Shown piece after piece: positions 1-64,000 of a DNA stretch of 64,000 bases (position 1 is the stretch's first letter; every line of letters starts with the position of its first letter). Position numbers and translations under genes: made by a program. Below the pieces are notes generated by a model. That model was not told the origin of the DNA and made no database searches. It saw only the letters and a program-made list of their open reading frames with translations. This DNA comes from Paenibacillus azoreducens (lineage in GTDB: Bacteria; Bacillota; Bacilli; Paenibacillales; Paenibacillaceae). Location: contig NZ_AP025343.1 of the NCBI RefSeq assembly GCF_021654775.1, positions 4,183,501-4,247,500 of the forward strand, in the 5' to 3' direction.

Positions 1-816
1 GTCTCTAACATTCAGTTTCCCCTGCAAAAGCTTCAAATGGGTCAGCCGCACACCCTGGGCATCGTGTCGGATTTTGAATACACGTGCGGCAAATACCCCT
101 CTTTCATCGTATGCGGTTGTCGTCAGAAACTCCAGATTGGCCAAAAATTCGGTAATGCCCACATCCTGCAAGCCCGAACCGCACATGACAGGAAAGAAGC
201 GGCGCTGCTGCACCAAAGAGACGATGTTTTTCGCAATGAAAGGCAAATCAGCCTGTCCTTCCAAATAAGCATTCAGCAGACTATCGTCGCGTTCAGCGGC
301 AAACTCGGCCGTTTCCTCGCCGATCCCGTCCATCAAAGATCCAGTAATAAGTAAAGCATCCTTAGTCAGCTGCTGATGAATCTGGGTGAGTACGGCTGAA
401 GCGTCGGCCCCTTCACGGTCCATTTTATTGATAAAAAACAAAACGGGTATTTGGTATTTCTCCAGCAGCTGCCACACCGTCTCGGTATGCCCTTCGACTC
501 CTTCAACACTGCTGATGATGATGACAGCATAATCCATCGCCTGCACGGCACGCTCCATCTCCGCAGAGAAATCCACATGCCCCGGGGTATCGATCAAATA
601 ATAGCTGGAGTCTCCGTAAGACATTACCGCTTGATCCGCAAAAATCGTGATGCCTCGTTTCTTTTCCAGCTCATGGCTATCCAGGAAAGCATCCTGATGA
701 TCGACTCTTCCCCGGCTTCGAATGCTGTTCGTATGATAAAGCAGCTGCTCGGCGAATGTCGTTTTTCCGGCATCCACATGAGCAAGCAGCCCTATGGTTT
801 TCTTAATGCCCCCCAT
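1..816 (-). CDS. TetM/EF-G-like translation factor GTPase (partial, 3' end off window)
   Basis: The N-terminal 272 residues of a GTPase of the ribosomal-protection/EF-G superfamily. The G1 loop AHVDAGKTT is at residues 12-20, the G3 motif DTPGH at about 76-80 and the G4 motif NKMD at about 130-133. These are the signatures of translational GTPases that act on the ribosome; the TetM/TetO-like branch shares the AHVDAGKT start. Many Firmicutes carry such a chromosomal homologue without proven tetracycline resistance, so resistance is not claimed. ATG at 816 gives the family-typical start; another in-frame ATG at 864 would add 16 residues, and neither has a strong ribosome binding site. It lies 85 bp downstream of glnS on the same strand. 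The C-terminal part is outside the window. Confidence 0.85.
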   Translation of the reverse strand, partial: MGGIKKTIGLLAHVDAGKTTFAEQLLYHTNSIRSRGRVDHQDAFLDSHELEKKRGITIFADQAVMSYGDSSYYLIDTPGHVDFSAEMERAVQAMDYAVIIISSVEGVEGHTETVWQLLEKYQIPVLFFINKMDREGADASAVLTQIHQQLTKDALLITGSLMDGIGEETAEFAAERDDSLLNAYLEGQADLPFIAKNIVSLVQQRRFFPVMCGSGLQDVGITEFLANLEFLTTTAYDERGVFAARVFKIRHDAQGVRLTHLKLLQGKLNVRD

Positions 817-901
817 GAAGTTATCACATCCGTTAGTTATGAATTCTTGATTCCATTCCTTCATGAGTATATCAGAAAAGTTTGTTGATATATTGCCGTT
901 G

Positions 902-2581
902 TCATGATTTCTTTTTCCATGAATCCTTTAACGAAACGATCCGGTTGAATACCCCTTTGGCTCCGTCCGAATGTTTGGAATCCAGGCAAAAATAACCGTG
1001 TCTGATGAATTGATAGGTCGTCCCAAGAATTGCATCTTGCAGAATCGGCTCCAATATGGCCCGCTCCAACTTGATCCGTGAATCCGGATTTACGATGGCA
1101 TCCCAATCATTCTCCGATTCCATAATCGAAGCATCTTCTTTTAACAGTTTGTCGTACAAATGGATCTCTGCGGGAATTCCGTGTCTGGCCGACACCCAAT
1201 GAATGGTGGATTTCACCTTTCTCGCATTGAATCCCGTGCCGCTTTTGGTTTGCGGATCGTATGTGCAATGCAGCTCGGTCGTTTTTCCCGTTATCGGGTC
1301 TTTCACCACATGTTCGCATTTCAGGAAGTAAGCGCCCTTCAGCCTAACCTCCTTGCCTGGCGACAAACGGTGAAAACCCGGAACCGGATTCTCCATAAAA
1401 TCTTCCCTTTCAATAAACAGCTCTCTGGAAAAAGGCACCTCCCTGCTTCCTAGCGTATCGTTATTTTCGTTATTTTTAAGGCTTAGCATTTCGGTTTGGT
1501 CCTCCGGATAATTTGTAATAATCACCTTTAGCGGGTCCAGTACAGCCATAACGTTGACGGCCTTTTCCTTCAAATCCTGCCGAATGCAATGATCCAGCAT
1601 CGCAGAGTCCATCATGCAGTTTTGCCTGAACACACCGATCTCTTCCAAAAAACTTCGTATGCTTTCAGGGGTTACGCCCCTGCGTCTCAATCCTTTTATC
1701 GTCGGCAGCCTGGGATCATCCCAACCATCCACATACCCGCCTTCAACCAATTCACGCAAATATCTTTTGCTTGTCACGAAACCGGATATGCTTAGCCGCC
1801 CGAATTCTCTTTGCTTCGGAGGTTCTGAAACCCCAAGCTCACTCAGCACCCATTCATACAGCGGACGATGGCCAATGAATTCCGCGGAGCAAAGCGAATG
1901 TGTAATGCCTTCGATCCAGTCCTGAATCGGATGGGCAAAATCATACATCGGATAAATACACCATTCGCTTCCGGTGCGGTAATGTTCGGCATGGATAATC
2001 CGGTACAACACCGGGTCACGCAAATTCATGTTCGGTGATGACATGTCGATCTTGGCGCGCAGAACCTTAGAGGATGAAGGGAAGATGCCTTCTCTCATTT
2101 GCGCGAACAAGTTCAGATTCTCTTGTACGGTCCTGCTCCGGAAAGGGCTCTCCTTGCCCGCTTCGGTTAATGTCCCCCTGTATTCCGTCATTTGTTCGGG
2201 AGTCAGATCGCATACATACGCTTTTCCTTTGCGGATCAGCTTCACGGCGGCTTCATAATATTGCTCCGAATAATCCGAGCCAAAATAAACGGGCGGCTTA
2301 AATCCCAGCCATTCCACGTCCTCGCGGATCGCTTCCACGTATTTCAAGTCTTCTTTTAAAGGATTCGTGTCATCAAAACGCAGATTGAATGTTCCGTTAT
2401 ACTTTCGTGCTATCGAATTATTGATGTAGATCGCATAAGCGCTTCCGATGTGCAGATAACCATTGGGTTCCGGCGGAAACCGCGTAGCGACAGGCCTGTT
2501 ATATACGCCATTTTTGACGTCATCCTCAACCACTTTCGTTAAAAAATCAAGAGCCTTTTCCTTCTCCTCTTCCAAATACAT
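902..2581 (-). CDS. glnS: Glutaminyl-tRNA synthetase
   Basis: A 559-residue class I synthetase that charges tRNA-Gln with glutamine in the cytoplasm. The HIGH-type motif is seen as LHIGS at residues 43-47 after PPEPNGY, and the KMSKS-type loop as VTSKR at 269-273. Length and the C-terminal beta-barrel region (LKGAYFLKCEHV and following) fit bacterial GlnRS. Most Firmicutes make Gln-tRNA by the GatCAB amidotransferase route, so a dedicated GlnRS is a notable addition. The start has a clear AAGGAGGAG site 7-8 nt upstream. A T-box leader precedes it, so expression probably rises when tRNA-Gln is uncharged. Confidence 0.95.
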   Translation of the reverse strand: MYLEEEKEKALDFLTKVVEDDVKNGVYNRPVATRFPPEPNGYLHIGSAYAIYINNSIARKYNGTFNLRFDDTNPLKEDLKYVEAIREDVEWLGFKPPVYFGSDYSEQYYEAAVKLIRKGKAYVCDLTPEQMTEYRGTLTEAGKESPFRSRTVQENLNLFAQMREGIFPSSSKVLRAKIDMSSPNMNLRDPVLYRIIHAEHYRTGSEWCIYPMYDFAHPIQDWIEGITHSLCSAEFIGHRPLYEWVLSELGVSEPPKQREFGRLSISGFVTSKRYLRELVEGGYVDGWDDPRLPTIKGLRRRGVTPESIRSFLEEIGVFRQNCMMDSAMLDHCIRQDLKEKAVNVMAVLDPLKVIITNYPEDQTEMLSLKNNENNDTLGSREVPFSRELFIEREDFMENPVPGFHRLSPGKEVRLKGAYFLKCEHVVKDPITGKTTELHCTYDPQTKSGTGFNARKVKSTIHWVSARHGIPAEIHLYDKLLKEDASIMESENDWDAIVNPDSRIKLERAILEPILQDAILGTTYQFIRHGYFCLDSKHSDGAKGVFNRIVSLKDSWKKKS

Positions 2582-2624
2582 GCTTGATCTCCTCCTTCAT
2601 TTAAATAAGTGCTCCAAAAAACAA

Positions 2625-2975
2625 AAAAATCCCGCCTCCAAGACCGAAGTCTTGGGGACGAGATTTGGTTCGCGGTGCCACCCCTATTCGCGGATATATC
2701 GCTATATTCCGCCTCTTCGGGTACGGCAGTCGCGCTCGGATCGCTCATACCCTAGCTCTGTAACAGGAGCTCCTGTCGCACCATCCCTATAAGCGGTAGT
2801 CCAAAAATTCCGCTTTTAATCAGGAAGCGTGTTCGACATTGAACACGCACTTTAAGTTCCGATGCGCCGCTCAGAGGCTTGGTTCAATGAACATGCTCCC
2901 GCTCCTTTTCAGCTGCCGGAGCTCTCTGGCGGGGAGTATGATTTCATCTACTCTTCTCTTCAAAGCGTTTACTGT
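2625..2975 (-). promoter_or_regulatory. T-box leader of glnS
   Basis: The minus strand carries the T-box sequence AGGGGTGGCACCGCG (2671-2685), complementary to the tRNA acceptor end. Upstream lie stem I landmarks: an AGTA at the 5' side of the specifier loop, AGAGAG, GCTGAAAA, and a GAAC...CTCTGAG 3' side. A CAA triplet at 2879-2881 is a candidate glutamine specifier, consistent with the downstream gene. A terminator hairpin (CCAAGAC-TTCG-GTCTTGG) followed by a T-run lies at about 2628-2655. Confidence 0.88.
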
Positions 2976-2982
2976 TTGGTAA

Positions 2983-3011
2983 ATATTATCATCAACCATT
3001 CCAATTGTAAA
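2983..3011 (-). promoter_or_regulatory. Candidate sigma-A promoter of the glnS leader
   Basis: On the minus strand TTTACA (3006-3011) and TAATAT (2983-2988) are separated by exactly 17 nt. It sits just upstream of the predicted T-box stem I. Prediction from sequence only. Confidence 0.5.
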
Positions 3012-3063
3012 CCAAGATTATTTTTCCATGGTACCTATTTGCCATCCAGACAGCAACTCCTGT

Positions 3064-5067
3064 TTAATGCTCCCCTTCCTCGTCATGCACCGTTTGTGTT
3101 TCAAATAAATGTCCTTCATGATAATTTACATCCAGCCGAAGATTGTTCGCGAGCGTCCGGCTGATTTCCCCGTTTTCGAACATGATTTGTATTTCATTCC
3201 GTTCCGCCTGGATCGCTTTCAGTTCAATCTCCCTGCGTTCAGCGCTCATTTGATCCGCTGCCGGATTTCGATAGCTACCGCTTTGCAGCTGCAGTTCCAA
3301 CCCGCGGTAATCCGCTAGAATCGCCTGGATCGTATCTTTGTTGTCAGTCGTTTCCAAGCTTTTGACCTGACGGATCGCGGCACGGATCGCTTCCAGCTTA
3401 AGCTCTCTATATACGCCCCATTGCGGATGGGAGATATCGATTTTTTTAGCCTTCTTTTTGGATTTCCGCAGCAGCCGCTGCAGTGCCTCCCAACCGAAAA
3501 CCAACAGCTTCGTCCATTTGTGTTTTGTTGTCAGCAGCATTTCCACTTTGCTGATCGAGCTTAGGAACTTGTCCGCCAGTTTAGGGGAGATGCGTTCCTC
3601 CCGTACCCATTTTTCCGCTATTTGCTGTTCGGCTTTTAGAGCTTCCAAGCGGATGTCCACAGCTTCTTTCAATGCATTGCCCATCTCAGCCTTGTTTTTT
3701 AGCTTCGCCATTTGCAGCCTGCGGGTGTATGAAGAGATCAGCCTCATCCCTTCCTGGCTGTTCTTGTCATTCATTTCTTCCCGAACCGCATTTAAGCCGG
3801 CTTCAAGCACTCTGATACGGGCGTTTCTTTCATTTTCGGCCAATTCCTCGGGATCTGCTTTGGCTTCGCGCGTGAGGATCGGCAGCAGAACACTCGCAAT
3901 GACCAAGGTTAACAATATTACCCCTGAACAAATGCAGAGAATCAGACTCCTTTCCGGAAACGGACTGTTGTCGGCAAGCGTCATCGGAATGGAAAAAGCA
4001 GCGGCGAGCGTTAACGCCCCGCGTACGCCGGACAAAGCCGTTAGAAGCGCTGAGCGGAAATGCCGGTTGGCCGCCCAGACCCATACGAAACGAAGCAGGA
4101 TCAACACCGCCGTGATGATGAGAACATATCCGATTACCTGCCCGTTATTATATGCGGGGTCCTTCCAAACTTCCGAGATGACCCCCGGTATTTCAAGTCC
4201 GAGCAGAATAAAAACAAGTCCGTTCAGACAGAAAAGAATGACCGGCCAAGTGCTGGCTGAAACGATGTGCAGGCGCGCGGAGCCCCTTGTCATCCGATCA
4301 CGCTCAATGGCATGCGTTACCCCGGCGGCCACAACCGCCAAAATGCCGGAAACGTGAAATTCTTCCGCGACCCAATAAATAATGAACGGCGTCAAAATGA
4401 TGATCAGCATATGCAGCGTTACGTCTTCCATCCCGAGCCGCCGCAGCCGCAAACGCAACCCGATCGCCATGAAACCTAGCAGCGCCCCCACAACGATCCC
4501 GCCGATCGCAATAGCAATGAAACTGCCAATAGCCTTGGGCAATGAAAAATAGCCCGTTACCGTTGCGGCTATCGCAAAATTAAACGCCACCAGCCCGGAA
4601 GCATCATTCATCAAAGCTTCGCCTTCAAGCAGGCGCATGATTTTGCCGGGAAGCTTCACTCTCCCGGATAACGAACCGACCGCGACCGCATCCGTAGGCG
4701 AAAGAATAGCTGCGAGCGCAAAAGCCGCGGATAACGGAATAGCGGGAATCATCCAGTGAATGAAAGGGCCTGCGAGAAGGACGGTGGCGAAAACAAGGCC
4801 AAGAGCAAGTAGCAAAATACTGGAGCGAAGCTGCCATAACTCGTCTCGCGGCGTCATTTTACCGTCATTAAAAAGCAGCGGAGCAATGAACAGGAGCAGG
4901 AACAGCTCCGGATCCAGCGGAATATGATGCATTCCCGGCACATAGGTCATAGCCACGCCAAGTGCGATCTGAATGAGCGGAACCGGAATGACCGGCAAGA
5001 AATGATTAACGACATTGGATATGCCAATAAGGATCAACAAAACCAGAACCATAAGGAAAATTTCCAT
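3064..5067 (-). CDS. Na+/H+ antiporter, CPA1 (NhaP/YjcE-like) family
   Basis: A 667-residue membrane protein with about 12 hydrophobic segments in the first ~400 residues, then a hydrophilic, helix-rich cytoplasmic tail of about 260 residues. Family motifs are visible: ILSPTDAVAV in the ion-binding helix and EGEALMNDASGLV in the next core helix, with the conserved Asp residues expected to bind Na+ or H+. CPA1 exchangers expel Na+ (or K+) for protons, serving pH and salt balance. The long charged tail is typical of the YjcE-like group and may be regulatory. An AAAGGAGT site lies upstream of ATG 5067. Ion preference cannot be read from the sequence. Confidence 0.92.
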   Translation of the reverse strand: MEIFLMVLVLLILIGISNVVNHFLPVIPVPLIQIALGVAMTYVPGMHHIPLDPELFLLLFIAPLLFNDGKMTPRDELWQLRSSILLLALGLVFATVLLAGPFIHWMIPAIPLSAAFALAAILSPTDAVAVGSLSGRVKLPGKIMRLLEGEALMNDASGLVAFNFAIAATVTGYFSLPKAIGSFIAIAIGGIVVGALLGFMAIGLRLRLRRLGMEDVTLHMLIIILTPFIIYWVAEEFHVSGILAVVAAGVTHAIERDRMTRGSARLHIVSASTWPVILFCLNGLVFILLGLEIPGVISEVWKDPAYNNGQVIGYVLIITAVLILLRFVWVWAANRHFRSALLTALSGVRGALTLAAAFSIPMTLADNSPFPERSLILCICSGVILLTLVIASVLLPILTREAKADPEELAENERNARIRVLEAGLNAVREEMNDKNSQEGMRLISSYTRRLQMAKLKNKAEMGNALKEAVDIRLEALKAEQQIAEKWVREERISPKLADKFLSSISKVEMLLTTKHKWTKLLVFGWEALQRLLRKSKKKAKKIDISHPQWGVYRELKLEAIRAAIRQVKSLETTDNKDTIQAILADYRGLELQLQSGSYRNPAADQMSAERREIELKAIQAERNEIQIMFENGEISRTLANNLRLDVNYHEGHLFETQTVHDEEGEH

Positions 5068-5270
5068 TTGCCACTCCGACTCCTTTTCGCAAATACGCTT
5101 GCATCATACTTCACTAAACGATTTGGACGAATTTATATTTATTTTGATCGATTTGGAGCCCGTTTATCACTAGGAATCGATAATTATTTACTAGTGATGT
5201 CATCCGGCCGCGTTGGCGTTGAAAACCGCTCTAATTTAGAGAATTCTTTAAGATTTGCAGAAAATATAAA

Positions 5271-5295
5271 AAACCGGCTCTAAAAGAGTCGGTTT
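5271..5295 (-). terminator. Rho-independent terminator after the 87-residue gene
   Basis: Minus-strand hairpin AACCGACTCT-TTTA-GAGCCGGTT followed by a TTTTTT run. It lies about 50 bp past the stop of the gene ending at 5346. Confidence 0.85.
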
Positions 5296-5345
5296 GCGAT
5301 CATGCGCCGCATGAACTTTTTTTCCGCAAAACAAATCAAAGATTC

Positions 5346-5609
5346 TTAGACTAAGGTGTCCTGCTTCTTATCCCGGCTTTTCTTCATCGCTCCAAACAAG
5401 GCAATAACCCCATACATCGGGATCACGAAGTAAAACACAAGAGTCAGATAAAATGCGCCGTTCGTATTCATATTCAGTCCAAACGCTGTAGCCAATCCAA
5501 TCAGTAAAACGGCATTCATGGAATTAGCGATGAGTACTTCATGTTTTTTCCCAAAAATCAAAACACCGATTAATGCTGCGGTAAACAATATAAGAATCAT
5601 CGTGGTCAT
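5346..5609 (-). CDS. Small membrane protein of unknown function
   Basis: An 87-residue protein with three predicted membrane segments (roughly residues 2-20, 29-45 and 52-73) and a charged lysine-rich tail (KKSRDKKQDT). I do not recognise the family. The start is supported by GAGGAGGGG 8 nt upstream. It is monocistronic, with its own terminator downstream, and lies between an antiporter gene and the germination operon. Confidence 0.7.
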   Translation of the reverse strand: MTTMILILFTAALIGVLIFGKKHEVLIANSMNAVLLIGLATAFGLNMNTNGAFYLTLVFYFVIPMYGVIALFGAMKKSRDKKQDTLV

Positions 5610-5832
5610 GGATAACCCCTCCTCATTTTCCGATTATTGCTTTATCATACGCTCTAACTTCGAATCAATTCACAATTTAGACACATTTAGGTTATCTCAA
5701 AGATATCACATTTAAACAACATTGAAAAGGCTTACATGAAAATAATTTAAAATTTGATTCATTTATAACGACTCAATAAACGCCCGTGCAGCGAGCTAAG
5801 AAGCAATCGCTAAAGCTCTCAAAAGCTGCCTT

Positions 5833-6936
5833 CTACGAATGCTTAGCCTTTCTTCTTTTCCGCCAAGCTGCTGCCGCTAATAAGATGCAGGGAATGACAA
5901 CCGCATGGGTAATGTCCCAATCCATCCAATATGGAATCAGATGCTTCAAATAATAAATGATATCCGGCGCGCCAAGCTGCGCCATCCCGAACAGCATGAT
6001 CGCCGCGGGAAAATATAGCACTTTATGATTTCGGAGTCCCGTTAACTGGGCCACGCCCAAAACAAACGAATAATAGCAAATTACGGCTTTATAAAATGAA
6101 GACATCAGCCAAGCGATGGCAATCGTGGATTCAATCCGCTGCAGGAAATTGCCGATGTTGATTTTCTGCGCAAGCGTAAACGTGGGATATGTACTGCTGA
6201 CCGTCAGATTGCTGCCGATCACAAGCCAGGAAACCAATACGATCAAACTCAATATCAATCCCCCTCCGGCTGCAGCAAGCAGAACGTCCCTCCGAAAATG
6301 AGGGCTGCGTTTGACAGATGAAATCACCATAAGAAAAATGATAAGCTCGGCAAAAGGGTAAATAGCGCTGAATAACGCTCCATGCAGCACGGGAACCGCT
6401 CCGTTTTCCAGAAAAGGCTTCAGGTAATGGCCATTGCTTTGCGGGAGAAGGAAACAAATAAATCCAATCACGAACAAAAGAAAAATAGGCAAAACAACTT
6501 CGCTGCTTCTGCCTATGGACTCCAAACCGGCTTGTGCCGCATAAACCATCAGCAGCAAAAAGAGCAGATATATGATAGGAATCGGCGTGTTCATGAAAAT
6601 TTGCGATGACATAAAGTCCGCGACTTCCCGGATCACATAGGAACATAACATAAAAAAGAAAAACAAGTACCATAAACTCACAAACGTTCCCAACCACTTT
6701 CCCAAAACTAGCCTGCTGATTTCAATCAGCGTTTTGTCCGGGTAAAGAAAAGAAACGCGAAGCATTAGCCAAAGAACCAGGACTCCTGCCGGTACGCCGA
6801 TTAATGAAGCCATCCAGGCATCCTGGCTCGCCATGAAGGATATCGCCGAAGGAAACAGCAATATCATATCTCCAACGCATGCCAAAAAGATCAAAACCGC
6901 AAATTGCCTGGTACTGATTCTGCCTTTCTCAAGCAT
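5833..6936 (-). CDS. Spore germination permease, GerB family (second copy)
   Basis: A 367-residue integral membrane protein with about ten hydrophobic helices, of the endospore germination permease (GerAB/GerBB/GerKB) family, related to amino acid-polyamine transporters. In known receptors the B subunit binds the germinant in the spore inner membrane. ATG at 6936 is preferred: AAAGGAGGGCGGAAGG precedes it, and it makes the N-terminus (MLEKGRISTRQ) match the neighbouring paralogue (MLEKGRLATRQ). A further ATG at 6960 lacks a ribosome binding site. It is the last gene of the ger operon, immediately after a close paralogue. Confidence 0.9.
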   Translation of the reverse strand: MLEKGRISTRQFAVLIFLACVGDMILLFPSAISFMASQDAWMASLIGVPAGVLVLWLMLRVSFLYPDKTLIEISRLVLGKWLGTFVSLWYLFFFFMLCSYVIREVADFMSSQIFMNTPIPIIYLLFLLLMVYAAQAGLESIGRSSEVVLPIFLLFVIGFICFLLPQSNGHYLKPFLENGAVPVLHGALFSAIYPFAELIIFLMVISSVKRSPHFRRDVLLAAAGGGLILSLIVLVSWLVIGSNLTVSSTYPTFTLAQKINIGNFLQRIESTIAIAWLMSSFYKAVICYYSFVLGVAQLTGLRNHKVLYFPAAIMLFGMAQLGAPDIIYYLKHLIPYWMDWDITHAVVIPCILLAAAAWRKRRKAKHS

Positions 6937-6961
6937 CCTTCCGCCCTCCTTTATGTTCATT

Positions 6962-8071
6962 TCATTTCAAGGCATCACTTTTAAACCATTTTTTCCTTAT
7001 CCAATACACAGCCCCAAAAATCAGAGGCACTACCGCCCCGTTAGTCAAATCCCAAAACATCCATGGCATCACCAGCGTTTTCAAATAATAGACTGCGTCC
7101 CCGCTAAAGAGAATTGCCATGGCAAAGACCAGCATTCCCCCCGGCAGATATAAAATCCGTTTGCATTTAAGGCGAAATAGCTGCCCTGTGCCCAAAGTAA
7201 AAGCATAAAAAAAGACAACCGCCTTGAAAAAGGTGGTGATCAAATAGGCTATGGCCATAATCGCTTCGATCCTTTGGAAAAAATTTCCGATGTTGATTTT
7301 TTGGGCGAGAACATACATAGGATAAACGCTGTATGCGGTCAAATCGATCCCGAGCACAAGCAAAGACATCGCCGTCGTCAACGATAACAATGTTCCGGCA
7401 GCAATCACGATGAGCAGCACTTCTTTGGCCCAGTGGGGCTGCTTATTTACATAAGGGGTCAGCATGAGAAGAACGGACAGCTCCCCGAACGGGAAGGCAG
7501 TACCGACGATCGTTCCGCGAACAATGGTCTTGGGGCCTTGTTCTCCAATCGGTTTTAAATGATGCAAATCAATTTGAGGGAACAGGCTCACAACGAGGGT
7601 GAACACCGCCAGCAAAAACATTGGCAGCATAATCTCGCTGCTTCTGCCGATCGACTCCAACCCCGCCTTCACTGCCCATAAAATAAGCAAAATAATTAGA
7701 AAGTGGACCACCAAAAGCGGCGTAGTCATAAAAATCTCCGTTGTCATGAAGTCCCCGATCTCCCGCACCAGATAAGCGCAAACCATCCAAAAATACAGAA
7801 GATACCATATGGAAATAACAGTCCCGGGCCATTTGCCCAGGACTTTGATGCAAGATTCGATCCATGATTTATCGGATTGGATTCGTGCAATAATAAGCAG
7901 AATTATGATGATCACAACACCGCCGACTATCGTAAGCAAGGCCGAAATCCATGCATCTTGACGCGATATCGAGGCGACGTCGGAAGGATAGAGCTGAAAC
8001 ATATCGCCGACCGTGCATAAAAATACAAGCACAACCAATTGCCTTGTTGCCAGTCTACCTTTTTCCAGCAT
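6962..8071 (-). CDS. Spore germination permease, GerB family (first copy)
   Basis: A 369-residue endospore germination permease with about ten membrane helices. It shares the N-terminal MLEKGR-ATRQ, the ESIGRSSE core motif and the AQKINIGNFFQRIE segment with the downstream copy. Expected to sit in the spore inner membrane and take part in germinant binding with the GerA and GerC subunits. GGGGAGGG lies upstream of ATG 8071. Two adjacent B subunits in one operon suggest a duplication that could broaden or alter germinant recognition; which one assembles with the receptor cannot be told from sequence. Confidence 0.93.
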   Translation of the reverse strand: MLEKGRLATRQLVVLVFLCTVGDMFQLYPSDVASISRQDAWISALLTIVGGVVIIIILLIIARIQSDKSWIESCIKVLGKWPGTVISIWYLLYFWMVCAYLVREIGDFMTTEIFMTTPLLVVHFLIILLILWAVKAGLESIGRSSEIMLPMFLLAVFTLVVSLFPQIDLHHLKPIGEQGPKTIVRGTIVGTAFPFGELSVLLMLTPYVNKQPHWAKEVLLIVIAAGTLLSLTTAMSLLVLGIDLTAYSVYPMYVLAQKINIGNFFQRIEAIMAIAYLITTFFKAVVFFYAFTLGTGQLFRLKCKRILYLPGGMLVFAMAILFSGDAVYYLKTLVMPWMFWDLTNGAVVPLIFGAVYWIRKKWFKSDALK

Positions 8072-8092
8072 ATCCGTTCATCCCTCCCCGCT

Positions 8093-8326
8093 CTAGCCCA
8101 GCCATTGATCGAACCAGTGATTTATGGGTCCATACAAGACCTCGATGAATTTTAAAGGACTTGGAAATTTACGCTCACTGACCGCCATCAGACTCAGAAT
8201 AGTGCCTCCTGCCAGCATGATAAGAAACACGGCTATTTCCTTTCCCATACGCTGCCGGAACAGTTTGGGCAATTCATTCCAAGCGGCAGCTCCGGCTGCA
8301 AAAAGGATCATCAGCTCTGCAAGCAT
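8093..8326 (-). CDS. Small two-helix membrane protein, likely germinant receptor D-type subunit
   Basis: A 77-residue protein with two predicted membrane helices (about residues 3-16 and 28-47) joined by a short basic loop, then a hydrophilic tail. Small two-helix D subunits are known from several Bacillus germinant receptor operons and modulate germination; position, size and topology match that class. ATG at 8326 is chosen because GAAGGAG, lying in the last codons of gerC, is 7 nt upstream; the reading frame is open further upstream but overlaps gerC. It sits between gerC and the first gerB. Similarity to named D subunits is inferred from topology and context. Confidence 0.75.
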   Translation of the reverse strand: MLAELMILFAAGAAAWNELPKLFRQRMGKEIAVFLIMLAGGTILSLMAVSERKFPSPLKFIEVLYGPINHWFDQWLG

Positions 8327-8331
8327 TGAAG

Positions 8332-9546
8332 TCACTCCTTCATTTTTTTCTGAAACGTGTCCAGCAGAGTCCCGATTTTGCTGATTTTTGTGTCCACGGT
8401 GTAATGCACGTTTAATTCCGTAAGCATTCGCTCCCAATCCTTCTTCAGCTTTTTCCAGGCTTTAGGATTCTCTTCATGTATCAGTTCGCCAAAGCCAAAA
8501 ATATCGGCATGATGCCTTTGACGCGCCGAATCCACCGCCTGCTTCATCAACTCGACAACCCTTTTGCTGCTCTGCCGTTCCAGTTGATGAAGCGTCTCGG
8601 AGCTGTTTAAAACCTGGGCATCGCCTTGAATTTCGGATAACGCGCCTTCGCTTGTCACATTGATCCGTATGAGCGGATTGCCTTGAACTACGGCTGCCTT
8701 CACTTCCGTTTTGTTTCGAAATGTATGGAAGCCGATACGTACCCCATTCCCTGTATCATAATGCTCCCTCGTCTCTTTCACTTGATTGCGGATGAAATTG
8801 TAGCCCTTGCTCTCGCTTTCATTCAGCCAATCGACCAACCGGTCTTTTTTAAATACTCCCAATCCGACAAATTTCAGCTCTACCGTCGGCTCCGTCTTCG
8901 TAATGTTTTCTACTCCTTCTCCGGACTTGTCCTGATTCGTTCCGTATGCATGTATCCCCGTCAGCACCGGACATCCCGAAGCATCCAGTAGCGTGTTCAT
9001 CAGATCGTCTATCGTCACCTTGGTATATGGCGCCCAGGTATCCGACGATATATTTAGCGATGTGAACATCTTGTTGGCGGGAATCTTCTCAAGCGATGTG
9101 GTGATCTTCAATATATCGGAGGCGGATTGCTCTTTTGCAACGACAATGTAATAATCAGCCCGGGAACTCGGTTCCCTAATCAGCGTCTCAACGACACTGG
9201 CGATTCCTTTCCTGGCAAATTTTTCGCCAATAACGAGCATGCGAATATGTCCCAAATATACTTTTCGCGGGCTGACCACCGTCATTTTCTGAATGGCTTC
9301 CGTAAACGTTGGAGCAATTTGTTCATACACCGTCACGCTCGTCCCGACTTTGCCGGATAACTGGCCTGGAGCCACCTTGGAAGGAACAACGACTTGAGCT
9401 GTGACTTTAAGTTGATTCCTCGGGGCGGTGTCCACGCCAATGGCGACCGCGATGCCAAGCTCGTTAAGTTCCTTTCGGTCCCAGCAGCCTCCAAGCGGAA
9501 TCATCATAAAAATGGAGATGGCGATAAGCAGAATCCTTGAAGTCAT
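8332..9546 (-). CDS. Germinant receptor lipoprotein, Ger(x)C family
   Basis: A 404-residue lipoprotein. The N-terminal hydrophobic segment ends in the lipobox LGGC at residues 18-21 (mature Cys21), followed by WDRKELNELGIAVAIGVD, the typical start of GerC-family proteins. In known receptors the C subunit is anchored to the outer face of the spore inner membrane and is required for germinant response. ATG 9546 has AGGAGAAGA upstream and overlaps the gerA stop by 4 nt, indicating translational coupling. The stop is 5 nt from the small D-type gene. Confidence 0.94.
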   Translation of the reverse strand: MTSRILLIAISIFMMIPLGGCWDRKELNELGIAVAIGVDTAPRNQLKVTAQVVVPSKVAPGQLSGKVGTSVTVYEQIAPTFTEAIQKMTVVSPRKVYLGHIRMLVIGEKFARKGIASVVETLIREPSSRADYYIVVAKEQSASDILKITTSLEKIPANKMFTSLNISSDTWAPYTKVTIDDLMNTLLDASGCPVLTGIHAYGTNQDKSGEGVENITKTEPTVELKFVGLGVFKKDRLVDWLNESESKGYNFIRNQVKETREHYDTGNGVRIGFHTFRNKTEVKAAVVQGNPLIRINVTSEGALSEIQGDAQVLNSSETLHQLERQSSKRVVELMKQAVDSARQRHHADIFGFGELIHEENPKAWKKLKKDWERMLTELNVHYTVDTKISKIGTLLDTFQKKMKE

Positions 9547-11084
9547 GTTCTTCTCCTAGGGGAATAGCGTCCTGTTCGTTGTCTCTTGCCGTTCCGATGC
9601 GTCAAACGCTCTTCCTTTGAATAATATTTTGGCCGTGTCGTCATCCGTCTCAACGGGAAACGGAACAGGCTGTCCTTAATATCCGGGGCAATATAGGGAC
9701 CAAACGGGCTCATGTATGGAACTCCAAATGACCTTATGGTGGTCAAATGGATCAAAATAGCCATCAGGCCGATCCATATTCCAAGCAGCCCGAACGAAGC
9801 GGCAAGGAGCATGAGACCAAATCGAAGAATCCGGACGGCAATGGATAAACCGTTTTCGGGTATCACATAGCTGGATATTGCCGTAATCGACACGACAATA
9901 ACCATCGCTGCGGACACAACTCCGGCTTCAACCGCAGCCTGTCCGATGACTAGAGTTCCGACAATGGAAATGGCTTGTCCAATCGTTTTGGGAATGCGAA
10001 CCCCCGCCTCACGCAGAATTTCATAAGTCACTTCCATCAGCATTGCCTCAATAAACGCCGGGAATGGCACGCCTTCCCGCTGAGCCGCAATGCTGATGAT
10101 AAGATTTGTTGGCAGCATCTCCTGATGAAAGGTTGAAAGCGCGATGTACATCGACGGAGCAAGCAGAGCAATAAAAAACGCCAGATAACGAAGCAAGCGA
10201 ATCAGGGTACCGATGTCCGCCCGCTCGTAATAGTCTTCGGGTGATTGAAAGAACTGCACGAACAATGCCGGAATCAAAAGAACAAACGGCGTGCCGTCCA
10301 CTATGATGGCGATTCTCCCTTCAAGCAAACCGGCTGCGATCGTATCCGGCCGTTCCGAGTTGTACACGGTGGGAAATGGGGTTTTGATTTCGTCCTGAAT
10401 TTGTTCTTCTATATATCCGCCTTCAAGAATCCCATCGATGTCAATCCGGTCAAGCCTTTCCCTTAATTCCTCAATAACCCCCTCGTCGGCAATTCCTTTA
10501 ATGTACATGAATGCCACATTTGTATGCGTTACCTCTCCGATTTGTCTCGTCTCCATCCAGAGGCGAGGATCACGGATGCGTCTTCGAATTAAAGCCGTGT
10601 TGGTCCGGAGTTTCTCGGTGAATGCTTCCATCGGCCCGCGGACCACCGTATGGGATTTAGGTTCTCCAACGCTGCGTTCCTCCCCGCCGATAATATCAAT
10701 CCACAATCCTTCTTTGGCGTTTTCGAGCAAAAGGATGCCACAGCCGGATAGCAGCCGGTCATAGAGAACTTGGTAGGTGTGAAAGATGTCCGAATGTGCT
10801 GCAATAAGTATATTTTCCTGCAAATATTCCAGTGGATTCTCCTCGGCGGCAAGCACGCCTTCACCCGGGGTTAAAAGGGATTGAAGAACAGAAGTATGCA
10901 GGAGATGCGGGTCCACCAAGCCTTCCATGTACAAAAACAATGCGGGATGCGTCTGCATGCACCTGATTTTTTTTATGATTAAATCAACGCTGTTTCCTAG
11001 ATCTTGGGCTACTTTCTCAATGATGTCGCTTAACTGGCCCTCTAGACGATTCTGGGAGTTCTCATTTCCGCTCATGCCTTGCAT
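9543..11084 (-). CDS. Germinant receptor subunit, GerA family
   Basis: A 513-residue GerA-family protein: a hydrophilic N-terminal domain of about 270 residues (NSVDLIIKKI near the start), a membrane domain of four to six helices (PSMYIALSTFHQEMLPTNL, AQREGVPFPAFIEAMLMEV) and a basic cytoplasmic tail. A subunits form the oligomeric channel-like core of germinant receptors. ATG 11084 is chosen since GAGGGTGAC precedes it and the sigma-G-like promoter would begin transcription close to the alternative ATG at 11108. First gene of the ger operon. Confidence 0.95.
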   Translation of the reverse strand: MQGMSGNENSQNRLEGQLSDIIEKVAQDLGNSVDLIIKKIRCMQTHPALFLYMEGLVDPHLLHTSVLQSLLTPGEGVLAAEENPLEYLQENILIAAHSDIFHTYQVLYDRLLSGCGILLLENAKEGLWIDIIGGEERSVGEPKSHTVVRGPMEAFTEKLRTNTALIRRRIRDPRLWMETRQIGEVTHTNVAFMYIKGIADEGVIEELRERLDRIDIDGILEGGYIEEQIQDEIKTPFPTVYNSERPDTIAAGLLEGRIAIIVDGTPFVLLIPALFVQFFQSPEDYYERADIGTLIRLLRYLAFFIALLAPSMYIALSTFHQEMLPTNLIISIAAQREGVPFPAFIEAMLMEVTYEILREAGVRIPKTIGQAISIVGTLVIGQAAVEAGVVSAAMVIVVSITAISSYVIPENGLSIAVRILRFGLMLLAASFGLLGIWIGLMAILIHLTTIRSFGVPYMSPFGPYIAPDIKDSLFRFPLRRMTTRPKYYSKEERLTHRNGKRQRTGRYSPRRRT

Positions 11085-11115
11085 ATCGTCACCCTCTGGC
11101 TCACACATGATAATT

Positions 11116-11146
11116 TAGTATGATTCGCTTTCTTGATAAATATCCC
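11116..11146 (-). promoter_or_regulatory. Candidate sigma-G (forespore) promoter of the ger operon
   Basis: Minus-strand CATACTA at 11116-11122 matches the sigma-G -10 consensus CATWMTA exactly. GGGATA at 11141-11146, 18 nt upstream, is a partial match to TGMATA. Germinant receptor operons are known to be forespore-expressed. Confidence 0.6.
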
Positions 11147-11305
11147 AAAAAGCTGGAATCGTACCATGAATGTTCCATCTTACTTCTGCTGTCTAAAGAA
11201 AAAACACCCAAAGGTAACGGAGTGAATCCGCCATCTCGGATGCTTCTAAAGCAAACAAATGAAGTTTGGCCAGTTTGGCTTCTATTTAGGGATTTTGCGC
11301 AATCC

Positions 11306-11698
11306 TTATTTCAGGAATCCCATCAACGGCATAATTGAGCGCATCACATTCATGCCTACGCGGATGTGCGGGATGATCTTCCCGATCTGTCCAATAAATC
11401 CGAACATCCCGCCTCCACCGCCTGCCCGGGCTGCTCCCGCAGCTGGACCTGCACCGCCCAAAAGTCCTCCTCCGAAGAGGGCGCTTAACAAACCGGACAC
11501 TTGAGCTTTATCTTGGCTTTCCAATATGGATGTCGTCATTCTAGGATCTGCCTGGATTCCCGATAATGTAACGCCATGGCGGTCATAACTGCTGACAGTG
11601 CCGATATAACTTCTTCCGTCCTTCAATACGACGATAACGGGTTTTCCCTGCCATTTCGCCGATTGACTCTTTTGTCTTTTTCTTTTTTTATGGGCCAT
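11306..11698 (-). CDS. Hypothetical small protein: basic N-terminus, Sm-like strand region, glycine-rich middle
   Basis: A 130-residue protein I cannot assign. Residues 1-16 are strongly basic (AHKKRKRQKSQSAKW). Residues 19-46 (KPVIVVLKDGRSYIGTVSSY and following) resemble the beta-strand pattern of Sm/Hfq-like RNA-binding folds. Residues 75-97 are rich in Gly and Ala. The C-terminus is hydrophobic with a regular helix pattern. GAGAGGTG precedes ATG 11698. It lies upstream of the ger operon on the same strand but separately, and may be sporulation-linked; that is inference from position. Confidence 0.65.
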   Translation of the reverse strand: MAHKKRKRQKSQSAKWQGKPVIVVLKDGRSYIGTVSSYDRHGVTLSGIQADPRMTTSILESQDKAQVSGLLSALFGGGLLGGAGPAAGAARAGGGGGMFGFIGQIGKIIPHIRVGMNVMRSIMPLMGFLK

Positions 11699-11808
11699 TT
11701 TTCACCTCTCCCTTCATTTGCTTAGATATTAATGTATTCTAGTTTTGGGAATAATTCTTGTGCCTTTTGTCCATAAGATTACGAATTGTGATCCAACCGA
11801 ATGAAGTA

Positions 11809-11875
11809 AAAAAGCACCCCTAGAATACATCGGAATCACTCAATGCCTTCCCATGATATTCTAAAAAGGTGCGTT
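11809..11875 (-). terminator. Terminator of the lacI-gfo-thuA-gfo operon
   Basis: On the minus strand GCACC...TAGAATA pairs with TATTCTA...GGGTGC across a loop, followed by TTTTTT, just after the stop of the last gene at 11887. Confidence 0.8.
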
Positions 11876-11886
11876 TTCGCATTTGT

Positions 11887-12990
11887 TTAATCCAATACTC
11901 CAAATTGCATGTTCTGTGGCATGGGCTCTGGTCGATCGCAGGTACTTTTCATCATATAGTAACGGTCCTGACGGGAAGAATCATGAAATCCATGCATGGC
12001 TTCCAACACGTGATAACCTAACTCGCCGTTTGCCCGGTTCATTCGTCCGCTGCGGAACGCATGCACCATGTCGAGCACACCGATTCCTCTGGAGTTAGCG
12101 GTATACCCATGTGAACACGGGATCTCCTTCCAATCCGGACTATCATGACGCTTCAACAGCACGGGCCCGTCAAACGTATTCGGATCAGGCACGCTGAGCG
12201 TTCCTTGGCTTCCATAAAGTTCGATGCATGGCAGGCGGCTTCCACCGAAAATATCAAAGGAAGTGATCATCGTTCCAACGACGCCGCTGTGGAAATCAAG
12301 CACCCCCGCCACATGAGTAGGCGTATCCACGTGGATGACCTGTCCATATTTTGAGAGGCTTGTAATTGTCCGTTCCGGGTACGAGATTTTGGCCATTCCC
12401 GCAACCCGCTTGATGGGGCCGAGCATGGCAACCAAAGCTGTCAAATAATACGGACCCATATCAAAAAGCGGTCCCCCGCCTTGAGCATAATAGAATTCCG
12501 GATCCGGATGCCAATGCTCATGTCCGCGGGACATCATAAATGCCGTTGCAGCTACTGGCGTGCCGATCCATCCGTCCTGGATCAACTTGATGCAGGTCTG
12601 GATGCCGCCGCCAAGGAATGTATCCGGGGCGCTGCCGACTAGAAGCCCCTTTTCCTCTGCCTTAGCGAGAATGGCTTGCCCTTCTTCCCTTGTGACGGCA
12701 AGCGGCTTTTCAACATAAACATGTTTGCCGGCCTCTAGGATATCCATGCATACCTGGCTATGAGCTGCCGGGATCGTAAGATTGACGACCAGTTCAATAG
12801 CCGGGTCCGCCAACAGTTCTGCCACCGAGCAGGCTTTTGGTATTCCAAACTCTCCGGCTTTCGCTTTAGCTCGTTCTACATTGAGGTCCGCGCAGGCGGC
12901 AACAACAATAGAAGGAAACCGATTTAAATTTTCCAGATAAATTCCGCTGATCTGCCCACATCCAATAATACCGACTTTCGTTTTCTTCAT
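11887..12990 (-). CDS. Gfo/Idh/MocA family oxidoreductase (copy 1)
   Basis: A 367-residue NAD(P)-dependent sugar dehydrogenase-type protein. The Rossmann glycine motif GIIGCGQISG is at residues 8-17, and VEKPLA at about 93-98 is the family's conserved EKP catalytic-region motif. Such enzymes oxidise or epimerise sugars and polyols; the exact substrate is unknown. ATG 12990 has GGAGGAGGA upstream. It is the last gene of an operon with a LacI regulator, a second family member and a ThuA-like protein, an association seen in sugar-catabolic operons for trehalose, sucrose or inositol-like compounds. Confidence 0.9.
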   Translation of the reverse strand: MKKTKVGIIGCGQISGIYLENLNRFPSIVVAACADLNVERAKAKAGEFGIPKACSVAELLADPAIELVVNLTIPAAHSQVCMDILEAGKHVYVEKPLAVTREEGQAILAKAEEKGLLVGSAPDTFLGGGIQTCIKLIQDGWIGTPVAATAFMMSRGHEHWHPDPEFYYAQGGGPLFDMGPYYLTALVAMLGPIKRVAGMAKISYPERTITSLSKYGQVIHVDTPTHVAGVLDFHSGVVGTMITSFDIFGGSRLPCIELYGSQGTLSVPDPNTFDGPVLLKRHDSPDWKEIPCSHGYTANSRGIGVLDMVHAFRSGRMNRANGELGYHVLEAMHGFHDSSRQDRYYMMKSTCDRPEPMPQNMQFGVLD

Positions 12991-13018
12991 CTATGAGGGT
13001 CCTCCTCCGTAGGGTCAG

Positions 13019-13738
13019 TTAAGCCTGGCTATCCTGCATTCCGGTGTATGCTTTTTGTTCCCGCTTCACTCCAAATGTTTCTTTGCCTGCTGCCGCCCAT
13101 AGAAGTCCTCTGCGCATGATTTCCTTAACGGGAGGCATCTCGATAACATCCGCCTGATGTCCAAGCGAGCAGTAGAAGACACGTCCATGTCCCCAGCGCT
13201 TCGTCCAGACAACAGGCATATCGACAGCTTTATTGGCCGCATGCGGCCCTTCGGCAACCGGAAAACGGGTCGTGGCAAGCACTTCAATGGCAGGATCGAC
13301 ATGCAGATAATACTGCTCCGTCACCACGTCGAAATCCTCAATGCCTTCCACTAACGGGCTTGAAGCATTAACGATGTTGATGCGGTGTGAAGTCCCGTCA
13401 TTACCGGGATGAGCCACCCAATTCCCGCCCGTCATAAACTGCCAGTCGACATTGGATCGGAAGGCATCGCACATGCCTCCATGGCATCCCGCCAACCCAA
13501 CGCCGCTTTGTACGGCAGCCGATACATGATTCACGCGCTCCTGGCTGATTTCGCCCATCGTCCAGACCGGAATGATCAAGTCCAGGGACTTCAGCTTCGC
13601 TTCATCGTCAAACGCCGCAAGCGTATCGGATAGTTCAACTTCAAATCCTTCCGCCTCCAAAACCTTCCGAAATAAAGCCGATACTTCTTCCGGTTGATGT
13701 CCGAGCCAGCCTCCCCAGACGATCAATGCTTTTTTCAT
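13019..13738 (-). CDS. ThuA-like domain protein
   Basis: A 239-residue protein of the ThuA (trehalose utilisation) family, which adopts a glutamine amidotransferase-like fold. The start MKKALIVWGGW-GHQPEE and the segments GLAGCHGGM and VVWTKRWGHGRVFYCSLGH are characteristic. ThuA-type proteins work with Gfo/Idh/MocA oxidoreductases in turning over keto-disaccharides; the pair here fits that role, although the substrate is not known. GGGAG precedes ATG 13738. It lies between the two oxidoreductase genes. Confidence 0.9.
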   Translation of the reverse strand: MKKALIVWGGWLGHQPEEVSALFRKVLEAEGFEVELSDTLAAFDDEAKLKSLDLIIPVWTMGEISQERVNHVSAAVQSGVGLAGCHGGMCDAFRSNVDWQFMTGGNWVAHPGNDGTSHRINIVNASSPLVEGIEDFDVVTEQYYLHVDPAIEVLATTRFPVAEGPHAANKAVDMPVVWTKRWGHGRVFYCSLGHQADVIEMPPVKEIMRRGLLWAAAGKETFGVKREQKAYTGMQDSQA

Positions 13739-13769
13739 GTGAAGAACATCTCCCTCTATTGCATTTTCC

Positions 13770-14930
13770 CTACATCTCTTCTAGTCTGACCCAACGCTTT
13801 TCAGCAATCGATAAATCTACAGCTTCGAGCGCCTGCTGACATTTAACGCCATCCCTAAAGTTAGGTTCAGGCTGACGATCCTCCGCTATGGCTTGCAGGA
13901 GTTCAAGCGTTTCATGAATAAACGTATGTTCAAAACCGATCGTATGTCCCGGAGGCCACCATGCTTCAGCGTAGGCATGCGCAGGATCTGTTGCCAGCAC
14001 GCGGCGAAAACCTTGAACATCCTCTCTGTCATCCGTAAAATACACCTGCAGTTCGTTCATCCGCTCGAAATCGAATTTCACGCTTCCCTTGCTGCCGTTG
14101 ATTTCGAAAGCATTCGTGCAGCGATGGCCTGCCGCAAATCGCGTTGCCTCGAAGCTGCCTAAAGCTCCGTTCTCGAAACGCGCAAGAAACAAGGTTGCGT
14201 CATCTACGGTAACGGGACCCTTCTCGGCGTTTTCGTCTCCTTTCGCGCTTAAACCGCTCATTGAATCCGGAAGCGGCCGTTCTTTTATAAAGGTCTCGCT
14301 CATTCCTATCACTTCCCGCATGTCCCCTACCAGAAAATGAGCCAGATCAATGATATGCGCCCCCAGATCCCCATGAGAACCCGATCCTGCGATTTTCTTT
14401 TGCAATCGCCATACCAGCGGAAACGCCGGATCAATAATCCAGTCTTGCAGAAACCAGCCGCGGAAATGATAGATTTGTCCCAGCCGGCCCTCCTGAATCA
14501 GCTTTCTGGCTAGCTGCACGGCCGGAGCAAAGCGGTAATTGAAGCCAATCATATGCTTTACCCCCGCCGTTTCCGCCGCAGCCAGCATTTCGCGGGCATC
14601 TTTCAAAGTCAAGGCCAGCGGTTTCTCGCAAAATATATGTTTGCCGGCCTCCGCAGCAGCCAAAGCAATGTCTTTGTGAATATCACTAGGAGCGTTAATA
14701 TCAATGAGGTCAATGTCGTTATGGCGTACAAGCTCTTTCCAATCGGTCACGTAGCCGTTCCATCCAAACTGTTTCGCGGCGGTGGCCACCCCCTCCACGT
14801 CACGCCCGCACACTGTCTGCATGACAGGGAGAATGGCATTCGGAAAAAACATTGGGATGTCACGATATGCATGACTATGTGCTTTGCCCATAAATTTGTA
14901 TCCTACCATACCCACTCGAATCCGCTTCAT
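13770..14930 (-). CDS. Gfo/Idh/MocA family oxidoreductase (copy 2)
   Basis: A 386-residue NAD(P)-dependent oxidoreductase with the dinucleotide-binding start MKRIRVGMVGYKFMGKAHSH and the CEKPLAL motif at about residue 93-99. C-terminal residues GHTIGFEHTFIHE fit the substrate-binding half. It differs clearly from the copy 1 gene, so the two probably act on successive intermediates. ATG 14930 is chosen because AAAAGGAGG lies directly upstream; an ATG at 14951 precedes that site. Co-transcribed with lacI upstream and thuA downstream. Confidence 0.9.
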   Translation of the reverse strand: MKRIRVGMVGYKFMGKAHSHAYRDIPMFFPNAILPVMQTVCGRDVEGVATAAKQFGWNGYVTDWKELVRHNDIDLIDINAPSDIHKDIALAAAEAGKHIFCEKPLALTLKDAREMLAAAETAGVKHMIGFNYRFAPAVQLARKLIQEGRLGQIYHFRGWFLQDWIIDPAFPLVWRLQKKIAGSGSHGDLGAHIIDLAHFLVGDMREVIGMSETFIKERPLPDSMSGLSAKGDENAEKGPVTVDDATLFLARFENGALGSFEATRFAAGHRCTNAFEINGSKGSVKFDFERMNELQVYFTDDREDVQGFRRVLATDPAHAYAEAWWPPGHTIGFEHTFIHETLELLQAIAEDRQPEPNFRDGVKCQQALEAVDLSIAEKRWVRLEEM

Positions 14931-14967
14931 TGAATTACGCCTCCTTTTCATATGACCCTATACATAA

Positions 14968-16047
14968 TTATGCTTGGTTACCCTTGCTCGATGATCTGAC
15001 GACCAGCTTGGTTTCCATCTGAACCCGGCGGCCATTATAGAGTGTCCCTTGTTCGGAAGCCAAAATTTCCGGCTCTTGATCAGGCTGAAGCAGCAGTCGG
15101 ACTGCTACCGCTCCCATGCGATAAAAAGGCACATCCACGCTTGTCAGCGGCGGATCCGTGATTCTCGCTCCATCCGAGTTATCATAACCCACAATCGCGA
15201 TGTCCCTGCCAGGCGCAATGCCAAGATCCCTAAATCCCTGCATCAAACCGATGGCCATCCGGTCGTTCGCAGCAAACACAGCGTCGATCTGCTGCCTGTT
15301 ATGGAAAAATCGCGAAGCGGCTTCGTAACCGCTCGTTCTGCTATAATTGCCTGTATCCAGCCACTCCGGCGGCACAGCTCTCCCTAATTTTTCACCCTGG
15401 GAAATTCTTCCCGCTTCCGTCATCGCCCGCACATATCCCCGCAAGCGATCCGTGCTGTTGGAGTATTCAGCTGGGCCGTTCAGAAAAGCAATCTTGCGGA
15501 AGCCTTCATCCAACAAATGCTTTACCGCTTCATAAGCTCCTCGTTCATGTCCTGCATCCACTTCCAAAAAATGTTCGCCTTCAAAATGTTGGTTTACGAG
15601 ACAAAAAGGGTAACCCGCTTCTTCCAACGCTTTTAGGGATTTCCTTTCCTTAGGCGTATCTGTCGTTCCAAGCAAAACACAAGCATCTACCTTTTGTGAC
15701 CGAAATAGCTCAATGTAACCGTTGTCATCTCCGGGTTTGCGAAATATCAGAAGCATATCATATCTAAGTTCGCGCACCTGTTCTCCGATACCATTCAGAA
15801 TCTCCGAGAAATAGTAGGTTGAGAAGAGATGTACTTTCGGAACATAGGGAAGAATCACCCCCAGATTACCGCTTTTGCGCCGGGCGAAGCTCTGTGCGAT
15901 CGCATTGGGATAGTAGCCGAGCTTGTCGGCGGCTTCCAATACCTTGCATCTGGTCTCTTCCCGGATCGGCCCGACATTATTAAACACACGGGAAACAGTC
16001 GCTTCCGATACACCTGCCATTTCCGCAACCGATTTTCGAGTTACAAT
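14968..16047 (-). CDS. LacI family transcriptional regulator (probable ATT start codon)
   Basis: A 359-residue DNA-binding repressor. The helix-turn-helix (TRKSVAEMAGVSEATVSRVF) begins at residue 3, followed by the hinge helix (YYPNAIAQSFARRKS) and a periplasmic-binding-protein-like effector domain. LacI proteins normally start M-x-TRK; here that position is an ATT codon at 16045-16047, with a GGAGG core 8 nt upstream. The only conventional start in frame is TTG at 16063-16065, which lies at the edge of the ribosome binding site itself and would add six residues. It leads an operon with two oxidoreductases and ThuA, and a perfect palindrome overlaps its promoter, so it probably represses its own operon. 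Confidence 0.92.
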   Translation of the reverse strand: MVTRKSVAEMAGVSEATVSRVFNNVGPIREETRCKVLEAADKLGYYPNAIAQSFARRKSGNLGVILPYVPKVHLFSTYYFSEILNGIGEQVRELRYDMLLIFRKPGDDNGYIELFRSQKVDACVLLGTTDTPKERKSLKALEEAGYPFCLVNQHFEGEHFLEVDAGHERGAYEAVKHLLDEGFRKIAFLNGPAEYSNSTDRLRGYVRAMTEAGRISQGEKLGRAVPPEWLDTGNYSRTSGYEAASRFFHNRQQIDAVFAANDRMAIGLMQGFRDLGIAPGRDIAIVGYDNSDGARITDPPLTSVDVPFYRMGAVAVRLLLQPDQEPEILASEQGTLYNGRRVQMETKLVVRSSSKGNQA

Positions 16048-16105
16048 ACGTGCTCCCTCCTTCAAATCCCTTGAAATTCAGGTATTTCAAATCTAATGCA
16101 ATATG

Positions 16106-16123
16106 AATGTACGCGCGTACATT
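16106..16123. promoter_or_regulatory. Perfect 18-bp palindromic operator, likely LacI-family site
   Basis: AATGTACGCGCGTACATT is a perfect palindrome with a central CG, as is usual for LacI-family operators. It overlaps the last bases of the -10 box of the lacI operon promoter. Confidence 0.75.
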
Positions 16124-16150
16124 ATCCCTTATCTATTTCCTCATTGTCAA
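16121..16150 (-). promoter_or_regulatory. Promoter of the lacI operon
   Basis: Minus strand TTGACA (16145-16150), 18-nt spacer, GATAAT (16121-16126). A consensus -35 with a good -10; the operator palindrome overlaps its downstream end. Confidence 0.7.
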
Positions 16151-16168
16151 GATATTCCTGAAAAATAA

Positions 16169-16216
16169 AGAGGGTGTCCCAAAAGTCATCATAGATGACT
16201 AAGGAACGACCCTCTG
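16169..16216 (-). terminator. Terminator after the keto-acid decarboxylase gene
   Basis: Minus strand AGAGGGTCGTTCC pairs with GGGACACCCTCT around a loop that itself can fold (AGTCATC/GATGACT), followed by TTATTTTT. Confidence 0.75.
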
Positions 16217-16232
16217 AGATTTTTCTAAAAAG

Positions 16233-17939
16233 TTAATTTCGCAGCTTTTCCTGCCCCTCCATATAATTGCGCATGTTGAGCATATAATCCGGAGCATCCA
16301 TCGGATCGCTTGCCATGATTTCGATGATGCATAACCTTTGTCCACACTCGTTTTCGGCACGGGTGATCGCTTCATCCAGCTCCTTATTGGTGCTCGCTGT
16401 TGCAGTGAATGCGCCGCCTCCGAATGCTTCGGCCAGTTTGGTGTAAGACCAGTTCGGAATTTTGTTGTACGTTTGGTTTTCCGTTTTTACATTTAAATAT
16501 TTTTCGATCGTATATCCGCTATTATTGAGTACAAAGATAACCGGCTTGCACCCGTAATAGAGCATGGAGCTGATTTCTTGAGCCGTAAGCTGGAGAGATC
16601 CGTCTCCCGTAAAGAGGAATGTCCGTCTTCCCGGAGCGGCGATGCATGCCCCATAGGTCGCAGGTGTTGCGTATCCGATGGACTGCCATCCGCCTTGAGC
16701 AATATAGGTAACGCCACTCGGCAGCTTCACCTGCCCCATGCCATAATAAAAAGTCCCTGTCTCAGCGACAACGATGTCCCCTTCTTTAAGCATCCGTTGA
16801 AAACGCGGATAATAGAATGCCGCAAACAGCGGATCGTCAGGATTACCCGTCGGCATATCATATGGGCTCGGCCCTTTGGAAACCGTTCCTTGCTGCTTGT
16901 ACCCGGCATTTTGCAAAGCAAGCAGAATATCTTTGGCCATTACATTCGGGTATTCCGCCTGACCCACCTTTACCTTGTGGGGTTGAATTTCGATGATCCG
17001 GAGAGGATTCAATTTTGCCGTAAAATGAGCCGTATTGCCGTCTGCCCATACCAGTCCAACCGCAATGACGCAGTCCGCGTTTTCAACCATGTTTTGAACC
17101 TGCGGGCTGCCAAAAGCTCCCCCGTACATCCCGATAAATAATGGATGGCTTTCATCGAAAGCGCCTTTGCCGAACATGGTGGAAGCAACCGGTACGTTCA
17201 TTGTTTCTGCTAATTTCCGGACATATTTTTCCAAACGGAATCGGATTGTTTTCACATCTGCAAGGATCACCGTGTTTTGGGCCTGACTTAACAATTGTTT
17301 GATATGGTCCAAGGCCGCCTGAAGTGTTTGGGGATTCGTAATTTCTTTTGGCATGGGGGTTGTTTCGCGGACTATAACAGGTTTTAGTACCAAATCGTCG
17401 GCAACGACCAGGTATACCGGTTTCTTCTTCTTTTTTGCAATGTGAATGGCGTTCGGGATTTCGATCATGGCATTTTCCGGGGTAAGCACTGCGGTATAAG
17501 CCGTAATCTGCTCGTACATTTTTCGGAATACGTCATAATCTCCGTCCATTAAGGTATGGTGCATCAATTTATGTTCTTTCTGATCCATATCGGGTGGTGA
17601 GCCAACGATGTGAACAATCGGAATATGTTCGCTGCTCGCTCCGGCAATGGCATTGCAAGCGCTCATTTCCCCGACGCCAAACGTCGTGATGAGAGCAGAC
17701 ATTCCTTTGACTCTGGCGTAAGCATCTGCGGCATAACCCGAATTCAGCTCATTCCGTCCATTGAAGAATTGAATTCCCGAATATCGTTCAAGCGTATCCA
17801 GCAAGGTGAAATTATAGTCGCCCGGTACGCCGAAAATTTCTGTAATGCCTTCTTGCTTCAAGCAATCAAAAAGATATTCACCCAGCGTCTTTGCCGGAGT
17901 CAATCCGGTTGGTTGATTTGTATTTAGAGCTTGATCCAT
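16233..17939 (-). CDS. Thiamine diphosphate-dependent alpha-keto acid decarboxylase (indolepyruvate/pyruvate decarboxylase type)
   Basis: A 568-residue ThDP enzyme with three domains. The catalytic glutamate lies in GRNELNSGYAADAYAR near residue 60, the adjacent His pair in HKLMHHTL near residue 120, and the ThDP/Mg motif runs from GDGS to LNNSGYT near residues 445-475. These features fit the pyruvate/indolepyruvate/branched-chain decarboxylase branch, which turns 2-keto acids into aldehydes and CO2. The true substrate (indolepyruvate, phenylpyruvate or pyruvate) cannot be read off. AAGGGAGA precedes ATG 17939. Monocistronic, with a terminator behind it. Confidence 0.9.
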   Translation of the reverse strand: MDQALNTNQPTGLTPAKTLGEYLFDCLKQEGITEIFGVPGDYNFTLLDTLERYSGIQFFNGRNELNSGYAADAYARVKGMSALITTFGVGEMSACNAIAGASSEHIPIVHIVGSPPDMDQKEHKLMHHTLMDGDYDVFRKMYEQITAYTAVLTPENAMIEIPNAIHIAKKKKKPVYLVVADDLVLKPVIVRETTPMPKEITNPQTLQAALDHIKQLLSQAQNTVILADVKTIRFRLEKYVRKLAETMNVPVASTMFGKGAFDESHPLFIGMYGGAFGSPQVQNMVENADCVIAVGLVWADGNTAHFTAKLNPLRIIEIQPHKVKVGQAEYPNVMAKDILLALQNAGYKQQGTVSKGPSPYDMPTGNPDDPLFAAFYYPRFQRMLKEGDIVVAETGTFYYGMGQVKLPSGVTYIAQGGWQSIGYATPATYGACIAAPGRRTFLFTGDGSLQLTAQEISSMLYYGCKPVIFVLNNSGYTIEKYLNVKTENQTYNKIPNWSYTKLAEAFGGGAFTATASTNKELDEAITRAENECGQRLCIIEIMASDPMDAPDYMLNMRNYMEGQEKLRN

Positions 17940-18070
17940 CTTAAAGTCTCCCTTGCATGGGTCATAGAGTAAGGTTCACTATAACGTTACCCTTTTTCGG
18001 AAAAGCTTATTCGATGGAACGAAAACCGGAATCGCCTGACTCCAATCAAATCAATCAGCCGTTCGCGGCG

Positions 18071-18553
18071 TCAAGCTTTCATCGTGTTCGGCTGGCTTCT
18101 TTTTCCCTTTGCCCTATCCAGGCCCCCAGCCTTAAAAATAATAATGCCCCCTACAATAACGAGCACCCCGATCAGCTGTTTCAACGTAAAATCGACTTTT
18201 TCCAGCCCCAGCCACCCCATGGAGTCAAATAACAATGCCAGGCCAAGCTGTGCAGACATGCTGATCGAAACCGCAAAAGTGGGACCAAGCCGCGCCATCC
18301 CTTGCACCATGCAGGTGACAACCCCCACCCCAATCAATCCGCTAAAACAATACCATAACTTCATATGCTCCAGATGGAACAGCGACGTTCCCTCAAACAC
18401 CAAGCCTAACGTTAAAGATGCCGCAAACCCGAGGCCCAGAACCAAAGCTGTCGTCGCCTGGTTTCCGACATGCACATTTACCCTATTGTTGAATATGTTT
18501 TGCAAACTGACGAGCGAGCCGGCCAGCAGCGCCAGTAGTAATCCCCAAATCAT
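18071..18553 (-). CDS. YdcZ-type (DUF606) DMT superfamily transporter
   Basis: A 160-residue membrane protein with five predicted helices, starting MIWGLLLALLAGSLVSLQNIFNNRV. This N-terminal pattern (AGxxxxLQxxxNxR) marks the YdcZ/DUF606 half-size drug/metabolite transporters, which are often found as pairs. AAAGGAGAG precedes the start. It follows a Crp/Fnr-type regulator gene by 36 bp, with a second YdcZ gene on the other side of the regulator; the two may form a heterodimer. Substrate unknown. Confidence 0.88.
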   Translation of the reverse strand: MIWGLLLALLAGSLVSLQNIFNNRVNVHVGNQATTALVLGLGFAASLTLGLVFEGTSLFHLEHMKLWYCFSGLIGVGVVTCMVQGMARLGPTFAVSISMSAQLGLALLFDSMGWLGLEKVDFTLKQLIGVLVIVGGIIIFKAGGLDRAKGKRSQPNTMKA

Positions 18554-18589
18554 GATCTCAGCTCTCCTTTGACATTATTTATTCATAGT

Positions 18590-19279
18590 TTATTTGCGAC
18601 CTGCGATGGTCATCAACCGTTCCTTGTCCTTAATATAGATCATCCCTCTACTGCGCTCGAGAATTCCCTCTTGGCAAAGCTGCTGTATAACCCGGTTAAG
18701 ATGTCTGTAGCTCGTTCCGATCAGATTCGCTGCATCCCGCAGATCGGATGTTCTCAGCTCCCCGCTGAACATAGCATCGGATGCCTCAATAGAAACCGAT
18801 AGAATATAGCTCGCGAGCCTTACCTCGACCGGGTACATGAGATTGAAACTGAGCGCGTTCGATTTCCTGTAAAACTTCTCTGTTATAATTTTCAGCAAAA
18901 ATTGAAGCAGCGGCGTATGATCCTTCCCGTACATTTTTAGCCACCGATGATGAATCGTGATCATCCACACCGGAGTCACTGCTTCTACCGAATTGATAAA
19001 TTCCGCCTCCTGAATGTACTCAATATCACCGATCACTTCGAGGGCGGTCTTGGAAGAGATCATCAGCGTTTTTCCTTCGGGAGAGGTATTGTAAACTTTG
19101 ATTTTGCCTTTAACTAAAACGTATAAATATTGCGGCGTCTCACCTTGGGAGCAAATAAGCTCTCCTGGGTCGAAACTGTACAGGCACATATGCTGAATCA
19201 ACTGCTCGTTAAAAACGGAATCCAACCGATGCAGTTCCATATATTCGGCCAGCAGCTGTCGGTCCTTGACTTCTTTCAT
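18590..19279 (-). CDS. Crp/Fnr family transcriptional regulator
   Basis: A 229-residue protein with an N-terminal cyclic-nucleotide-binding-like barrel (SFDPGELICSQGETPQYLYV-type segment, residues 34-53) and a C-terminal winged helix (LRDAANLIGTSYRHLNRVIQ at about 182-201). No cysteine cluster typical of FNR iron-sulphur sensors is present. GGAGGATATT lies upstream of ATG 19279. It is flanked on both sides by YdcZ-type transporter genes on the same strand, so these are the likely targets. Confidence 0.9.
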   Translation of the reverse strand: MKEVKDRQLLAEYMELHRLDSVFNEQLIQHMCLYSFDPGELICSQGETPQYLYVLVKGKIKVYNTSPEGKTLMISSKTALEVIGDIEYIQEAEFINSVEAVTPVWMITIHHRWLKMYGKDHTPLLQFLLKIITEKFYRKSNALSFNLMYPVEVRLASYILSVSIEASDAMFSGELRTSDLRDAANLIGTSYRHLNRVIQQLCQEGILERSRGMIYIKDKERLMTIAGRK

Positions 19280-19328
19280 ATAATATCCTCCGGCTTTCGA
19301 GTGTGGGTATACCGGGTTAATTATACTT

Positions 19329-19754
19329 TTAAAATTTCAGGATCACCACACCTGCAACCATCATTCCGAGACCGATAAACTGAGGAAGCTTCATGCGTTG
19401 TTTTTTCAGCCCGAACCATCCGAATCGATCCATCAGAAAAGTCAAAGCCAATTGGGCAATCAATACCAAAGCCACGGTAAGCGTGACGCCGATATGCCGA
19501 ACGGCAGTTACATTGCTGAAAATAATAACGGCGGCATACGCGCCTCCGCTTAAATATAAGGGGTTGGCTTTTCTGAAGTCCTTCCAATCGGCATTCCGCG
19601 ATAAAAGCAATATAATCAATGCTGCCACAAAGCCGGTAAATTGGGTCAGCGCAGCCGCCTGCCATGTGCCGATGCCTTGGCTGATCCTGGCATTGGCCAC
19701 GCTTTGCAGCGTAATGAAGGCGCCCCCTAACAATGCAAAAATAATTCCTCTCAT
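19329..19754 (-). CDS. YdcZ-type (DUF606) DMT superfamily transporter (second copy)
   Basis: A 141-residue membrane protein with five helices, starting MRGIIFALLGGAFITLQSVANARI, the same family pattern as the transporter on the other side of the Crp/Fnr gene. CGAAGGAG precedes ATG 19754. Probably partners with that transporter. Some YdcZ proteins are split across two genes that function together; substrate unknown. Confidence 0.88.
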   Translation of the reverse strand: MRGIIFALLGGAFITLQSVANARISQGIGTWQAAALTQFTGFVAALIILLLSRNADWKDFRKANPLYLSGGAYAAVIIFSNVTAVRHIGVTLTVALVLIAQLALTFLMDRFGWFGLKKQRMKLPQFIGLGMMVAGVVILKF

Positions 19755-20045
19755 CTGTCGTAACTCCTTCGTTTTATCTGTTTGGCATTATTAAATAATA
19801 CATACCATTCCGAAAGAAAGGACATATGTCCCGAACGAAAAACATCAAGAAAAAAAACGGAAGAAATTCGGTATTGCCCGTAAGGAGGATATGCTAACCT
19901 CATAAGCTGCCCGGTATAAATAGATATTCTCTTTATTCTCTTTACCGCGACCTTGCCCATGCGATAAACTATTTTCTGAAAAGCCTTGTTCTATCATTTC
20001 ACCCCTGTATGCATAACTACATAATTATCCTCAAGGAGGCTTGAT

Positions 20046-21233
20046 ATGAGCCGTAATCCGGACAAAATCAGATCATTGGTTGAAGTGTTGGGAGTTTCAA
20101 CAAAACTAGGATTAACCTCTTTTGGGGGACCGATTGCTCATCTCGGTTATTTCCACAATGAATACATACGAAAACGGCGATGGATGGACGAACGAAATTA
20201 TGCGGATCTGGTGGCGCTTTGCCAGCTCCTTCCCGGACCGGCCAGCAGCCAGGTCGGAATCGGAATCGGGGTATATCGCGCAGGTCTGCTTGGCGGTCTT
20301 GCCGCGTGGATCGGTTTCACGCTTCCTTCGGTCATTCTGCTGATTCTATTTGCTTTTGTTCTGAAAGGTTTGGATATCGGAAGCGCCGGTTGGATCCATG
20401 GCTTAAAAATCGTCGCGGTCGCCATCGTGGCACAAGCCGTATTGGGAATGGGACAAAAGCTCACACCGGACCGAAGCCGCATTACATTAGCGGTTATTGT
20501 CGCTTCCGTCACCATTCTATGGCAAACTGCATGGAGCCAGGTTCTGCTGATTGCGGCAGCCGGCTTCGCGGGCGCATGGCTGTACCGCAAAAAAGAACCT
20601 CCTCAATCTCCGAAATTGTCCGTCCCTGTCAGCCGTACGTTTGCCGCCGGTTGTCTGATTATATTTTTCGGTCTTTTATTCGCTTTGCCATTGCTCTCCA
20701 GATATTCCGGCGGCGGTTGGTTTGCATTTTTCGACAGTTTCTATCGTTCAGGCTCCCTCGTCTTTGGCGGCGGCCATGTCGTATTGCCTTTGCTTGAACA
20801 GGAGGTCGTGTCGACGGGTTGGGTACATAAAGAAGATTTCCTTGCCGGATACGGGGCGGCACAAGCCGTCCCGGGACCGTTGTTTACCTTTGCCTCTTAT
20901 TTAGGCGCCATGGCCAAAGGAATAACCGGAGCGCTTGTTGCCACGGCGGCTATCTTTCTGCCTGCCTTTTTGCTTGTGATCGGAACGCTGCCTTTCTGGA
21001 ACTATCTGCGTCAGAACCGGCATATCCAGGGCGCTCTGACGGGGATCAATGCAGCTGTCGTCGGCATATTGTTTGCCGCTTTATACAATCCGCTGTGGAC
21101 GACGGCTATTATGGGCCCGCAGGATTTTGCTCTCGCATCCATCCTGTTTGTCATGCTCGTTTTTTGGAAGCTGCCCCCTTGGGTTATCGTCTTGACAGGT
21201 GCCGCAGGCGGGGTTATTGCAGGGTTCTATTGA
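20046..21233 (+). CDS. chrA: Chromate transporter, CHR family (two-domain form)
   Basis: A 395-residue membrane protein with two homologous CHR domains. The N-terminal half has the family signature FGGPIAHLGYF (about residues 26-36) and LCQLLPGPASSQ (about 58-69); the second half repeats it as FGGGHVVLPLLEQEV and GYGAAQAVPGPLFTFASYLG. ChrA exports chromate, exchanging or co-transporting with protons, and may also move sulphate. CAAGGAGG lies 8 nt upstream. This is one of only three plus-strand genes here and is divergent from the YdcZ gene. A short tandem repeat begins 17 bp after the stop. Confidence 0.93.
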   Translation: MSRNPDKIRSLVEVLGVSTKLGLTSFGGPIAHLGYFHNEYIRKRRWMDERNYADLVALCQLLPGPASSQVGIGIGVYRAGLLGGLAAWIGFTLPSVILLILFAFVLKGLDIGSAGWIHGLKIVAVAIVAQAVLGMGQKLTPDRSRITLAVIVASVTILWQTAWSQVLLIAAAGFAGAWLYRKKEPPQSPKLSVPVSRTFAAGCLIIFFGLLFALPLLSRYSGGGWFAFFDSFYRSGSLVFGGGHVVLPLLEQEVVSTGWVHKEDFLAGYGAAQAVPGPLFTFASYLGAMAKGITGALVATAAIFLPAFLLVIGTLPFWNYLRQNRHIQGALTGINAAVVGILFAALYNPLWTTAIMGPQDFALASILFVMLVFWKLPPWVIVLTGAAGGVIAGFY

Positions 21234-21249
21234 TCAGGGATACGGAACC

Positions 21250-21314
21250 TTCAGGCATCCAGGAAACTTCAGGCATCCAGGAAACTTCAGGGACCCGGAA
21301 CCTTCAGGTATCCG
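21250..21314. repeat. Short tandem repeat after chrA (about 18-bp unit, ~3.7 copies)
   Basis: TTCAGGCATCCAGGAAAC occurs at 21250-21267 and 21268-21285, then two decayed copies (TTCAGGGACCCGGAACC, TTCAGGTATCCG) to 21314. Confidence 0.85.
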
Positions 21315-21490
21315 ATACCAGTAACTTGTTCAAAGCGTCAATCCAATATGGCAGACCTCCATCATGCAGCGCCACACCGAGCGCTTGGAGCTGCGCGCGA
21401 TGTGAACTTTATACGAAACTGTGCTTTTGCGTTTTTGAGACAAAACCCAAACAATTTCTTCGTTGGTGGTAACGTGAGGTCATGGGGGTT

Positions 21491-21678
21491 TCTAACGGAC
21501 ACTACGGCCGCTAAAAGGCTAAAAACAGCTGTTTATATATTCTAACGGACACTACAGCGCTTAAGGGCACCGAAACACCGTCCCAAAGGGATTTTTTCAC
21601 TAAATAGTGGCGTCTGTGTCCGTTAGAAATCAAAATGGTCAAAATTATCCTCGGGTAGCGTCCGCTGTGTCCGTTAGA
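21491..21678. repeat. Spaced-motif dyad element, family 1 (core TCTAACGGACAC)
   Basis: The 12-mer TCTAACGGACAC is at 21491-21502 and 21541-21552; its reverse complement GTGTCCGTTAGA is at 21616-21627 and 21667-21678. Start-to-start spacing is 50, 75 and 51 bp, giving a symmetric two-plus-two layout. No coding potential is evident within it. Confidence 0.85.
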
Positions 21679-21686
21679 ATTATGTT

Positions 21687-21765
21687 CAGGAACAGACTAA
21701 GACCGGAGATCGCCGATGAAATGAACATACCAGCAGGAACGTTGAAAAATTGGATGACAAAAATA
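21687..21765 (+). pseudogene. Possible helix-turn-helix fragment (transposase or terminase-like remnant)
   Basis: One reading frame gives RLRPEIADEMNIPAGTLKNW, the look of a helix-turn-helix from a transposase OrfA or phage terminase small subunit. It is bounded by repeats and by unrelated sequence, with no start site and no rest of a protein. The match is short and could be chance. Confidence 0.25.
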
Positions 21766-21797
21766 ACTTTTCACTTCATGTGTTTCCACTATCTTGA

Positions 21798-21935
21798 CAG
21801 AAGTCCACTATGACACGCGATGCATGTTAATAAAGCTTCATTCAGCTGTATTTCGCCCTTTAACGATATATAGTTTCGTTAGATCTAAATCAGCATCGTT
21901 TTTGTTGATATAGCGCTCCCCGGTTTCGTTAGCGT
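21798..21935. repeat. Spaced-motif element, family 2, copy A (core GTTTCGTTAG)
   Basis: GTTTCGTTAG occurs at 21873-21882 and 21923-21932, 50 bp apart. The stretch from TGACACGC (21811) through TTCATTC, GTATTTCG and CGCTCCCC matches the element at 62429-62565 along its length. The expected first, inverted motif near 21800 is degenerate. Confidence 0.85.
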
Positions 21936-21984
21936 AAGGACAGGGGTTCCTGACAACTTTGAAGGGGTTCATCCCCTTCTTTAT

Positions 21985-22449
21985 TTATCTCCCGCCGGCT
22001 GCGTCGATTGCTTGTTTGACCGTTCTGGCCAGAGTTTCCGCATCCCCCAGCGCCTGAAAATGAAGAAACAGAATGCGCGGCTGCTCTCCGATGAGATGGT
22101 TATGCAGTGCTGATATGTCTATGTTCCCTTTGCGCAGCGCATCGATTACTGGGGTGACTTCGCTGCCGAGAAGCGCAAACTCCCCGATAACTGCAGTTTT
22201 ATCGCCAACCTTTTCAAAATTTGCACCGAATGAAAGCTCGACCGCTTCCGGAGAAAGCGGCACTCCCAAGTTCGAGATCGGGATATTTTTGCGGGTTATG
22301 CCCAACTTGCATACGCCATTCTCCTGCTTGATGTCCGTATTAAACACTTTTTCGAAAATTCTGCAATCTTGGTTCCCTTCCCCTAGAACGGTACCTGACG
22401 GGATGAGCAGCAAAGAAATTGCGGTAAATAACAAAACTATTTTTTTCAT
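21985..22449 (-). CDS. DUF1259 (LppY/LpqO-like) exported protein
   Basis: A 154-residue protein with a signal peptide (MKKIVLLFTAISLLLIPSGTVLG). The C-terminal segment ALHNHLIGEQPRILFLHFQA is the hallmark of DUF1259 proteins, whose function is unknown. Longer family members carry two such domains; this one has a single domain. ATG 22449 is preferred since GGAGGAATGATTTCT places it at normal spacing, while the ATG at 22458 abuts the ribosome binding site. It is convergent with chrA across a repeat-rich spacer. Confidence 0.8.
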   Translation of the reverse strand: MKKIVLLFTAISLLLIPSGTVLGEGNQDCRIFEKVFNTDIKQENGVCKLGITRKNIPISNLGVPLSPEAVELSFGANFEKVGDKTAVIGEFALLGSEVTPVIDALRKGNIDISALHNHLIGEQPRILFLHFQALGDAETLARTVKQAIDAAGGR

Positions 22450-22509
22450 AGAAATCATTCCTCCAACATACTGGATTTTTGATCTATTGTTTCACAAAGC
22501 AAACAAAAA

Positions 22510-22556
22510 AAATCCCCATTGAATTGTGAATTGAATCACCTAAGCAATGGGGATTT
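22510..22556 (-). terminator. Terminator of thrS
   Basis: Minus-strand AAATCCCCATTG pairs perfectly with CAATGGGGATTT, followed by TTTTTG. It lies about 60 bp after the thrS stop. Confidence 0.9.
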
Positions 22557-22613
22557 TGATCCTACCAAATTACTTCATAAGCAAAATGAGGTGTGAACCG
22601 TTATTTCCAATAA

Positions 22614-24530
22614 TTATTGTTTCGCGGCAATTTCATTCGATATCCGGTTTATCATTTCATTCATTTTGCTCATGCCCAAATCTTCTCCGTTCCGTTTTCT
22701 TACGGATACGCTGCCGGAATTTTTCTCGTTTTCTCCGACAATCAGCATATAAGGGATTTTTTCAAGCTGCGCTTCCCGAATTTTATAACCCAGCTTTTCA
22801 TTGCGGATGTCGATTTCAGCCCGGATGCCCGCTTCTTCAAGCGATTTTTTCGCTTGATACGCATAATCGATGTAGTTATCCGAAACAGGCAACAGTTTAG
22901 CCTGAACCGGGGACAGCCAGAGCGGGAATGCACCGGCGTAGTGCTCTGTCAACATACCCATGAAGCGGTCAATCGATCCGTACACGGCGCGGTGGATAAC
23001 GACCGGACGATGCTTTTCACCATCCTCGCCGACATAAGTGAGATCGAACTTCTCGGGCATTTGAAAATCCAGCTGGATCGTGCCGCACTGCCAGCTTCGC
23101 TTCAGCGCATCTAAAATATGAAAGTCAATCTTAGGCCCGTAAAAGGCGCCGTCTCCTTCATTAATGCGATAATCGATGCCGCGGTGGTCCAACACGTTTT
23201 GCAGCGATTTCTCTGCCTGCTCCCATAACTCGTCAGAACCCATGGAATCTTCCGGCCGCGTCGATAATTCAATCTTGTATTCAAAGCCGAACACTTGGTA
23301 CATATGGTCAATCAACTCAATGATCCGTCCGATTTCATCCTCAATCTGTTCAGGCAATACGAAGAGGTGTGCGTCATCCTGACAGAACGTCCGCACCCGC
23401 AGCATCCCGTTCAACGCCCCCGAAAATTCATGCCGATGCACTTGGCCGAACTCCGAAATGCGGAGCGGCAAATCCCGGTAGGAACGCAGTTTGTTTTTGA
23501 AAATCAGCATATGTCCCGGGCAGTTCATCGGCTTCAGCGCGTATTTCGTTTCGTCGACGTTCGTGAAGTACATATTGTCTTTGTAATGATCCCAGTGGCC
23601 GGATTGCTCCCACACGCGGTTATTCATCATCAGCGGCGTCCGCACTTCCTCGTAATCCCGCCGCCTTTGAAGTTCGCGTGCAAAGTTCTCAAGCTCCGTC
23701 CGGATCGTCATTCCTTTTGGCAAATAAAACGGCATCCCAGGCGCTTCTTCCGAAAACATAAACAGTTCGAGCTGTTTGCCTAACTTGCGATGATCACGCT
23801 TTTTGGCTTCTTCCAGGAAATGAAGATGCTCGTCAAGCTGCGCTATTTTGGGAAAAGCCGTTCCGTAAATCCGCTGCAGCATTTTATTGTCCGAATCCCC
23901 ACGCCAATATGCGCCCGACACATTCAACAGCTTGAACGCTTTTATGCGGCCCGTGGAGGGCAGATGCGGCCCCCGGCACAGGTCAAAAAATTCACCTTGA
24001 TCATAAATCGAGATCACCGCATCTTCCGGCAAATCCCGGATCAGTTCCAGCTTTAGCGGATCTTCAAGTTCTTCGAAGATTCGGATCGCTTCCTTCCTGC
24101 TGACCACTCGGCGGATAATCGGCAAATTTTCTTGCGCAATCCGGGCCATTTCCCTTTCGATGGCTGCAAGATCTTCGATAGATAAGGGCTTTTCAATGTC
24201 GATATCATAATAAAATCCATCTTCGATAACCGGTCCGATTCCCAGCTTAACGGCCTTGTTTCCATAGATCCGTTTGATTGCTTGAGCCATCAAATGAGCC
24301 GTACTATGTCTGTAAATCTCCAATCCTTCACGGCTGTCCAGCGTAATGATTTCAACCTCTGCATCCGCTTCGATGGGTTGATTCAGATCGACAGCCTTGC
24401 CACCGATTTTACCTGCAACCGCGTTTTTCTTCAGCGTTGGGCTGATGGATTCCGCAATTTGTTCGACTGTGGTGCCTTTCAGATACCTCCTCATAGAACC
24501 ATCTGGCAGCGAAACTTGAATCTCCATCAT
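22614..24530 (-). CDS. thrS: Threonyl-tRNA synthetase
   Basis: A 638-residue class II synthetase. Domains in order: N-terminal TGS domain (IQVSLPDGSMRRYLKG), editing domain with HSTAHLMAQA, catalytic core with the zinc-ligand region MNCPGHMLIFK, class II motif 2 (FGQVHRHEFSGALNGMLRVR) and a C-terminal anticodon-binding domain. It charges tRNA-Thr and clears Ser-tRNA-Thr. The start ATG 24530 has GGAGGTAAAC directly upstream and gives the normal family length; the frame remains open further upstream through the T-box leader but is not coding there. Confidence 0.97.
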   Translation of the reverse strand: MMEIQVSLPDGSMRRYLKGTTVEQIAESISPTLKKNAVAGKIGGKAVDLNQPIEADAEVEIITLDSREGLEIYRHSTAHLMAQAIKRIYGNKAVKLGIGPVIEDGFYYDIDIEKPLSIEDLAAIEREMARIAQENLPIIRRVVSRKEAIRIFEELEDPLKLELIRDLPEDAVISIYDQGEFFDLCRGPHLPSTGRIKAFKLLNVSGAYWRGDSDNKMLQRIYGTAFPKIAQLDEHLHFLEEAKKRDHRKLGKQLELFMFSEEAPGMPFYLPKGMTIRTELENFARELQRRRDYEEVRTPLMMNNRVWEQSGHWDHYKDNMYFTNVDETKYALKPMNCPGHMLIFKNKLRSYRDLPLRISEFGQVHRHEFSGALNGMLRVRTFCQDDAHLFVLPEQIEDEIGRIIELIDHMYQVFGFEYKIELSTRPEDSMGSDELWEQAEKSLQNVLDHRGIDYRINEGDGAFYGPKIDFHILDALKRSWQCGTIQLDFQMPEKFDLTYVGEDGEKHRPVVIHRAVYGSIDRFMGMLTEHYAGAFPLWLSPVQAKLLPVSDNYIDYAYQAKKSLEEAGIRAEIDIRNEKLGYKIREAQLEKIPYMLIVGENEKNSGSVSVRKRNGEDLGMSKMNEMINRISNEIAAKQ

Positions 24531-24552
24531 GTTTACCTCCGTTTCTTGAAAT

Positions 24553-24875
24553 TTATATATTTGTGAACGCAAAAAAACGCATCTCTCCACCAAGGGACGA
24601 GTGCGTTCAAGCTCGTGGTTCCACCCTAATTCAACCTGCAGCAATCCAACCTTGGCCCATGGCCAAAATTGCAGATGCAGGTTCTCATTGGTATCCGGTA
24701 ACGGGGATAATCCGGTGCCGCATACTGCCGCTCCATACCAAGGTGCGGGTTCAGCGCCACGGCTACAAAGGGGTAACTTCAAACCGGTTTCTGGAGAAGC
24801 TTTCAGCCGGGACTTCTCTCTCTGGGCCGCTCGTGAATGAAATCATGTCTTTGATCTTAGCCAAATGTTGAATTA
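24553..24875 (-). promoter_or_regulatory. T-box leader of thrS
   Basis: Minus-strand T-box sequence AGGGTGGAACCACGAGC at 24614-24630, preceded by AGAGAGAG, GGCTGAAAGC and a specifier-loop strand GAAGTTACCCC. ACC (24772-24774) is a threonine codon. A terminator stem with a TTTTTTT run lies at about 24567-24603. Confidence 0.9.
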
Positions 24876-24880
24876 ACGTT

Positions 24881-24911
24881 ATTATAAATCACAACCACAT
24901 CATAAAGTCAA
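24881..24911 (-). promoter_or_regulatory. Candidate promoter of the thrS leader
   Basis: Minus strand TTGACT (24906-24911) and TATAAT (24881-24886) with a 19-nt spacer, just upstream of stem I. The spacer is longer than ideal. Confidence 0.45.
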
Positions 24912-25015
24912 GAGCCAAGTTTAACTTTCTCAAAAGAAAAAGCACCGCAAACATCTCGCGATGCCAACTTAATGTTATATACATGTTACATTCACACACT
25001 GCATAAATATTCAGC

Positions 25016-25357
25016 CTAAAACGCCGAAGAAGCCTTATTTACAAGGCCTTTTAGCAATTCATGATCATACGCCTGCCCTTGGCGCAGCTTCAATGTTTTC
25101 CGTTCTGCAGGACCATCAAAAACATCTTCCGGAAGATCAAGATCAGCTGCGTTAAAAATCGTGAAACTAACCGCATCCTTCGAAGTCGAAATGACTGCGG
25201 CATACTTTCCGTTTTTTAAAAAATGGGGCTTTTTATACTGAATACGTTCCTGTACTTCCGGGATCGCTTGGTAAACAACCTCTCGCAGATTGCTTGTAAG
25301 TTCCCTTTGCCAAGGTTCCTTTATCGCGTTGATAAAATCGGTTACTTCCTGGTTCAT
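25016..25357 (-). CDS. DUF1801 (YdhG-like) domain protein
   Basis: A 113-residue soluble protein of the DUF1801 family (fold related to the YdhG/frataxin-like iron chaperone group). Typical features: VTDFINAIKEPWQRELTSNL near the N-terminus, IQYKKPHFLKNGKYAAVIS in the middle and a C-terminal LKLRQGQAYDHELLKGLV helix. Function is unproven in the family. ATG 25357 is preferred because AGGGAG lies 8 nt upstream; an earlier in-frame start at 25399 has none. Confidence 0.8.
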   Translation of the reverse strand: MNQEVTDFINAIKEPWQRELTSNLREVVYQAIPEVQERIQYKKPHFLKNGKYAAVISTSKDAVSFTIFNAADLDLPEDVFDGPAERKTLKLRQGQAYDHELLKGLVNKASSAF

Positions 25358-25733
25358 ACGATCGCTCCCTAATAAAATATGATTATTAAATTCCAACATC
25401 GCATGTTAGCGATTTGCCATGTAACTACGAACCGATCCGTAACTTTTCCGTAGTAAAATCCCCATGGCTGAAGCTCGAACGGAAAGCGAATCCCCCCTCG
25501 TTTTGAGTCAGAAACTTGTTCAAGTCAAATACTTGAATACCGTTTCTATCTTATCGACGAATGGGAAACAACATAATCGACAGGAGCCCAGTAATTTTTT
25601 TCGGATTTTTTAGATCTATATCAAATTTGCTCCGTAATTTCTTTTCCAACTCGATGATGTTAGCATCGTGAAATAATTACTCACACAACGAGTGAAGGTG
25701 CGCTAAATCGACATCGCGAGCAAAAATGGTCGG
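25358..25733. other. Intergenic spacer, possible decayed fragment
   Basis: No gene or hairpin terminator is clear. A minus-strand frame at 25551-25682 reads NIIELEKKLRSKFDIDLKN, which looks protein-like (charged helix) but has no start or context, so it is only a possible remnant. A TCGATGATGTTAGCATCG imperfect dyad sits at about 25651-25668. Confidence 0.3.
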
Positions 25734-26984
25734 CTATGTACACTCCGCAGCGCGTTTCATCAAAAGCTCACGTTCACGCATATTCCGCGTTAGTGCTGCC
25801 GCACGTTCGAACTCTTTTCTCGCTTCCGCAAACCGTCCCAATTTAAACAGAAGATCTGCGCGGACACTAGGGAGAAGATGATATTCCTTAAGAGAAGCCT
25901 CTTCATTCAATTCATCCACGATTTGAAGGCCGAATTCAGGACCGAATGCCCTGGAGACAGCAACTGCACGGTTTAATTCTACAACCGGGGAAGGCATCAA
26001 ACGGAACAAGGCCTCATATAGCGCGGCAATTCTTGGCCAATCCGTTTCAGAGGGCGTGCGGGCCTGGGCATGGCAGGCTGAAATCGCAGCCTGAAGCGCA
26101 TAAGGCCCAAAGGGACGTCCAAGCTGCCGTATGCGTTCAAGCGCATCCAGACCGCGCCTGATCAGCAAATGATCCCATCGTGCCCGGTTTTGGTCCATCA
26201 ACAGGACCGGATCGCCGTCAACACCCACCCGTGCCTTCAACCGGGATGACTGAAACTCCATTAAAGCAGCCAATCCATGCACCTCAGGCTCGCCGGGTGC
26301 AATTTCCGCAAGCATGCGGCCAAGCCTTAGCGCTTCCTGGCAAAGAAGCGGACGAATCCAATTCTCACCGACGGTGGCTGAATACCCTTCATTGAACATT
26401 AGATATATGACCTCAAGCACCGTTGAAAGCCGCTCTTTCAGTTCATCGCCAACCGGAACCTCAAAGGGAATCTGCTTGGTACGGAGCGTTTTTTTGGCTC
26501 GGACGATCCGCTGAGCGATGGTGGACTCGGCCGTAAGAAACGCGCGTGCGATTTCATCTGTCGTCAAACCTCCTAACAGACGAAGAGTCAGGGCTACTCT
26601 CGCTTCCTGTGACAGAACGGGATGACAGGTCATAAAAATAAGCCGCAAGAGATCGTCTTCGATCTCATCTTCAATCACACTCGCAAGGTCCTGCTCCGAA
26701 TACAATGCTGCGCCACGGCCATACTCCTCGTATTTCTCGTCAAGCCGCTTTTTTCTCCGCAGCAGATCAATGGCCCGCCGTTTTGCCGTTATCATCAGCC
26801 ATGCGCCCGGATTGTCGGGAATTCCCGCTACCGGCCATTTTTCAAGCGCAATGACCAGGGCGTCCTGGGCCAAATCTTCCGCCAGTCCCACATCGCGTAC
26901 CATATGTGTCAGCCCAGCGATCAATTTTGGAGATTCGATTCGCCAAATGGCATCAATTATGCGTTCTGTTTGGGACTTATTCAC
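25734..26984 (-). CDS. ECF sigma factor with C-terminal TPR-like extension (ECF42/SigJ-like)
   Basis: A 416-residue protein. Residues 1-75 form sigma region 2 (GLAEDLAQDALVIALEKWP and NPGAWLMITAKRRAIDLLRR); residues 110-175 form region 4 (LTTDEIARAFLTAESTIAQR). The remaining 240 residues are a helical repeat extension, characteristic of the ECF42-type group, which lacks a classical anti-sigma factor. Such genes are regularly paired with DGPF/YciI proteins, as here. The start is GTG 26984, overlapping the YciI stop by 4 nt (GTGA), so translation is coupled. Its targets are not known. Confidence 0.93.
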   Translation of the reverse strand: MNKSQTERIIDAIWRIESPKLIAGLTHMVRDVGLAEDLAQDALVIALEKWPVAGIPDNPGAWLMITAKRRAIDLLRRKKRLDEKYEEYGRGAALYSEQDLASVIEDEIEDDLLRLIFMTCHPVLSQEARVALTLRLLGGLTTDEIARAFLTAESTIAQRIVRAKKTLRTKQIPFEVPVGDELKERLSTVLEVIYLMFNEGYSATVGENWIRPLLCQEALRLGRMLAEIAPGEPEVHGLAALMEFQSSRLKARVGVDGDPVLLMDQNRARWDHLLIRRGLDALERIRQLGRPFGPYALQAAISACHAQARTPSETDWPRIAALYEALFRLMPSPVVELNRAVAVSRAFGPEFGLQIVDELNEEASLKEYHLLPSVRADLLFKLGRFAEARKEFERAAALTRNMRERELLMKRAAECT

Positions 26985-27394
26985 AACCCGAATTGCCCCT
27001 TGATCTTTGCCCGTGTTTCCTCATTTACGGATAGTTCCTCAGGCTCGAAAATCTGCCGGAGTTCGATCTCTCCTTGCCCTTTTCCATGGGGGTCCGGCAT
27101 GCGCAGCACCCATTGGATCGCCTCTTCCCTTGACTTGACTTCGATCAGGGTGTAGCCCGCAATAATTTCCTTGGCTTCCGTAAACGGGCCATCGACAATT
27201 TTCGGCTTGCCTCCAGGCTCCGGATAAGAAATCCGAACTCCGCTGGAGCTTGGCTGCAAACCGTCCGCCGCCAGCAGTACCCCGGCCTTCGCCAATTCTT
27301 CGTTATACCGGAGCATCGCTTCCAAAAGCTCCTCGCTGGGCTTCTCGCCAGCCTCGGAATCCGTTGTTGCTTTGACAATCATCATAAATCTCAT
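26981..27394 (-). CDS. YciI-like protein with DGPF motif
   Basis: A 137-residue protein of the YCII-related family, ferredoxin-like fold. The family's namesake motif appears as VDGPFTEAKEIIAGY at about residues 66-80. ATG 27394 has GGGAGGGATAAT upstream and gives the standard N-terminus MRFMMIVKA; frame extension to 27448 is not supported. It is the first gene of a two-gene operon with an ECF42-like sigma factor, the usual partner. The biochemical role of DGPF proteins is not settled. Confidence 0.9.
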   Translation of the reverse strand: MRFMMIVKATTDSEAGEKPSEELLEAMLRYNEELAKAGVLLAADGLQPSSSGVRISYPEPGGKPKIVDGPFTEAKEIIAGYTLIEVKSREEAIQWVLRMPDPHGKGQGEIELRQIFEPEELSVNEETRAKIKGQFGL

Positions 27395-27795
27395 ATTATC
27401 CCTCCCAATTGCATTATGTGTCGTTACCCGTTGCATTGCAAACCTCAATTGGAGCCTCTACATAAACAGCGAATACGATTCGGACAAATCGACATTCCTA
27501 ATGACAAATTATCAATTTATTGGATTACAGTAAATGGTTCTCATCCTTTTGAACAAAAAGACGCTCGGATCTACACTATATTTCATCCCTAAGGAAATGA
27601 ATCCCTGCTTTTTTTCATTTCCCGCTTGGGAGTTTTGCATAAAAACACAAAAAAACTCATGATGATTCGCGTAATGGGGGATGCGCAGCAAGCGATCCCT
27701 TCACACGAACTCGAACATGAGTATTGGTTTACCGAAATTAAGGCAAAATTCCATGTAAATATTCACACTAAACGAGGCAGACGTAACTGCAGGCC
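27395..27795. other. Intergenic spacer between yciI-like gene and glpX
   Basis: I see no gene here. An inverted repeat GGAAATGA...TCATTTCC (about 27595-27627) could form a hairpin, but it lacks a T-run in the orientation of either neighbour. A weak promoter candidate (TTGTCC-N17-TATGTA, minus strand) could serve the yciI-sigma operon. Confidence 0.3.
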
Positions 27796-28770
27796 TTAAA
27801 TCATACCAGCCGCGTATTTCAATTTTGTGGGAATGTTGTGAACGCTTCGAATATATCTCACGGTTCCGGTATTGGCACGCATGATGACCGAATGAGTCTC
27901 TACTCGCTGACCAGGCAAATGGCGGACTCCATTGAGCAAGTCGCTATTTGTGATGCCCGTCGCCGCAAAAATGATATCGCCGCCGCCAACAAGCTCCGCC
28001 ATACCCAGCAGTCTCTCCGGGTTCTGGATTCCCATTTTCGTGCAACGAACATATTGAGTACGATTTTGCACCATCAAGCGACCTTGCATCTCCCCTCCTA
28101 AACAGCGTAATGCTGCCGCTGCAAGCACTCCTTCCGGAGCGCCGCCGGAACCTATATAAAGATCAACGCCGCATTCAGGGATAGCGGTGACGATAGCCCC
28201 TGCTACGTCGCCATGATCAAGCAGCTTAATGCGAACTCCGCTGCTTCTTAACGCTTGTATCAGCTCGCTATGGCGATCACGCTGTAGAATCATGACGGTT
28301 AAATCCTTTACGGATTTGCCAAGTCTGCATGCGGCCTTCTCCAGCGTCAATTCGATCGGATCATCGAGGCTGACATGGCCGGCGAGAGCCGGGCCAACGG
28401 CCATCTTCTGCATATACATATCCGGTGCATGCAATAAGTTTCCTTTCTCCGCTATGGCAATGACCGACATCCCATTATTTAATCCGTTAGCAACAACTTC
28501 GGTTCCTTCAAGCGGATCGACGGCCACATCCACTTCCGGACCGCTCAGGCTTCCAACCTTCTCACCGATATATAGCATGGGTGCCTCATCCATTTCACCT
28601 TCACCGATTACGACCGTTCCATTGATCGGAACCGAATCGAACATTTCCCGAATGGCAGAGGTGGCGGCATAATCTGCACCGTTCTTGTCACCCCGGCCTA
28701 TCCAGGAGGCTGAAGCCAGGGCTCCCGCCTCCGTAACGCGCGCAATTTCCAGAGCTAGCTGACGATCCAT
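27796..28770 (-). CDS. glpX: Fructose-1,6-bisphosphatase, class II
   Basis: A 324-residue GlpX-type FBPase that removes the C1 phosphate from fructose 1,6-bisphosphate in gluconeogenesis. The metal and substrate motifs GRGDKNGADYAAT (about residues 25-37), IGEGEMDEAPML and DPLEGT are all visible. ATG 28770 is chosen: GGGAGGGGAGCTGGAA precedes it and MDRQLALEIARVTE is the normal family start. It is last in a gluconeogenic block behind the PPDK regulatory protein and ccpN. Confidence 0.94.
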   Translation of the reverse strand: MDRQLALEIARVTEAGALASASWIGRGDKNGADYAATSAIREMFDSVPINGTVVIGEGEMDEAPMLYIGEKVGSLSGPEVDVAVDPLEGTEVVANGLNNGMSVIAIAEKGNLLHAPDMYMQKMAVGPALAGHVSLDDPIELTLEKAACRLGKSVKDLTVMILQRDRHSELIQALRSSGVRIKLLDHGDVAGAIVTAIPECGVDLYIGSGGAPEGVLAAAALRCLGGEMQGRLMVQNRTQYVRCTKMGIQNPERLLGMAELVGGGDIIFAATGITNSDLLNGVRHLPGQRVETHSVIMRANTGTVRYIRSVHNIPTKLKYAAGMI

Positions 28771-28837
28771 TTCCAGCTCCCCTCCCTTTCTTTCTAAATA
28801 AGAAAATATGGAACAACAATTATCCGAATTCAATTCA

Positions 28838-29641
28838 CTAAGTTATAAGATCCATCACGATGCCGGCCGTTTCTTCGATCGCCTTGTCCGTGACATCGAT
28901 GACCGGGCAACCCAAACGATCGAACAGCGAGCGGGCATATTCCAATTCCTCAACGATGCGATCCAAAGAAGCATACCTTGCTAACAAGGGCAGTCCCATC
29001 GTTTTCAATCTTTCGGAACGAACCTTTAATAAATGTTCGGCATTCATCGTCAGTCCGATGATTTTGCCTGGGGAAATGCGGTACAGATGCTCCGGCGGCT
29101 GAATCTCGGGCACAACCGGATAGTTAACTACCTTTTTCCCCTTATGAGCCAAAAATACGCTTAATGGCGTCTTGGATGTGCGAGATACGCCGAGTAATAC
29201 AATATCCGCCTTCAAGATCGCATTCAAATCCTTGCCATCGTCGCACTTTACCGCGAACTCCACAGCTTCGACGCGCTGGAAATAATCCGCATCCAAGCGA
29301 TGCAAAAGACCGGGCATGCGCTTCGGCTGATCCGCGAACGTATCTACAAAAGCCTGAATCATCGGCCCCATTACATCTACTACCCGCACATTCAATTGAA
29401 TGGCTTGTTCCTTAATGGCCGCTCGCAATTCAGGCTGAACGAGTGTGTATGCGACAAACCCCCCGGAATCGGCGGCTTCTTCCATCACCTGACGAAGCTC
29501 TTCTTCATTTCGTACATTCATGTGCCGCTTTATCTTAACCTGCGGTGCTTCAAATTGCCGAATGGCCGCACGAACCACTGCTTCCGCCGTCTCTCCGACA
29601 GAGTCTGAACACACCGTTATCGTATATGACGCTTTCCCCAT
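28838..29641 (-). CDS. Pyruvate, phosphate dikinase regulatory protein (kinase/phosphotransferase, DUF299)
   Basis: A 267-residue bifunctional regulator that phosphorylates PPDK on a threonine using ADP and removes the group with inorganic phosphate. Seen here: the start YTITVCSDSVGETAEAVVRA and the P-loop-like GVSRTSKTPLS at about residues 148-158, followed by GKKVVNYPVVPEI. Length matches the family (about 270). ATG 29641 has CAGGGGGACG upstream. Its likely target, ppdK, is two genes away. In Bacillus subtilis the homologue (YqfL) is next to ccpN, as here. Confidence 0.93.
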   Translation of the reverse strand: MGKASYTITVCSDSVGETAEAVVRAAIRQFEAPQVKIKRHMNVRNEEELRQVMEEAADSGGFVAYTLVQPELRAAIKEQAIQLNVRVVDVMGPMIQAFVDTFADQPKRMPGLLHRLDADYFQRVEAVEFAVKCDDGKDLNAILKADIVLLGVSRTSKTPLSVFLAHKGKKVVNYPVVPEIQPPEHLYRISPGKIIGLTMNAEHLLKVRSERLKTMGLPLLARYASLDRIVEELEYARSLFDRLGCPVIDVTDKAIEETAGIVMDLIT

Positions 29642-29660
29642 ACGTTTTTCGTCCCCCTGC

Positions 29661-30299
29661 TTAATCCCGCTCCACTTTCTCGAGCAGCAGCTTGATGATT
29701 GTTGTCTTCGTGATCCGACCAACGACGTTAAGCTCCGGGTCGGACGAATGATCCGGGTAAGAAACTACCGGAAGGCTGTCTACCTGATGGTGAATCATCT
29801 TGCGTGCCGCCTCCAACACGGATTCTTCTGGAGTAATGGTTACAATATTCGGTTGTCTGGTCATGACCATGCTGACAGGCATAGACGAAGCATTCGGGTT
29901 CCCTAACGTCACTTTGAGCAGATCCTTACGTGAAATGACTCCTGCAAGCTTGCCGACTTCATCTGTAACAATAAGACTGCCGATGTTCTCCAGAAACAAC
30001 GTCACAACCGCATCCTGCACCGTCGTCTTGACATCCACGACGACAGGCATGCCTTGAACCTGTCCCACCTTCATATCACGCAGAACGTACGAATCCGATT
30101 CCTTCTTTTCTGCCTTCTCCCCGAGAAAATAGCCTACTTTGGGCTTTGCCGCAATATAGTCCAGCATCACAAGCAAGGACAGATCCGCACGTATGGTCGG
30201 ACGGCTTACCGTTAGCATCTCCGCGATTTGTTCTCCCGTGATGGGCGCATGTTTTTTGACGATTTTTATAATTTCCATTTGTCTTGTTGTTAGTTCGAT
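29661..30299 (-). CDS. ccpN: CcpN-type repressor of gluconeogenic genes (probable ATC start codon)
   Basis: A 212-residue protein with an N-terminal winged helix (APITGEQIAEMLTVSRPTIR) followed by two CBS domains (from VGQVQGMPVVVD and VSMVMTRQPNIVTI). CcpN represses gapB and pckA during growth on sugar. Known CcpN proteins are about 212 residues and begin just before IEL--RQ. Here that sequence (IELTTRQ) lies upstream of the first ATG (30278). The frame back to the preceding stop holds no ATG, GTG or TTG, but an ATC at 30297-30299 has a GGAGG core exactly 8 nt upstream. ATG 30278 has no ribosome binding site. Either start leaves the DNA-binding helix intact. Confidence 0.9.
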   Translation of the reverse strand: MELTTRQMEIIKIVKKHAPITGEQIAEMLTVSRPTIRADLSLLVMLDYIAAKPKVGYFLGEKAEKKESDSYVLRDMKVGQVQGMPVVVDVKTTVQDAVVTLFLENIGSLIVTDEVGKLAGVISRKDLLKVTLGNPNASSMPVSMVMTRQPNIVTITPEESVLEAARKMIHHQVDSLPVVSYPDHSSDPELNVVGRITKTTIIKLLLEKVERD

Positions 30300-30380
30300 A
30301 GCGCAACCCTCCCGCTTCTGCCCGCATAGCTCGCTTCATCAACACCATGGCTCGGCAGCTTCAGTATCCGATATGACAAA

Positions 30381-30389
30381 ATTATAGCA
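30381..30389 (-). promoter_or_regulatory. Candidate extended -10 promoter of ccpN
   Basis: Minus-strand TGCTATAAT, an extended -10 with a consensus TATAAT, 82 bp upstream of the proposed ccpN start. No good -35 is visible. Confidence 0.45.
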
Positions 30390-30492
30390 TTCCGGGCGGT
30401 ATGTTCGTAGCTCTCTTTTACGCAAGAGCATGAATATTCCACCCGGCCCCCATTCATATCAAATGCGAATTCACGAGTCAGACCGCCGTTTC

Positions 30493-33180
30493 CTAGGCTA
30501 ATTTTTGAGTGTCCCCCTCTTGGGGCAGTACCTCCGATTGCATACGGATATGAGCTTGAGCCGCCGCAATCCGGCTTACGGGCAATCTATACGGCGAACA
30601 GCTAATATAGTCCAGTCCGATTCGTTGGCAGAACATGATCGATTCATAATCGCCGCCATGCTCCCCGCAAATGCCGGTGGTAAGCATCGGATTCCGTGCC
30701 CGCCCTTGCGCAACCGCCATTTCGATCAGCTTGCCGACCCCTTCCGTGTCCAATACTTGAAACGGATTGTGAGGCAGCAGTTTATTCTCGACGTAATGCG
30801 CCAGAAACTTGCCTTCGGCATCATCTCGGCTGTAACCGAATGTCATCTGCGTCAAGTCATTCGTACCGAAGGAGAAGAAATCGGCGGAACGAGCAATTTC
30901 ACCTGCCGTAAGTGCTGCACGAGGCACCTCGATCATCGTGCCGACTTTGTAGGAACAATAACGTCTTTCCTCTCCCATCACCTGCTCGGCTACCTCATCC
31001 ACCATGTTTCGCAGCAGGTGCAGTTCATTGACATGCCCAACGAGAGGAATCATGACCTGCGGCAGTACAGAAATGCCATCCCGGATGCAGCGCAGCACAG
31101 CTTGGAATATCGCTTCAACCTGCATTTCGTAGATTTCCGGGAACATGATGCCCAGTCTGCAGCCGCGTTGGCCAAGCATCGGGTTGGACTCTTGCAGGTC
31201 ACGGACGCGGCGAATCATCCGCTCAAGCTCCATGCGTTCATTCAATGTGTCGCCTTCTTTGGAGCGCAGCGCCGTTAACCTTTCTGTCAGCTCCTCGATA
31301 TTCGGAAGGAATTCATGCAGCGGCGGATCAAGCAGCCGAATCGTAACCGGACATCCATCCATCTCCCGGAATATCTCCTCGAAGTCTGATCTTTGCATCG
31401 GCAGCAATCGGTTTAGCGCCGCCTGTCTATCCGTTTCCTTCTCGGCCACGATCATTTGCTGCACAATCGATAAGCGAGTCTGCGAGAAAAACATATGTTC
31501 CGTTCTGCATAATCCGATTCCTTCCGCACCGAATTCTCTAGCCTTGCGTGCATCGACAGGAGAATCGGCATTAGCCATTACCTTCATGGAACGTACTTCA
31601 TCGGCCCAGCCCAAGATGAGCATCAATTCCGGAGACAAGTCCGCTTCCCGCAGTTCCAACTTTCCTGGAATGACTTGCCCGCTGCCACCGTCAATGGTGA
31701 TCCAGTCTCCTTCGCGGATCGTGATCCCATTCCCTGTCAATTGCTGCTGCTCTTCATCGAGCTGCATTGCTTCGCAGCCGCAGACGCAAGGCTTACCCAT
31801 TCCGCGGGCTACAACCGCAGCATGGCTGGTCATCCCCCCGCGCAGCGTAACGATTCCTTCCGCAGCAATAACGCCGTGTATATCTTCAGGCGTCGTCTCC
31901 AAGCGAACAAGGATAACCTCCTTACCCGCCCGTTTCCATTCTTCCGCCGTATCGGCTTCAAATACGACCTGACCGCAGGCAGCACCCGGGGAAGCCGGAA
32001 GTCCAGTCGCCATGACGGCATGCCCGGCTTCTGAATTGAGCGAACGGTGAAGCAGATGATTCAAGTGCTGCACATCAATGCGCATCAGTGCTTCTTCCTT
32101 AGAAATTCGGCCTTCCCGGGCAAGATCCGCCGCCACCTTCAGCGCCGCTCTTGCATTGCGCTTCGCATTCCGGGTCTGGAGCAGATACAGCTTCCCGTTC
32201 TCAATCGTAAACTCGATATCCTGCATGTCGCGATAATGCAGCTCAAGCTGTTTAGCGCACAGGGAAAGCTCTTTATATGCGTCAGGCATCGCCTCTTGCA
32301 GTTCGGCTATCGGACATGGCGTTCTTGTACCGCCAACAACGTCTTCCCCTTGCGCATTCATGAGAAATTCGCCAAACATCACATCCTCACCCGTAGAAGG
32401 GTTGCGCGTGAACAAAACGCCCGTTCCGCTCGTTTCGCCCATGTTGCCGAATACCATGGACTGCACGTTGACTGCCGTTCCTTGATCCTCCGGGATGTGG
32501 TGGACTTTGCGGTATACCTTCGCTCTCGGACTAGACCAGGATAAGAATACCGCTTCGATAGCCCCCTGAAGCTGCTGCTTCACATCCTGCGGGAAAGATC
32601 GGCCGATGCGTATCTCGATTAAATTCTTGAATTGCTCTATGAGCGACATCAACGACTCAACGGAAAGCTGTTGATCTTCCATGCAGCCGGTGAGCTGCTT
32701 TTCCTTTTGGATGAGCCGTTCAAAGTGAACCGCTTCGATGTTATAAACGACTGAACCGTACATTTGGACAAATCGGCGGTAACAATCATAGGCAAATCGG
32801 CGATTATCCGTCAGTTTCGCCAAACCTTCCACCGTCTCGTCATTCAAACCAAGATTCAGAATCGTATCCATCATCCCGGGCATCGACGTTACCGCTCCCG
32901 AACGTACGGACACTAGCAATGGACGTTCTACATGGCCGAACACTCGATCCTGCTCTTCTTCCAACTCGACCAAAGCAGCGAGTGCTTCTTCCAATAATCC
33001 TGCGGGAAGCCGGCGCCCGCTGCGATAAAACTCCCGGCATACCTCCGTCGTGATCGTGAAGCCGGGCGGGACCGGGAGCCCCGTATTGGTCATTTCTGCA
33101 AGGTTGGCACCCTTGCCGCCTAGAAGCCCTACATCCTCCTTGCCGCCATTCCGGAACGAATTCACTCTTCGTATTGTCAT
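30493..33180 (-). CDS. ppdK: Pyruvate, phosphate dikinase
   Basis: An 895-residue enzyme interconverting pyruvate + ATP + Pi and phosphoenolpyruvate + AMP + PPi. Domains: N-terminal nucleotide-binding region (GLLGGKGANLAEM), swivelling phosphohistidine domain with TLRGGMTSHAAVVARG (phosphorylated His, with the regulatory Thr two residues before), and C-terminal PEP/pyruvate barrel with GTNDLTQMTFGYSRDDAEG and TGICGEHGG. ATG 33180 overlaps the stop of a 59-residue gene (ATGA). A GGAGG lies 13-15 nt upstream, inside that small gene, consistent with coupled translation. Clustering with gapB, ccpN and glpX points to a gluconeogenic role. Confidence 0.95.
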   Translation of the reverse strand: MTIRRVNSFRNGGKEDVGLLGGKGANLAEMTNTGLPVPPGFTITTEVCREFYRSGRRLPAGLLEEALAALVELEEEQDRVFGHVERPLLVSVRSGAVTSMPGMMDTILNLGLNDETVEGLAKLTDNRRFAYDCYRRFVQMYGSVVYNIEAVHFERLIQKEKQLTGCMEDQQLSVESLMSLIEQFKNLIEIRIGRSFPQDVKQQLQGAIEAVFLSWSSPRAKVYRKVHHIPEDQGTAVNVQSMVFGNMGETSGTGVLFTRNPSTGEDVMFGEFLMNAQGEDVVGGTRTPCPIAELQEAMPDAYKELSLCAKQLELHYRDMQDIEFTIENGKLYLLQTRNAKRNARAALKVAADLAREGRISKEEALMRIDVQHLNHLLHRSLNSEAGHAVMATGLPASPGAACGQVVFEADTAEEWKRAGKEVILVRLETTPEDIHGVIAAEGIVTLRGGMTSHAAVVARGMGKPCVCGCEAMQLDEEQQQLTGNGITIREGDWITIDGGSGQVIPGKLELREADLSPELMLILGWADEVRSMKVMANADSPVDARKAREFGAEGIGLCRTEHMFFSQTRLSIVQQMIVAEKETDRQAALNRLLPMQRSDFEEIFREMDGCPVTIRLLDPPLHEFLPNIEELTERLTALRSKEGDTLNERMELERMIRRVRDLQESNPMLGQRGCRLGIMFPEIYEMQVEAIFQAVLRCIRDGISVLPQVMIPLVGHVNELHLLRNMVDEVAEQVMGEERRYCSYKVGTMIEVPRAALTAGEIARSADFFSFGTNDLTQMTFGYSRDDAEGKFLAHYVENKLLPHNPFQVLDTEGVGKLIEMAVAQGRARNPMLTTGICGEHGGDYESIMFCQRIGLDYISCSPYRLPVSRIAAAQAHIRMQSEVLPQEGDTQKLA

Positions 33181-33356
33181 ACTGAAGCATTCCCCTCCTG
33201 TTTTTGGCACTCTGGTTTGCCGCAGACCTTATCATTCATTTTTACGATTTTGGTATGCAAAGCATCAATGGTTTTATCGCAATAGCGGTTAATAAACGTA
33301 CTTGGACCGTTCGCTTTTACATATTCAGCAAAGACTACACGGATTGGGTTACGCAT
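33177..33356 (-). CDS. Unlisted 59-residue protein between gapB and ppdK
   Basis: An open frame of 59 codons beginning MRNPIRVVFAEYVKANGPST, with ATG at 33354-33356 and GAGGAG 6 nt upstream. It overlaps the last 20 nt of gapB in a different frame, and its stop overlaps the ppdK start in ATGA. Three cysteines (one near residue 26 and two in VCGKPEC, about residues 44-50) could bind metal, and the N-terminal half looks helical. I recognise no family. The ribosome binding site and double overlap argue that it is translated as part of the gapB-ppdK operon. Confidence 0.65.
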   Translation of the reverse strand: MRNPIRVVFAEYVKANGPSTFINRYCDKTIDALHTKIVKMNDKVCGKPECQKQEGNASV

Positions 33357-34375
33357 CGTGGCTCCTCTTTCCCTGATTGGGAGAACATATGCTTAATAAA
33401 ATCCTTTACTCGACATGCATAAGCCCATTCATTGTCATACCAGGCCAGGAGCTTCGCTTGATGTCCCGCTGTTTGAATCGATAAGCCGTCTATAATTGCA
33501 GATTTGCTATTCCCAATGTAATCGCTAGATACAAGCGGTTCTTCGTTATATTCCACATACGGCCCCATATCTTTCTCTATTGCGTTCTTAAAGGCGCGGG
33601 CAATATCGGCCTTTGTTACCTCCCGTTGAAGCTCGGCGGTCAAATCAACCAGCGAAACATTTTGCACAGGCACACGCAAGGAGAGTCCCTGAATTCGCTC
33701 TGCCAGATGCGGAAGTATTTCTTTTAATGCTTTACCGACACCCGTCGATGTCGGAATGATGGAACTTCCGCATGCCCGGGCTCTCCGCCAATCGGAATGG
33801 GCATTATCCAAATGCTTCTGGTCGTTCGTATACGCATGAACAGTAGTCATCCATCCATTATGAACGCCAAATTCTTGATCAAGAACATGCAGAATCGGAG
33901 CCAGACAATTTGTCGTACAGGATCCAATCGATATAAGCGAATGCTTCTCCGCGTCATAAACATGTTCATTTACGCCCATGACGATGGTACAATCCAGATC
34001 TTTGCCGGGAGCCGTCACGACCACCCGCTTCACGCCTGCTTGCAAATGTTTGGAAGCTTCGGGGCGGCTCTTGAACTTGCCCGTGGCATCCACGACGACA
34101 TCGACGCCGTAGTCCCGCCACGGCAAAAGTTCCGGATCGCGTTCATTCACTAGCGGAATGCGATGTCCACGAATAAAAAGGCATCGTTCTCCTGCCTTAA
34201 TATCCTCCGTCCAACGACCGTGAATCGAATCATACTTCAGCAAATGCGCTAATTGGTCGGGTGCGCATGAAGAATTAATAAGCGCGAGCGATGATCCTTC
34301 TCCACACATAACCATGCTGCGGATAACCAATCGTCCAATTCTTCCGGTCCCGCTAATACCGATTCTTTTCTGCAT
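33335..34375 (-). CDS. gapB: Glyceraldehyde-3-phosphate dehydrogenase, gluconeogenic type
   Basis: A 346-residue dehydrogenase. The NAD(P)-binding motif GISGTGRIGR is near the N-terminus and the catalytic cysteine lies in SIGSCTTNCLAP at about residue 150. Association with ccpN and ppdK, and divergence from glycolytic GapA, favours the NADP-linked gluconeogenic GapB. ATG 34375 is preferred over TTG 34384 because the AAAGGAGGGG site would overlap or abut the TTG. It leads the block gapB-small gene-ppdK and is preceded by a strong promoter carrying a CcpN-like box. Confidence 0.92.
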   Translation of the reverse strand: MQKRIGISGTGRIGRLVIRSMVMCGEGSSLALINSSCAPDQLAHLLKYDSIHGRWTEDIKAGERCLFIRGHRIPLVNERDPELLPWRDYGVDVVVDATGKFKSRPEASKHLQAGVKRVVVTAPGKDLDCTIVMGVNEHVYDAEKHSLISIGSCTTNCLAPILHVLDQEFGVHNGWMTTVHAYTNDQKHLDNAHSDWRRARACGSSIIPTSTGVGKALKEILPHLAERIQGLSLRVPVQNVSLVDLTAELQREVTKADIARAFKNAIEKDMGPYVEYNEEPLVSSDYIGNSKSAIIDGLSIQTAGHQAKLLAWYDNEWAYACRVKDFIKHMFSQSGKEEPRCVTQSV

Positions 34376-34404
34376 ATATCGCAACCCCTCCTTTACTCGT
34401 TTAT

Positions 34405-34433
34405 ATAATACGTCATATTGGAAGTGTTATCAA
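34405..34433 (-). promoter_or_regulatory. gapB promoter
   Basis: Minus strand TTGATA (34428-34433), 17-nt spacer, TATTAT (34405-34410). A near-consensus sigma-A promoter 30 bp upstream of the gapB start. Confidence 0.7.
34407..34417 (-). promoter_or_regulatory. CcpN-like box 1 overlapping the gapB -10
   Basis: Minus strand TATGACGTATT matches 10 of 11 positions of the Bacillus CcpN consensus TRTGHYATAYW and overlaps the -10 region, a typical repressor position. Confidence 0.55.
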
Positions 34434-34532
34434 TAATTAATATGCACTATATATCGATAATTTTCTAAATATGTGCATTAAAACAAAATAAGGAAAGGGT
34501 GTTATGCATTTTATATGCTTACTTTACGCAAA

Positions 34533-34543
34533 AATACGTCATA
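34533..34543 (-). promoter_or_regulatory. CcpN-like box 2 upstream of gapB
   Basis: An identical 11-mer TATGACGTATT, 126 bp upstream of box 1. Exact repetition in this spacer supports a binding site. Confidence 0.5.
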
Positions 34544-34611
34544 ATAGATCGATCATGACTGGCCGATTTGGTTCATTCTATTCGGTTTGAGTATCGAGGA
34601 ATGATTCCACA

Positions 34612-34684
34612 AAATAACCCCACAAAGTGGAGCCTATGCTTCGATGCTTATTCCAAATACTTTGCGGGGACCCCCAAAAAAACT
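34612..34684. repeat. Dispersed hairpin repeat, copy A
   Basis: Short arms CCCCACAAAGT (34618-34628) and ACTTTGCGGGG (34659-34669) flank a 30-nt loop. About 70 bp match the element at 58621-58816 (GGAGCC-TGCTTCG-TGCTTATTCC and AATACTTTGCGGGGACCC), but this copy lacks the two tandem inserts found there. Confidence 0.8.
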
Positions 34685-34702
34685 TATAAATTCTATACTG
34701 CC

Positions 34703-34736
34703 AAAAAAACTGCCTCAGGGACTTAACCCTGAGACA
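34703..34736 (-). terminator. Terminator of the GH88 gene
   Basis: Minus-strand CTGTCTCAGGG-TTAAGT-CCCTGAGGCAG followed by TTTTTTT, about 20 bp after the stop at 34758. Confidence 0.92.
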
Positions 34737-34757
34737 GCCTATGCTCAAAACCCAAAT

Positions 34758-35885
34758 CTATTTTTCATACCAATATCCTTTAATCCCGCTTTGGAGACGG
34801 AGCAGCGCTTCCAGATAGAAATAATCGCCCCAGATCATGTAATCATCCGGCGCCCTATCCCCCCTTACATGGTATGATCCGTGCTTCAGCAGCCCTTCAG
34901 CCTCAGGCTCCTTGACCGTTGCATAGTTTTCGATGAGTGATTTCATGCTCCGTTTCAATGCATCTTCGTACATTTGGCGCTCCGGATCACCAGACCCATC
35001 CGTGAGTTCAAGCAGTTCAAGCAGGCCGCAAGCCGCAATCGCCGATGCCGAGCTGTCGCGCGGCGTTCCAGCCTCAACCGGAACATCAAAGTCCCAATAA
35101 ACGACATCATCTTCCGGCAAATGCTCGATAAAATAACGCGCCAGCCGTTTGGATGCGTCCAAAAACGCCTCGTGTTTCGTATATCTGTAAGCAAGGGCGA
35201 AACCGTAAATGCCCCATGCCTGTCCGCGCGTCCAGGTTGAACCATCCTGATACCCTTGATGGGTTCCGCCCCGGATCGCGTTTCCGCTGCCTGTATCGAA
35301 ATAGAAAGTATGATAGGAAGAGCCGTCCCCGCGCACAAGGAATTTCTGGCTCTTCAATGCATGCTGCATGGCGATATCATAATATTTGGCCTCGCCTGTC
35401 TCTTGATGTGCCCAGAATAAGAGCGGAAGATTCAACAAGCAGTCGATAATGATCCGTCCCCCGTTTTCAGGATCATTTTCCTTCCCCCAAGCCTGAATGA
35501 TTCCCATGTTGGGGCGCCAGCGCATAAGCAGCTTGTCCGCAGCCTGAAGCGCCGTTTCCCGGGCGGCCGGATTACGGGTGACCCGCCACTCCGCAACTGC
35601 CGAGAGCGAATATAGAAAGCCGATATCATGATGGTCCAGAGCCACGTGCCGGTCAAGACGATCCTTGAAATTCCCCAGGAAGGCTTCCGCCGACTCTTTG
35701 AAAAAAGGGTCTTTGCCATATTCATAGGCAAGCCACATCATGCCGATATAAAAACCCTCGATCCAATCATCGTTTCCACCCCATTCATACCGCCGCCCGT
35801 CGGCGATATGAGGCAGCTTGCCCGGATGTTTCACGATGTTTTGCTTTAATTTGGATAGCGCATCTTCAATGGCAAGGCTCCACAT
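34758..35885 (-). CDS. Glycoside hydrolase family 88 (unsaturated uronyl hydrolase)
   Basis: A 375-residue (alpha/alpha)6-barrel enzyme of the GH88/GH105 type, which removes the 4,5-unsaturated uronic acid left by polysaccharide lyases. Two conserved acidic sites are visible: DHHDIGF at about residues 86-92 and IIIDCLLNLP at about 147-156, plus GGTHQGYQDGSTWTRGQAW in the substrate cleft. No signal peptide, so it acts on imported oligosaccharides. ATG 35885 has GGGAG 9 nt upstream; an ATG at 35894 overlaps that site. It is at the downstream end of a polysaccharide-use locus. Confidence 0.9.
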   Translation of the reverse strand: MWSLAIEDALSKLKQNIVKHPGKLPHIADGRRYEWGGNDDWIEGFYIGMMWLAYEYGKDPFFKESAEAFLGNFKDRLDRHVALDHHDIGFLYSLSAVAEWRVTRNPAARETALQAADKLLMRWRPNMGIIQAWGKENDPENGGRIIIDCLLNLPLLFWAHQETGEAKYYDIAMQHALKSQKFLVRGDGSSYHTFYFDTGSGNAIRGGTHQGYQDGSTWTRGQAWGIYGFALAYRYTKHEAFLDASKRLARYFIEHLPEDDVVYWDFDVPVEAGTPRDSSASAIAACGLLELLELTDGSGDPERQMYEDALKRSMKSLIENYATVKEPEAEGLLKHGSYHVRGDRAPDDYMIWGDYFYLEALLRLQSGIKGYWYEK

Positions 35886-35943
35886 ACTGTTCATCTCCCA
35901 CTCTTCTTAAATTGATAGGATGCTTGCATTGACCTATAAAGCA

Positions 35944-37830
35944 CTAATGATGAGATTGACTTTTATCAATTTCTACTTCGGAATAAATATCTCCACTTTC
36001 CGCATCTTGTACGATTATTCGCCCTTTCGCGGTTTGCTCCACCACCGGAGGCATAGTCCACTTCCGTTCATTCCGCTCGCTGCAAGAAGCGCCGAATACC
36101 GCAGAGATGAGCAGATGTTCGCCGGGCTCCAAGTGCGCGGAAAGCGTAGGAATCATCGTGCTCGGTTTTAACAGATTGGTATTGGCCTCCGGATATACCA
36201 TAAACGCATCGTCGAATCCATGTATATTTACGACCCCGCTGATTCCCCCCGGCATCATGGCCGCTACACGATCATCAGCCGTGCGGACCCGATCCGCTTC
36301 ATTAAAGGGAAAATGGGTCCCCCTGCCCACGGCAAACCCGCCATCGGCGGCAGTTAAACTGCGTTCGGAGCGGATGCGGTGAACCCGTACATGCCACAGT
36401 CCCGCCGGAATCAGCCATGTCTTCACTTCAACGTCGTTCCAAGGCAGCCAGCGCGAGTACACGGCATGTTCTTCGATACGAAACTCCTCGCACTGAAACC
36501 GGGCGCGATAATACCCATCGTTTTCACTAAGTGCAAGCACGGAGTCAAAAGCTCCCTGTGAAAGTCCGTAACTCCCTTTGGAAACGCTAAAGCCAAAGCG
36601 CGTAGAATACGCAAATTTCGCATATTTGGCCGCGTTATGCGACATATCCCAATTCGCGATTTGGCCGGATGCCAACGCGACAGCATGGCCATCGTCTTCC
36701 GGACGGCAAATGATCATTCTTGCATGCGGCTGAGGAAGCAGCGGTTTCAAAGCCGGAAGCGGTTCCTCTTCCACCGTCCAGTACGGATGGTCATCCGGCA
36801 AACTCAAAATGAGAAAAGCTTTGTAAGCCCAATAAGGCGAACCCGGAGCGTTATAGCTTTCGGCCATGATCAAGTTTGGATAGGCATATCCGATGCTGAG
36901 CAATCCGTTTGACGTGAAAATCGGCTGTTCGAACCACCAGCGCAAATGCCGATTAATGATCCCTTTCATGACTCCAAGCGAAAACGGTTCGACGCCTGCA
37001 TAGATCAATGCGCTCCAAAAAGATGCTTGCGCAAAACGGTACGTAAGGCTCCGTCCAAACGGAATGCTGCTCCCTTCCTCGGAGAAGAAATATATGTACT
37101 GCTCCGCAAAGGTTTTCGCCCGCTCGCGGTAAACTTTGGCGCGCTCCGGATCGTCATTTTCCATCAACTTGGAGTATATCAGCGTGTAATAGTGCATGGC
37201 GAACGGAATGTAGTAATCGCGCTGGTCCGTTTTTCCGTCCGAATACCATCCATCCGCCAAATAATAAGAATCGATGGCTTCCAAATATTCATCCATGAGG
37301 GCCTGATTATAAGGCATTCCCACCTTCTTGAAGCCCACATTCACAAGGACCGTGAACATAAGCCAATTGTTAGGGTTGGAGTGGTCCACCAGATTAATCT
37401 GATTCAACCATTTATGCAGCCGCTGCTTTTCCTCTTCGCTTAGCGGCTCCCAAATCTTTTCCGGGGCAATGGCGAGGCCCAATCCAAACACGGCCTGTTC
37501 AACCATCCGCTGGTCCTGGGTAACAAAATCTCCCCAATATTCTTCATGTTCGGGATTCGTACCGTTGATGATTCCTTCCAGAAACTCCTGCCATAGGTCG
37601 GATTGGCCTCCGCCTGCGGCATGCGGGATGAGGCCCCATAGCGGGCGCGAAAAGGCTTCCATAAGTACAATGGCTTCATTATGGCTCGCGGCCGTCGCTC
37701 CAAGATCCAAACCAGCCCTGCCTTCCGTAAAATGCTGCTTCAAAGGTTCCAAAGTATCAAGAACTGCCTGCTGAACATCGGCCTTCGTCTGTAATGAATT
37801 AACTTGTGTTCTTTTGCCTGTTTGCTGCAT
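35944..37830 (-). CDS. DUF2264 family protein (probable carbohydrate-active enzyme)
   Basis: A 628-residue protein without signal peptide. The first ~370 residues have the helical, aromatic-rich pattern of an (alpha/alpha) barrel (MEAFSRPLWGLIPHAAGG, NPNNWLMFTVLVNVG, DGWYSDGKTDQRDYYIPFAMHYY); the rest looks beta-rich. These are the features of DUF2264, part of which I recall being assigned to a glucuronidase-type glycoside hydrolase family; that assignment should be treated as tentative. Next to a GH88 gene and an oligosaccharide importer it probably trims an uronic-acid-containing oligosaccharide in the cytoplasm. Confidence 0.85.
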   Translation of the reverse strand: MQQTGKRTQVNSLQTKADVQQAVLDTLEPLKQHFTEGRAGLDLGATAASHNEAIVLMEAFSRPLWGLIPHAAGGGQSDLWQEFLEGIINGTNPEHEEYWGDFVTQDQRMVEQAVFGLGLAIAPEKIWEPLSEEEKQRLHKWLNQINLVDHSNPNNWLMFTVLVNVGFKKVGMPYNQALMDEYLEAIDSYYLADGWYSDGKTDQRDYYIPFAMHYYTLIYSKLMENDDPERAKVYRERAKTFAEQYIYFFSEEGSSIPFGRSLTYRFAQASFWSALIYAGVEPFSLGVMKGIINRHLRWWFEQPIFTSNGLLSIGYAYPNLIMAESYNAPGSPYWAYKAFLILSLPDDHPYWTVEEEPLPALKPLLPQPHARMIICRPEDDGHAVALASGQIANWDMSHNAAKYAKFAYSTRFGFSVSKGSYGLSQGAFDSVLALSENDGYYRARFQCEEFRIEEHAVYSRWLPWNDVEVKTWLIPAGLWHVRVHRIRSERSLTAADGGFAVGRGTHFPFNEADRVRTADDRVAAMMPGGISGVVNIHGFDDAFMVYPEANTNLLKPSTMIPTLSAHLEPGEHLLISAVFGASCSERNERKWTMPPVVEQTAKGRIIVQDAESGDIYSEVEIDKSQSHH

Positions 37831-37857
37831 GTTCTGTAATTCCCTTCTGAATTAAAA

Positions 37858-38172
37858 TTAGTTCCAGGAAGCATATTCGCTGGGCGTCATGCCAATTTCC
37901 CTCTTGAATAATTTGATAAAATAACTTTTGTTGGCGTAACCCAAATAATCCGATATCTCTTCCACCGTTTTACTGGACTGCTGCAACAGCTGCTTGGCCT
38001 TTTGGAGCTTGACCATATGGACGTATTCGATAAAATTCTGGTTCGTTTACCTTCCCAAGCTTCAAGGCCATTCGAATAACAACCGATCAGCTCGATGTCC
38101 AGCTCCTTCCATGATACGCTCTAAGACAAGTATCGTACAACAGGATAATCATCAAAGAAAGAGAAATGTGCA
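37858..38172 (-). pseudogene. Broken YesN-type response regulator (internal deletion, stop codon, frameshift)
   Basis: The N-terminal part reads DDYPVVRYLS-stop-SVSWKELDIELIGCY, the start of a receiver domain (aspartate pair, then W-L-GF-VG pattern). It jumps at about 38040 to the AraC C-terminus TNQNFIEYVHMVKLQKAKQL and onward to a proper stop at 37858. So most of the receiver, the linker and the first helix-turn-helix are missing. A TAG interrupts the receiver remnant, and its frame does not match the only nearby ATG (38172). It probably once regulated this sugar locus, a job now left to the intact YesN gene at 41996. Confidence 0.75.
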
Positions 38173-38208
38173 TTTTGAAACGAATTTTACTTTTTGGCGT
38201 ACAGCAAA

Positions 38209-38242
38209 AGAACCTGACGAGCAAGCATGCTCTACAGGTTCT
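38209..38242 (-). terminator. Terminator of the first importer operon
   Basis: Minus-strand AGAACCTG...CAGGTTCT, with an inner AGAGCA/TGCTCG pairing, followed by TTTTGC, about 45 bp past the permease stop. Confidence 0.75.
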
Positions 38243-38287
38243 CTCATGGATGGGAGCTATCCCCATTCAATATTAACATAGAGATCT

Positions 38288-39175
38288 TTATTCTTTTACG
38301 CTTCCTACGGTCATCCCTTTAACAAAATACTTCTGTAAAAATGGATACACGACCATGATCGGCAGCGCTCCCATGAAGATTTGGGCCGTCCGCAGCGTTT
38401 TTTCGCTGAGATTCTCCATCGCCTGGATCTGCTCAATTGAAATTGACGTCATTTGCGAGTTGAGCGACATGATCAGCGTTGACAAATACGTTTGCAGCGG
38501 GTATTTTTCCGGCGAATTCAAATAAAGGATTCCATCGAACCATGCGTTCCAATGTCCAACGATGGTGAACAAACCGATGGTTGCGATCGATGGCAGCGAT
38601 ACCGGCAAATATATGCGCCATAAAATCCGCCAGTGCCCCGCTCCGTCAATCGTTGCCGCTTCATCCAGCTCTTTCGGTATGGTCCGGAAGAAGTTCAGCA
38701 TCAGTACCATATTCCATACGTTCAAGGCTCCAGGCAAAATCAGCGCCCAGATCGAATCGATGAGTCCCGTATTTTTGACGATAATGTAGGTCGGAATCAA
38801 TCCGCCGCCAAAAAACATCGTAATCGCGAAAAACCATACATATAGAGTTCTCTGCTTAAACTGGTCTGTCGATTTCGAAAGCGGGAATGCTGTAATAAAC
38901 ACCAATAACATGTTTACCGCCGTTCCAAGCACAACCCGCTCCACGGAAACCCACAGCGACCGAAAAAACTCAACCTTTTCCCCCAGATAACGATAAGCAT
39001 CGAGATTAAAGCCTACCGGCCACAGTTTAACCTCGCCGGCCATGGCCGCCGTATTCGAGCTGAGCGAGATCGAGAGCAAATGAATGAACGGAATAACGCC
39101 AAGCAAGGTGATCGCGCTCAGCAGAAGCGTATTGCAAATGATAAAAACCCTTCTGCTCATGGTTAGCTTGTGCAT
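38288..39175 (-). CDS. Carbohydrate ABC transporter permease, YtcP-like
   Basis: A 295-residue inner-membrane permease with six helices. The EAA loop contacting the ATPase is seen as EAATIDGAGHWRILWRIYLP at about residues 187-206. Pairs with the LplB-like permease upstream to form the channel of an oligosaccharide importer. CAGGAGGTGG precedes ATG 39175. No ATPase gene is present; this importer class commonly shares a MsmX-type ATPase encoded elsewhere. C-terminal QKYFVKGMTVGSVKE is typical of the family. Confidence 0.93.
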   Translation of the reverse strand: MHKLTMSRRVFIICNTLLLSAITLLGVIPFIHLLSISLSSNTAAMAGEVKLWPVGFNLDAYRYLGEKVEFFRSLWVSVERVVLGTAVNMLLVFITAFPLSKSTDQFKQRTLYVWFFAITMFFGGGLIPTYIIVKNTGLIDSIWALILPGALNVWNMVLMLNFFRTIPKELDEAATIDGAGHWRILWRIYLPVSLPSIATIGLFTIVGHWNAWFDGILYLNSPEKYPLQTYLSTLIMSLNSQMTSISIEQIQAMENLSEKTLRTAQIFMGALPIMVVYPFLQKYFVKGMTVGSVKE

Positions 39176-39190
39176 GTCTCCACCTCCTGG

Positions 39191-40081
39191 TTAAAAGATC
39201 CGGTAATTGTTGTATTTGTAAGCCGCATAATAGGTCACGGACACCATAACCAGAGAAATCACGGATTTAAAGAGTCCGACAGCGGCGGCAGGTCCAAACT
39301 GTTGGCTAAACATACCCAGCCGGTAAACGAATGTGTCGATGATGTCCCCGCCTTCGTATACCGTAGGGTTGTACATGATCAGAATTTGTTCGAAACCTGC
39401 ATTGAGGATACCGCCCAAACTCAATACGCCAAGCAAAATGAGGATTGGAGCCATCCCCGGAAGGGTAATGTGAAGCATTTGCTTCCATCTTCCCGCGCCA
39501 TCCACTTCGGCTGCTTCATAAAGCGTAGCATTGATCCCTGTAATCGCGGCCAGCATGACAATCATGTTGTAGCCCATGCCTTTCCACACGTCGGATCCGA
39601 TGACAATACCGCGGAACCAGTTATTGTCCAGCATAAACATGATCGGCTTTAAATGCAGCGAGCTTAGCAGTCCGTTCACGGGGCCATTCAGCGAGAACAG
39701 CTCAATGATGACACCGCCAAGCACGGTCCAGGACAGGAAAAAAGGCAGGAAGACGGCCGATTGAATCAAACGTGAAAACCATCTTTTGGTTACTTCGTTC
39801 AGCAGCAAAGCCAAAATCAGAGGAACTAACAAAAACAGCACCATTTTGAAAACCGCAATGATGATCGTATTCCAAAGCACCTGCTTGAAATCCGGAAGAT
39901 TAAACACATACCGAAAGTTATCCAAACCGACAAATTTGGAGTGAAAAAATCCTGACAACGGCTCAAACTGCTGGAACGCCATGACCAAACCAGCCATTGG
40001 GCCATAGGCGTAAATCAGCGTCACGATCACTCCGGGCAACAGCATCAAATGAAGCACATAGTTTTTCTTCAGCGTTTTCAC
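39191..40081 (-). CDS. Carbohydrate ABC transporter permease, LplB-like
   Basis: A 296-residue permease with six membrane helices and an EAA loop (EAAEVDGAGRWKQMLHITLP, about residues 184-203). The start is GTG 40081 with GGGGAGGTACATCT upstream. It follows the binding protein gene, separated from it by a strong hairpin that may lower permease expression relative to the binding protein. Expected to import oligosaccharides produced by the secreted beta-helix protein of this locus. Confidence 0.92.
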   Translation of the reverse strand: MKTLKKNYVLHLMLLPGVIVTLIYAYGPMAGLVMAFQQFEPLSGFFHSKFVGLDNFRYVFNLPDFKQVLWNTIIIAVFKMVLFLLVPLILALLLNEVTKRWFSRLIQSAVFLPFFLSWTVLGGVIIELFSLNGPVNGLLSSLHLKPIMFMLDNNWFRGIVIGSDVWKGMGYNMIVMLAAITGINATLYEAAEVDGAGRWKQMLHITLPGMAPILILLGVLSLGGILNAGFEQILIMYNPTVYEGGDIIDTFVYRLGMFSQQFGPAAAVGLFKSVISLVMVSVTYYAAYKYNNYRIF

Positions 40082-40106
40082 AGATGTACCTCCCCGCTTA
40101 GCTTTA

Positions 40107-40149
40107 AAACGGGAGGAACTGCCAGCTGCATCAGGCTATCCTCCCGTTT
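40107..40149 (-). terminator. Intercistronic stem-loop between binding protein and permease genes
   Basis: AAACGGGAGGA pairs perfectly with TCCTCCCGTTT (11 bp) across a 21-nt loop, followed on the minus strand by a short TTTT. Such leaky terminators raise binding-protein over permease levels. Confidence 0.75.
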
Positions 40150-40160
40150 CATCATCTTGT

Positions 40161-41882
40161 TTATTTCACAGCCTGCGCACTATACCAGTCATTAACCTCT
40201 TGTGTGATCTGATCGCCACCAAGGGATTTCCAGCTGGAAACAAACTTGTCGAATTCATCAAGCGGAGCGCCCATGATGATCTTGGTAAAGGATTCCTGCA
40301 TTAACTTATCAAGCTGCGGACCTTTCTCCACTTGCGTCGGGGTAGGAAGGCCGTAAAATTCGTTGTTAACAAAGGCTTGGCTTTCCTTGATTTGGCGCGT
40401 CAATCCCCAGCCGCCATCTTTGGCCGCACGGCTGAAATATTGACCCCAATTTATGCCTTTGCTGGCATTTTTCGTATCTCCCGCGAGATAATCCTTGGTA
40501 GCCTTGAACACGTCTGCGACGTGTTTGTAATTTTCATCATCCAGCGTGATTTCCGTTTGGTTCGCATCCAGCGCTTTGTTTACTTCCGTATAAATCGTTT
40601 CGATATCGGCCGGATTGTAAATCCGAGGGTTAAACCAGTTGTAAACATAACCTTGTTCAGGCTTGTTCTTATCCATGTATTTCTTATTGCCCATCTCGAT
40701 ATAGAAGTTGATCATTTTGATCGCCGCTTCCGGATGTTTCATGTTTTTGTTGACAGCATACACTTTGTTGCTGCGGATCTTTGGCACAAGCGATTTTCCC
40801 GGTCCGTCGAGTCCCGGAATTTGCATCGCAATCCACTCCGCCTTCGGATCTTTATCGACATTGAGGTTCAGCGGCCAGTTCGGATACCACCACTCGCCGA
40901 AGGATATCCCCACTTTGCCTGCTGTAATGTCTTCAACCGCTTTGTTTTCGTCTTTGAGCGCGAACTCTTTATTCAAAACCCCATCTTTGTACCATTGCTG
41001 CAGCTTGCCAAGAGCTGTTTTGACTTCAGGTTGGATGAGGCCAGGGACCAGCTTGCCGCTGCTGTCCTTGATCCATGCCGATTGTTTGTCCCCAATGGAC
41101 GGATAAGCGCCGAAGCCGTTAAACAAACCTCTCAGGTCAAACCCCCAGAAGAATATATCTTTTTGCAGAGCGATTCCATAGGTATCGTTTTTGCCGTTTT
41201 GATCCGGATCGTTTTTAACAAAGGCTTCCGCCACTTTCTCTAGTTCGTCGATTGTTTTTGGCGGCTGCAGTTTGAGATTGTCCAGCCAATCCTTACGGAT
41301 CCAGAGCAGCTGCGTTGACAGGAACGGATCCTCGAATGCAGGAATCGCAAGCAGTTTGCCGTCTGAAGTAAATGTCTTCATCGCAAATCCGCCATCTGAC
41401 TCCATATATTTCTTAAGTACCGGAGAAGCGTAATCATTATAGGCTGAAGTAAGATCGGCGAGCATGCCTTGATTTTTCAGCTTTTCATAGTTTTTCTGAT
41501 CTAGTTCCATGATGTCAGGCAGATCGGCCGATGCCATGGCTAGCGAAAATTTTTGCTCGAATTGGCTGGATGGAACCGCCCATTTGTATTTTACTTCGAT
41601 ATTCATCATGTCTTTCAAATCTTTGAGGTAAGCATTCTGTTCTGGCGTAATGCCTTGCACTGTCCGCGGATCTTCCGGAGGATTATACCCGAGCACCTCT
41701 GTCACCGTCACCGTATCAGGATACTTGCCCATCGGATCAGGTGGCGTGCTGCTGGTTGCTTCCTCCTTGGACGGGGTTTCGGAACTTGCAGTCGTGTTTT
41801 CATCTTGACTGGAACATGCTGTAAACAACGAAAGCGCCATCGTGGCCAGCAAAATCATCTTCCATGGTTTGATTCTTTTCAT
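40161..41882 (-). CDS. Extracellular solute-binding lipoprotein (LipO-like)
   Basis: A 573-residue lipoprotein with signal peptide and lipobox FTAC (Cys23), followed by a Ser/Thr/Glu-rich linker and a two-lobe sugar-binding fold. The length (over 500 residues) fits the LipO/YtcQ group that binds oligosaccharides. GGGGGAAAGG lies upstream of ATG 41882. It is first in the importer operon, directly downstream of the YesM/YesN pair, and a cre-like site lies 72 bp upstream of its start. The ligand is probably an uronic-acid-containing oligosaccharide, judged from the neighbours. Confidence 0.93.
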   Translation of the reverse strand: MKRIKPWKMILLATMALSLFTACSSQDENTTASSETPSKEEATSSTPPDPMGKYPDTVTVTEVLGYNPPEDPRTVQGITPEQNAYLKDLKDMMNIEVKYKWAVPSSQFEQKFSLAMASADLPDIMELDQKNYEKLKNQGMLADLTSAYNDYASPVLKKYMESDGGFAMKTFTSDGKLLAIPAFEDPFLSTQLLWIRKDWLDNLKLQPPKTIDELEKVAEAFVKNDPDQNGKNDTYGIALQKDIFFWGFDLRGLFNGFGAYPSIGDKQSAWIKDSSGKLVPGLIQPEVKTALGKLQQWYKDGVLNKEFALKDENKAVEDITAGKVGISFGEWWYPNWPLNLNVDKDPKAEWIAMQIPGLDGPGKSLVPKIRSNKVYAVNKNMKHPEAAIKMINFYIEMGNKKYMDKNKPEQGYVYNWFNPRIYNPADIETIYTEVNKALDANQTEITLDDENYKHVADVFKATKDYLAGDTKNASKGINWGQYFSRAAKDGGWGLTRQIKESQAFVNNEFYGLPTPTQVEKGPQLDKLMQESFTKIIMGAPLDEFDKFVSSWKSLGGDQITQEVNDWYSAQAVK

Positions 41883-41953
41883 CGAATCCTTTCCCCCTTA
41901 TACGCTTTTATTTGTGCTGCTTATACTTCATGTAATTAATTATAGATTCAGGG

Positions 41954-41967
41954 AGAAAACGCTATCA
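41954..41967. promoter_or_regulatory. Candidate cre site upstream of binding-protein gene
   Basis: AGAAAACGCTATCA (reverse TGATAGCGTTTTCT) matches the CcpA cre pattern TGWAARCGYTWWCW at most positions. Suggests carbon catabolite control. Confidence 0.4.
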
Positions 41968-41995
41968 ATTTTGAGTTTTTTACTTTGCTTTCACT

Positions 41996-43372
41996 TTATT
42001 GACTTGTTTGTCGGCCAACTATGGAACTCATTCCGGCGTTGCGGTATTCCTGGGGAGAAATCCCCATCTTTTTCTTGAAAAACGTCGTGAAATAGGAATG
42101 CGAATCGAATCCGACCCGGGCGGCGATTTCATTCAGCTTCAGGTTCGTCTCCCGCATCAGATGAAGCGCTCCTTCCAGCCTTTTCGTCTGAATGTATTCG
42201 AGCAGATTATGTCCCGTCATTTGCTTATAATAACGAGACAGATAAGACGGATTGAAATGGACCTCCTCCGCGATGGCCGTCAGCGAAAGGTCACCTGATA
42301 AATGCTCGAGTATGTACCTGTGAATCTGGTCGATGACAAAAAGCTTCATCTCATCCTGCTGCATCCGGCCCCGCTCATACAAAGCCTCCTCATGCATATT
42401 TTTCTTTTCGATGTCGACAATGACCATCTTTTGATCTAATAGAGCCCTGCCCCGCAGCATGGACCGCAGTGTCTCGAATTGCTGCCGGGCGGTATCCCAG
42501 CGTCCATTCAGGTTGCCCGATATGCCGAAAGAAACGGAAGCGCCAAGCAATTCTTCACATTCATTCTGAATGAGCTCCAGTATCCCCCTCATATAGACCG
42601 TAATCCCGTTCCAATTCAGTTCTCCGGCAGACTCAGGATTTTGAAAACGCGCAAGAAGCTCCTCCCCGGGCTGAAGCAGCCATATAGGCATTTCTTCCAT
42701 TACAGCGGGCTCGCAAGCAAACGAAGCTGGCAGGTAATTGCGAAAAGCTCTTTGAACGGATGCAATCAGAGTCCGGGTATTCCCATCCTCCTTGCACTCA
42801 ATCCTACCGATCAAATAAAATGCGGCCCGGTCGGCTGCGATATGAAAATTAAGCCCTTCATACCGGGGTTCGGACAAAAGCTTATGTATCGGCTCGCCAT
42901 TCAACACTCTGTCTACCAACTCGCTTCGCAGCAGCGGTTCCGCGATTTCAAAATGTAGTTTCGCCTGCTCCTCTTGAATTCTGCGGCGGTTTTCCGTATC
43001 AAGCTTGTTTGTTGCCTCCCTCACGGCTTCGAAAATAGGATCGATGCCCTCGGTCTTCAAAATGTAATTGTCCACGTTTTTGCGGATAGCTTCATGAACG
43101 TAATCGAATTCGCTGTATCCGGTCAAAAAAATAACCCGGCACAGCGGCCAATAGTAGAGGATCTCATCCATCAACTGCAGCCCGCTCTTTTGCGGCATGC
43201 GGATATCGCTCACAAGGATATCCAGCTTCATTTTTTTCGCGATCTCAATCGCTTCTTTGGCGGAATACGCTTTGCACACATCCAGTTCGAATTGGTCATT
43301 CTCCCGAAAAAGTTGAACCAGGCCGTTTACAATGACAGGTTCGTCGTCTACGATCAGCAGTCTGTACATCAT
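41996..43372 (-). CDS. Response regulator, YesN type (receiver + AraC helix-turn-helix)
   Basis: A 458-residue regulator. Receiver domain with acidic pair VDDEP, phospho-acceptor Asp in LDILVSDIRMP at about residue 56-57 and a conserved Lys in YILKTEG. A middle linker domain follows, then AraC-type DNA binding (VHFNPSYLSRYYKQMTGHNL and AARVGFDSHSYFTTFFKKKM). GAGGAGGTACA precedes ATG 43372, which overlaps the kinase stop by 4 nt. It probably activates the importer and degradation genes of this locus. Confidence 0.95.
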   Translation of the reverse strand: MMYRLLIVDDEPVIVNGLVQLFRENDQFELDVCKAYSAKEAIEIAKKMKLDILVSDIRMPQKSGLQLMDEILYYWPLCRVIFLTGYSEFDYVHEAIRKNVDNYILKTEGIDPIFEAVREATNKLDTENRRRIQEEQAKLHFEIAEPLLRSELVDRVLNGEPIHKLLSEPRYEGLNFHIAADRAAFYLIGRIECKEDGNTRTLIASVQRAFRNYLPASFACEPAVMEEMPIWLLQPGEELLARFQNPESAGELNWNGITVYMRGILELIQNECEELLGASVSFGISGNLNGRWDTARQQFETLRSMLRGRALLDQKMVIVDIEKKNMHEEALYERGRMQQDEMKLFVIDQIHRYILEHLSGDLSLTAIAEEVHFNPSYLSRYYKQMTGHNLLEYIQTKRLEGALHLMRETNLKLNEIAARVGFDSHSYFTTFFKKKMGISPQEYRNAGMSSIVGRQTSQ

Positions 43373-45111
43373 TGTACCTCCTCATTTCCACTCTTAATGA
43401 TCAGATCCACCCTCATCCCGCCGTATGAACTGCGCGAGACGAACAGCCCGCTTTCAGGCCCGTATTTCAGCTGCAGCCGGTTGTTCACGTTAACTAATCC
43501 CGTTTTTTCCATATGCTTCGAATCTTTGGCGAGCTTATCCCGCAATTGTTCGATCATCTCGTCCGTGGCCAGATGACCGTTGTCCTCCACCGTAACGCGC
43601 AATTTTCCTTCCTCATATCTAGTAGCGATATAAACCATGCCCTCCATCATACCATCTTCGAAAGCGTGTTCAAACACATTTTCGACCAAGGGCTGGATGA
43701 TCAGCCGCGGTACGGAAATGGAAGGCGGAACTCCCGTGATTTCCTCATATTCGTAAGCAATCCGGTTGGAGAAACGGATGCACTGAATCTCGCAATAATC
43801 CAGCGCATGCCGGTATTCCTTGTAAAACGGCACTTCATCCGACCCGCTCCTTGTGATGTACTGGTAGTAGTTCCCCAACTTTTGGGATAACTCCGCGGCG
43901 CTGTCCGAGTCCCCGACCTTGCACATCATATAAATATTAAAAAAGCTGTTATACAAAAAATGGGGATTGATTTGGGACTGAAGCTGTTTTAACTGGGAAT
44001 GCTGCAATGCGATCTTTTGCTCATAGTTTTCCTCAATCGAATTTTTCAGCTTCTGGACCATATTGTTAAAGCCGTTAAACACGTAGTGGAACTCGTCCTT
44101 TGTCCTCGATTCGATCATGATATTCAAATTATCGGTTTCGATCATATGAAAAGCTTTGACCAGCTTCGACAGCGGCCTGTGAATCATCAAATTGACGGAA
44201 AAAGAATACAGCACCATAACGATAACCGCAATGATAAACAGCGTATAAAACCAGGTCGTAAACTGGCTCAAAGGCCGGGTGATCTCATTTTGGTTCACAT
44301 ACATGATCAGGGATAACTGCAGCGAACTGACTTCGTTCTGGACGACAAAATAGCTGATTCCATTCATCCGTTTAATCTCCGGCACATTGGGGTCGGGAAT
44401 GCTTTGGTTGTCAAGCAGATCCAAGATGGCATTCGATTCCTGCCGATCGCTCGCCGTCGTCAGCACGGTGCCCAATTCCTTGCTTCCAAGCAGCACCTCC
44501 GACTCCTCATATAGCTTGGCGATTTGACCCAAGGCCTCAAGCAGCTTCGGTCTGGAAAGCTCGATGTATGAACACACCCCTCCGTTATTCTCGGTTTCAA
44601 TCAGAAAAATCCGGTCCCCGCTGCGATAGAAAGACGGCTTCGGCTTGACGGTCATCATGGAGGTAATCAGCTGCATTTCCGCATTTGGCGTCGCGGTTAC
44701 GCCCGACATCGTTGAAATGGTTTTACCCACCGCCTCGACATAGACGCCCGCGTTCACTACATATTCGCTGGAAACCAGCAGCGTAGCCAAACGGTCCCTG
44801 ACCTGATCGATAAGCTCCACTTCCTCATAATTCTCAAGCATGCTGCCGCGGAAGCTAAGCTTCTGCAGGTCTCTGTCATTAAGCAGCTGCAGCTGTAAAT
44901 TCCGTATAAAATACATTTCTTTATCCAACTGCTTGGAATAAAAAGAAGCTCCCGCCAATGAAGAATTCAGGATCGCATGCTTCGTGATGGACATGCCTTT
45001 GTAGTTCAGCCAAATATTCATCGAAATTAGCGGAACCAAAAACAAGACAAAAACAATGATTATTTTTTGGTATACGAACCATTTTGCTTTTCCCGCGGCC
45101 TGAAGTTTCAT
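43369..45111 (-). CDS. Sensor histidine kinase, YesM type
   Basis: A 580-residue membrane kinase: one N-terminal helix (IIIVFVLFLVPLISMNIWL), an extracellular sensing domain of about 250 residues, a second helix near residue 290, a HAMP domain, a HisKA_7TM-type phospho-acceptor His in SQINPHFLYNSF and an ATP-binding domain (QPLVENVFEHAF, TVEDNG). ATG 45111 is preferred because GGGGGGAAGG precedes it. Translationally coupled to the YesN gene. Likely senses an oligosaccharide, directly or via the binding protein. Confidence 0.95.
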   Translation of the reverse strand: MKLQAAGKAKWFVYQKIIIVFVLFLVPLISMNIWLNYKGMSITKHAILNSSLAGASFYSKQLDKEMYFIRNLQLQLLNDRDLQKLSFRGSMLENYEEVELIDQVRDRLATLLVSSEYVVNAGVYVEAVGKTISTMSGVTATPNAEMQLITSMMTVKPKPSFYRSGDRIFLIETENNGGVCSYIELSRPKLLEALGQIAKLYEESEVLLGSKELGTVLTTASDRQESNAILDLLDNQSIPDPNVPEIKRMNGISYFVVQNEVSSLQLSLIMYVNQNEITRPLSQFTTWFYTLFIIAVIVMVLYSFSVNLMIHRPLSKLVKAFHMIETDNLNIMIESRTKDEFHYVFNGFNNMVQKLKNSIEENYEQKIALQHSQLKQLQSQINPHFLYNSFFNIYMMCKVGDSDSAAELSQKLGNYYQYITRSGSDEVPFYKEYRHALDYCEIQCIRFSNRIAYEYEEITGVPPSISVPRLIIQPLVENVFEHAFEDGMMEGMVYIATRYEEGKLRVTVEDNGHLATDEMIEQLRDKLAKDSKHMEKTGLVNVNNRLQLKYGPESGLFVSRSSYGGMRVDLIIKSGNEEVQ

Positions 45112-45332
45112 GCCTTCCCCCCGTTTTCGAATCATGATGGGTGTTGGTATATATGTTGAACCAATGATTGAAACGTAGAAGGCAGCCAGGAGAAATGTTC
45201 TTCCGATCGCTGTTGCTCACAGATTTCTTTGATTTGAACTCAGCCATAGTCGAAATCTGCTCACAAAGGCGAACGCTTCGCTTCTCCAGAATCATTTCTC
45301 CGTCTTGCCTATTCCTTTTCTTGAATTCAACA

Positions 45333-45361
45333 TATATAGAATTTAGTATAGTGCTAAACAA
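45333..45361 (-). promoter_or_regulatory. Candidate promoter of the yesM-yesN pair
   Basis: Minus strand TTGTTT (45356-45361), 17-nt spacer, TATATA (45333-45338). The -35 falls in the T-run of the preceding terminator. Confidence 0.45.
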
Positions 45362-45364
45362 AAA

Positions 45365-45389
45365 AAGAACCATCCCTATGGGGAGATTC
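45365..45389 (-). terminator. Terminator of the beta-helix protein gene
   Basis: Minus-strand AGAATCTCCCC-ATA-GGGATGGTTCT followed by TTTTTTTG, about 75 bp past the stop. Confidence 0.85.
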
Positions 45390-45462
45390 TCTTTTTGCCA
45401 AGATACAAGAAAGGGCAGGCTTCGAATAAGAGGAGCTTCCTTATATCTCGAAAAATGGCTGA

Positions 45463-47556
45463 CTAGCGTCGATTGTACATTTCAAGCTCATTGATCGCGA
45501 AGTTACCCCACTTCAGATTCGCTGCACCAATTTTCAGCCTGAATTTCGCAGCCGTGGTCTGGTCAAAATCGAGGGTCTTCGCTTCGTTCGTCTGATCGCT
45601 GTACTGCCATACCCATTCAACGCCGGTCTTCAAAGGCAGCCAGTTTGCGCCATCGAAATATTCAAGATCAAACTTCGTGACACCTTGCCCCGTTCCGAAT
45701 CTCGTTACGATTTTCAGTTGATTGACGGTTACCTGCTTGCTGCCGAAATCAAGCGTGATATAGTTCGGAAACGTCACGCCCTTGTCTACGCTGGACCAAG
45801 CTTTGTCATACGATCCGTCCGTCAGGCTTTTGATGGAGCTGGTGGACAAAGTCGCTACAGAAGCCGATGCTGTCGCGAGCGGCGCCAAATTGCCGGGTTC
45901 CGGCCCAGGCGGCGTCGGTAATGGCTTAATTGGCGCAGGCGTATATACGATCGGCGGTTTTCCGGTTGCCGGAGGCACGTTTCCTTGATATTCGAATGCT
46001 CCAATGTCCGGGTCGCCGTTGTACAGCGGATTGCCGAAGTAGTCCCTTCCCCCGTTATCGGCAATAGGCACGCCTGCCCCGATCAGCGGAGAATCGCTTT
46101 GCAGCTTGTAACCATCCACGGTACCCATACCTGTTCCGCCGCTGCCCGGATTCACGAATTTCGGATTCGCCGTCACTTTATGGGCATCTGCATTCACCAA
46201 TGTTTTACCGCCGTAATAAGCGTTGCTGTCAAAGGTTTGTCCGGTTAAATTCCAGCCCCTGTCCCCCACGCTGTAATACACATTGTTATAGTTATATATA
46301 TTTTTCGGACTGCCGGAAGATTTCGTGAAGTAATCGCTCATGACCGGATTGCCCGAACCCGCGCCGACATAAATGGTGTTGTTGTAGTTCAGCACCGTAT
46401 CGATCGAACCGCTGTAGCGGAAGATGCGGGCCTTGTCGTCTTGGCTGATGTTGTATCTTACGATCGTATTGATCGTGTTATAGGTATCATTGACATAGAG
46501 CATAAACCCGCCGGCATTGTCATGGCTGTAATTGTATTGCACCAACGAGCCCAGATTACCGGCATCTACGTCGAACCCCGTTCCGTCCTCCGAGCCGTTG
46601 CGGCTTGCAAATGATTCATTGTATTGAACGATGCTGTTATCCGCATAAGCCCACCAGATCGAAGCGTTCGTAGCCAAATAGGTGGCTTCTTGAACGGTAT
46701 TATGTTCCACCACCGCGCCGTCCGTCACATTCCAGGCAATGCCGCCCGTTGCCGCCCGTACGACGGTATTGTTGGAAATTTTCACGTTGGTAGAAGGGGT
46801 CCAAGGTCCGTATGGTTTGGGCACCCATTCCCACAAATCGCCCATGCCGTAACGCAGAATGCAGTTCGAGCTGATATAAATCCCGTAAGCATCCACATCG
46901 GTTAACGTATTGCCGTCGATGAGGACATCGTTGAACGCGCTCGGCACCCATGAACCCACGGAATCGAAAATAATACCGCCGGATCTTGTTGTATACACGC
47001 CATCAACGTCGTGGATATTAAGATTTTTAATATAAATATGGTTCAAAATGCCCTTTTCCTCGTTCAAAACATAAACGCCGCGCCGTTCCCCGCGCTTGCC
47101 TTTCCAATCTCTTGTGAACGGTTCCGATGAGGGATTCGTGACTTCCAGGTTACTGATTTCCCAGTACTCCTGGTTTTTCAGGAAAACCGTCTGCAGCTCT
47201 GAGGTGACGCCAGCGATAAGCGGCTTACTGCCTGTCCCGTACATATCGATGATGATCGGACTGCCTTCCATACCCGAGCCCTTAGGCCACAACTGGCCCT
47301 GCCAGGAGCCTCCAGCCTTGAACAAAATATGGTCCCCAGGCGCAAAGGTCGTCGCATTGACTTTGGCAAGCGACTTCCAGGCCGTATCGGGATTCGTGCC
47401 GGCATTGCCGTCGTCGCCGCTTACATTGTCCACATAATACGTTGTCCCCCGCGCCGTCTCGGCTTTGGCTGGCGATGGGACGATCGCTGTAATGCCTGAC
47501 AACAAAATGATCGCCGACATCATGCTCATCATTTTTCTTGCTGTCCTTTTCAACAT
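45463..47556 (-). CDS. Secreted right-handed beta-helix protein with C-terminal F5/8 type C (discoidin) domain, probable polysaccharide lyase
   Basis: A 697-residue exported protein. A signal peptide (to about residue 33, ending PAKAETA) is followed by TYYVDNVSGDDGNAGT, the usual start of pectate-lyase-like beta-helices. Parallel beta-helix repeats run to about residue 520 (many N-ladder motifs such as ISNNTVVRA, VEHNTVQEA, VQYNESF). A proline-rich linker (PAPIKPLPTPPGPEP) leads to a 140-residue carbohydrate-binding discoidin domain. It probably cuts an extracellular acidic polysaccharide whose products feed the importer and GH88 enzyme; the exact lyase family was not identified. ATG 47556 has AGGAGG 9 nt upstream. 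Confidence 0.88.
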   Translation of the reverse strand: MLKRTARKMMSMMSAIILLSGITAIVPSPAKAETARGTTYYVDNVSGDDGNAGTNPDTAWKSLAKVNATTFAPGDHILFKAGGSWQGQLWPKGSGMEGSPIIIDMYGTGSKPLIAGVTSELQTVFLKNQEYWEISNLEVTNPSSEPFTRDWKGKRGERRGVYVLNEEKGILNHIYIKNLNIHDVDGVYTTRSGGIIFDSVGSWVPSAFNDVLIDGNTLTDVDAYGIYISSNCILRYGMGDLWEWVPKPYGPWTPSTNVKISNNTVVRAATGGIAWNVTDGAVVEHNTVQEATYLATNASIWWAYADNSIVQYNESFASRNGSEDGTGFDVDAGNLGSLVQYNYSHDNAGGFMLYVNDTYNTINTIVRYNISQDDKARIFRYSGSIDTVLNYNNTIYVGAGSGNPVMSDYFTKSSGSPKNIYNYNNVYYSVGDRGWNLTGQTFDSNAYYGGKTLVNADAHKVTANPKFVNPGSGGTGMGTVDGYKLQSDSPLIGAGVPIADNGGRDYFGNPLYNGDPDIGAFEYQGNVPPATGKPPIVYTPAPIKPLPTPPGPEPGNLAPLATASASVATLSTSSIKSLTDGSYDKAWSSVDKGVTFPNYITLDFGSKQVTVNQLKIVTRFGTGQGVTKFDLEYFDGANWLPLKTGVEWVWQYSDQTNEAKTLDFDQTTAAKFRLKIGAANLKWGNFAINELEMYNRR

Positions 47557-47642
47557 ATGCCTGATCCTCCTTTTTGGATTCTTTGGCGGAAATCCAAGTT
47601 GTTTCCCTGTATCCGCCATATGTAATAGCACCACAGGCATTC

Positions 47643-47657
47643 TGTGAAGCGTTTACA
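47643..47657. promoter_or_regulatory. Candidate cre-like site upstream of the beta-helix gene
   Basis: TGTGAAGCGTTTACA has a perfect right half of the CcpA consensus (AARCGYTTWCW) and a weak left half. About 90 bp upstream of the start. Confidence 0.35.
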
Positions 47658-47674
47658 TAAATGTGAAGCTTTGC

Positions 47675-48769
47675 TTATTGGATGTGATTGAAGTTCCAAG
47701 CGTTGTACCGCTCTTCATTCACGTGGATGTCCGCTTCGGACAGCTTGTTCCGGATGATTTCCTCATATTCGTTATCGATATAATCTTTACGGACTTGCTC
47801 CTTGTTCTCGCCAAAGGCTTGATATGCCGTTCCCGGCTCTGTTTTGTCGACACACTTCAGCAGATAAAGTCTGCCGTTCTCGTCGATGATGCCGCTCATA
47901 TCCCCGGGCTTCATCCATGCCGCAGCTCCCGCTACCGGGCTTCTGGAGTTTTGCCGCTCACTTCCGAGATGGAAAACAAGCTCCTGCTCGGTTCCCTGAT
48001 CGGAATAAGCTTTGGCCGCCTCCGCAAAAGACGTGCCGGCTGCCAGCCTGACCGCCGCTTCCTCCAGCCTCTCTCGAACTTGTTCTTTCTTGCCCAAATC
48101 GATCTGCTGCCTGGAATCCAAATACGAAGCAGATATACTGAGAACCTTCACATCGCCTGGATTTAGGTAAAGCTCTTTTTTATGTGCATCATAAAAGGAC
48201 TTCAATGTCTGTTCGCCGGGTTTTAGTTTCTTATCCAGCTTCTGCTTTACGGCAGTTGCGGCATTCGTCATGATATATTCAAAATAAGCATCCTCGTTAT
48301 ATTGAACAGGCCCATAGATAATCTGATGATTAGCGGCAGCCTTCGTCCTGCGCTCATTTTCCTGCTCAAGCTGATTCAAAAATCCCCGATAGCTGATATC
48401 CTTCAGCACGCCTTGCTCTTTAGCAGCCATTTGTCTGACCTTGATGTTGACGCTTTCATTCAGAGCCGTTTTTTTCAATATTTCCAAAGGGATTTCGCCG
48501 GCAAAAGAGGTTGTCCAAAACGAGGGGGTCTGTTCAGCACTGTATTTCTCGTGAAAATAATTCATGATTCTGGACTTGTTCATTTGAATAGCTCTGTTAT
48601 ATTCCGGCACAGTCACTGGAATTCCGTCAACGGTCGCCATGACCTCGTCGCCCTGTTCATCGGCCTTGAGCCCCCCTTTCGCGAACGCAGCTGTAGTACA
48701 TACGGTGAGAACAAGCAAGCCCGCAATCGTCCATTTAGTTTTGACCCGCAGACGCTTCTTTTCCGCCAT
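47675..48769 (-). CDS. PpiC-type peptidyl-prolyl isomerase (PrsA-like foldase)
   Basis: A 364-residue protein with a basic N-terminus and one hydrophobic segment (WTIAGLLVLTVCTTAAFA), then a SurA/PrsA-like chaperone region and a parvulin domain (about residues 200-320: GDVKVLSISAS, AEAAKAYSDQGTE, AGAAAWMKPGDMSGII). It should help fold exported proteins on the outer membrane face. The Cys in the hydrophobic segment is not in a good lipobox, so a signal anchor is likely. ATG 48769 has GGAGGCGGGGGAG upstream. Being next to a secreted beta-helix enzyme, it may be a dedicated foldase. Confidence 0.88.
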   Translation of the reverse strand: MAEKKRLRVKTKWTIAGLLVLTVCTTAAFAKGGLKADEQGDEVMATVDGIPVTVPEYNRAIQMNKSRIMNYFHEKYSAEQTPSFWTTSFAGEIPLEILKKTALNESVNIKVRQMAAKEQGVLKDISYRGFLNQLEQENERRTKAAANHQIIYGPVQYNEDAYFEYIMTNAATAVKQKLDKKLKPGEQTLKSFYDAHKKELYLNPGDVKVLSISASYLDSRQQIDLGKKEQVRERLEEAAVRLAAGTSFAEAAKAYSDQGTEQELVFHLGSERQNSRSPVAGAAAWMKPGDMSGIIDENGRLYLLKCVDKTEPGTAYQAFGENKEQVRKDYIDNEYEEIIRNKLSEADIHVNEERYNAWNFNHIQ

Positions 48770-48835
48770 GATCTCCCCCGCCTCCTGCACTGATATGTCG
48801 ATTATTATGGATTGTCTTTCCATTGTAGACCCGAT

Positions 48836-48849
48836 TGTAAACGCTAACA
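48836..48849. promoter_or_regulatory. Strong cre site upstream of the foldase gene
   Basis: TGTAAACGCTAACA fits the CcpA cre consensus TGWAARCGYTWWCW at all positions, 67 bp upstream of the start. Confidence 0.6.
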
Positions 48850-48921
48850 ATTTCAATTCATTTACTTTCGCTTATAATTTTTTTACTTGTTTACAAAAGA
48901 CTTAGGTAGAATACAAAAAAA

Positions 48922-48942
48922 GCCTGGAGATTCTCTCCAAGC
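48922..48942 (-). terminator. Terminator of the GNAT gene
   Basis: Minus-strand GCTTGGAGA-GAA-TCTCCAGGC followed by TTTTTTT, about 20 bp past the stop. Confidence 0.9.
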
Positions 48943-48961
48943 GTTTGGCTTACAGCCTGCC

Positions 48962-49396
48962 TTAGGCTAATTTTTGCAAAATAACCGGTTTCTCATATTG
49001 CCGGATGCACCAGTTGTATTTCTCCAACACCTTTTGGTTTACCGATGAGATGGAAGGATCCACTCTTGCAAACCCGAATTTTTCATAAAAATGCTCCAGC
49101 TCCCGAAACGGAATGCAATAAACCGATTCCAAACCTAAGCTTCGGGACTTATCCACCAAACAGCCGACCAATTCATGCGCAAGAGAAAGCCCGCGAAATT
49201 GCTCAAGGATATAGATCCCGCCCATCTCGGCTTCCTTCTCGTTTAGGAGAACTAGTCGTCCTACACCGGCGTTTCGTCCATTATGCGTTACGATCGCGAT
49301 CTCTTCGCGCTCCAGACTGCTTGGAACAAATCCGATCTTCTCGTACTGCTCATTAATCCATGGCAGATCGCTGTTTTCTGCCCATCTGATAGCCAT
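48962..49396 (-). CDS. GNAT family N-acetyltransferase
   Basis: A 144-residue GNAT-fold acyltransferase. The beta4 strand and acetyl-CoA loop region reads GGIYILEQFRGLSLAHELVG (about residues 63-82), a slightly altered R/Q-x-x-G-x-A/G motif, and the C-terminal HFYEKFGFARV fits beta6-beta7. The substrate is unknown. ATG 49396 lies 9 nt after GGAAG; a GTG at 49405 overlaps that site. It is followed by its own terminator. Confidence 0.88.
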   Translation of the reverse strand: MAIRWAENSDLPWINEQYEKIGFVPSSLEREEIAIVTHNGRNAGVGRLVLLNEKEAEMGGIYILEQFRGLSLAHELVGCLVDKSRSLGLESVYCIPFRELEHFYEKFGFARVDPSISSVNQKVLEKYNWCIRQYEKPVILQKLA

Positions 49397-49454
49397 GTAA
49401 CTCACCTTCCCGGTAAAAAGTATAAATATATAATAACAAAATTTCCCGGTCAGG

Positions 49455-50402
49455 TTAAACTTGAACCCGCTTCATTGCTCCATGCGGCAGACAAGCATGC
49501 ACTCCTTTCACGCCGTTTACAATCTGGGTGACCCTTAGATCAATGACAGCGCTGCCCAGAGCCATCGCTTGAACCCGGTCCAAACCATATAACTCTCCCA
49601 TCAAATCAAGCATGCCGTCAAGAGCATAGACCGTCGCTTCGTTCAAATCCTCATGGAAACCAAAAGCAAGCCACCCGGCAGGCGTATCGGCCCGCGGATA
49701 TGCCAAACGCAAATCTTCCAGCAAATGAATGGTGACTTCAACCTCATCCATCGGACATTCGATCGCCTGGCAGCTCACCTCGCCATCCCCTTGCGCCGCA
49801 TGCCCGTCGCCTATAGCCAAATATCCTCCATCTACGGGTACGGGCAAATACAATGTGCTGCCGGTTACAAGTTCTTTGCAATCGATATTCCCTCCGCAAA
49901 AACGGGGCGGCCAGGTAGAATGAATCCCCTCCTCTTCAGGAGGCATGCCAATTACGCCCATAAAAGGGTTGAGCGGTACAGAATAAGCCGCGTCGTTCAT
50001 CCGGCAGCTGCCTTCCATGTTTTCTTTATCCAACGTCCAATCTATAGTGATTTCTTGGTATTCCGTCAGATGCAGCTTTTGATTTTGCCAATTGGGATAT
50101 TGTCCCGCACAAGTAAATCCATATTTTCCGGGGACAATCCGGTTGAACTGAATGGCCAGAGTCATTCCCCGTTTGGCATTTTCGATACAGATCGGGCCGA
50201 TTAAAGCATGGCCGCCATCCAGCTTATCTCTTCTGGCAAACGGCTTAACCCGCTCCTTATATGAAGGTCCTCCCCCCCAGGCCGCATCCGGGGCTTGAAA
50301 ACGAATCGAATCTCCCGATGAAACAGTGATTAACGGCTCGGTATCTTTCGTAAAACACCCGATCAAAGCTTCTCGACATAATCGAATTTCATGTACCGCC
50401 AT
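49455..50402 (-). CDS. Acetamidase/formamidase family protein
   Basis: A 315-residue protein of the FmdA/AmdA family, zinc-dependent amidases that release ammonia from short amides. Family features: GGPSYKERVKPFARRDKLDG with NPxTGP-like GPICIENAKRGMTLAI, CGGNIDCKELVTGSTLYLPV and GDGHAAQGDGE with the metal-ligand Asp/His. ATG 50402 has GGAGGCGG upstream. It is 29 bp downstream of, and co-oriented with, the HTH-F1 beta-like gene, suggesting that gene controls it. The actual substrate is unknown. Confidence 0.9.
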   Translation of the reverse strand: MAVHEIRLCREALIGCFTKDTEPLITVSSGDSIRFQAPDAAWGGGPSYKERVKPFARRDKLDGGHALIGPICIENAKRGMTLAIQFNRIVPGKYGFTCAGQYPNWQNQKLHLTEYQEITIDWTLDKENMEGSCRMNDAAYSVPLNPFMGVIGMPPEEEGIHSTWPPRFCGGNIDCKELVTGSTLYLPVPVDGGYLAIGDGHAAQGDGEVSCQAIECPMDEVEVTIHLLEDLRLAYPRADTPAGWLAFGFHEDLNEATVYALDGMLDLMGELYGLDRVQAMALGSAVIDLRVTQIVNGVKGVHACLPHGAMKRVQV

Positions 50403-50430
50403 ATCATCCGCCTCCAATAAGGAATCAATA

Positions 50431-51480
50431 TTAAACTTTTAATCGTCCCGTAAAATACAGCTCATCGATTGAAACATGGTCGGCCCCGCCATCCAGGATG
50501 ATCCTCACGTCCTCCAACATTTCGTGGAAAGGAATCCATTCCGCCTTTTTCTTGGTGTATGGCTCGGCAATATAAAAAGGTTGTGACAGATAGGCTTCCA
50601 ATCTTTCTCCCCGGAGATATAACAATTGATCCGTTTCCGGGAGCTTCGCTGCCCCCCTGAATTGAACCAAAGGCCGCAGCTCCCGATAACGGCGCATTAA
50701 TTTTCTGGCCTGCTGCTGAATGGACAGATGCTGGGGCTCCAACTGCGATCCTTCCAATAGGACGGAAGTTGAAACGATCGGGTCGATGGCCGGGAATAGT
50801 CGCCTTGTCGTTAGCTCCGTATCAAATCTAAGGAAAGTATCTAATGGCCCATATGGCATCTCTTCGTCCACCGCATCACCGCTGACATCAACGAGAAGCG
50901 TCGTAACCGGGCGAACGCCTAAAGACTTGAGCTTTTCTTTCATATCATCCATCTCGCCGGATAAAACCATAGAACGATCAGCCCCCAAGATCACATCCCT
51001 TCGTTCAGCATGATGAACAATCCGGCCGAAAATTTCCTCAGCCGTTAAGCAAACATCCTCAGACTCTTGCAGCAATTCATCAACCCCCGCCGTATGCTCG
51101 CTGGGCTTCCAAAAGATCGTTGCAAAATCCTTTTTTCTGAATCGGTTTATGAGCTCAGCCAGCAAAGCCATCTGGCCTGTGCCCGGACGGGCCACTAATC
51201 CGACCATGCCTCCCTTAACGACCGGCGCCAATAAATCCAAAACCTTGATTCCCGTTTCAAGCATTTCCAGCGGTTTGCCGCGGATAATGAGTTCGTCCAT
51301 TGTGCAGCCGGCAAGATCCGCAAGCATGGCCAATGTCCGAACCTCCGCCTTTCCGACCGGAATTTTCCCTGTGCAAAGATTTGATACCGTAGCTGGACGC
51401 AGCCCCGCTGTACGGGCAGCAACCGTTAAATTCGGCACGCGGGCCCTTAGCAGAGCTACATTCAGATGCAGTTCATCCAT
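50431..51480 (-). CDS. Helix-turn-helix protein fused to a degenerate F1-ATPase beta-subunit-like domain
   Basis: A 349-residue protein in two parts. Residues 1-66 form a Cro/C1-type helix-turn-helix (LTVAARTAGLRPATVSNLCT). Residues 73-349 resemble the nucleotide-binding and C-terminal parts of ATP synthase beta: LETGIKVLDLLAPVVKGG (74-91), LFPAIDPIVSTS (228-239) and LSQPFYIAEPYT (298-309), close to beta-subunit LETGIKVxDLLAP, YPAVDPLDSTS and LSQPFxVAExFT. The P-loop is ruined: G-x-G-V-G-K-T becomes ARPGTGQM at 97-104, lacking the Lys and Thr, and the GERTREG catalytic segment is missing. So it is not a working ATPase subunit; a ligand-sensing regulator is more likely. AGGAGGTGG precedes ATG 51480. 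Upstream of an acetamidase-like gene in one operon. Confidence 0.85.
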   Translation of the reverse strand: MDELHLNVALLRARVPNLTVAARTAGLRPATVSNLCTGKIPVGKAEVRTLAMLADLAGCTMDELIIRGKPLEMLETGIKVLDLLAPVVKGGMVGLVARPGTGQMALLAELINRFRKKDFATIFWKPSEHTAGVDELLQESEDVCLTAEEIFGRIVHHAERRDVILGADRSMVLSGEMDDMKEKLKSLGVRPVTTLLVDVSGDAVDEEMPYGPLDTFLRFDTELTTRRLFPAIDPIVSTSVLLEGSQLEPQHLSIQQQARKLMRRYRELRPLVQFRGAAKLPETDQLLYLRGERLEAYLSQPFYIAEPYTKKKAEWIPFHEMLEDVRIILDGGADHVSIDELYFTGRLKV

Positions 51481-51498
51481 ATTTATCCACCTCCTGTA

Positions 51499-51516
51499 AT
51501 TACTTTATATAGTAAT
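51499..51516. promoter_or_regulatory. Candidate autoregulatory operator of the HTH-F1 beta-like gene
   Basis: ATTACTTTATATAGTAAT is an 18-bp dyad (ATTACT/AGTAAT arms) at the downstream edge of the -10 box, where a repressor would block transcription. A related half-site AGTAAAT lies at about 51532-51538. Confidence 0.45.
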
Positions 51517-51542
51517 ATATATACCTTTAAAAGTAAATACAA
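51514..51542 (-). promoter_or_regulatory. Candidate promoter of the HTH-F1 beta-like operon
   Basis: Minus strand TTGTAT (51537-51542), 17-nt spacer, TATATT (51514-51519), 34 bp upstream of the start codon. Confidence 0.55.
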
Positions 51543-51552
51543 ATTTTTACAC

Positions 51553-51646
51553 ACAAAAAAAACGCCTGTCCACGCATCCTCATGGAAGACAGATCGTTTT
51601 TACGAGATTATTGAAGGGGATAATGTTGATAAATGTGGGACAGGCG
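51553..51646 (-). terminator. Long-loop terminator-like hairpin upstream of the HTH-F1 beta-like promoter
   Basis: CGCCTGTCC (51563-51571) pairs with GGACAGGCG (51638-51646), 9 bp perfect, with a 66-nt loop and an eight-base T-run on the minus strand. It would block read-through from upstream minus-strand transcripts. Confidence 0.6.
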
Positions 51647-51675
51647 GGGACTATCTCTAGCATGATGAGCAAAAA

Positions 51676-51853
51676 GTTGCGATTCTGCATTTTTTTGCTC
51701 GAATCTCACCATACATACGTTAAATTGATGCGAAAGTGCAATAATTTTACTTATTTTCCTCGTCATACCGAGATCACGCGCTCAAAACTTGCACTTTCGC
51801 AACCTTTTCCTTAAAAAGCCCCTTTCGCCTTGAAAAGCCTGCACTTTCGCAAC
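51676..51853. repeat. Spaced-motif dyad element, family 3 (core TGCACTTTCGCAAC)
   Basis: Inverted copies GTTGCGATTCTGCA (51676-51689, decayed) and GATGCGAAAGTGCA (51727-51740), then direct copies TGCACTTTCGCAAC at 51790-51803 and 51840-51853. Spacings of starts are 51, 63 and 50 bp. Confidence 0.85.
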
Positions 51854-51917
51854 TTTTCCCGTTTATGCCAATCATAGACCATGGGAGCGGGACAAATCTC
51901 AACATACAACCCTTCCC

Positions 51918-52485
51918 TCAATCCGCCTCTGCCTCATGGAGCAAAGATTGAAGTTCGCGTATCGCCGGAGCTAGCTCCTGATTGCTGTTCAGAATCGGTG
52001 CAAATACAGGCTCCGCCTGCTTCAGCAGCAAATAACTGAAATAATAATAGCCGAAAAACGGCTCCGGCCCGTAACCAGGGGGCTCTTCCTCTTCCCACTG
52101 CAGCTCATCTTCTTCCTCATCCTCCGGCCACAGATACCTTTCATCCAGCAGTTCATTCATCCTTATCTCTCCCTCAGGCCCCGATCCGATTTGCTGCCCG
52201 GAAAAGGATGATGCTACCGCTATGTATAATTCGATTTCATCCAGAGTTATATTTTCAGGGCTCGCCGCGCGCCGCTTTAGATCGCGCAATAGCTCACGCA
52301 GTACCCATGGCGTCACCTGCCACAAGGTGCTCTGATGTTCGATCAATTCCGCTAACGCTTTGTACTTTGTACTGCCGGGTCTCGATTAGCCGCGGAATAT
52401 CCGTTCCTCTGCCATAGGCGGTCGTTAATCGCTGCCACGGAATGTGTTCGGTCGTTTCATCCAAAATATCCATTTGATTTTCCAT
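51918..52485 (-). pseudogene. Hypothetical acidic protein gene frameshifted by a 7-bp tandem duplication
   Basis: Two overlapping minus-strand frames make one gene. The first starts MENQMDILDETTEHIPWQRL and reads to RLIETRQYK; the second continues as LAELIEHQSTLWQVTPWVLR to the stop at 51918. The junction carries CTTTGTA twice in tandem (52358-52364 and 52365-52371). Removing one copy restores a single frame of about 186 residues with natural sequence RQYKALAELIEHQ. The C-terminal third is very acidic (EDEEEDELQWEEEE) and aromatic. I do not recognise the family. Confidence 0.7.
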
Positions 52486-52674
52486 CCTTCCACTCCATTC
52501 TTCGCCATTCGGGCCCTACTATAAAACGATGAATACACCTAGCAAGTTACCATCTATCTTATAAAAATTGCAGCTCTATTGCCAAAAACAAGCGTTTCGT
52601 CATCTTCATTCCCCCACGCTCTTCTATCAAACACGGCATAGAATAGCGTAAAGATCGATAGGGGTGGTGGATTG

Positions 52675-53385
52675 ATGAACAGATTGAATAGAGTATGCCT
52701 CGTCAAAAATTCCAATGTCAAGCAATCGAATAACTTAGGCTGGGTTTCCTCCAACTGGAGCGGTTATGCCGTTTCGGGACGGAAAAACGCCTTTCGTAAA
52801 ATATCAGCGAACTGGACTGTGCCTTTTGTACGGCCGAGTTCAAATAATTCTTATTCTTCCGCCTGGATTGGCATCGATGGTTTCGGAAACAGCAGCTTGA
52901 TCCAAACGGGAACCGGGCATGACTTCGTCAATGGAAAAGCCCATTATTACGCATGGTGGGAAATCCTCCCCCAAACGATGACGCTCATCCCGAAGCCTGT
53001 TCACCCCGGTGACCACATGAAAGCGGTTATTTCCAAACTCAAAGGCAGCACTTGGCTGATCAGCCTCCGCAATACAAGCCGAAACTGGGTTTTTCGCACA
53101 ATCAAACGGTACAGAGGCCCGCAGGCTTCGGCCGAGTGGATCGTAGAAGCACCCCAAGTTGGGGCCAGCATTTCGAAGTTGGCGAGGATTTCGAAGGTGT
53201 ATTTTACCGGCTGCCGGTTAAACGGCAAAAATCCGATGCTGACTCCGGAGAATCGCGGCACCATGCTGCAGAACAACAATGTAACCTCGATTCCCGGTAA
53301 ACCCAGCGCGGCGGGCGATGCTTTTGCCGTTACGAATCTGATCGGCCGAGCCAGCGGCCCAGTCAGAAAACCAAAGCGCTCATAA
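52675..53385 (+). CDS. G1 family (eqolisin-like) glutamic endopeptidase
   Basis: A 236-residue protein with the beta-sandwich signature of glutamic peptidases: SSNWSGYAV near residue 27, WIGIDGFGNSSLIQTGT (about residues 64-80, carrying the candidate catalytic Gln), YYAWWEILP and ASAEWIVEAP (about residues 150-159, candidate catalytic Glu). These acid proteases are best known from fungi and occur in some bacteria. No clear signal peptide is seen in MNRLNRVCLVKNS, so the route to the outside, if any, is unclear. ATG 52675 is chosen over the preceding TTG. Ends 2 bp before the convergent response-regulator gene. Confidence 0.82.
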   Translation: MNRLNRVCLVKNSNVKQSNNLGWVSSNWSGYAVSGRKNAFRKISANWTVPFVRPSSNNSYSSAWIGIDGFGNSSLIQTGTGHDFVNGKAHYYAWWEILPQTMTLIPKPVHPGDHMKAVISKLKGSTWLISLRNTSRNWVFRTIKRYRGPQASAEWIVEAPQVGASISKLARISKVYFTGCRLNGKNPMLTPENRGTMLQNNNVTSIPGKPSAAGDAFAVTNLIGRASGPVRKPKRS

Positions 53386-53387
53386 CT

Positions 53388-54986
53388 TTACTGAATTTGG
53401 GCGGATTGCTGCCTGAACTGCTGCGGAGAAACCTGATATACTTTTCTGAACATCTTAGAGAAATGAGAAAAGTTATGGTAGCCGAAGGTTTTGGCCACAT
53501 CCGAAATCGGAATGCTTGTCGTCGTGATGAGATCTTTTGCCAGCGACATGCGGACATGCAGGATATAATCCGTGATGGACTCGCCTACCTCGCGTTTAAA
53601 CAGGCGGGATAGATAAGCCGGATTGAGATGCACGTAACTGGCAAGCTGTTCCCTTGTGATCTGCTCGCCCAGATTCTCCGTAATATAGTATTTCACCCGC
53701 TGGATGACGGAATGGTTTTGGTGCAATTGATCGTAGATGATCCGGACCAACTGGAGGGACAAGGCTTCCATTTGCTGAAGATTTCGCGGCTGGGCGCTTA
53801 AGAGAAGTCCCTCTTGATCCTGGAACAATTCGAAGGCGGAAAGCCCATTTTTATGGAGAATATAATGTACCATCTGCATGAACTCGTGACGGAATCCCTC
53901 CAGTTCATTCAGGGAAAGACCTGGCATCTTTCCCATCTCCGTTATCCGAGAGCGGATCTCCCGCTGCAGTTCCTCCAGCTTGCCCTGTTCCAGCAGAATC
54001 GTCCACGTCGAAATCCGCGGGATCATTGCTTTGATGGATTGCGTGCCTTGCGCCGCCAAGGTGTACACTTGATTGGATTTATTCAAATTATTGTATTCCA
54101 TCTCCAGCAATTGCCCGTACGTATCCGCAATATCGTAGATCGACGAGCTTTTGCCGATATAACACGATAGGTTGCAGCCAAAATAATGATGGCAATTCCG
54201 GATATATTTTTCACAGCGTGCATGGATATCAAAATCGCCATCTGCCTGCCCATCCTCTCCGAAGGCTATCACGACATTGACGCCTTGTTTGGTCTGAATA
54301 ACCTCGCCCTTTCCGGATGGAAGCAGCATCTCGGATGCGCCTTTGCGAATGGCATACTCCATGATCTCCTCATCTTTGGTACTGAACTCACGCAGCCAGG
54401 ATTCCACGCTGACCAGAATGGGAAGGAATACCGCATGCTGTAGTTCCATAAGCTCATGCTCTTCCAAAATGCCGACGACATTGTTCGGCGAACAAACGAC
54501 TCTGCCTGATAATAGATCATTCCAAAATTTATCCGTAATAAGAGACTTCTTTTTGCGCCATCTCTCATAATACGGCTTGTATTGCTCACGGAGCATATGT
54601 AATTCGCGTTCCTGTTTGATCGATCTTAAGGCCTTGGCAATCGTATCCTGAAGTACATCGAATTCGATCGGCTTTAACAGATAGTCGAAGCCATCCAACT
54701 GAATGGCTCTTTTCATGAAATCGAAATCGGAATGGGCTGTCAGGAAAATCGTCTCCGTCTCGGGCGAGATCTCATTCACCCGCTCCAACAGCTCGATACC
54801 TGTTCCTTTGGGCATTTCAATGTCGCAAATCATCACATCAACCGGAGTACGTTCAAACACCCGCAGCGCGTCCCGCATATTGTAGGCCTCGTATACCTCG
54901 GATACCTGCAATTCCTGCCACTTTACGCCGCTTTTGATTCCCATAACCGCATAAATCTCATCGTCGACGATCAATGCCTTATACAT
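53388..54986 (-). CDS. Response regulator, YesN type (second system)
   Basis: A 532-residue regulator. Receiver domain (ALIVDDEIY; phospho-acceptor in DVMICDIEMP at about residue 55; FDYLLKPIEF) followed by a central domain of about 280 residues and a C-terminal AraC-type DNA-binding domain (VHLNPAYLSRLFKREVGESI, AKTFGYHNFSHFSKMFRKVY). ATG 54986 has AATGGAGGT upstream; a TTG at 55004 lies before that site. The kinase stop is at 55001, 14 bp upstream. Probably activates the binding protein and permeases at 56996-60719. Confidence 0.94.
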   Translation of the reverse strand: MYKALIVDDEIYAVMGIKSGVKWQELQVSEVYEAYNMRDALRVFERTPVDVMICDIEMPKGTGIELLERVNEISPETETIFLTAHSDFDFMKRAIQLDGFDYLLKPIEFDVLQDTIAKALRSIKQERELHMLREQYKPYYERWRKKKSLITDKFWNDLLSGRVVCSPNNVVGILEEHELMELQHAVFLPILVSVESWLREFSTKDEEIMEYAIRKGASEMLLPSGKGEVIQTKQGVNVVIAFGEDGQADGDFDIHARCEKYIRNCHHYFGCNLSCYIGKSSSIYDIADTYGQLLEMEYNNLNKSNQVYTLAAQGTQSIKAMIPRISTWTILLEQGKLEELQREIRSRITEMGKMPGLSLNELEGFRHEFMQMVHYILHKNGLSAFELFQDQEGLLLSAQPRNLQQMEALSLQLVRIIYDQLHQNHSVIQRVKYYITENLGEQITREQLASYVHLNPAYLSRLFKREVGESITDYILHVRMSLAKDLITTTSIPISDVAKTFGYHNFSHFSKMFRKVYQVSPQQFRQQSAQIQ

Positions 54987-55000
54987 AGCACTACCTCCAT

Positions 55001-56752
55001 TCAATATGAAGTGAACTGCTCTACCGTCCGGAAAGGAAGTACGATTCGAACCCTTGCCCCTGCGCCTGGTGCATTATCGAATTCAAGCTGGCTTTTTTGC
55101 CCGAATATATGTTTTAGCCGATACTGTACATTGGAAATCCCCAAATGCTCCCCGTTTTGATTTTCCTTATAACCCCCTGACTGCAGCTGCTCCAGCACCT
55201 CTTGGGAAAAGCCGTTGCCGTTGTCCCATATGACCATTTCCACCTGTTCCTCTTCAAACAAGCGAATGTCAATGGCGATATGGAACGGATGGTCCATGAA
55301 ATCAAAGCCATATTTGATGGCGTTTTCGATAAAAGGCTGAATCAGCAGCGGTGGAATCGCCGCCTTTTCCGCGCCGTTCGAAATACGAATTTCATAAGTG
55401 ATGCGTTCCGGAAAGCGAACCTGCTGGATTTTGATATAACTCTCCATATGCTCCATTTCTTCCGCAACCGTCACTGCCACCTGGTTGGTTTTGGTCGTGA
55501 AACGGAAATATTTTACCAAGTTCATGCACATGAGCTGGATGACGCTGTAATTTTTAATCTCCGCCAGATTGTATACGATGTTGATGGAGTTCAATAGAAA
55601 ATGAGGGTTGATCTGAAGCTGCAAATGTTTGAGTTCCGCTTTATGCGCTTTGATCTGTTCTTCATACACGCTGATTTTCAGCCGATGAATTTCGGATGCC
55701 ATACTGTTAAAGGTTTCGTTGATGATCGCGAATTCTTTTGACTTTGAGGATTGAAGCCGGGTATCCCAGTCGCCATGTTTAATTCTCCGCATCCCGCGAA
55801 CCAGATTGTTCATGGGCTTTAGGATAATATCATTGAGATAAACCAGATAAATGAACAAAATAATGAGCGCAATCCCGGAAATAATCAGAATCCCTCTGCG
55901 GAAATGATATAAATTTTTCAGCATCTGGGACTCCGGAATAAACGCGCTTAAAATGACGTCCGTTCCCTGGATCTGATTCATAACGACGATATATTTGCGG
56001 TCATCCGTTTCTACAACCTGGTATACCTCATTGGATTCAGGTGCAAGCGAGGGGTCCAGGCGGCTCGGACCAATCCCAGGCGAACTCGTGATCAGTTCCC
56101 CCTCAGAACTCGCGAAACCGGCAAAACCATCCTCCAAATGGATCAGATCCAGCGGGATCATTAAATTTTCAAGCTCCACAAAAGCCCCAAGATAGAAATT
56201 GTCTCCCGTATCAACAAGCCGGATTAAGGCGTATTTCCCCCGGCTGTACTCGGTAGCTTTCCATTCCCGGAAATAACCGCTCTCCGGACGGACCTCCTTG
56301 ACCAGCTTCTCAATGGTGGTTTTGATGGCCATAAACTCTTCATAGGATTTCGTTTTGATCGGCGTGGTGAATAAATCCTGTTTTTGCACTGAATAGATAA
56401 ATTGCAGATCGACGCTGTTGTCGAACCGGTGGTACCTCGTGAATGTGTTCAATATCCTGGCTTTGGCCAGGTAATATTCGTCGGGATCGTGAAGCAGCTG
56501 CGAAAGGGCGGCGATATTGGGATCTTCCACGGCGATATTATAGAGAAAATTCGTTTCCTTGTTCAAAGCCGCTTCGATCTGGTGGGAATACAATATCATT
56601 GAGTTTTTATTCGAATCCGCCACCTGCTCCCGGATCGTATTGGATGCATAATAATTGTTGTAGAGCAGAAGCCCTACCAGAGGAACCGCAATCGTCACGA
56701 AACCGATGATTAACTTGAAGCGAAGCGAATGTTTAATATTCAACATATTCAT
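55001..56752 (-). CDS. Sensor histidine kinase, YesM type (second system)
   Basis: A 583-residue kinase with a first membrane helix at about residues 12-31, an extracellular sensing domain of about 250 residues, a second helix near 290 (GILIISGIALIILFIYLVYL), a HAMP domain, the phospho-acceptor His in LQINPHFLLNSINI and the ATP-binding domain (QPFIENAIKYGF, IWDNGNGF). The ribosome binding site is weak; ATG 56752 or 56746 could be used. It lies just before the partner regulator and downstream of a binding-protein gene, the usual arrangement for sugar-sensing YesM kinases. Confidence 0.93.
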   Translation of the reverse strand: MNMLNIKHSLRFKLIIGFVTIAVPLVGLLLYNNYYASNTIREQVADSNKNSMILYSHQIEAALNKETNFLYNIAVEDPNIAALSQLLHDPDEYYLAKARILNTFTRYHRFDNSVDLQFIYSVQKQDLFTTPIKTKSYEEFMAIKTTIEKLVKEVRPESGYFREWKATEYSRGKYALIRLVDTGDNFYLGAFVELENLMIPLDLIHLEDGFAGFASSEGELITSSPGIGPSRLDPSLAPESNEVYQVVETDDRKYIVVMNQIQGTDVILSAFIPESQMLKNLYHFRRGILIISGIALIILFIYLVYLNDIILKPMNNLVRGMRRIKHGDWDTRLQSSKSKEFAIINETFNSMASEIHRLKISVYEEQIKAHKAELKHLQLQINPHFLLNSINIVYNLAEIKNYSVIQLMCMNLVKYFRFTTKTNQVAVTVAEEMEHMESYIKIQQVRFPERITYEIRISNGAEKAAIPPLLIQPFIENAIKYGFDFMDHPFHIAIDIRLFEEEQVEMVIWDNGNGFSQEVLEQLQSGGYKENQNGEHLGISNVQYRLKHIFGQKSQLEFDNAPGAGARVRIVLPFRTVEQFTSY

Positions 56753-56923
56753 AAAAGGACCCCGGCTTTATTAAAAGTTATAGAGGTTGTTCAAAAAGTC
56801 CGCGTTTGATAAGAAAGCCTAATGGAGGCAACATCAAGGTTGAGCGACCGCGATGCATAGGTACTTATAGGAAAGTCCAGTGTTTCCTGGATTCATAACT
56901 TGAGTATAGATATTCACGAAAAA

Positions 56924-56980
56924 AAAGGGAATCCCTGCGTAGGACCTTCAATGAACAGTCCCGGCTTCCGAATTCCCTTT
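56924..56980. terminator. Terminator between binding protein and kinase genes
   Basis: AAAGGGAAT (56924-56932) pairs with ATTCCCTTT (56972-56980); A-runs and T-runs flank both sides, so it can work in either direction. It ends the binding-protein transcript. Confidence 0.75.
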
Positions 56981-56995
56981 TTTTCGAATCATCTC

Positions 56996-58537
56996 TTACT
57001 TGCTCTGAGTCTGGGCCCATTCCGCCAGCTGCTTTTCCACTTCGGCCTTGATTTTATCGAAGCCTGCAGCCTTGCGTTTTTCCTTCCACTTCTCAATGAT
57101 CTTCTCCGGTTCCACGGCTCCGGATCTAAGCGTTGCTCCGAACTCCTTCTCCACGTTCGCCAGCGAAGCCATCTCCGATTTGACAGGCTCCTGGTTAAAC
57201 GCGAATCCAAGTGCGATGGAATGCTCGGCCCGCTCATTGAACTTCTGGAATTCTTCCCACTTGTTCGGATCTTCATTGGCCCACAGATAGGAGTTGAACT
57301 GATTGCCGAACATCCAGCCTCCCGGATTCGGATAGGTCTGATTGTCGGCGTTTACCCCTTGCGGAAAATCGATGACGTTCTCGGATTTCTTGACATAATG
57401 TTTGCCTTCAATGCCCCAATCCAGCATGTTGAGCAGCTTCGGATCGCTGTACAGCAGATTCAGGAACATCATCGCTCTTGCCGGATCTTTGGAAGTACGC
57501 GAAATGCCGAGCATAGCGCCTTGCGCGTCGCCGGTCGTCGTAAACGGCTCTGCCGTTTCGACCTGAACCACATCAACCCCGAAGCCCAAGCTCATTTCTT
57601 TGTCTTTGCCCGGCTTCAAGGATTGGGCTACTGCAAACGCTTTGCCGGCTTTGATCATATTCATGCCTTGGTCCGAGTCCGAAGTTAAAATATCTTTGTC
57701 AAACCAGCCGTTTTGATTCCACTGGTGCATGCGTTTATAAAATTCGATAAACTTGGGATCCTCTAGCGTGTCGATTGCTTTAATTTCTTTGCTGCCGCGC
57801 GGGATGGCGAGGTTGGCCACAATGCCGTCATAATTGGCCGCTTCCCAAATATTCGTAAATTTGCTTGAAACGATTGGCGTTACCCCGGGTTCATTTTCTT
57901 TAATCGTCTTGAACATCGCTTCCATGTCTTCCAGCGATTTGACGCCTTTTGTATCAAACTTGTATTTGTCCACAAGCTTCTTGTCCAGCAGAAAACCAAA
58001 GCCCTGCCCGAATTCCTTTTTGGTCGGAAGCGCAAACAGCTTGCCGCCGATGCGGGAACCTTTAATAAAATCATCGCCGAGGATTCCCGGAATATCTTTG
58101 CCGTACTTGGCCATCAAGTCGTCCAGCTCCAGATACTGCCCTTTGGCGGCATCTTTAGGATATGAAAACCAGCTTGCCGTGAACATCAGGTCGAACGGTT
58201 CATTGGATATTTTCATCAAATTCGTTTTATCATCCCAGGACGCCCATTCAATCGGTTTGAGTTCGATCGTGGCATTGATTTTTTCCGTCAAGTATTTGCT
58301 CATTTCATCCTGGACAAGCTGCAGATCCTTGGGAGCTGAGGCCGGATAAACCAATGTAATTTTGTAAGGACTCAGCGAAGATGAATCCGACTTTTCTCCG
58401 TTCGCCCCGGATTCCGTTTTGGTGTCCGCTCCGCCCGTTTGGTCTGCCGTTTTGTTTGAATCCCCCTTGCCGCAGCCGGTTAATGCCAACATGCCGCATA
58501 ACATGATCATAAGTATCAAATGATGAGCTTTTTTCAT
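56996..58537 (-). CDS. Extracellular solute-binding lipoprotein (second importer)
   Basis: A 513-residue lipoprotein: signal peptide MKKAHHLILMIMLCGMLALTG, lipobox LTGC (Cys22), a Ser/Thr/Glu-rich linker and a two-lobe binding domain. The size fits the large oligosaccharide-binding group. ATG 58537 has GAGAGGAGAACA upstream, giving a proper signal peptide; longer forms are not supported. It lies downstream of its two permeases, separated by a 330-bp spacer holding an expanded repeat element, so it may also be transcribed alone. Ligand unknown. Confidence 0.92.
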   Translation of the reverse strand: MKKAHHLILMIMLCGMLALTGCGKGDSNKTADQTGGADTKTESGANGEKSDSSSLSPYKITLVYPASAPKDLQLVQDEMSKYLTEKINATIELKPIEWASWDDKTNLMKISNEPFDLMFTASWFSYPKDAAKGQYLELDDLMAKYGKDIPGILGDDFIKGSRIGGKLFALPTKKEFGQGFGFLLDKKLVDKYKFDTKGVKSLEDMEAMFKTIKENEPGVTPIVSSKFTNIWEAANYDGIVANLAIPRGSKEIKAIDTLEDPKFIEFYKRMHQWNQNGWFDKDILTSDSDQGMNMIKAGKAFAVAQSLKPGKDKEMSLGFGVDVVQVETAEPFTTTGDAQGAMLGISRTSKDPARAMMFLNLLYSDPKLLNMLDWGIEGKHYVKKSENVIDFPQGVNADNQTYPNPGGWMFGNQFNSYLWANEDPNKWEEFQKFNERAEHSIALGFAFNQEPVKSEMASLANVEKEFGATLRSGAVEPEKIIEKWKEKRKAAGFDKIKAEVEKQLAEWAQTQSK

Positions 58538-58620
58538 ATTTTCCGGTGTTCTCCTCTCAATTTTTAACTTGGGCAAGCTTTATTGGAGCTTCCGTCAACC
58601 CTGCCAGCCCCACCTCCTTT

Positions 58621-58816
58621 AAATAACCCCGCAAAGAGTATCGGAAAGAAGTCCGACGCCTCCCACAGAGGCGCTTTTGCGGAGCAAAAGTACTGAGAGT
58701 ATCGGAAAGAAGTCCGGGCGCCTCACAAAGAGGAGCGCTTTTGCGGAGCAAAAGTACGGAGTGGAGCCATTGCTTCGCTGCTTATTCCAAATACTTTGCG
58801 GGGACCCCCAATAAAC
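58621..58816. repeat. Dispersed hairpin repeat, copy B, with two tandem inserts
   Basis: The outer arms AACCCCGCAAAG (58624-58636) and CTTTGCGGGG (58794-58803) match the copy at 34612-34684. Inserted between them are two tandem units, 58636-58694 and 58697-58757 (start offset 61 bp), each holding two hairpins: CGCCTC...GAGGCG and CTTTTGC-GGA-GCAAAAG. A promoter or terminator role for the downstream binding-protein gene is possible. Confidence 0.85.
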
Positions 58817-58870
58817 TCATGAAACAAGGCAGTGATGTTTACTTTCCGATATGTTAAAAAGCCGCTTGGT

Positions 58871-59770
58871 TTAACCCTTCACTGCGCCGCTTGTAATTCC
58901 GCTGATGTAATACTTTTGAAAAAACGGGTAAGCGAACAATAAAGGGGCAATTCCGACGATCGCGAGCGCCATGCGGACGGTTTCCCTCGGCATCTTGGCG
59001 AGCAGGTCCCCGACCTGGGCCGAGCTGTTGGATTTCATCAGCAAATACTGAATGTTCGTAAGCGTCTTGGTCATGAGGTACTGGATGTTATACAACTCCG
59101 GTTTATCAATGAACAGCATGCAGTTGTACCAGTCATTCCAATAAGATAGCGTGTTGAACAAGCCAATCGTCGCCATAATCGGCAGGGAGAGCGGAACCAC
59201 GATGCTGAAAAATATTTTCAGTTCGCTTGCGCCGTCAATCGTTGCAGATTCAATGACGGACTCCGGAATGCTTGAGGCAAAAAAGCTCCGCATCAAAAGC
59301 ACGTTAAAAGCACTTAACAGCAAATTCGGAATGATCATCGCCATAATCGTATTTTTCAAATCAAACATGTTGACATAGGTGATATACCAAGGGACCATTC
59401 CGCCGCCAAACAGCATCGTGAAAAAAATATAAAAGGAAAGCGTGCGTCGGAACGGCAAATCCGGCCTGGACAGCGGGTATGCGAACAAAGCCGTAATCAG
59501 CAGGCTTACCACCGTCCCGACTACTGTAGTCAAAATCGTAACCCCATATGCCTTGGCGATTTCCGAGAAATCATTAAACAAAAATTGATACGCCGAAAAG
59601 CTGATATGGCTCGGGAACAAGGAATATCCGTTCTGTAGGATGGAATCCTCGCTGGAGATGGACACCATAAAAACCAGGATAAACGGCACTAAAGACACGA
59701 TGGTGAACAACCAGAAAAACAGATGGATCAGGGATGGACCTATATATTTCGTCAATTTAAGCTCCTTCAT
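58871..59770 (-). CDS. Carbohydrate ABC transporter permease, YtcP-like (second importer)
   Basis: A 299-residue permease with six helices, EAA loop ESATIDGASELKIFFSIVVP at about residues 190-209 and the characteristic ending FFQKYYISGITSGAVKG. ATG 59770 has GGGAGGGAGAAG upstream; the frame is open back to 59806, overlapping the LplB-like gene. Forms the membrane channel with that protein. No ATPase gene is nearby. Confidence 0.92.
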   Translation of the reverse strand: MKELKLTKYIGPSLIHLFFWLFTIVSLVPFILVFMVSISSEDSILQNGYSLFPSHISFSAYQFLFNDFSEIAKAYGVTILTTVVGTVVSLLITALFAYPLSRPDLPFRRTLSFYIFFTMLFGGGMVPWYITYVNMFDLKNTIMAMIIPNLLLSAFNVLLMRSFFASSIPESVIESATIDGASELKIFFSIVVPLSLPIMATIGLFNTLSYWNDWYNCMLFIDKPELYNIQYLMTKTLTNIQYLLMKSNSSAQVGDLLAKMPRETVRMALAIVGIAPLLFAYPFFQKYYISGITSGAVKG

Positions 59771-59792
59771 TGTCTCTTCTCCCTCCCCCGGA

Positions 59793-60719
59793 TTAAAATA
59801 ATGCATCCCGTTTATTGATGCGTCTGACTGCGGTATTGGCGACCAAGATCAGTACGAAACAAACCACGGATTGATAGAATCCGGCCGCCGTCGACATGCC
59901 GATATCCCCCGATTGGATCATGGCGCGATAGACAAACGTATCGATCGTATTTGTCGTCGGAATCAGCGCGCCCGTGTTCATCGGCACCTGATAGAACAAA
60001 CCGAAATCCGACCGGAGAATGCCGCTTACAGCCAGCAGGGTCATGGTCGTAATGACCGGCAGGATCAGCGGGATCGTAATCCGGGTCATCTGCTTCCATT
60101 TGCTTGCGCCATCGATCGTGGCGGCTTCATAATATTCCTTGTCGATGCCGATAATCGACGCAAAATAAATGATGGACAGATATCCGACGTTCTTCCATGC
60201 ATTAACGATAACCAAAATATAAGGCCAATATTTCGGCTCCCCATACCATGAGATGCCTTCAGAGCCAAACCATTTGATGAGCAGCCTGTTCACGAGCCCG
60301 CTGTCCGCATTTAAAAAGCTGTAGACCAGATACGCAACCACAACCATTGAGATGATATGCGGCAGCAAAAACGTGCTCTGATAGAACCGGCTGATCACTT
60401 TCTCCTTGATTTCGTTGATCAGAAGCGCGACAAATACGGAAAGGATCAAATTCAGCAAAATAAAGACAAAATTGTACAGGAAGGTATTCCGCGTAATGAT
60501 GTAAGCATCCTGCGAGTTAAACAAGAATTTAAAGTTGTCCAATCCCGCCCAATCGCTGCCCCATATGCCATCCACGAAGTTGTAGTTTTTGAATGCCAGA
60601 ATCACGCCGTACATCGGGATATAGTTGTTGATGAACAAATAGACAATCCCCGGCAATGTCATGAGCAGCAGCCACTTGTACTTTTTGAGACTTCTCCTGA
60701 AATGCGATAATTTCCCCAT
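59793..60719 (-). CDS. Carbohydrate ABC transporter permease, LplB-like (second importer)
   Basis: A 308-residue permease with six membrane helices; the EAA loop is EAATIDGASKWKQMTRITIP, about residues 197-216. The N-terminal KKYKWLLLMTLPGIVYLFINNYIP is typical of LplB-type proteins. It is first in the importer operon, divergent from the phosphodiesterase-like gene. A cre-like palindrome lies 27 bp upstream of the start. Confidence 0.93.
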   Translation of the reverse strand: MGKLSHFRRSLKKYKWLLLMTLPGIVYLFINNYIPMYGVILAFKNYNFVDGIWGSDWAGLDNFKFLFNSQDAYIITRNTFLYNFVFILLNLILSVFVALLINEIKEKVISRFYQSTFLLPHIISMVVVAYLVYSFLNADSGLVNRLLIKWFGSEGISWYGEPKYWPYILVIVNAWKNVGYLSIIYFASIIGIDKEYYEAATIDGASKWKQMTRITIPLILPVITTMTLLAVSGILRSDFGLFYQVPMNTGALIPTTNTIDTFVYRAMIQSGDIGMSTAAGFYQSVVCFVLILVANTAVRRINKRDALF

Positions 60720-60745
60720 GTTCCAGCCCCTTCGCTAACCCGTGA

Positions 60746-60759
60746 TGTAAACCTTTACA
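60746..60759. promoter_or_regulatory. cre-like palindrome upstream of the second importer
   Basis: TGTAAACCTTTACA has dyad arms TGTAAA/TTTACA and fits the CcpA cre pattern except for the central CG, here CC. Confidence 0.35.
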
Positions 60760-60937
60760 AAAATAATTTTAAAACGCTGCAATAAGCCAGGCCACTATCA
60801 TGATGACTTTCCGATACCACGATCATGACTTCTTTTAGACAGTTTTGCGGCAAAGATTGACAGCTTTCATCAGACTCATTATGCTAGGGGGGCATCATAA
60901 GCGCTTTCATACATTTGTTAGGGAGGTTTTCAGTTTT

Positions 60938-61768
60938 ATGGGTAACGCGAGAACGATTCAACGGGTGTTCATTCTAGGGATGGACGGGGCCGGAAACTTC
61001 ATTCAACATACGGCGACGCCGAATATCGATGCTTTTTTGAAAAACGGCGCCGTTACTTATAACGCCCAAGCGCAGTCCCCAACCATCAGTGCGGAGTGCT
61101 GGGGATCCATTCTGCATGGGGTCGTGCCGGAAAAACACCAATTAAATAACAAGGTAGCGTCAAGCGGGACGTTTCCTGCCGATTCCCCTTATCCATCCAT
61201 ATTTCGACTGGCGCGGGAAGCTTGGCCGGAAGCAAAGCTGGCAGCCTTTTCGAGCTGGACGCCGATTAACAGCGGAATAATCGAGGAAGAGCTTGGCATA
61301 CATAAAGAGTCCATGCCGGAAGCGGAACTCGTAAGCGCCATCGAGTCGTATTTGGACAAAAACAGGGATGTTAAGCTGCTTTACATGCAGCTGGATGAGC
61401 CGGATGCTTCCGGGCATAAATACGGTTACGGCCCGGATTCACCGGAATATTTAGAGGCTATTTCCAGCATGGACGAATTGATCGGACGCGTGCTCCGCTC
61501 CATCGAAAAAAATGGGCTGCTGGAAGACAGCCTCGTCATTTTGCTTACCGACCATGGCGGCGGCGGTGAAGATCGCTATGACCACGGGAGCGATCATCCG
61601 ATGGATAAGAATGTGTTCTGGGGATGCGTCGGCCCCGGGGTTGCGCCCGGTACGGTTTTGCCGGAGATGTTCATCGTGGATACCGCGGCGATTGCGGCGC
61701 ATGCTTTGGGTCTTCGGCAGCCGGATGCATGGGACGCCAAAGTTCCTGCTTCATTGTTCCGCGCCTAG
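60938..61768 (+). CDS. Alkaline phosphatase superfamily phosphodiesterase/pyrophosphatase-like protein
   Basis: A 276-residue metal-dependent hydrolase of the type I phosphodiesterase/nucleotide pyrophosphatase group. Metal and nucleophile motifs in order: FILGMDGAG (Asp), QSPTISAECWGSILHG (Thr nucleophile), QLDEPDASGHKYG (Asp, His) and LTDHGGGG...DHGSDHP (Asp, His). No signal peptide, so it is likely cytoplasmic. ATG 60938 has GGGAGG upstream; an open frame from 60845 lacks one. The substrate could be a nucleotide, sugar phosphate or phosphodiester; neighbours give no firm clue. Confidence 0.88.
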   Translation: MGNARTIQRVFILGMDGAGNFIQHTATPNIDAFLKNGAVTYNAQAQSPTISAECWGSILHGVVPEKHQLNNKVASSGTFPADSPYPSIFRLAREAWPEAKLAAFSSWTPINSGIIEEELGIHKESMPEAELVSAIESYLDKNRDVKLLYMQLDEPDASGHKYGYGPDSPEYLEAISSMDELIGRVLRSIEKNGLLEDSLVILLTDHGGGGEDRYDHGSDHPMDKNVFWGCVGPGVAPGTVLPEMFIVDTAAIAAHALGLRQPDAWDAKVPASLFRA

Positions 61769-61810
61769 GAAGAAATAACGGAGATATGAAAAAGTTATAG
61801 AGAAAAGAGA

Positions 61811-61838
61811 AACGGGGCCCGTTCTTGCGGGCCCCGTT
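61811..61838. terminator. Bidirectional terminator
   Basis: AACGGGGCCCG-TTCTTG-CGGGCCCCGTT, an 11-bp perfect stem between two convergent genes. Confidence 0.85.
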
Positions 61839-61848
61839 TACGATAGAT

Positions 61849-62319
61849 TTAGTTGAGAGGGAGAGAGTTCAAATCGAGCTCCATTACCAAACCATGAACG
61901 GCTCCTTCCTTATCGATTCGTCCGTTCAAGCGAAACCCTGTAGACTCGTATAATTTCTGGGCATGGGCATTGTCGGGATGAATGCTTAAGTAGATTTTCT
62001 TGCAGTTGTACTGCTGTTCGATATGACGGATCATCAATAGCAAAAAACGTTTGGCGTAGCCTTTCCCCTGATAGGCGCGATCAACCATAAACCGGTCCAG
62101 CCAAGCGCTTTGATCTTCGGCGGAAGGCCAGCCGTACATGGCAAATCCGATCATGGTGTCATTGTCGTACATGGCCACGGATACGGCGTTTTTCTCGTAA
62201 AAGCACTCCGCCATGGAAAATGCATTGCTTTCAATAAAATGCTGCTGCTCCGGGGCAACGGACAAAGCGGTGGCGTTCCGCCAATTATCTTGATTAATTT
62301 CTCTGATGTACAAACTCAT
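61849..62319 (-). CDS. GNAT family N-acetyltransferase (polyamine acetyltransferase-like)
   Basis: A 156-residue GNAT enzyme. Acetyl-CoA motif at about residues 85-97 (DRAYQGKGYAKRF: Q/R-x-x-G-x-G/A), preceded by WLDRFMVD (beta4), and the C-terminal HPDNAHAQKLYESTGF. The N-terminus (YIREINQDNWRNATALSV) and length resemble spermine/spermidine and BltD-type acetyltransferases. GAGAGAGA precedes ATG 62319. Substrate assignment is tentative. Confidence 0.88.
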   Translation of the reverse strand: MSLYIREINQDNWRNATALSVAPEQQHFIESNAFSMAECFYEKNAVSVAMYDNDTMIGFAMYGWPSAEDQSAWLDRFMVDRAYQGKGYAKRFLLLMIRHIEQQYNCKKIYLSIHPDNAHAQKLYESTGFRLNGRIDKEGAVHGLVMELDLNSLPLN

Positions 62320-62428
62320 AAGTCTCTCTCTTTTCTGTGCAAAGTTTTAGAATCTTTATCGGCGTATAATTTCCATGTTCATATTCCCGCATATATCCAG
62401 TTTATCCACAAAACCGTATCGCTTCAAC

Positions 62429-62565
62429 CTAACGAAACTGTGACACGCTATTCAGCCCAATAGAGGTTCATTCGGCCGTATTTCGGGCAAATAACGATTT
62501 GCAGTTTCGTTAGAGTTAATTCGGCTCTGTTTTTGCGCTTATAACGCTCCCCAGTTTCGTTAGCC
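62429..62565. repeat. Spaced-motif dyad element, family 2, copy B (core CAGTTTCGTTAG)
   Basis: Inverted CTAACGAAACTG at 62429-62440, then direct CAGTTTCGTTAG at 62502-62513 and 62552-62563 (start spacings 73 and 50 bp). It aligns with 21798-21935 along its whole length. Confidence 0.88.
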
Positions 62566-62590
62566 GATTTTCTTCCCGCCAAGCTGAAAA

Positions 62591-62609
62591 AGCCCGACCG
62601 TGTCGGGCT
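62591..62609 (-). terminator. Terminator of the RidA gene
   Basis: Minus-strand AGCCCGAC-ACG-GTCGGGCT followed by TTTTC, about 40 bp past the stop; a second GCCCGGCC/GGCCGGGC pairing lies just upstream. Confidence 0.85.
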
Positions 62610-62648
62610 TTGGCCGGGCTTTTCGCTGTAACTCCTAATCGTGGATCT

Positions 62649-63032
62649 TTATTTCACCGCAATGACTTCAATTTCGACAAGGCCGCCTTTCGGCAGCTTG
62701 GCTACCTGGACCGCGCTGCGTGCCGGATAAGGCTCAGCAAAAAACGTCGCATAAACCTCATTGACCTTCTGAAAATCATTCATGTCCTGCAAAAATACCG
62801 TCGTTTTGATGATATTCTCCATCCCGAAACCGGCGGACTCCAGGATGGCCTTTACATTAAGCAGCGACCGCTCGGTCTGTTCTTCTACAGTTTTAGGGAA
62901 TTCGCCTGCCGCGTTCATGCCGAGCTGTCCGGATGTGATCAGGACGTTTCCGATTTGGACCGCCTGGGAATAAGGCCCGATGGCCCCAGGTGCTTCGCTC
63001 GTTGCAATCGTAAGTCTCTCTTGTTGTGTCAT
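62649..63032 (-). CDS. RidA family enamine/imine deaminase
   Basis: A 127-residue RidA (YjgF/YER057c/UK114) protein, a trimer that hydrolyses reactive enamines/imines formed by PLP enzymes. Typical motifs: GAIGPYSQAVQIGN near residue 17 and PYPARSAVQVAKLPKGGLVEIEVIA at the C-terminus, with the arginine that binds substrate carboxylates (P-A-R-S-A). ATG 63032 has GGGGAGAGAG upstream; a start at 63050 is not supported. Confidence 0.95.
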   Translation of the reverse strand: MTQQERLTIATSEAPGAIGPYSQAVQIGNVLITSGQLGMNAAGEFPKTVEEQTERSLLNVKAILESAGFGMENIIKTTVFLQDMNDFQKVNEVYATFFAEPYPARSAVQVAKLPKGGLVEIEVIAVK

Positions 63033-63237
63033 GATTTTCTCTCTCCCCATTCGCGCTTTTTTTCTGCGCTTATATTTATAATAAATCTTGCAATAACGTT
63101 AACAATTCTCACACTTCACGTAGGCATTGACCGGGATCGATAGCGTTTTCCGACCATTGTGGAATTCAGAAACCTTGGGGCTAGCCCCATATTATGACCT
63201 TCCGGCAGTAGAACTTGGTGCACGCTCTTAACGGGTT

Positions 63238-63270
63238 TATGCACCTTACCTATGCACCATGCCTATGCAC
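63238..63270. repeat. Triplicated GGTGCATA-type repeat at the end of the NhaC gene
   Basis: TATGCACC occurs three times (about 63238, 63251 and 63263), starting at the stop codon of the antiporter gene and continuing downstream. Confidence 0.7.
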
Positions 63271-64000
63271 CTTGCTTTTGCCCCAGCTCTTCGGCGTCCG
63301 AACTTTCGTATTCCTTCAGCATTTCTTTTTGTTGTTCAGGCGTCAGCTTCGCGATTCCGAATCCGGTATAGCCCCAAATCGTTGCGAAAATAATACCTGT
63401 CCAGCACAGCATCGCCCATGGCAAATAGGACAGTGTTGCGACTCCCAAAGTACCGGCCATGTAAGCGCCCGCCGCCGTCCAAGGCAAGATAGGTTCAATG
63501 ATGGTCGCGGAGTCTTCGATTGTACGGCCGAGGTTTTTCGGATGCAGACCACGGCGGATATAAGCTTCGCGCAGCATTTCGCCCGGCATCAGAATCGATA
63601 CTTGGCCGTTGCTCGTTACCCCAATCATCGTCAAGCCGGTAATAATCGTTGCAACGATCAGCGAACCTGTCGAACGCACATATTTCAAAATTTTATTTAC
63701 GATAAGTTCAAGCGATTTGGTAAGTGAAATTGTGCCCGCAAACGTGATGGCGCAGAAACAAATTAACAGCGTGCCCATCATAGAATTCATGCCGCCCCGG
63801 TTAAGAAGTCTCGGAATGTCCGGAATAACGGCGCTTGCATCAAAACCTTTTGCATGAACCATCGCAATGTCAAACCCGTTCAATACCGAACTCACGACGT
63901 CATGCAGGGTGAAACCTTGGAAAATCATTGCGTTGGCCATGGCAACGGCTGAAGATATAAGCATTATGGGAATCGTCGGTTTTTTGGTGATTGAGCCGTA
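63263..64000 (-). CDS. NhaC family Na+/H+ antiporter (partial, 5' end off window)
   Basis: The C-terminal 245 residues of a multi-helix antiporter; the frame runs through the window edge (SITKKPTIPIML...). Family features: VTSNGQVSILMPGEMLREAY, GRTIEDSATIIEPILPWTAAG and a cytoplasmic charged tail. NhaC proteins swap Na+ (or malate in some relatives) for protons. The Na+ type is most likely here because of the conserved IEPILPWTAAGAYMAGTLG region. The start and promoter lie outside the window. Confidence 0.9.
   Translation of the reverse strand, partial: YGSITKKPTIPIMLISSAVAMANAMIFQGFTLHDVVSSVLNGFDIAMVHAKGFDASAVIPDIPRLLNRGGMNSMMGTLLICFCAITFAGTISLTKSLELIVNKILKYVRSTGSLIVATIITGLTMIGVTSNGQVSILMPGEMLREAYIRRGLHPKNLGRTIEDSATIIEPILPWTAAGAYMAGTLGVATLSYLPWAMLCWTGIIFATIWGYTGFGIAKLTPEQQKEMLKEYESSDAEELGQKQGA

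Follow-up and report, generated by a model that had tools for sequence, protein, structure and literature searches.

The locus analysed here raises the question of what a protein does that carries a predicted DNA-binding domain at its head and, behind it, a subunit of the rotary ATP synthase from which the catalytic residues have disappeared. The gene lies in a window of 64,000 nucleotides, which is the whole stretch of DNA analysed, from the genome of Paenibacillus azoreducens (Table 1). With a probability of roughly 65%, we propose that it encodes a one-component local regulator, most likely an autorepressor, in which a Cro/C1-type helix-turn-helix (HTH) domain is fused to a catalytically dead F1-ATPase subunit beta.

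Table 1. Positions of the regulator gene, its predicted control elements and its neighbour within the window.
Feature	Position	Strand	Basis
Regulator gene, 349 aa, HTH and dead F1-beta-like body	50431..51480	-	
HTH part, residues 1-66	51283..51480	-	Weak profile match and helical model
F1-beta-like body, residues 67-349, without N-terminal barrel	50434..51282	-	Profile and fold comparison
Degenerate P-loop RPGTGQM, residues 98-104 (F1 beta: GAGVGKT)	51169..51189	-	
Ribosome-binding site AGGAGG	51490..51495	-	Read from the sequence
Proximal operator palindrome TTACTTTATATAGTAA (predicted)	51500..51515	.	
Distal operator palindrome ATACCTTTAAAAGTAA (predicted), 21 bp from the proximal one	51521..51536	.	
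Acetamidase/formamidase-family gene, probably in one operon with the preceding regulator; TTG at 50417 as alternative start	49455..50402	-	PF03069

The fusion of an HTH to an F1-beta domain, which a preliminary description of this DNA had proposed, was confirmed by profile search, by fold comparison and by the existence of a whole family with the same architecture. Members of this family were taken from 79 genomic loci and from two database searches that contributed 240 proteins (7999 and 7996 candidates scored, with the best 120 of 930 and the best 120 of 865 matches taken), in total 319 sequences or 269 non-redundant members at 95% identity, and the HTH is present in all 269. The atpD equivalog profile TIGR01039 matches the regulator with 120.2 bits (cut-off 462.85), and the matches to other rotary or RecA-like ATPases of the same superfamily (V-type A/B, FliI and Rho) are weaker. 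When residues 67-349 were compared by fold, F1 beta was found and not an unrelated structure. The alignment to F1 beta begins near beta residue 129, and the HTH stands in place of the N-terminal beta-barrel, which neither profile nor fold comparison found in the regulator. The HTH resembles those of Cro/C1-type regulators in the helix pattern of the model and in its palindromic operator, although the match of residues 1-66 to PF13443 (HTH_26) stays, with 19.1 bits, below the curated cut-off of 22. Its recognition-helix residues T31, V32, S33 and L35 are identical in 269 of 269 members. A further difference from F1 beta is the deletion in the regulator of the 24 residues following Walker B; in F1, the loop after Walker B faces the rotor and the neighbouring subunits.

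The status of the protein as a regulator is supported, on the level of sequence, by a conserved tandem operator that stands before the regulator gene or its operon and also before separate target genes. The upstream regions compared were those of the window and of 79 loci (80 loci had been kept of 288 candidates, and L039 gave no start). In a matrix scan, the 16-bp palindrome TTACTnTnnAnAGTAA was present in 71 of these 80 regions, versus a mean of 1.3 after shuffling, with at least two sites in 70 regions and at least three in 30, and the sites were spaced by 22 bp (61 cases), 23 bp (18) or 21 bp (8), other spacings being few. The matrix had been trained on the same 80 regions, and thus a held-out check matters: tandem arrays were present in all four members not used for the matrix. 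The dyad previously noted over the regulator's promoter is conserved, but it is only half of the device, the distal palindrome being its tandem partner. Nine upstream regions contained no site, seven of which belong to operons with the array before the first gene (L008, L010, L021, L048, L063, L068 and L076) or, at L048, with two sites 45 bp apart instead of an array. At L082, two sites lie about 350-400 bp upstream of the regulator, and at L061 no array was found despite an acetamidase neighbour.

The two operators differ in a characteristic manner. At position 3, the operator second from the gene mostly carries G (TTG, 50 of 70 regions) and the proximal one A (TTA, 65 of 70); the proximal operator also contains a TACTnT hexamer in 59 of 70 regions. 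This would be expected if the -35 and -10 elements lie inside the two operators. A sigma-70 scan of 49300-51800 picked no promoter at the operators, so that this reading rests on the family pattern. It should be noted that a second repeated element, the 14-mer TGCACTTTCGCAAC, lies upstream of the regulator, with exact copies at 51790 and 51840 (+) and, on the opposite strand, a copy at 51727-51740 that differs at one position; allowing up to two mismatches, five copies were found in the whole window versus 0.6 expected.

Which genes stand under this operator besides the regulator itself? The gene behind the regulator in the window had been called acetamidase-like, and, judged by profile score, its product is a member of the acetamidase/formamidase family (PF03069, 91.4 bits, cut-off 27), with a score of 59.2 bits for the formamidase equivalog NF045496, below the cut-off of 500. 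The association recurs in relatives: a PF03069 gene adjoins the regulator or lies one gene further in 15 of 80 loci (downstream in 9, upstream in 6), a count in which three loci had no called gene, of which L076 was read separately and L011 and L014 were entered, uninspected, as lacking such a neighbour. Mapped onto the tree, the presence of this neighbour changes nine times, and at least four changes are forced by strongly supported branches. Within the genus, a PF03069 gene is present in 19 of the 24 regulator-bearing genomes (all positive genomes) versus 6 of 24 regulator-lacking ones (taken from 76 negative genomes; p=4e-4), and in 16 of the 24 regulator-bearing genomes it lies at most 1.6 kb from the regulator.

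Some genomes without a PF03069 neighbour carry an amidase-signature enzyme instead. The amidase gene follows the regulator with a one-base overlap in L019 and L032, and it stands away from the regulator under its own tandem operator in L163 (genome of L025) and L142 (genome of L016); the four enzymes form one group and are 51-77% identical. A search of 58 genomes, consisting of 41 regulator-bearing entries (40 distinct genomes) and 17 regulator-lacking ones, revealed orthologs of the amidase in 4 of 40 distinct regulator-bearing and 8 of 17 regulator-lacking genomes. An operator pair was present in the amidase stretch in all four regulator-bearing versus none of the eight regulator-lacking genomes; in two of the four regulator-bearing ones, the pair is that of the regulator's promoter and the amidase comes second in the operon. 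Bacillus suaedaesalsae has a further predicted target apart from the regulator, an M3 oligoendopeptidase (above the cut-off of TIGR02289, no Pfam match), and the regulator operon includes BAAT-type or alpha/beta hydrolases in L008, L010, L048 and L063, as it probably does in L205. Taken together, the predicted targets point to hydrolases, above all to enzymes that split amides, and the regulator probably controls itself together with such enzymes. One possible single-site target is a GNAT gene of Mesobacillus persicus, which is preceded at a distance of 25 bp by a lone perfect operator (L210:2441-2456) and followed by a BCCT transporter gene.

Several other neighbours were observed. In the window, a peptidase A4 (eqolisin-type) gene (PF01828, 52672-53385, +) lies beside the regulator, as do related genes in L005, L006 and L007. 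Next to it, an AraC-type response regulator and a histidine kinase form a pair (53388-56752, -), and in L005 and L006 the acetamidase-family gene has a related kinase (cluster c20) downstream of it. A DJC28_CD (PF09350) gene follows directly after the regulator in L009 (9039-9488) and L069, both copies belonging to the same cluster, and a protein of Paenibacillus tarimensis (P0018, 516 aa) is listed with the regulator domain and DJC28_CD in one chain.

The regulon appears to be small. A strict tandem pattern matched 3 of 25 genomes and was loosened for two further scans, in which it matched 28 of 49 and 20 of 56 regulator-bearing genomes, with no matches in the reversed control. The remaining 21 and 36 genomes include that of the window, which was missed because its distal operator deviates; such scans therefore miss real arrays. 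Among the loci retrieved for tandem matches, 27 of 29 and 20 of 22 contain the regulator's HTH motif, which places the arrays almost only at the regulator. Elsewhere, matches stand at the L142 amidase and at three places that look like chance (L149, L179 and L174), of which L149 and L179 are the same place counted twice. A wide regulon in the window's genome was rejected, as 19 single sites with at most one mismatch (the regulator's own included) compare with 30 in the reversed control, and so was a single-site regulon in 16 relatives, where 21 perfect sites versus 14 in the control indicate no enrichment. Of these perfect sites, 17 came with a locus, 13 of them holding the regulator's HTH motif and 4 not, and one of the 4 sites without a locus is that of the M3 peptidase. 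Many regulators of Bacillaceae are stand-alone genes, for which no target besides the gene itself was found in the neighbourhoods of the 80 loci.

The near restriction of arrays to the regulator's own gene, the lack of enrichment of lone operators and the many stand-alone genes would also be in accordance with a protein that works through its F1-beta body, for example as a buffer or as an assembly factor that binds a nucleotide, a metabolite or F1 subunits, and that uses its HTH mainly to keep its own level constant. However, the recurrent acetamidase-family partners and the separate targets with arrays of their own, as well as the deletion of the loop after Walker B, make this explanation unlikely.

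The residues of the former ATP site are informative about the role of the F1-beta body. The position of the Walker-A Lys is occupied by Gln, preceded by Gly, in 269 of 269 members, the next residue (Thr in F1 beta) is Leu, Val, Met, Ile or Phe in 268 of 269, and GK[ST] does not occur at the P-loop in any of the 319 family sequences. The GERTREG motif was not found, and the catalytic-Glu column holds Glu in 28 of 164 aligned members, AtpD itself having a gap at this column of the 269-member alignment. The loss of Lys, Thr and the catalytic segment reported for the single gene extends to the family, in which no intact P-loop was found. Other features of F1 beta are kept, namely the Walker-B Asp in 267 of 269 members and aromatic residues at position 229 (267 of 269), 302 (Phe, 247 of 269) and 308 (Phe or Tyr, 247 of 269), which we take to correspond to Tyr345, Phe418 and Phe424 of the adenine pocket of bovine F1 beta. 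Such a pocket would be fit to hold something flat, with no hydrolysis of a triphosphate. The loss of the phosphate-binding residues, together with the presence of two to four operators in phase, could alternatively mean that the body binds no ligand and merely provides an oligomerisation platform through which the array is bound cooperatively. Nevertheless, 247-269 of 269 members have kept the aromatic pocket, the Walker-B Asp and the invariant Gln, for which a bare scaffold would have no use, and we regard a role as platform alone as quite improbable.

For the proposed autorepressor, we infer that the F1-beta part acts as effector or sensor and that the direction of control is repression. HTH dimers would bind to two to four of the 16-bp palindromes, about two helical turns apart, and, with -35 and -10 inside the palindromes, the bound protein would keep RNA polymerase away, so that the regulator and the enzyme of its operon (in the window, the acetamidase/formamidase-family hydrolase) would be shut off. 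The F1-beta body would serve as sensor and as oligomer part: having kept the aromatic adenine pocket and the Walker-B Asp and lost the phosphate-holding Lys and Thr and the catalytic Glu, it may bind a ligand but not hydrolyse it, the ligand being of adenine type or a different small molecule connected with amide use, and the DNA would be released upon binding. A more specific version, which we put forward tentatively, is that a rotary-ATPase subunit has been turned into a ligand-sensing factor, in which an amide or an adenine-containing metabolite is sensed by the adenine pocket, several HTH dimers of one oligomer, assembled somewhat as in the ancestor, hold two to four in-phase operators, and the ligand opens the oligomer and thereby frees the amide-hydrolase operon. 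The third, upstream operator in 30 of 80 regions might be taken to indicate an activator, or a protein acting with both signs, but a protein bound to two proximal operators that, by the family pattern, contain -35 and -10 should block the polymerase, and activation is very unlikely.

The nearest working analogue of the proposed regulator is PurR of Firmicutes. According to PMC8789054, PurR is a repressor in which a winged HTH is joined to a phosphoribosyltransferase fold without enzymatic activity, and which binds PRPP and (p)ppGpp. Both proteins would thus combine a DNA-binding head with a dead enzyme, the old active site of which would bind the effector. There is no kinship between the two, as neither the effector fold nor the HTH of PurR is related to that of the regulator, and PurR has a regulon of purine genes and known ligands, whereas the predicted targets of the regulator are mostly local.

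The combination of an HTH with a dead F1 beta had been suspected to be a class not described before, and indeed no description of it, nor any precedent for an F1-type ATPase subunit as the sensor of a transcription factor, was found in searches of open-licence PMC papers; the accessible part of a review on formamide (PMC10781810) names no such regulator. If our reading is true, the F1-beta scaffold gains a new career, many proteins labelled ATP synthase beta obtain a function that can be tested, and a ready operator and a small set of targets, the amide hydrolases, are at hand for finding the ligand of a fossil ATP site.

With respect to its origin, the family forms a single clade of 25 rows (support 100/100) in a tree with rows of F1 alpha, V-type, FliI and F1 beta, Rho being outside the tree. 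It is joined to F1 beta, and not to F1 alpha, V-type or FliI, with a support of 98/92, and the stem is 2.29 changes per column long. The grouping of F1 beta alone is moderately supported (91/62), and thus the family may be a sister of F1 beta or may have arisen inside it. Many sources name members F-type H+-transporting ATPase subunit beta, a misleading label, as an ordinary paralogue of ATP synthase beta or an annotation artefact is excluded almost with certainty by the score of 120 bits versus an atpD cut-off of 463, the tree, the missing barrel, the lost Lys and Thr, the location outside the atp operon and not beside atpA, with an operator of its own, and the presence of normal atpD and atpA genes elsewhere in the window's genome (G000:C1, 6.85 Mb).

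The distribution of the family is patchy. In samples that each include the window's genome, it was found in 24 of 100 genomes of the genus, in 12 of 299 genomes and 11 of 118 genera of the class and, by high score, in 2 of 299 genomes of the phylum. Across the genomes used in the analysis as a whole, some were entered twice, as judged by equal coordinates (G342=G416, G387=G410, G388=G422, G363=G419 and G357=G433). Named members stem from Paenibacillus, Bacillus, Thalassobacillus, Alicyclobacillus, Planococcus, Sporosarcina and Lysinibacillus. Three other assignments of the gene were rejected: as a phage gene (none of the 26 pattern matches of a viral scan is a relative), as a plasmid gene (of 110 matching plasmid records, 20 were listed, among which a 0.9-Mb replicon of P. 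cellulositrophicus carries the one true member) and as part of anti-phage defence (PADLOC gave no match for the two proteins submitted). An HTH-only search for stand-alone paralogues yielded only 22 short proteins, which look like pieces of the regulator family. One 78-aa HTH piece (P0123) is labelled as Actinobacillus pleuropneumoniae, outside the range otherwise seen, and is likely to represent contamination. Finally, one genome harbours, in addition to a full-length member, a second, shortened copy (L207, G711:C23), which consists of the HTH part with a stop and retains operator sites.
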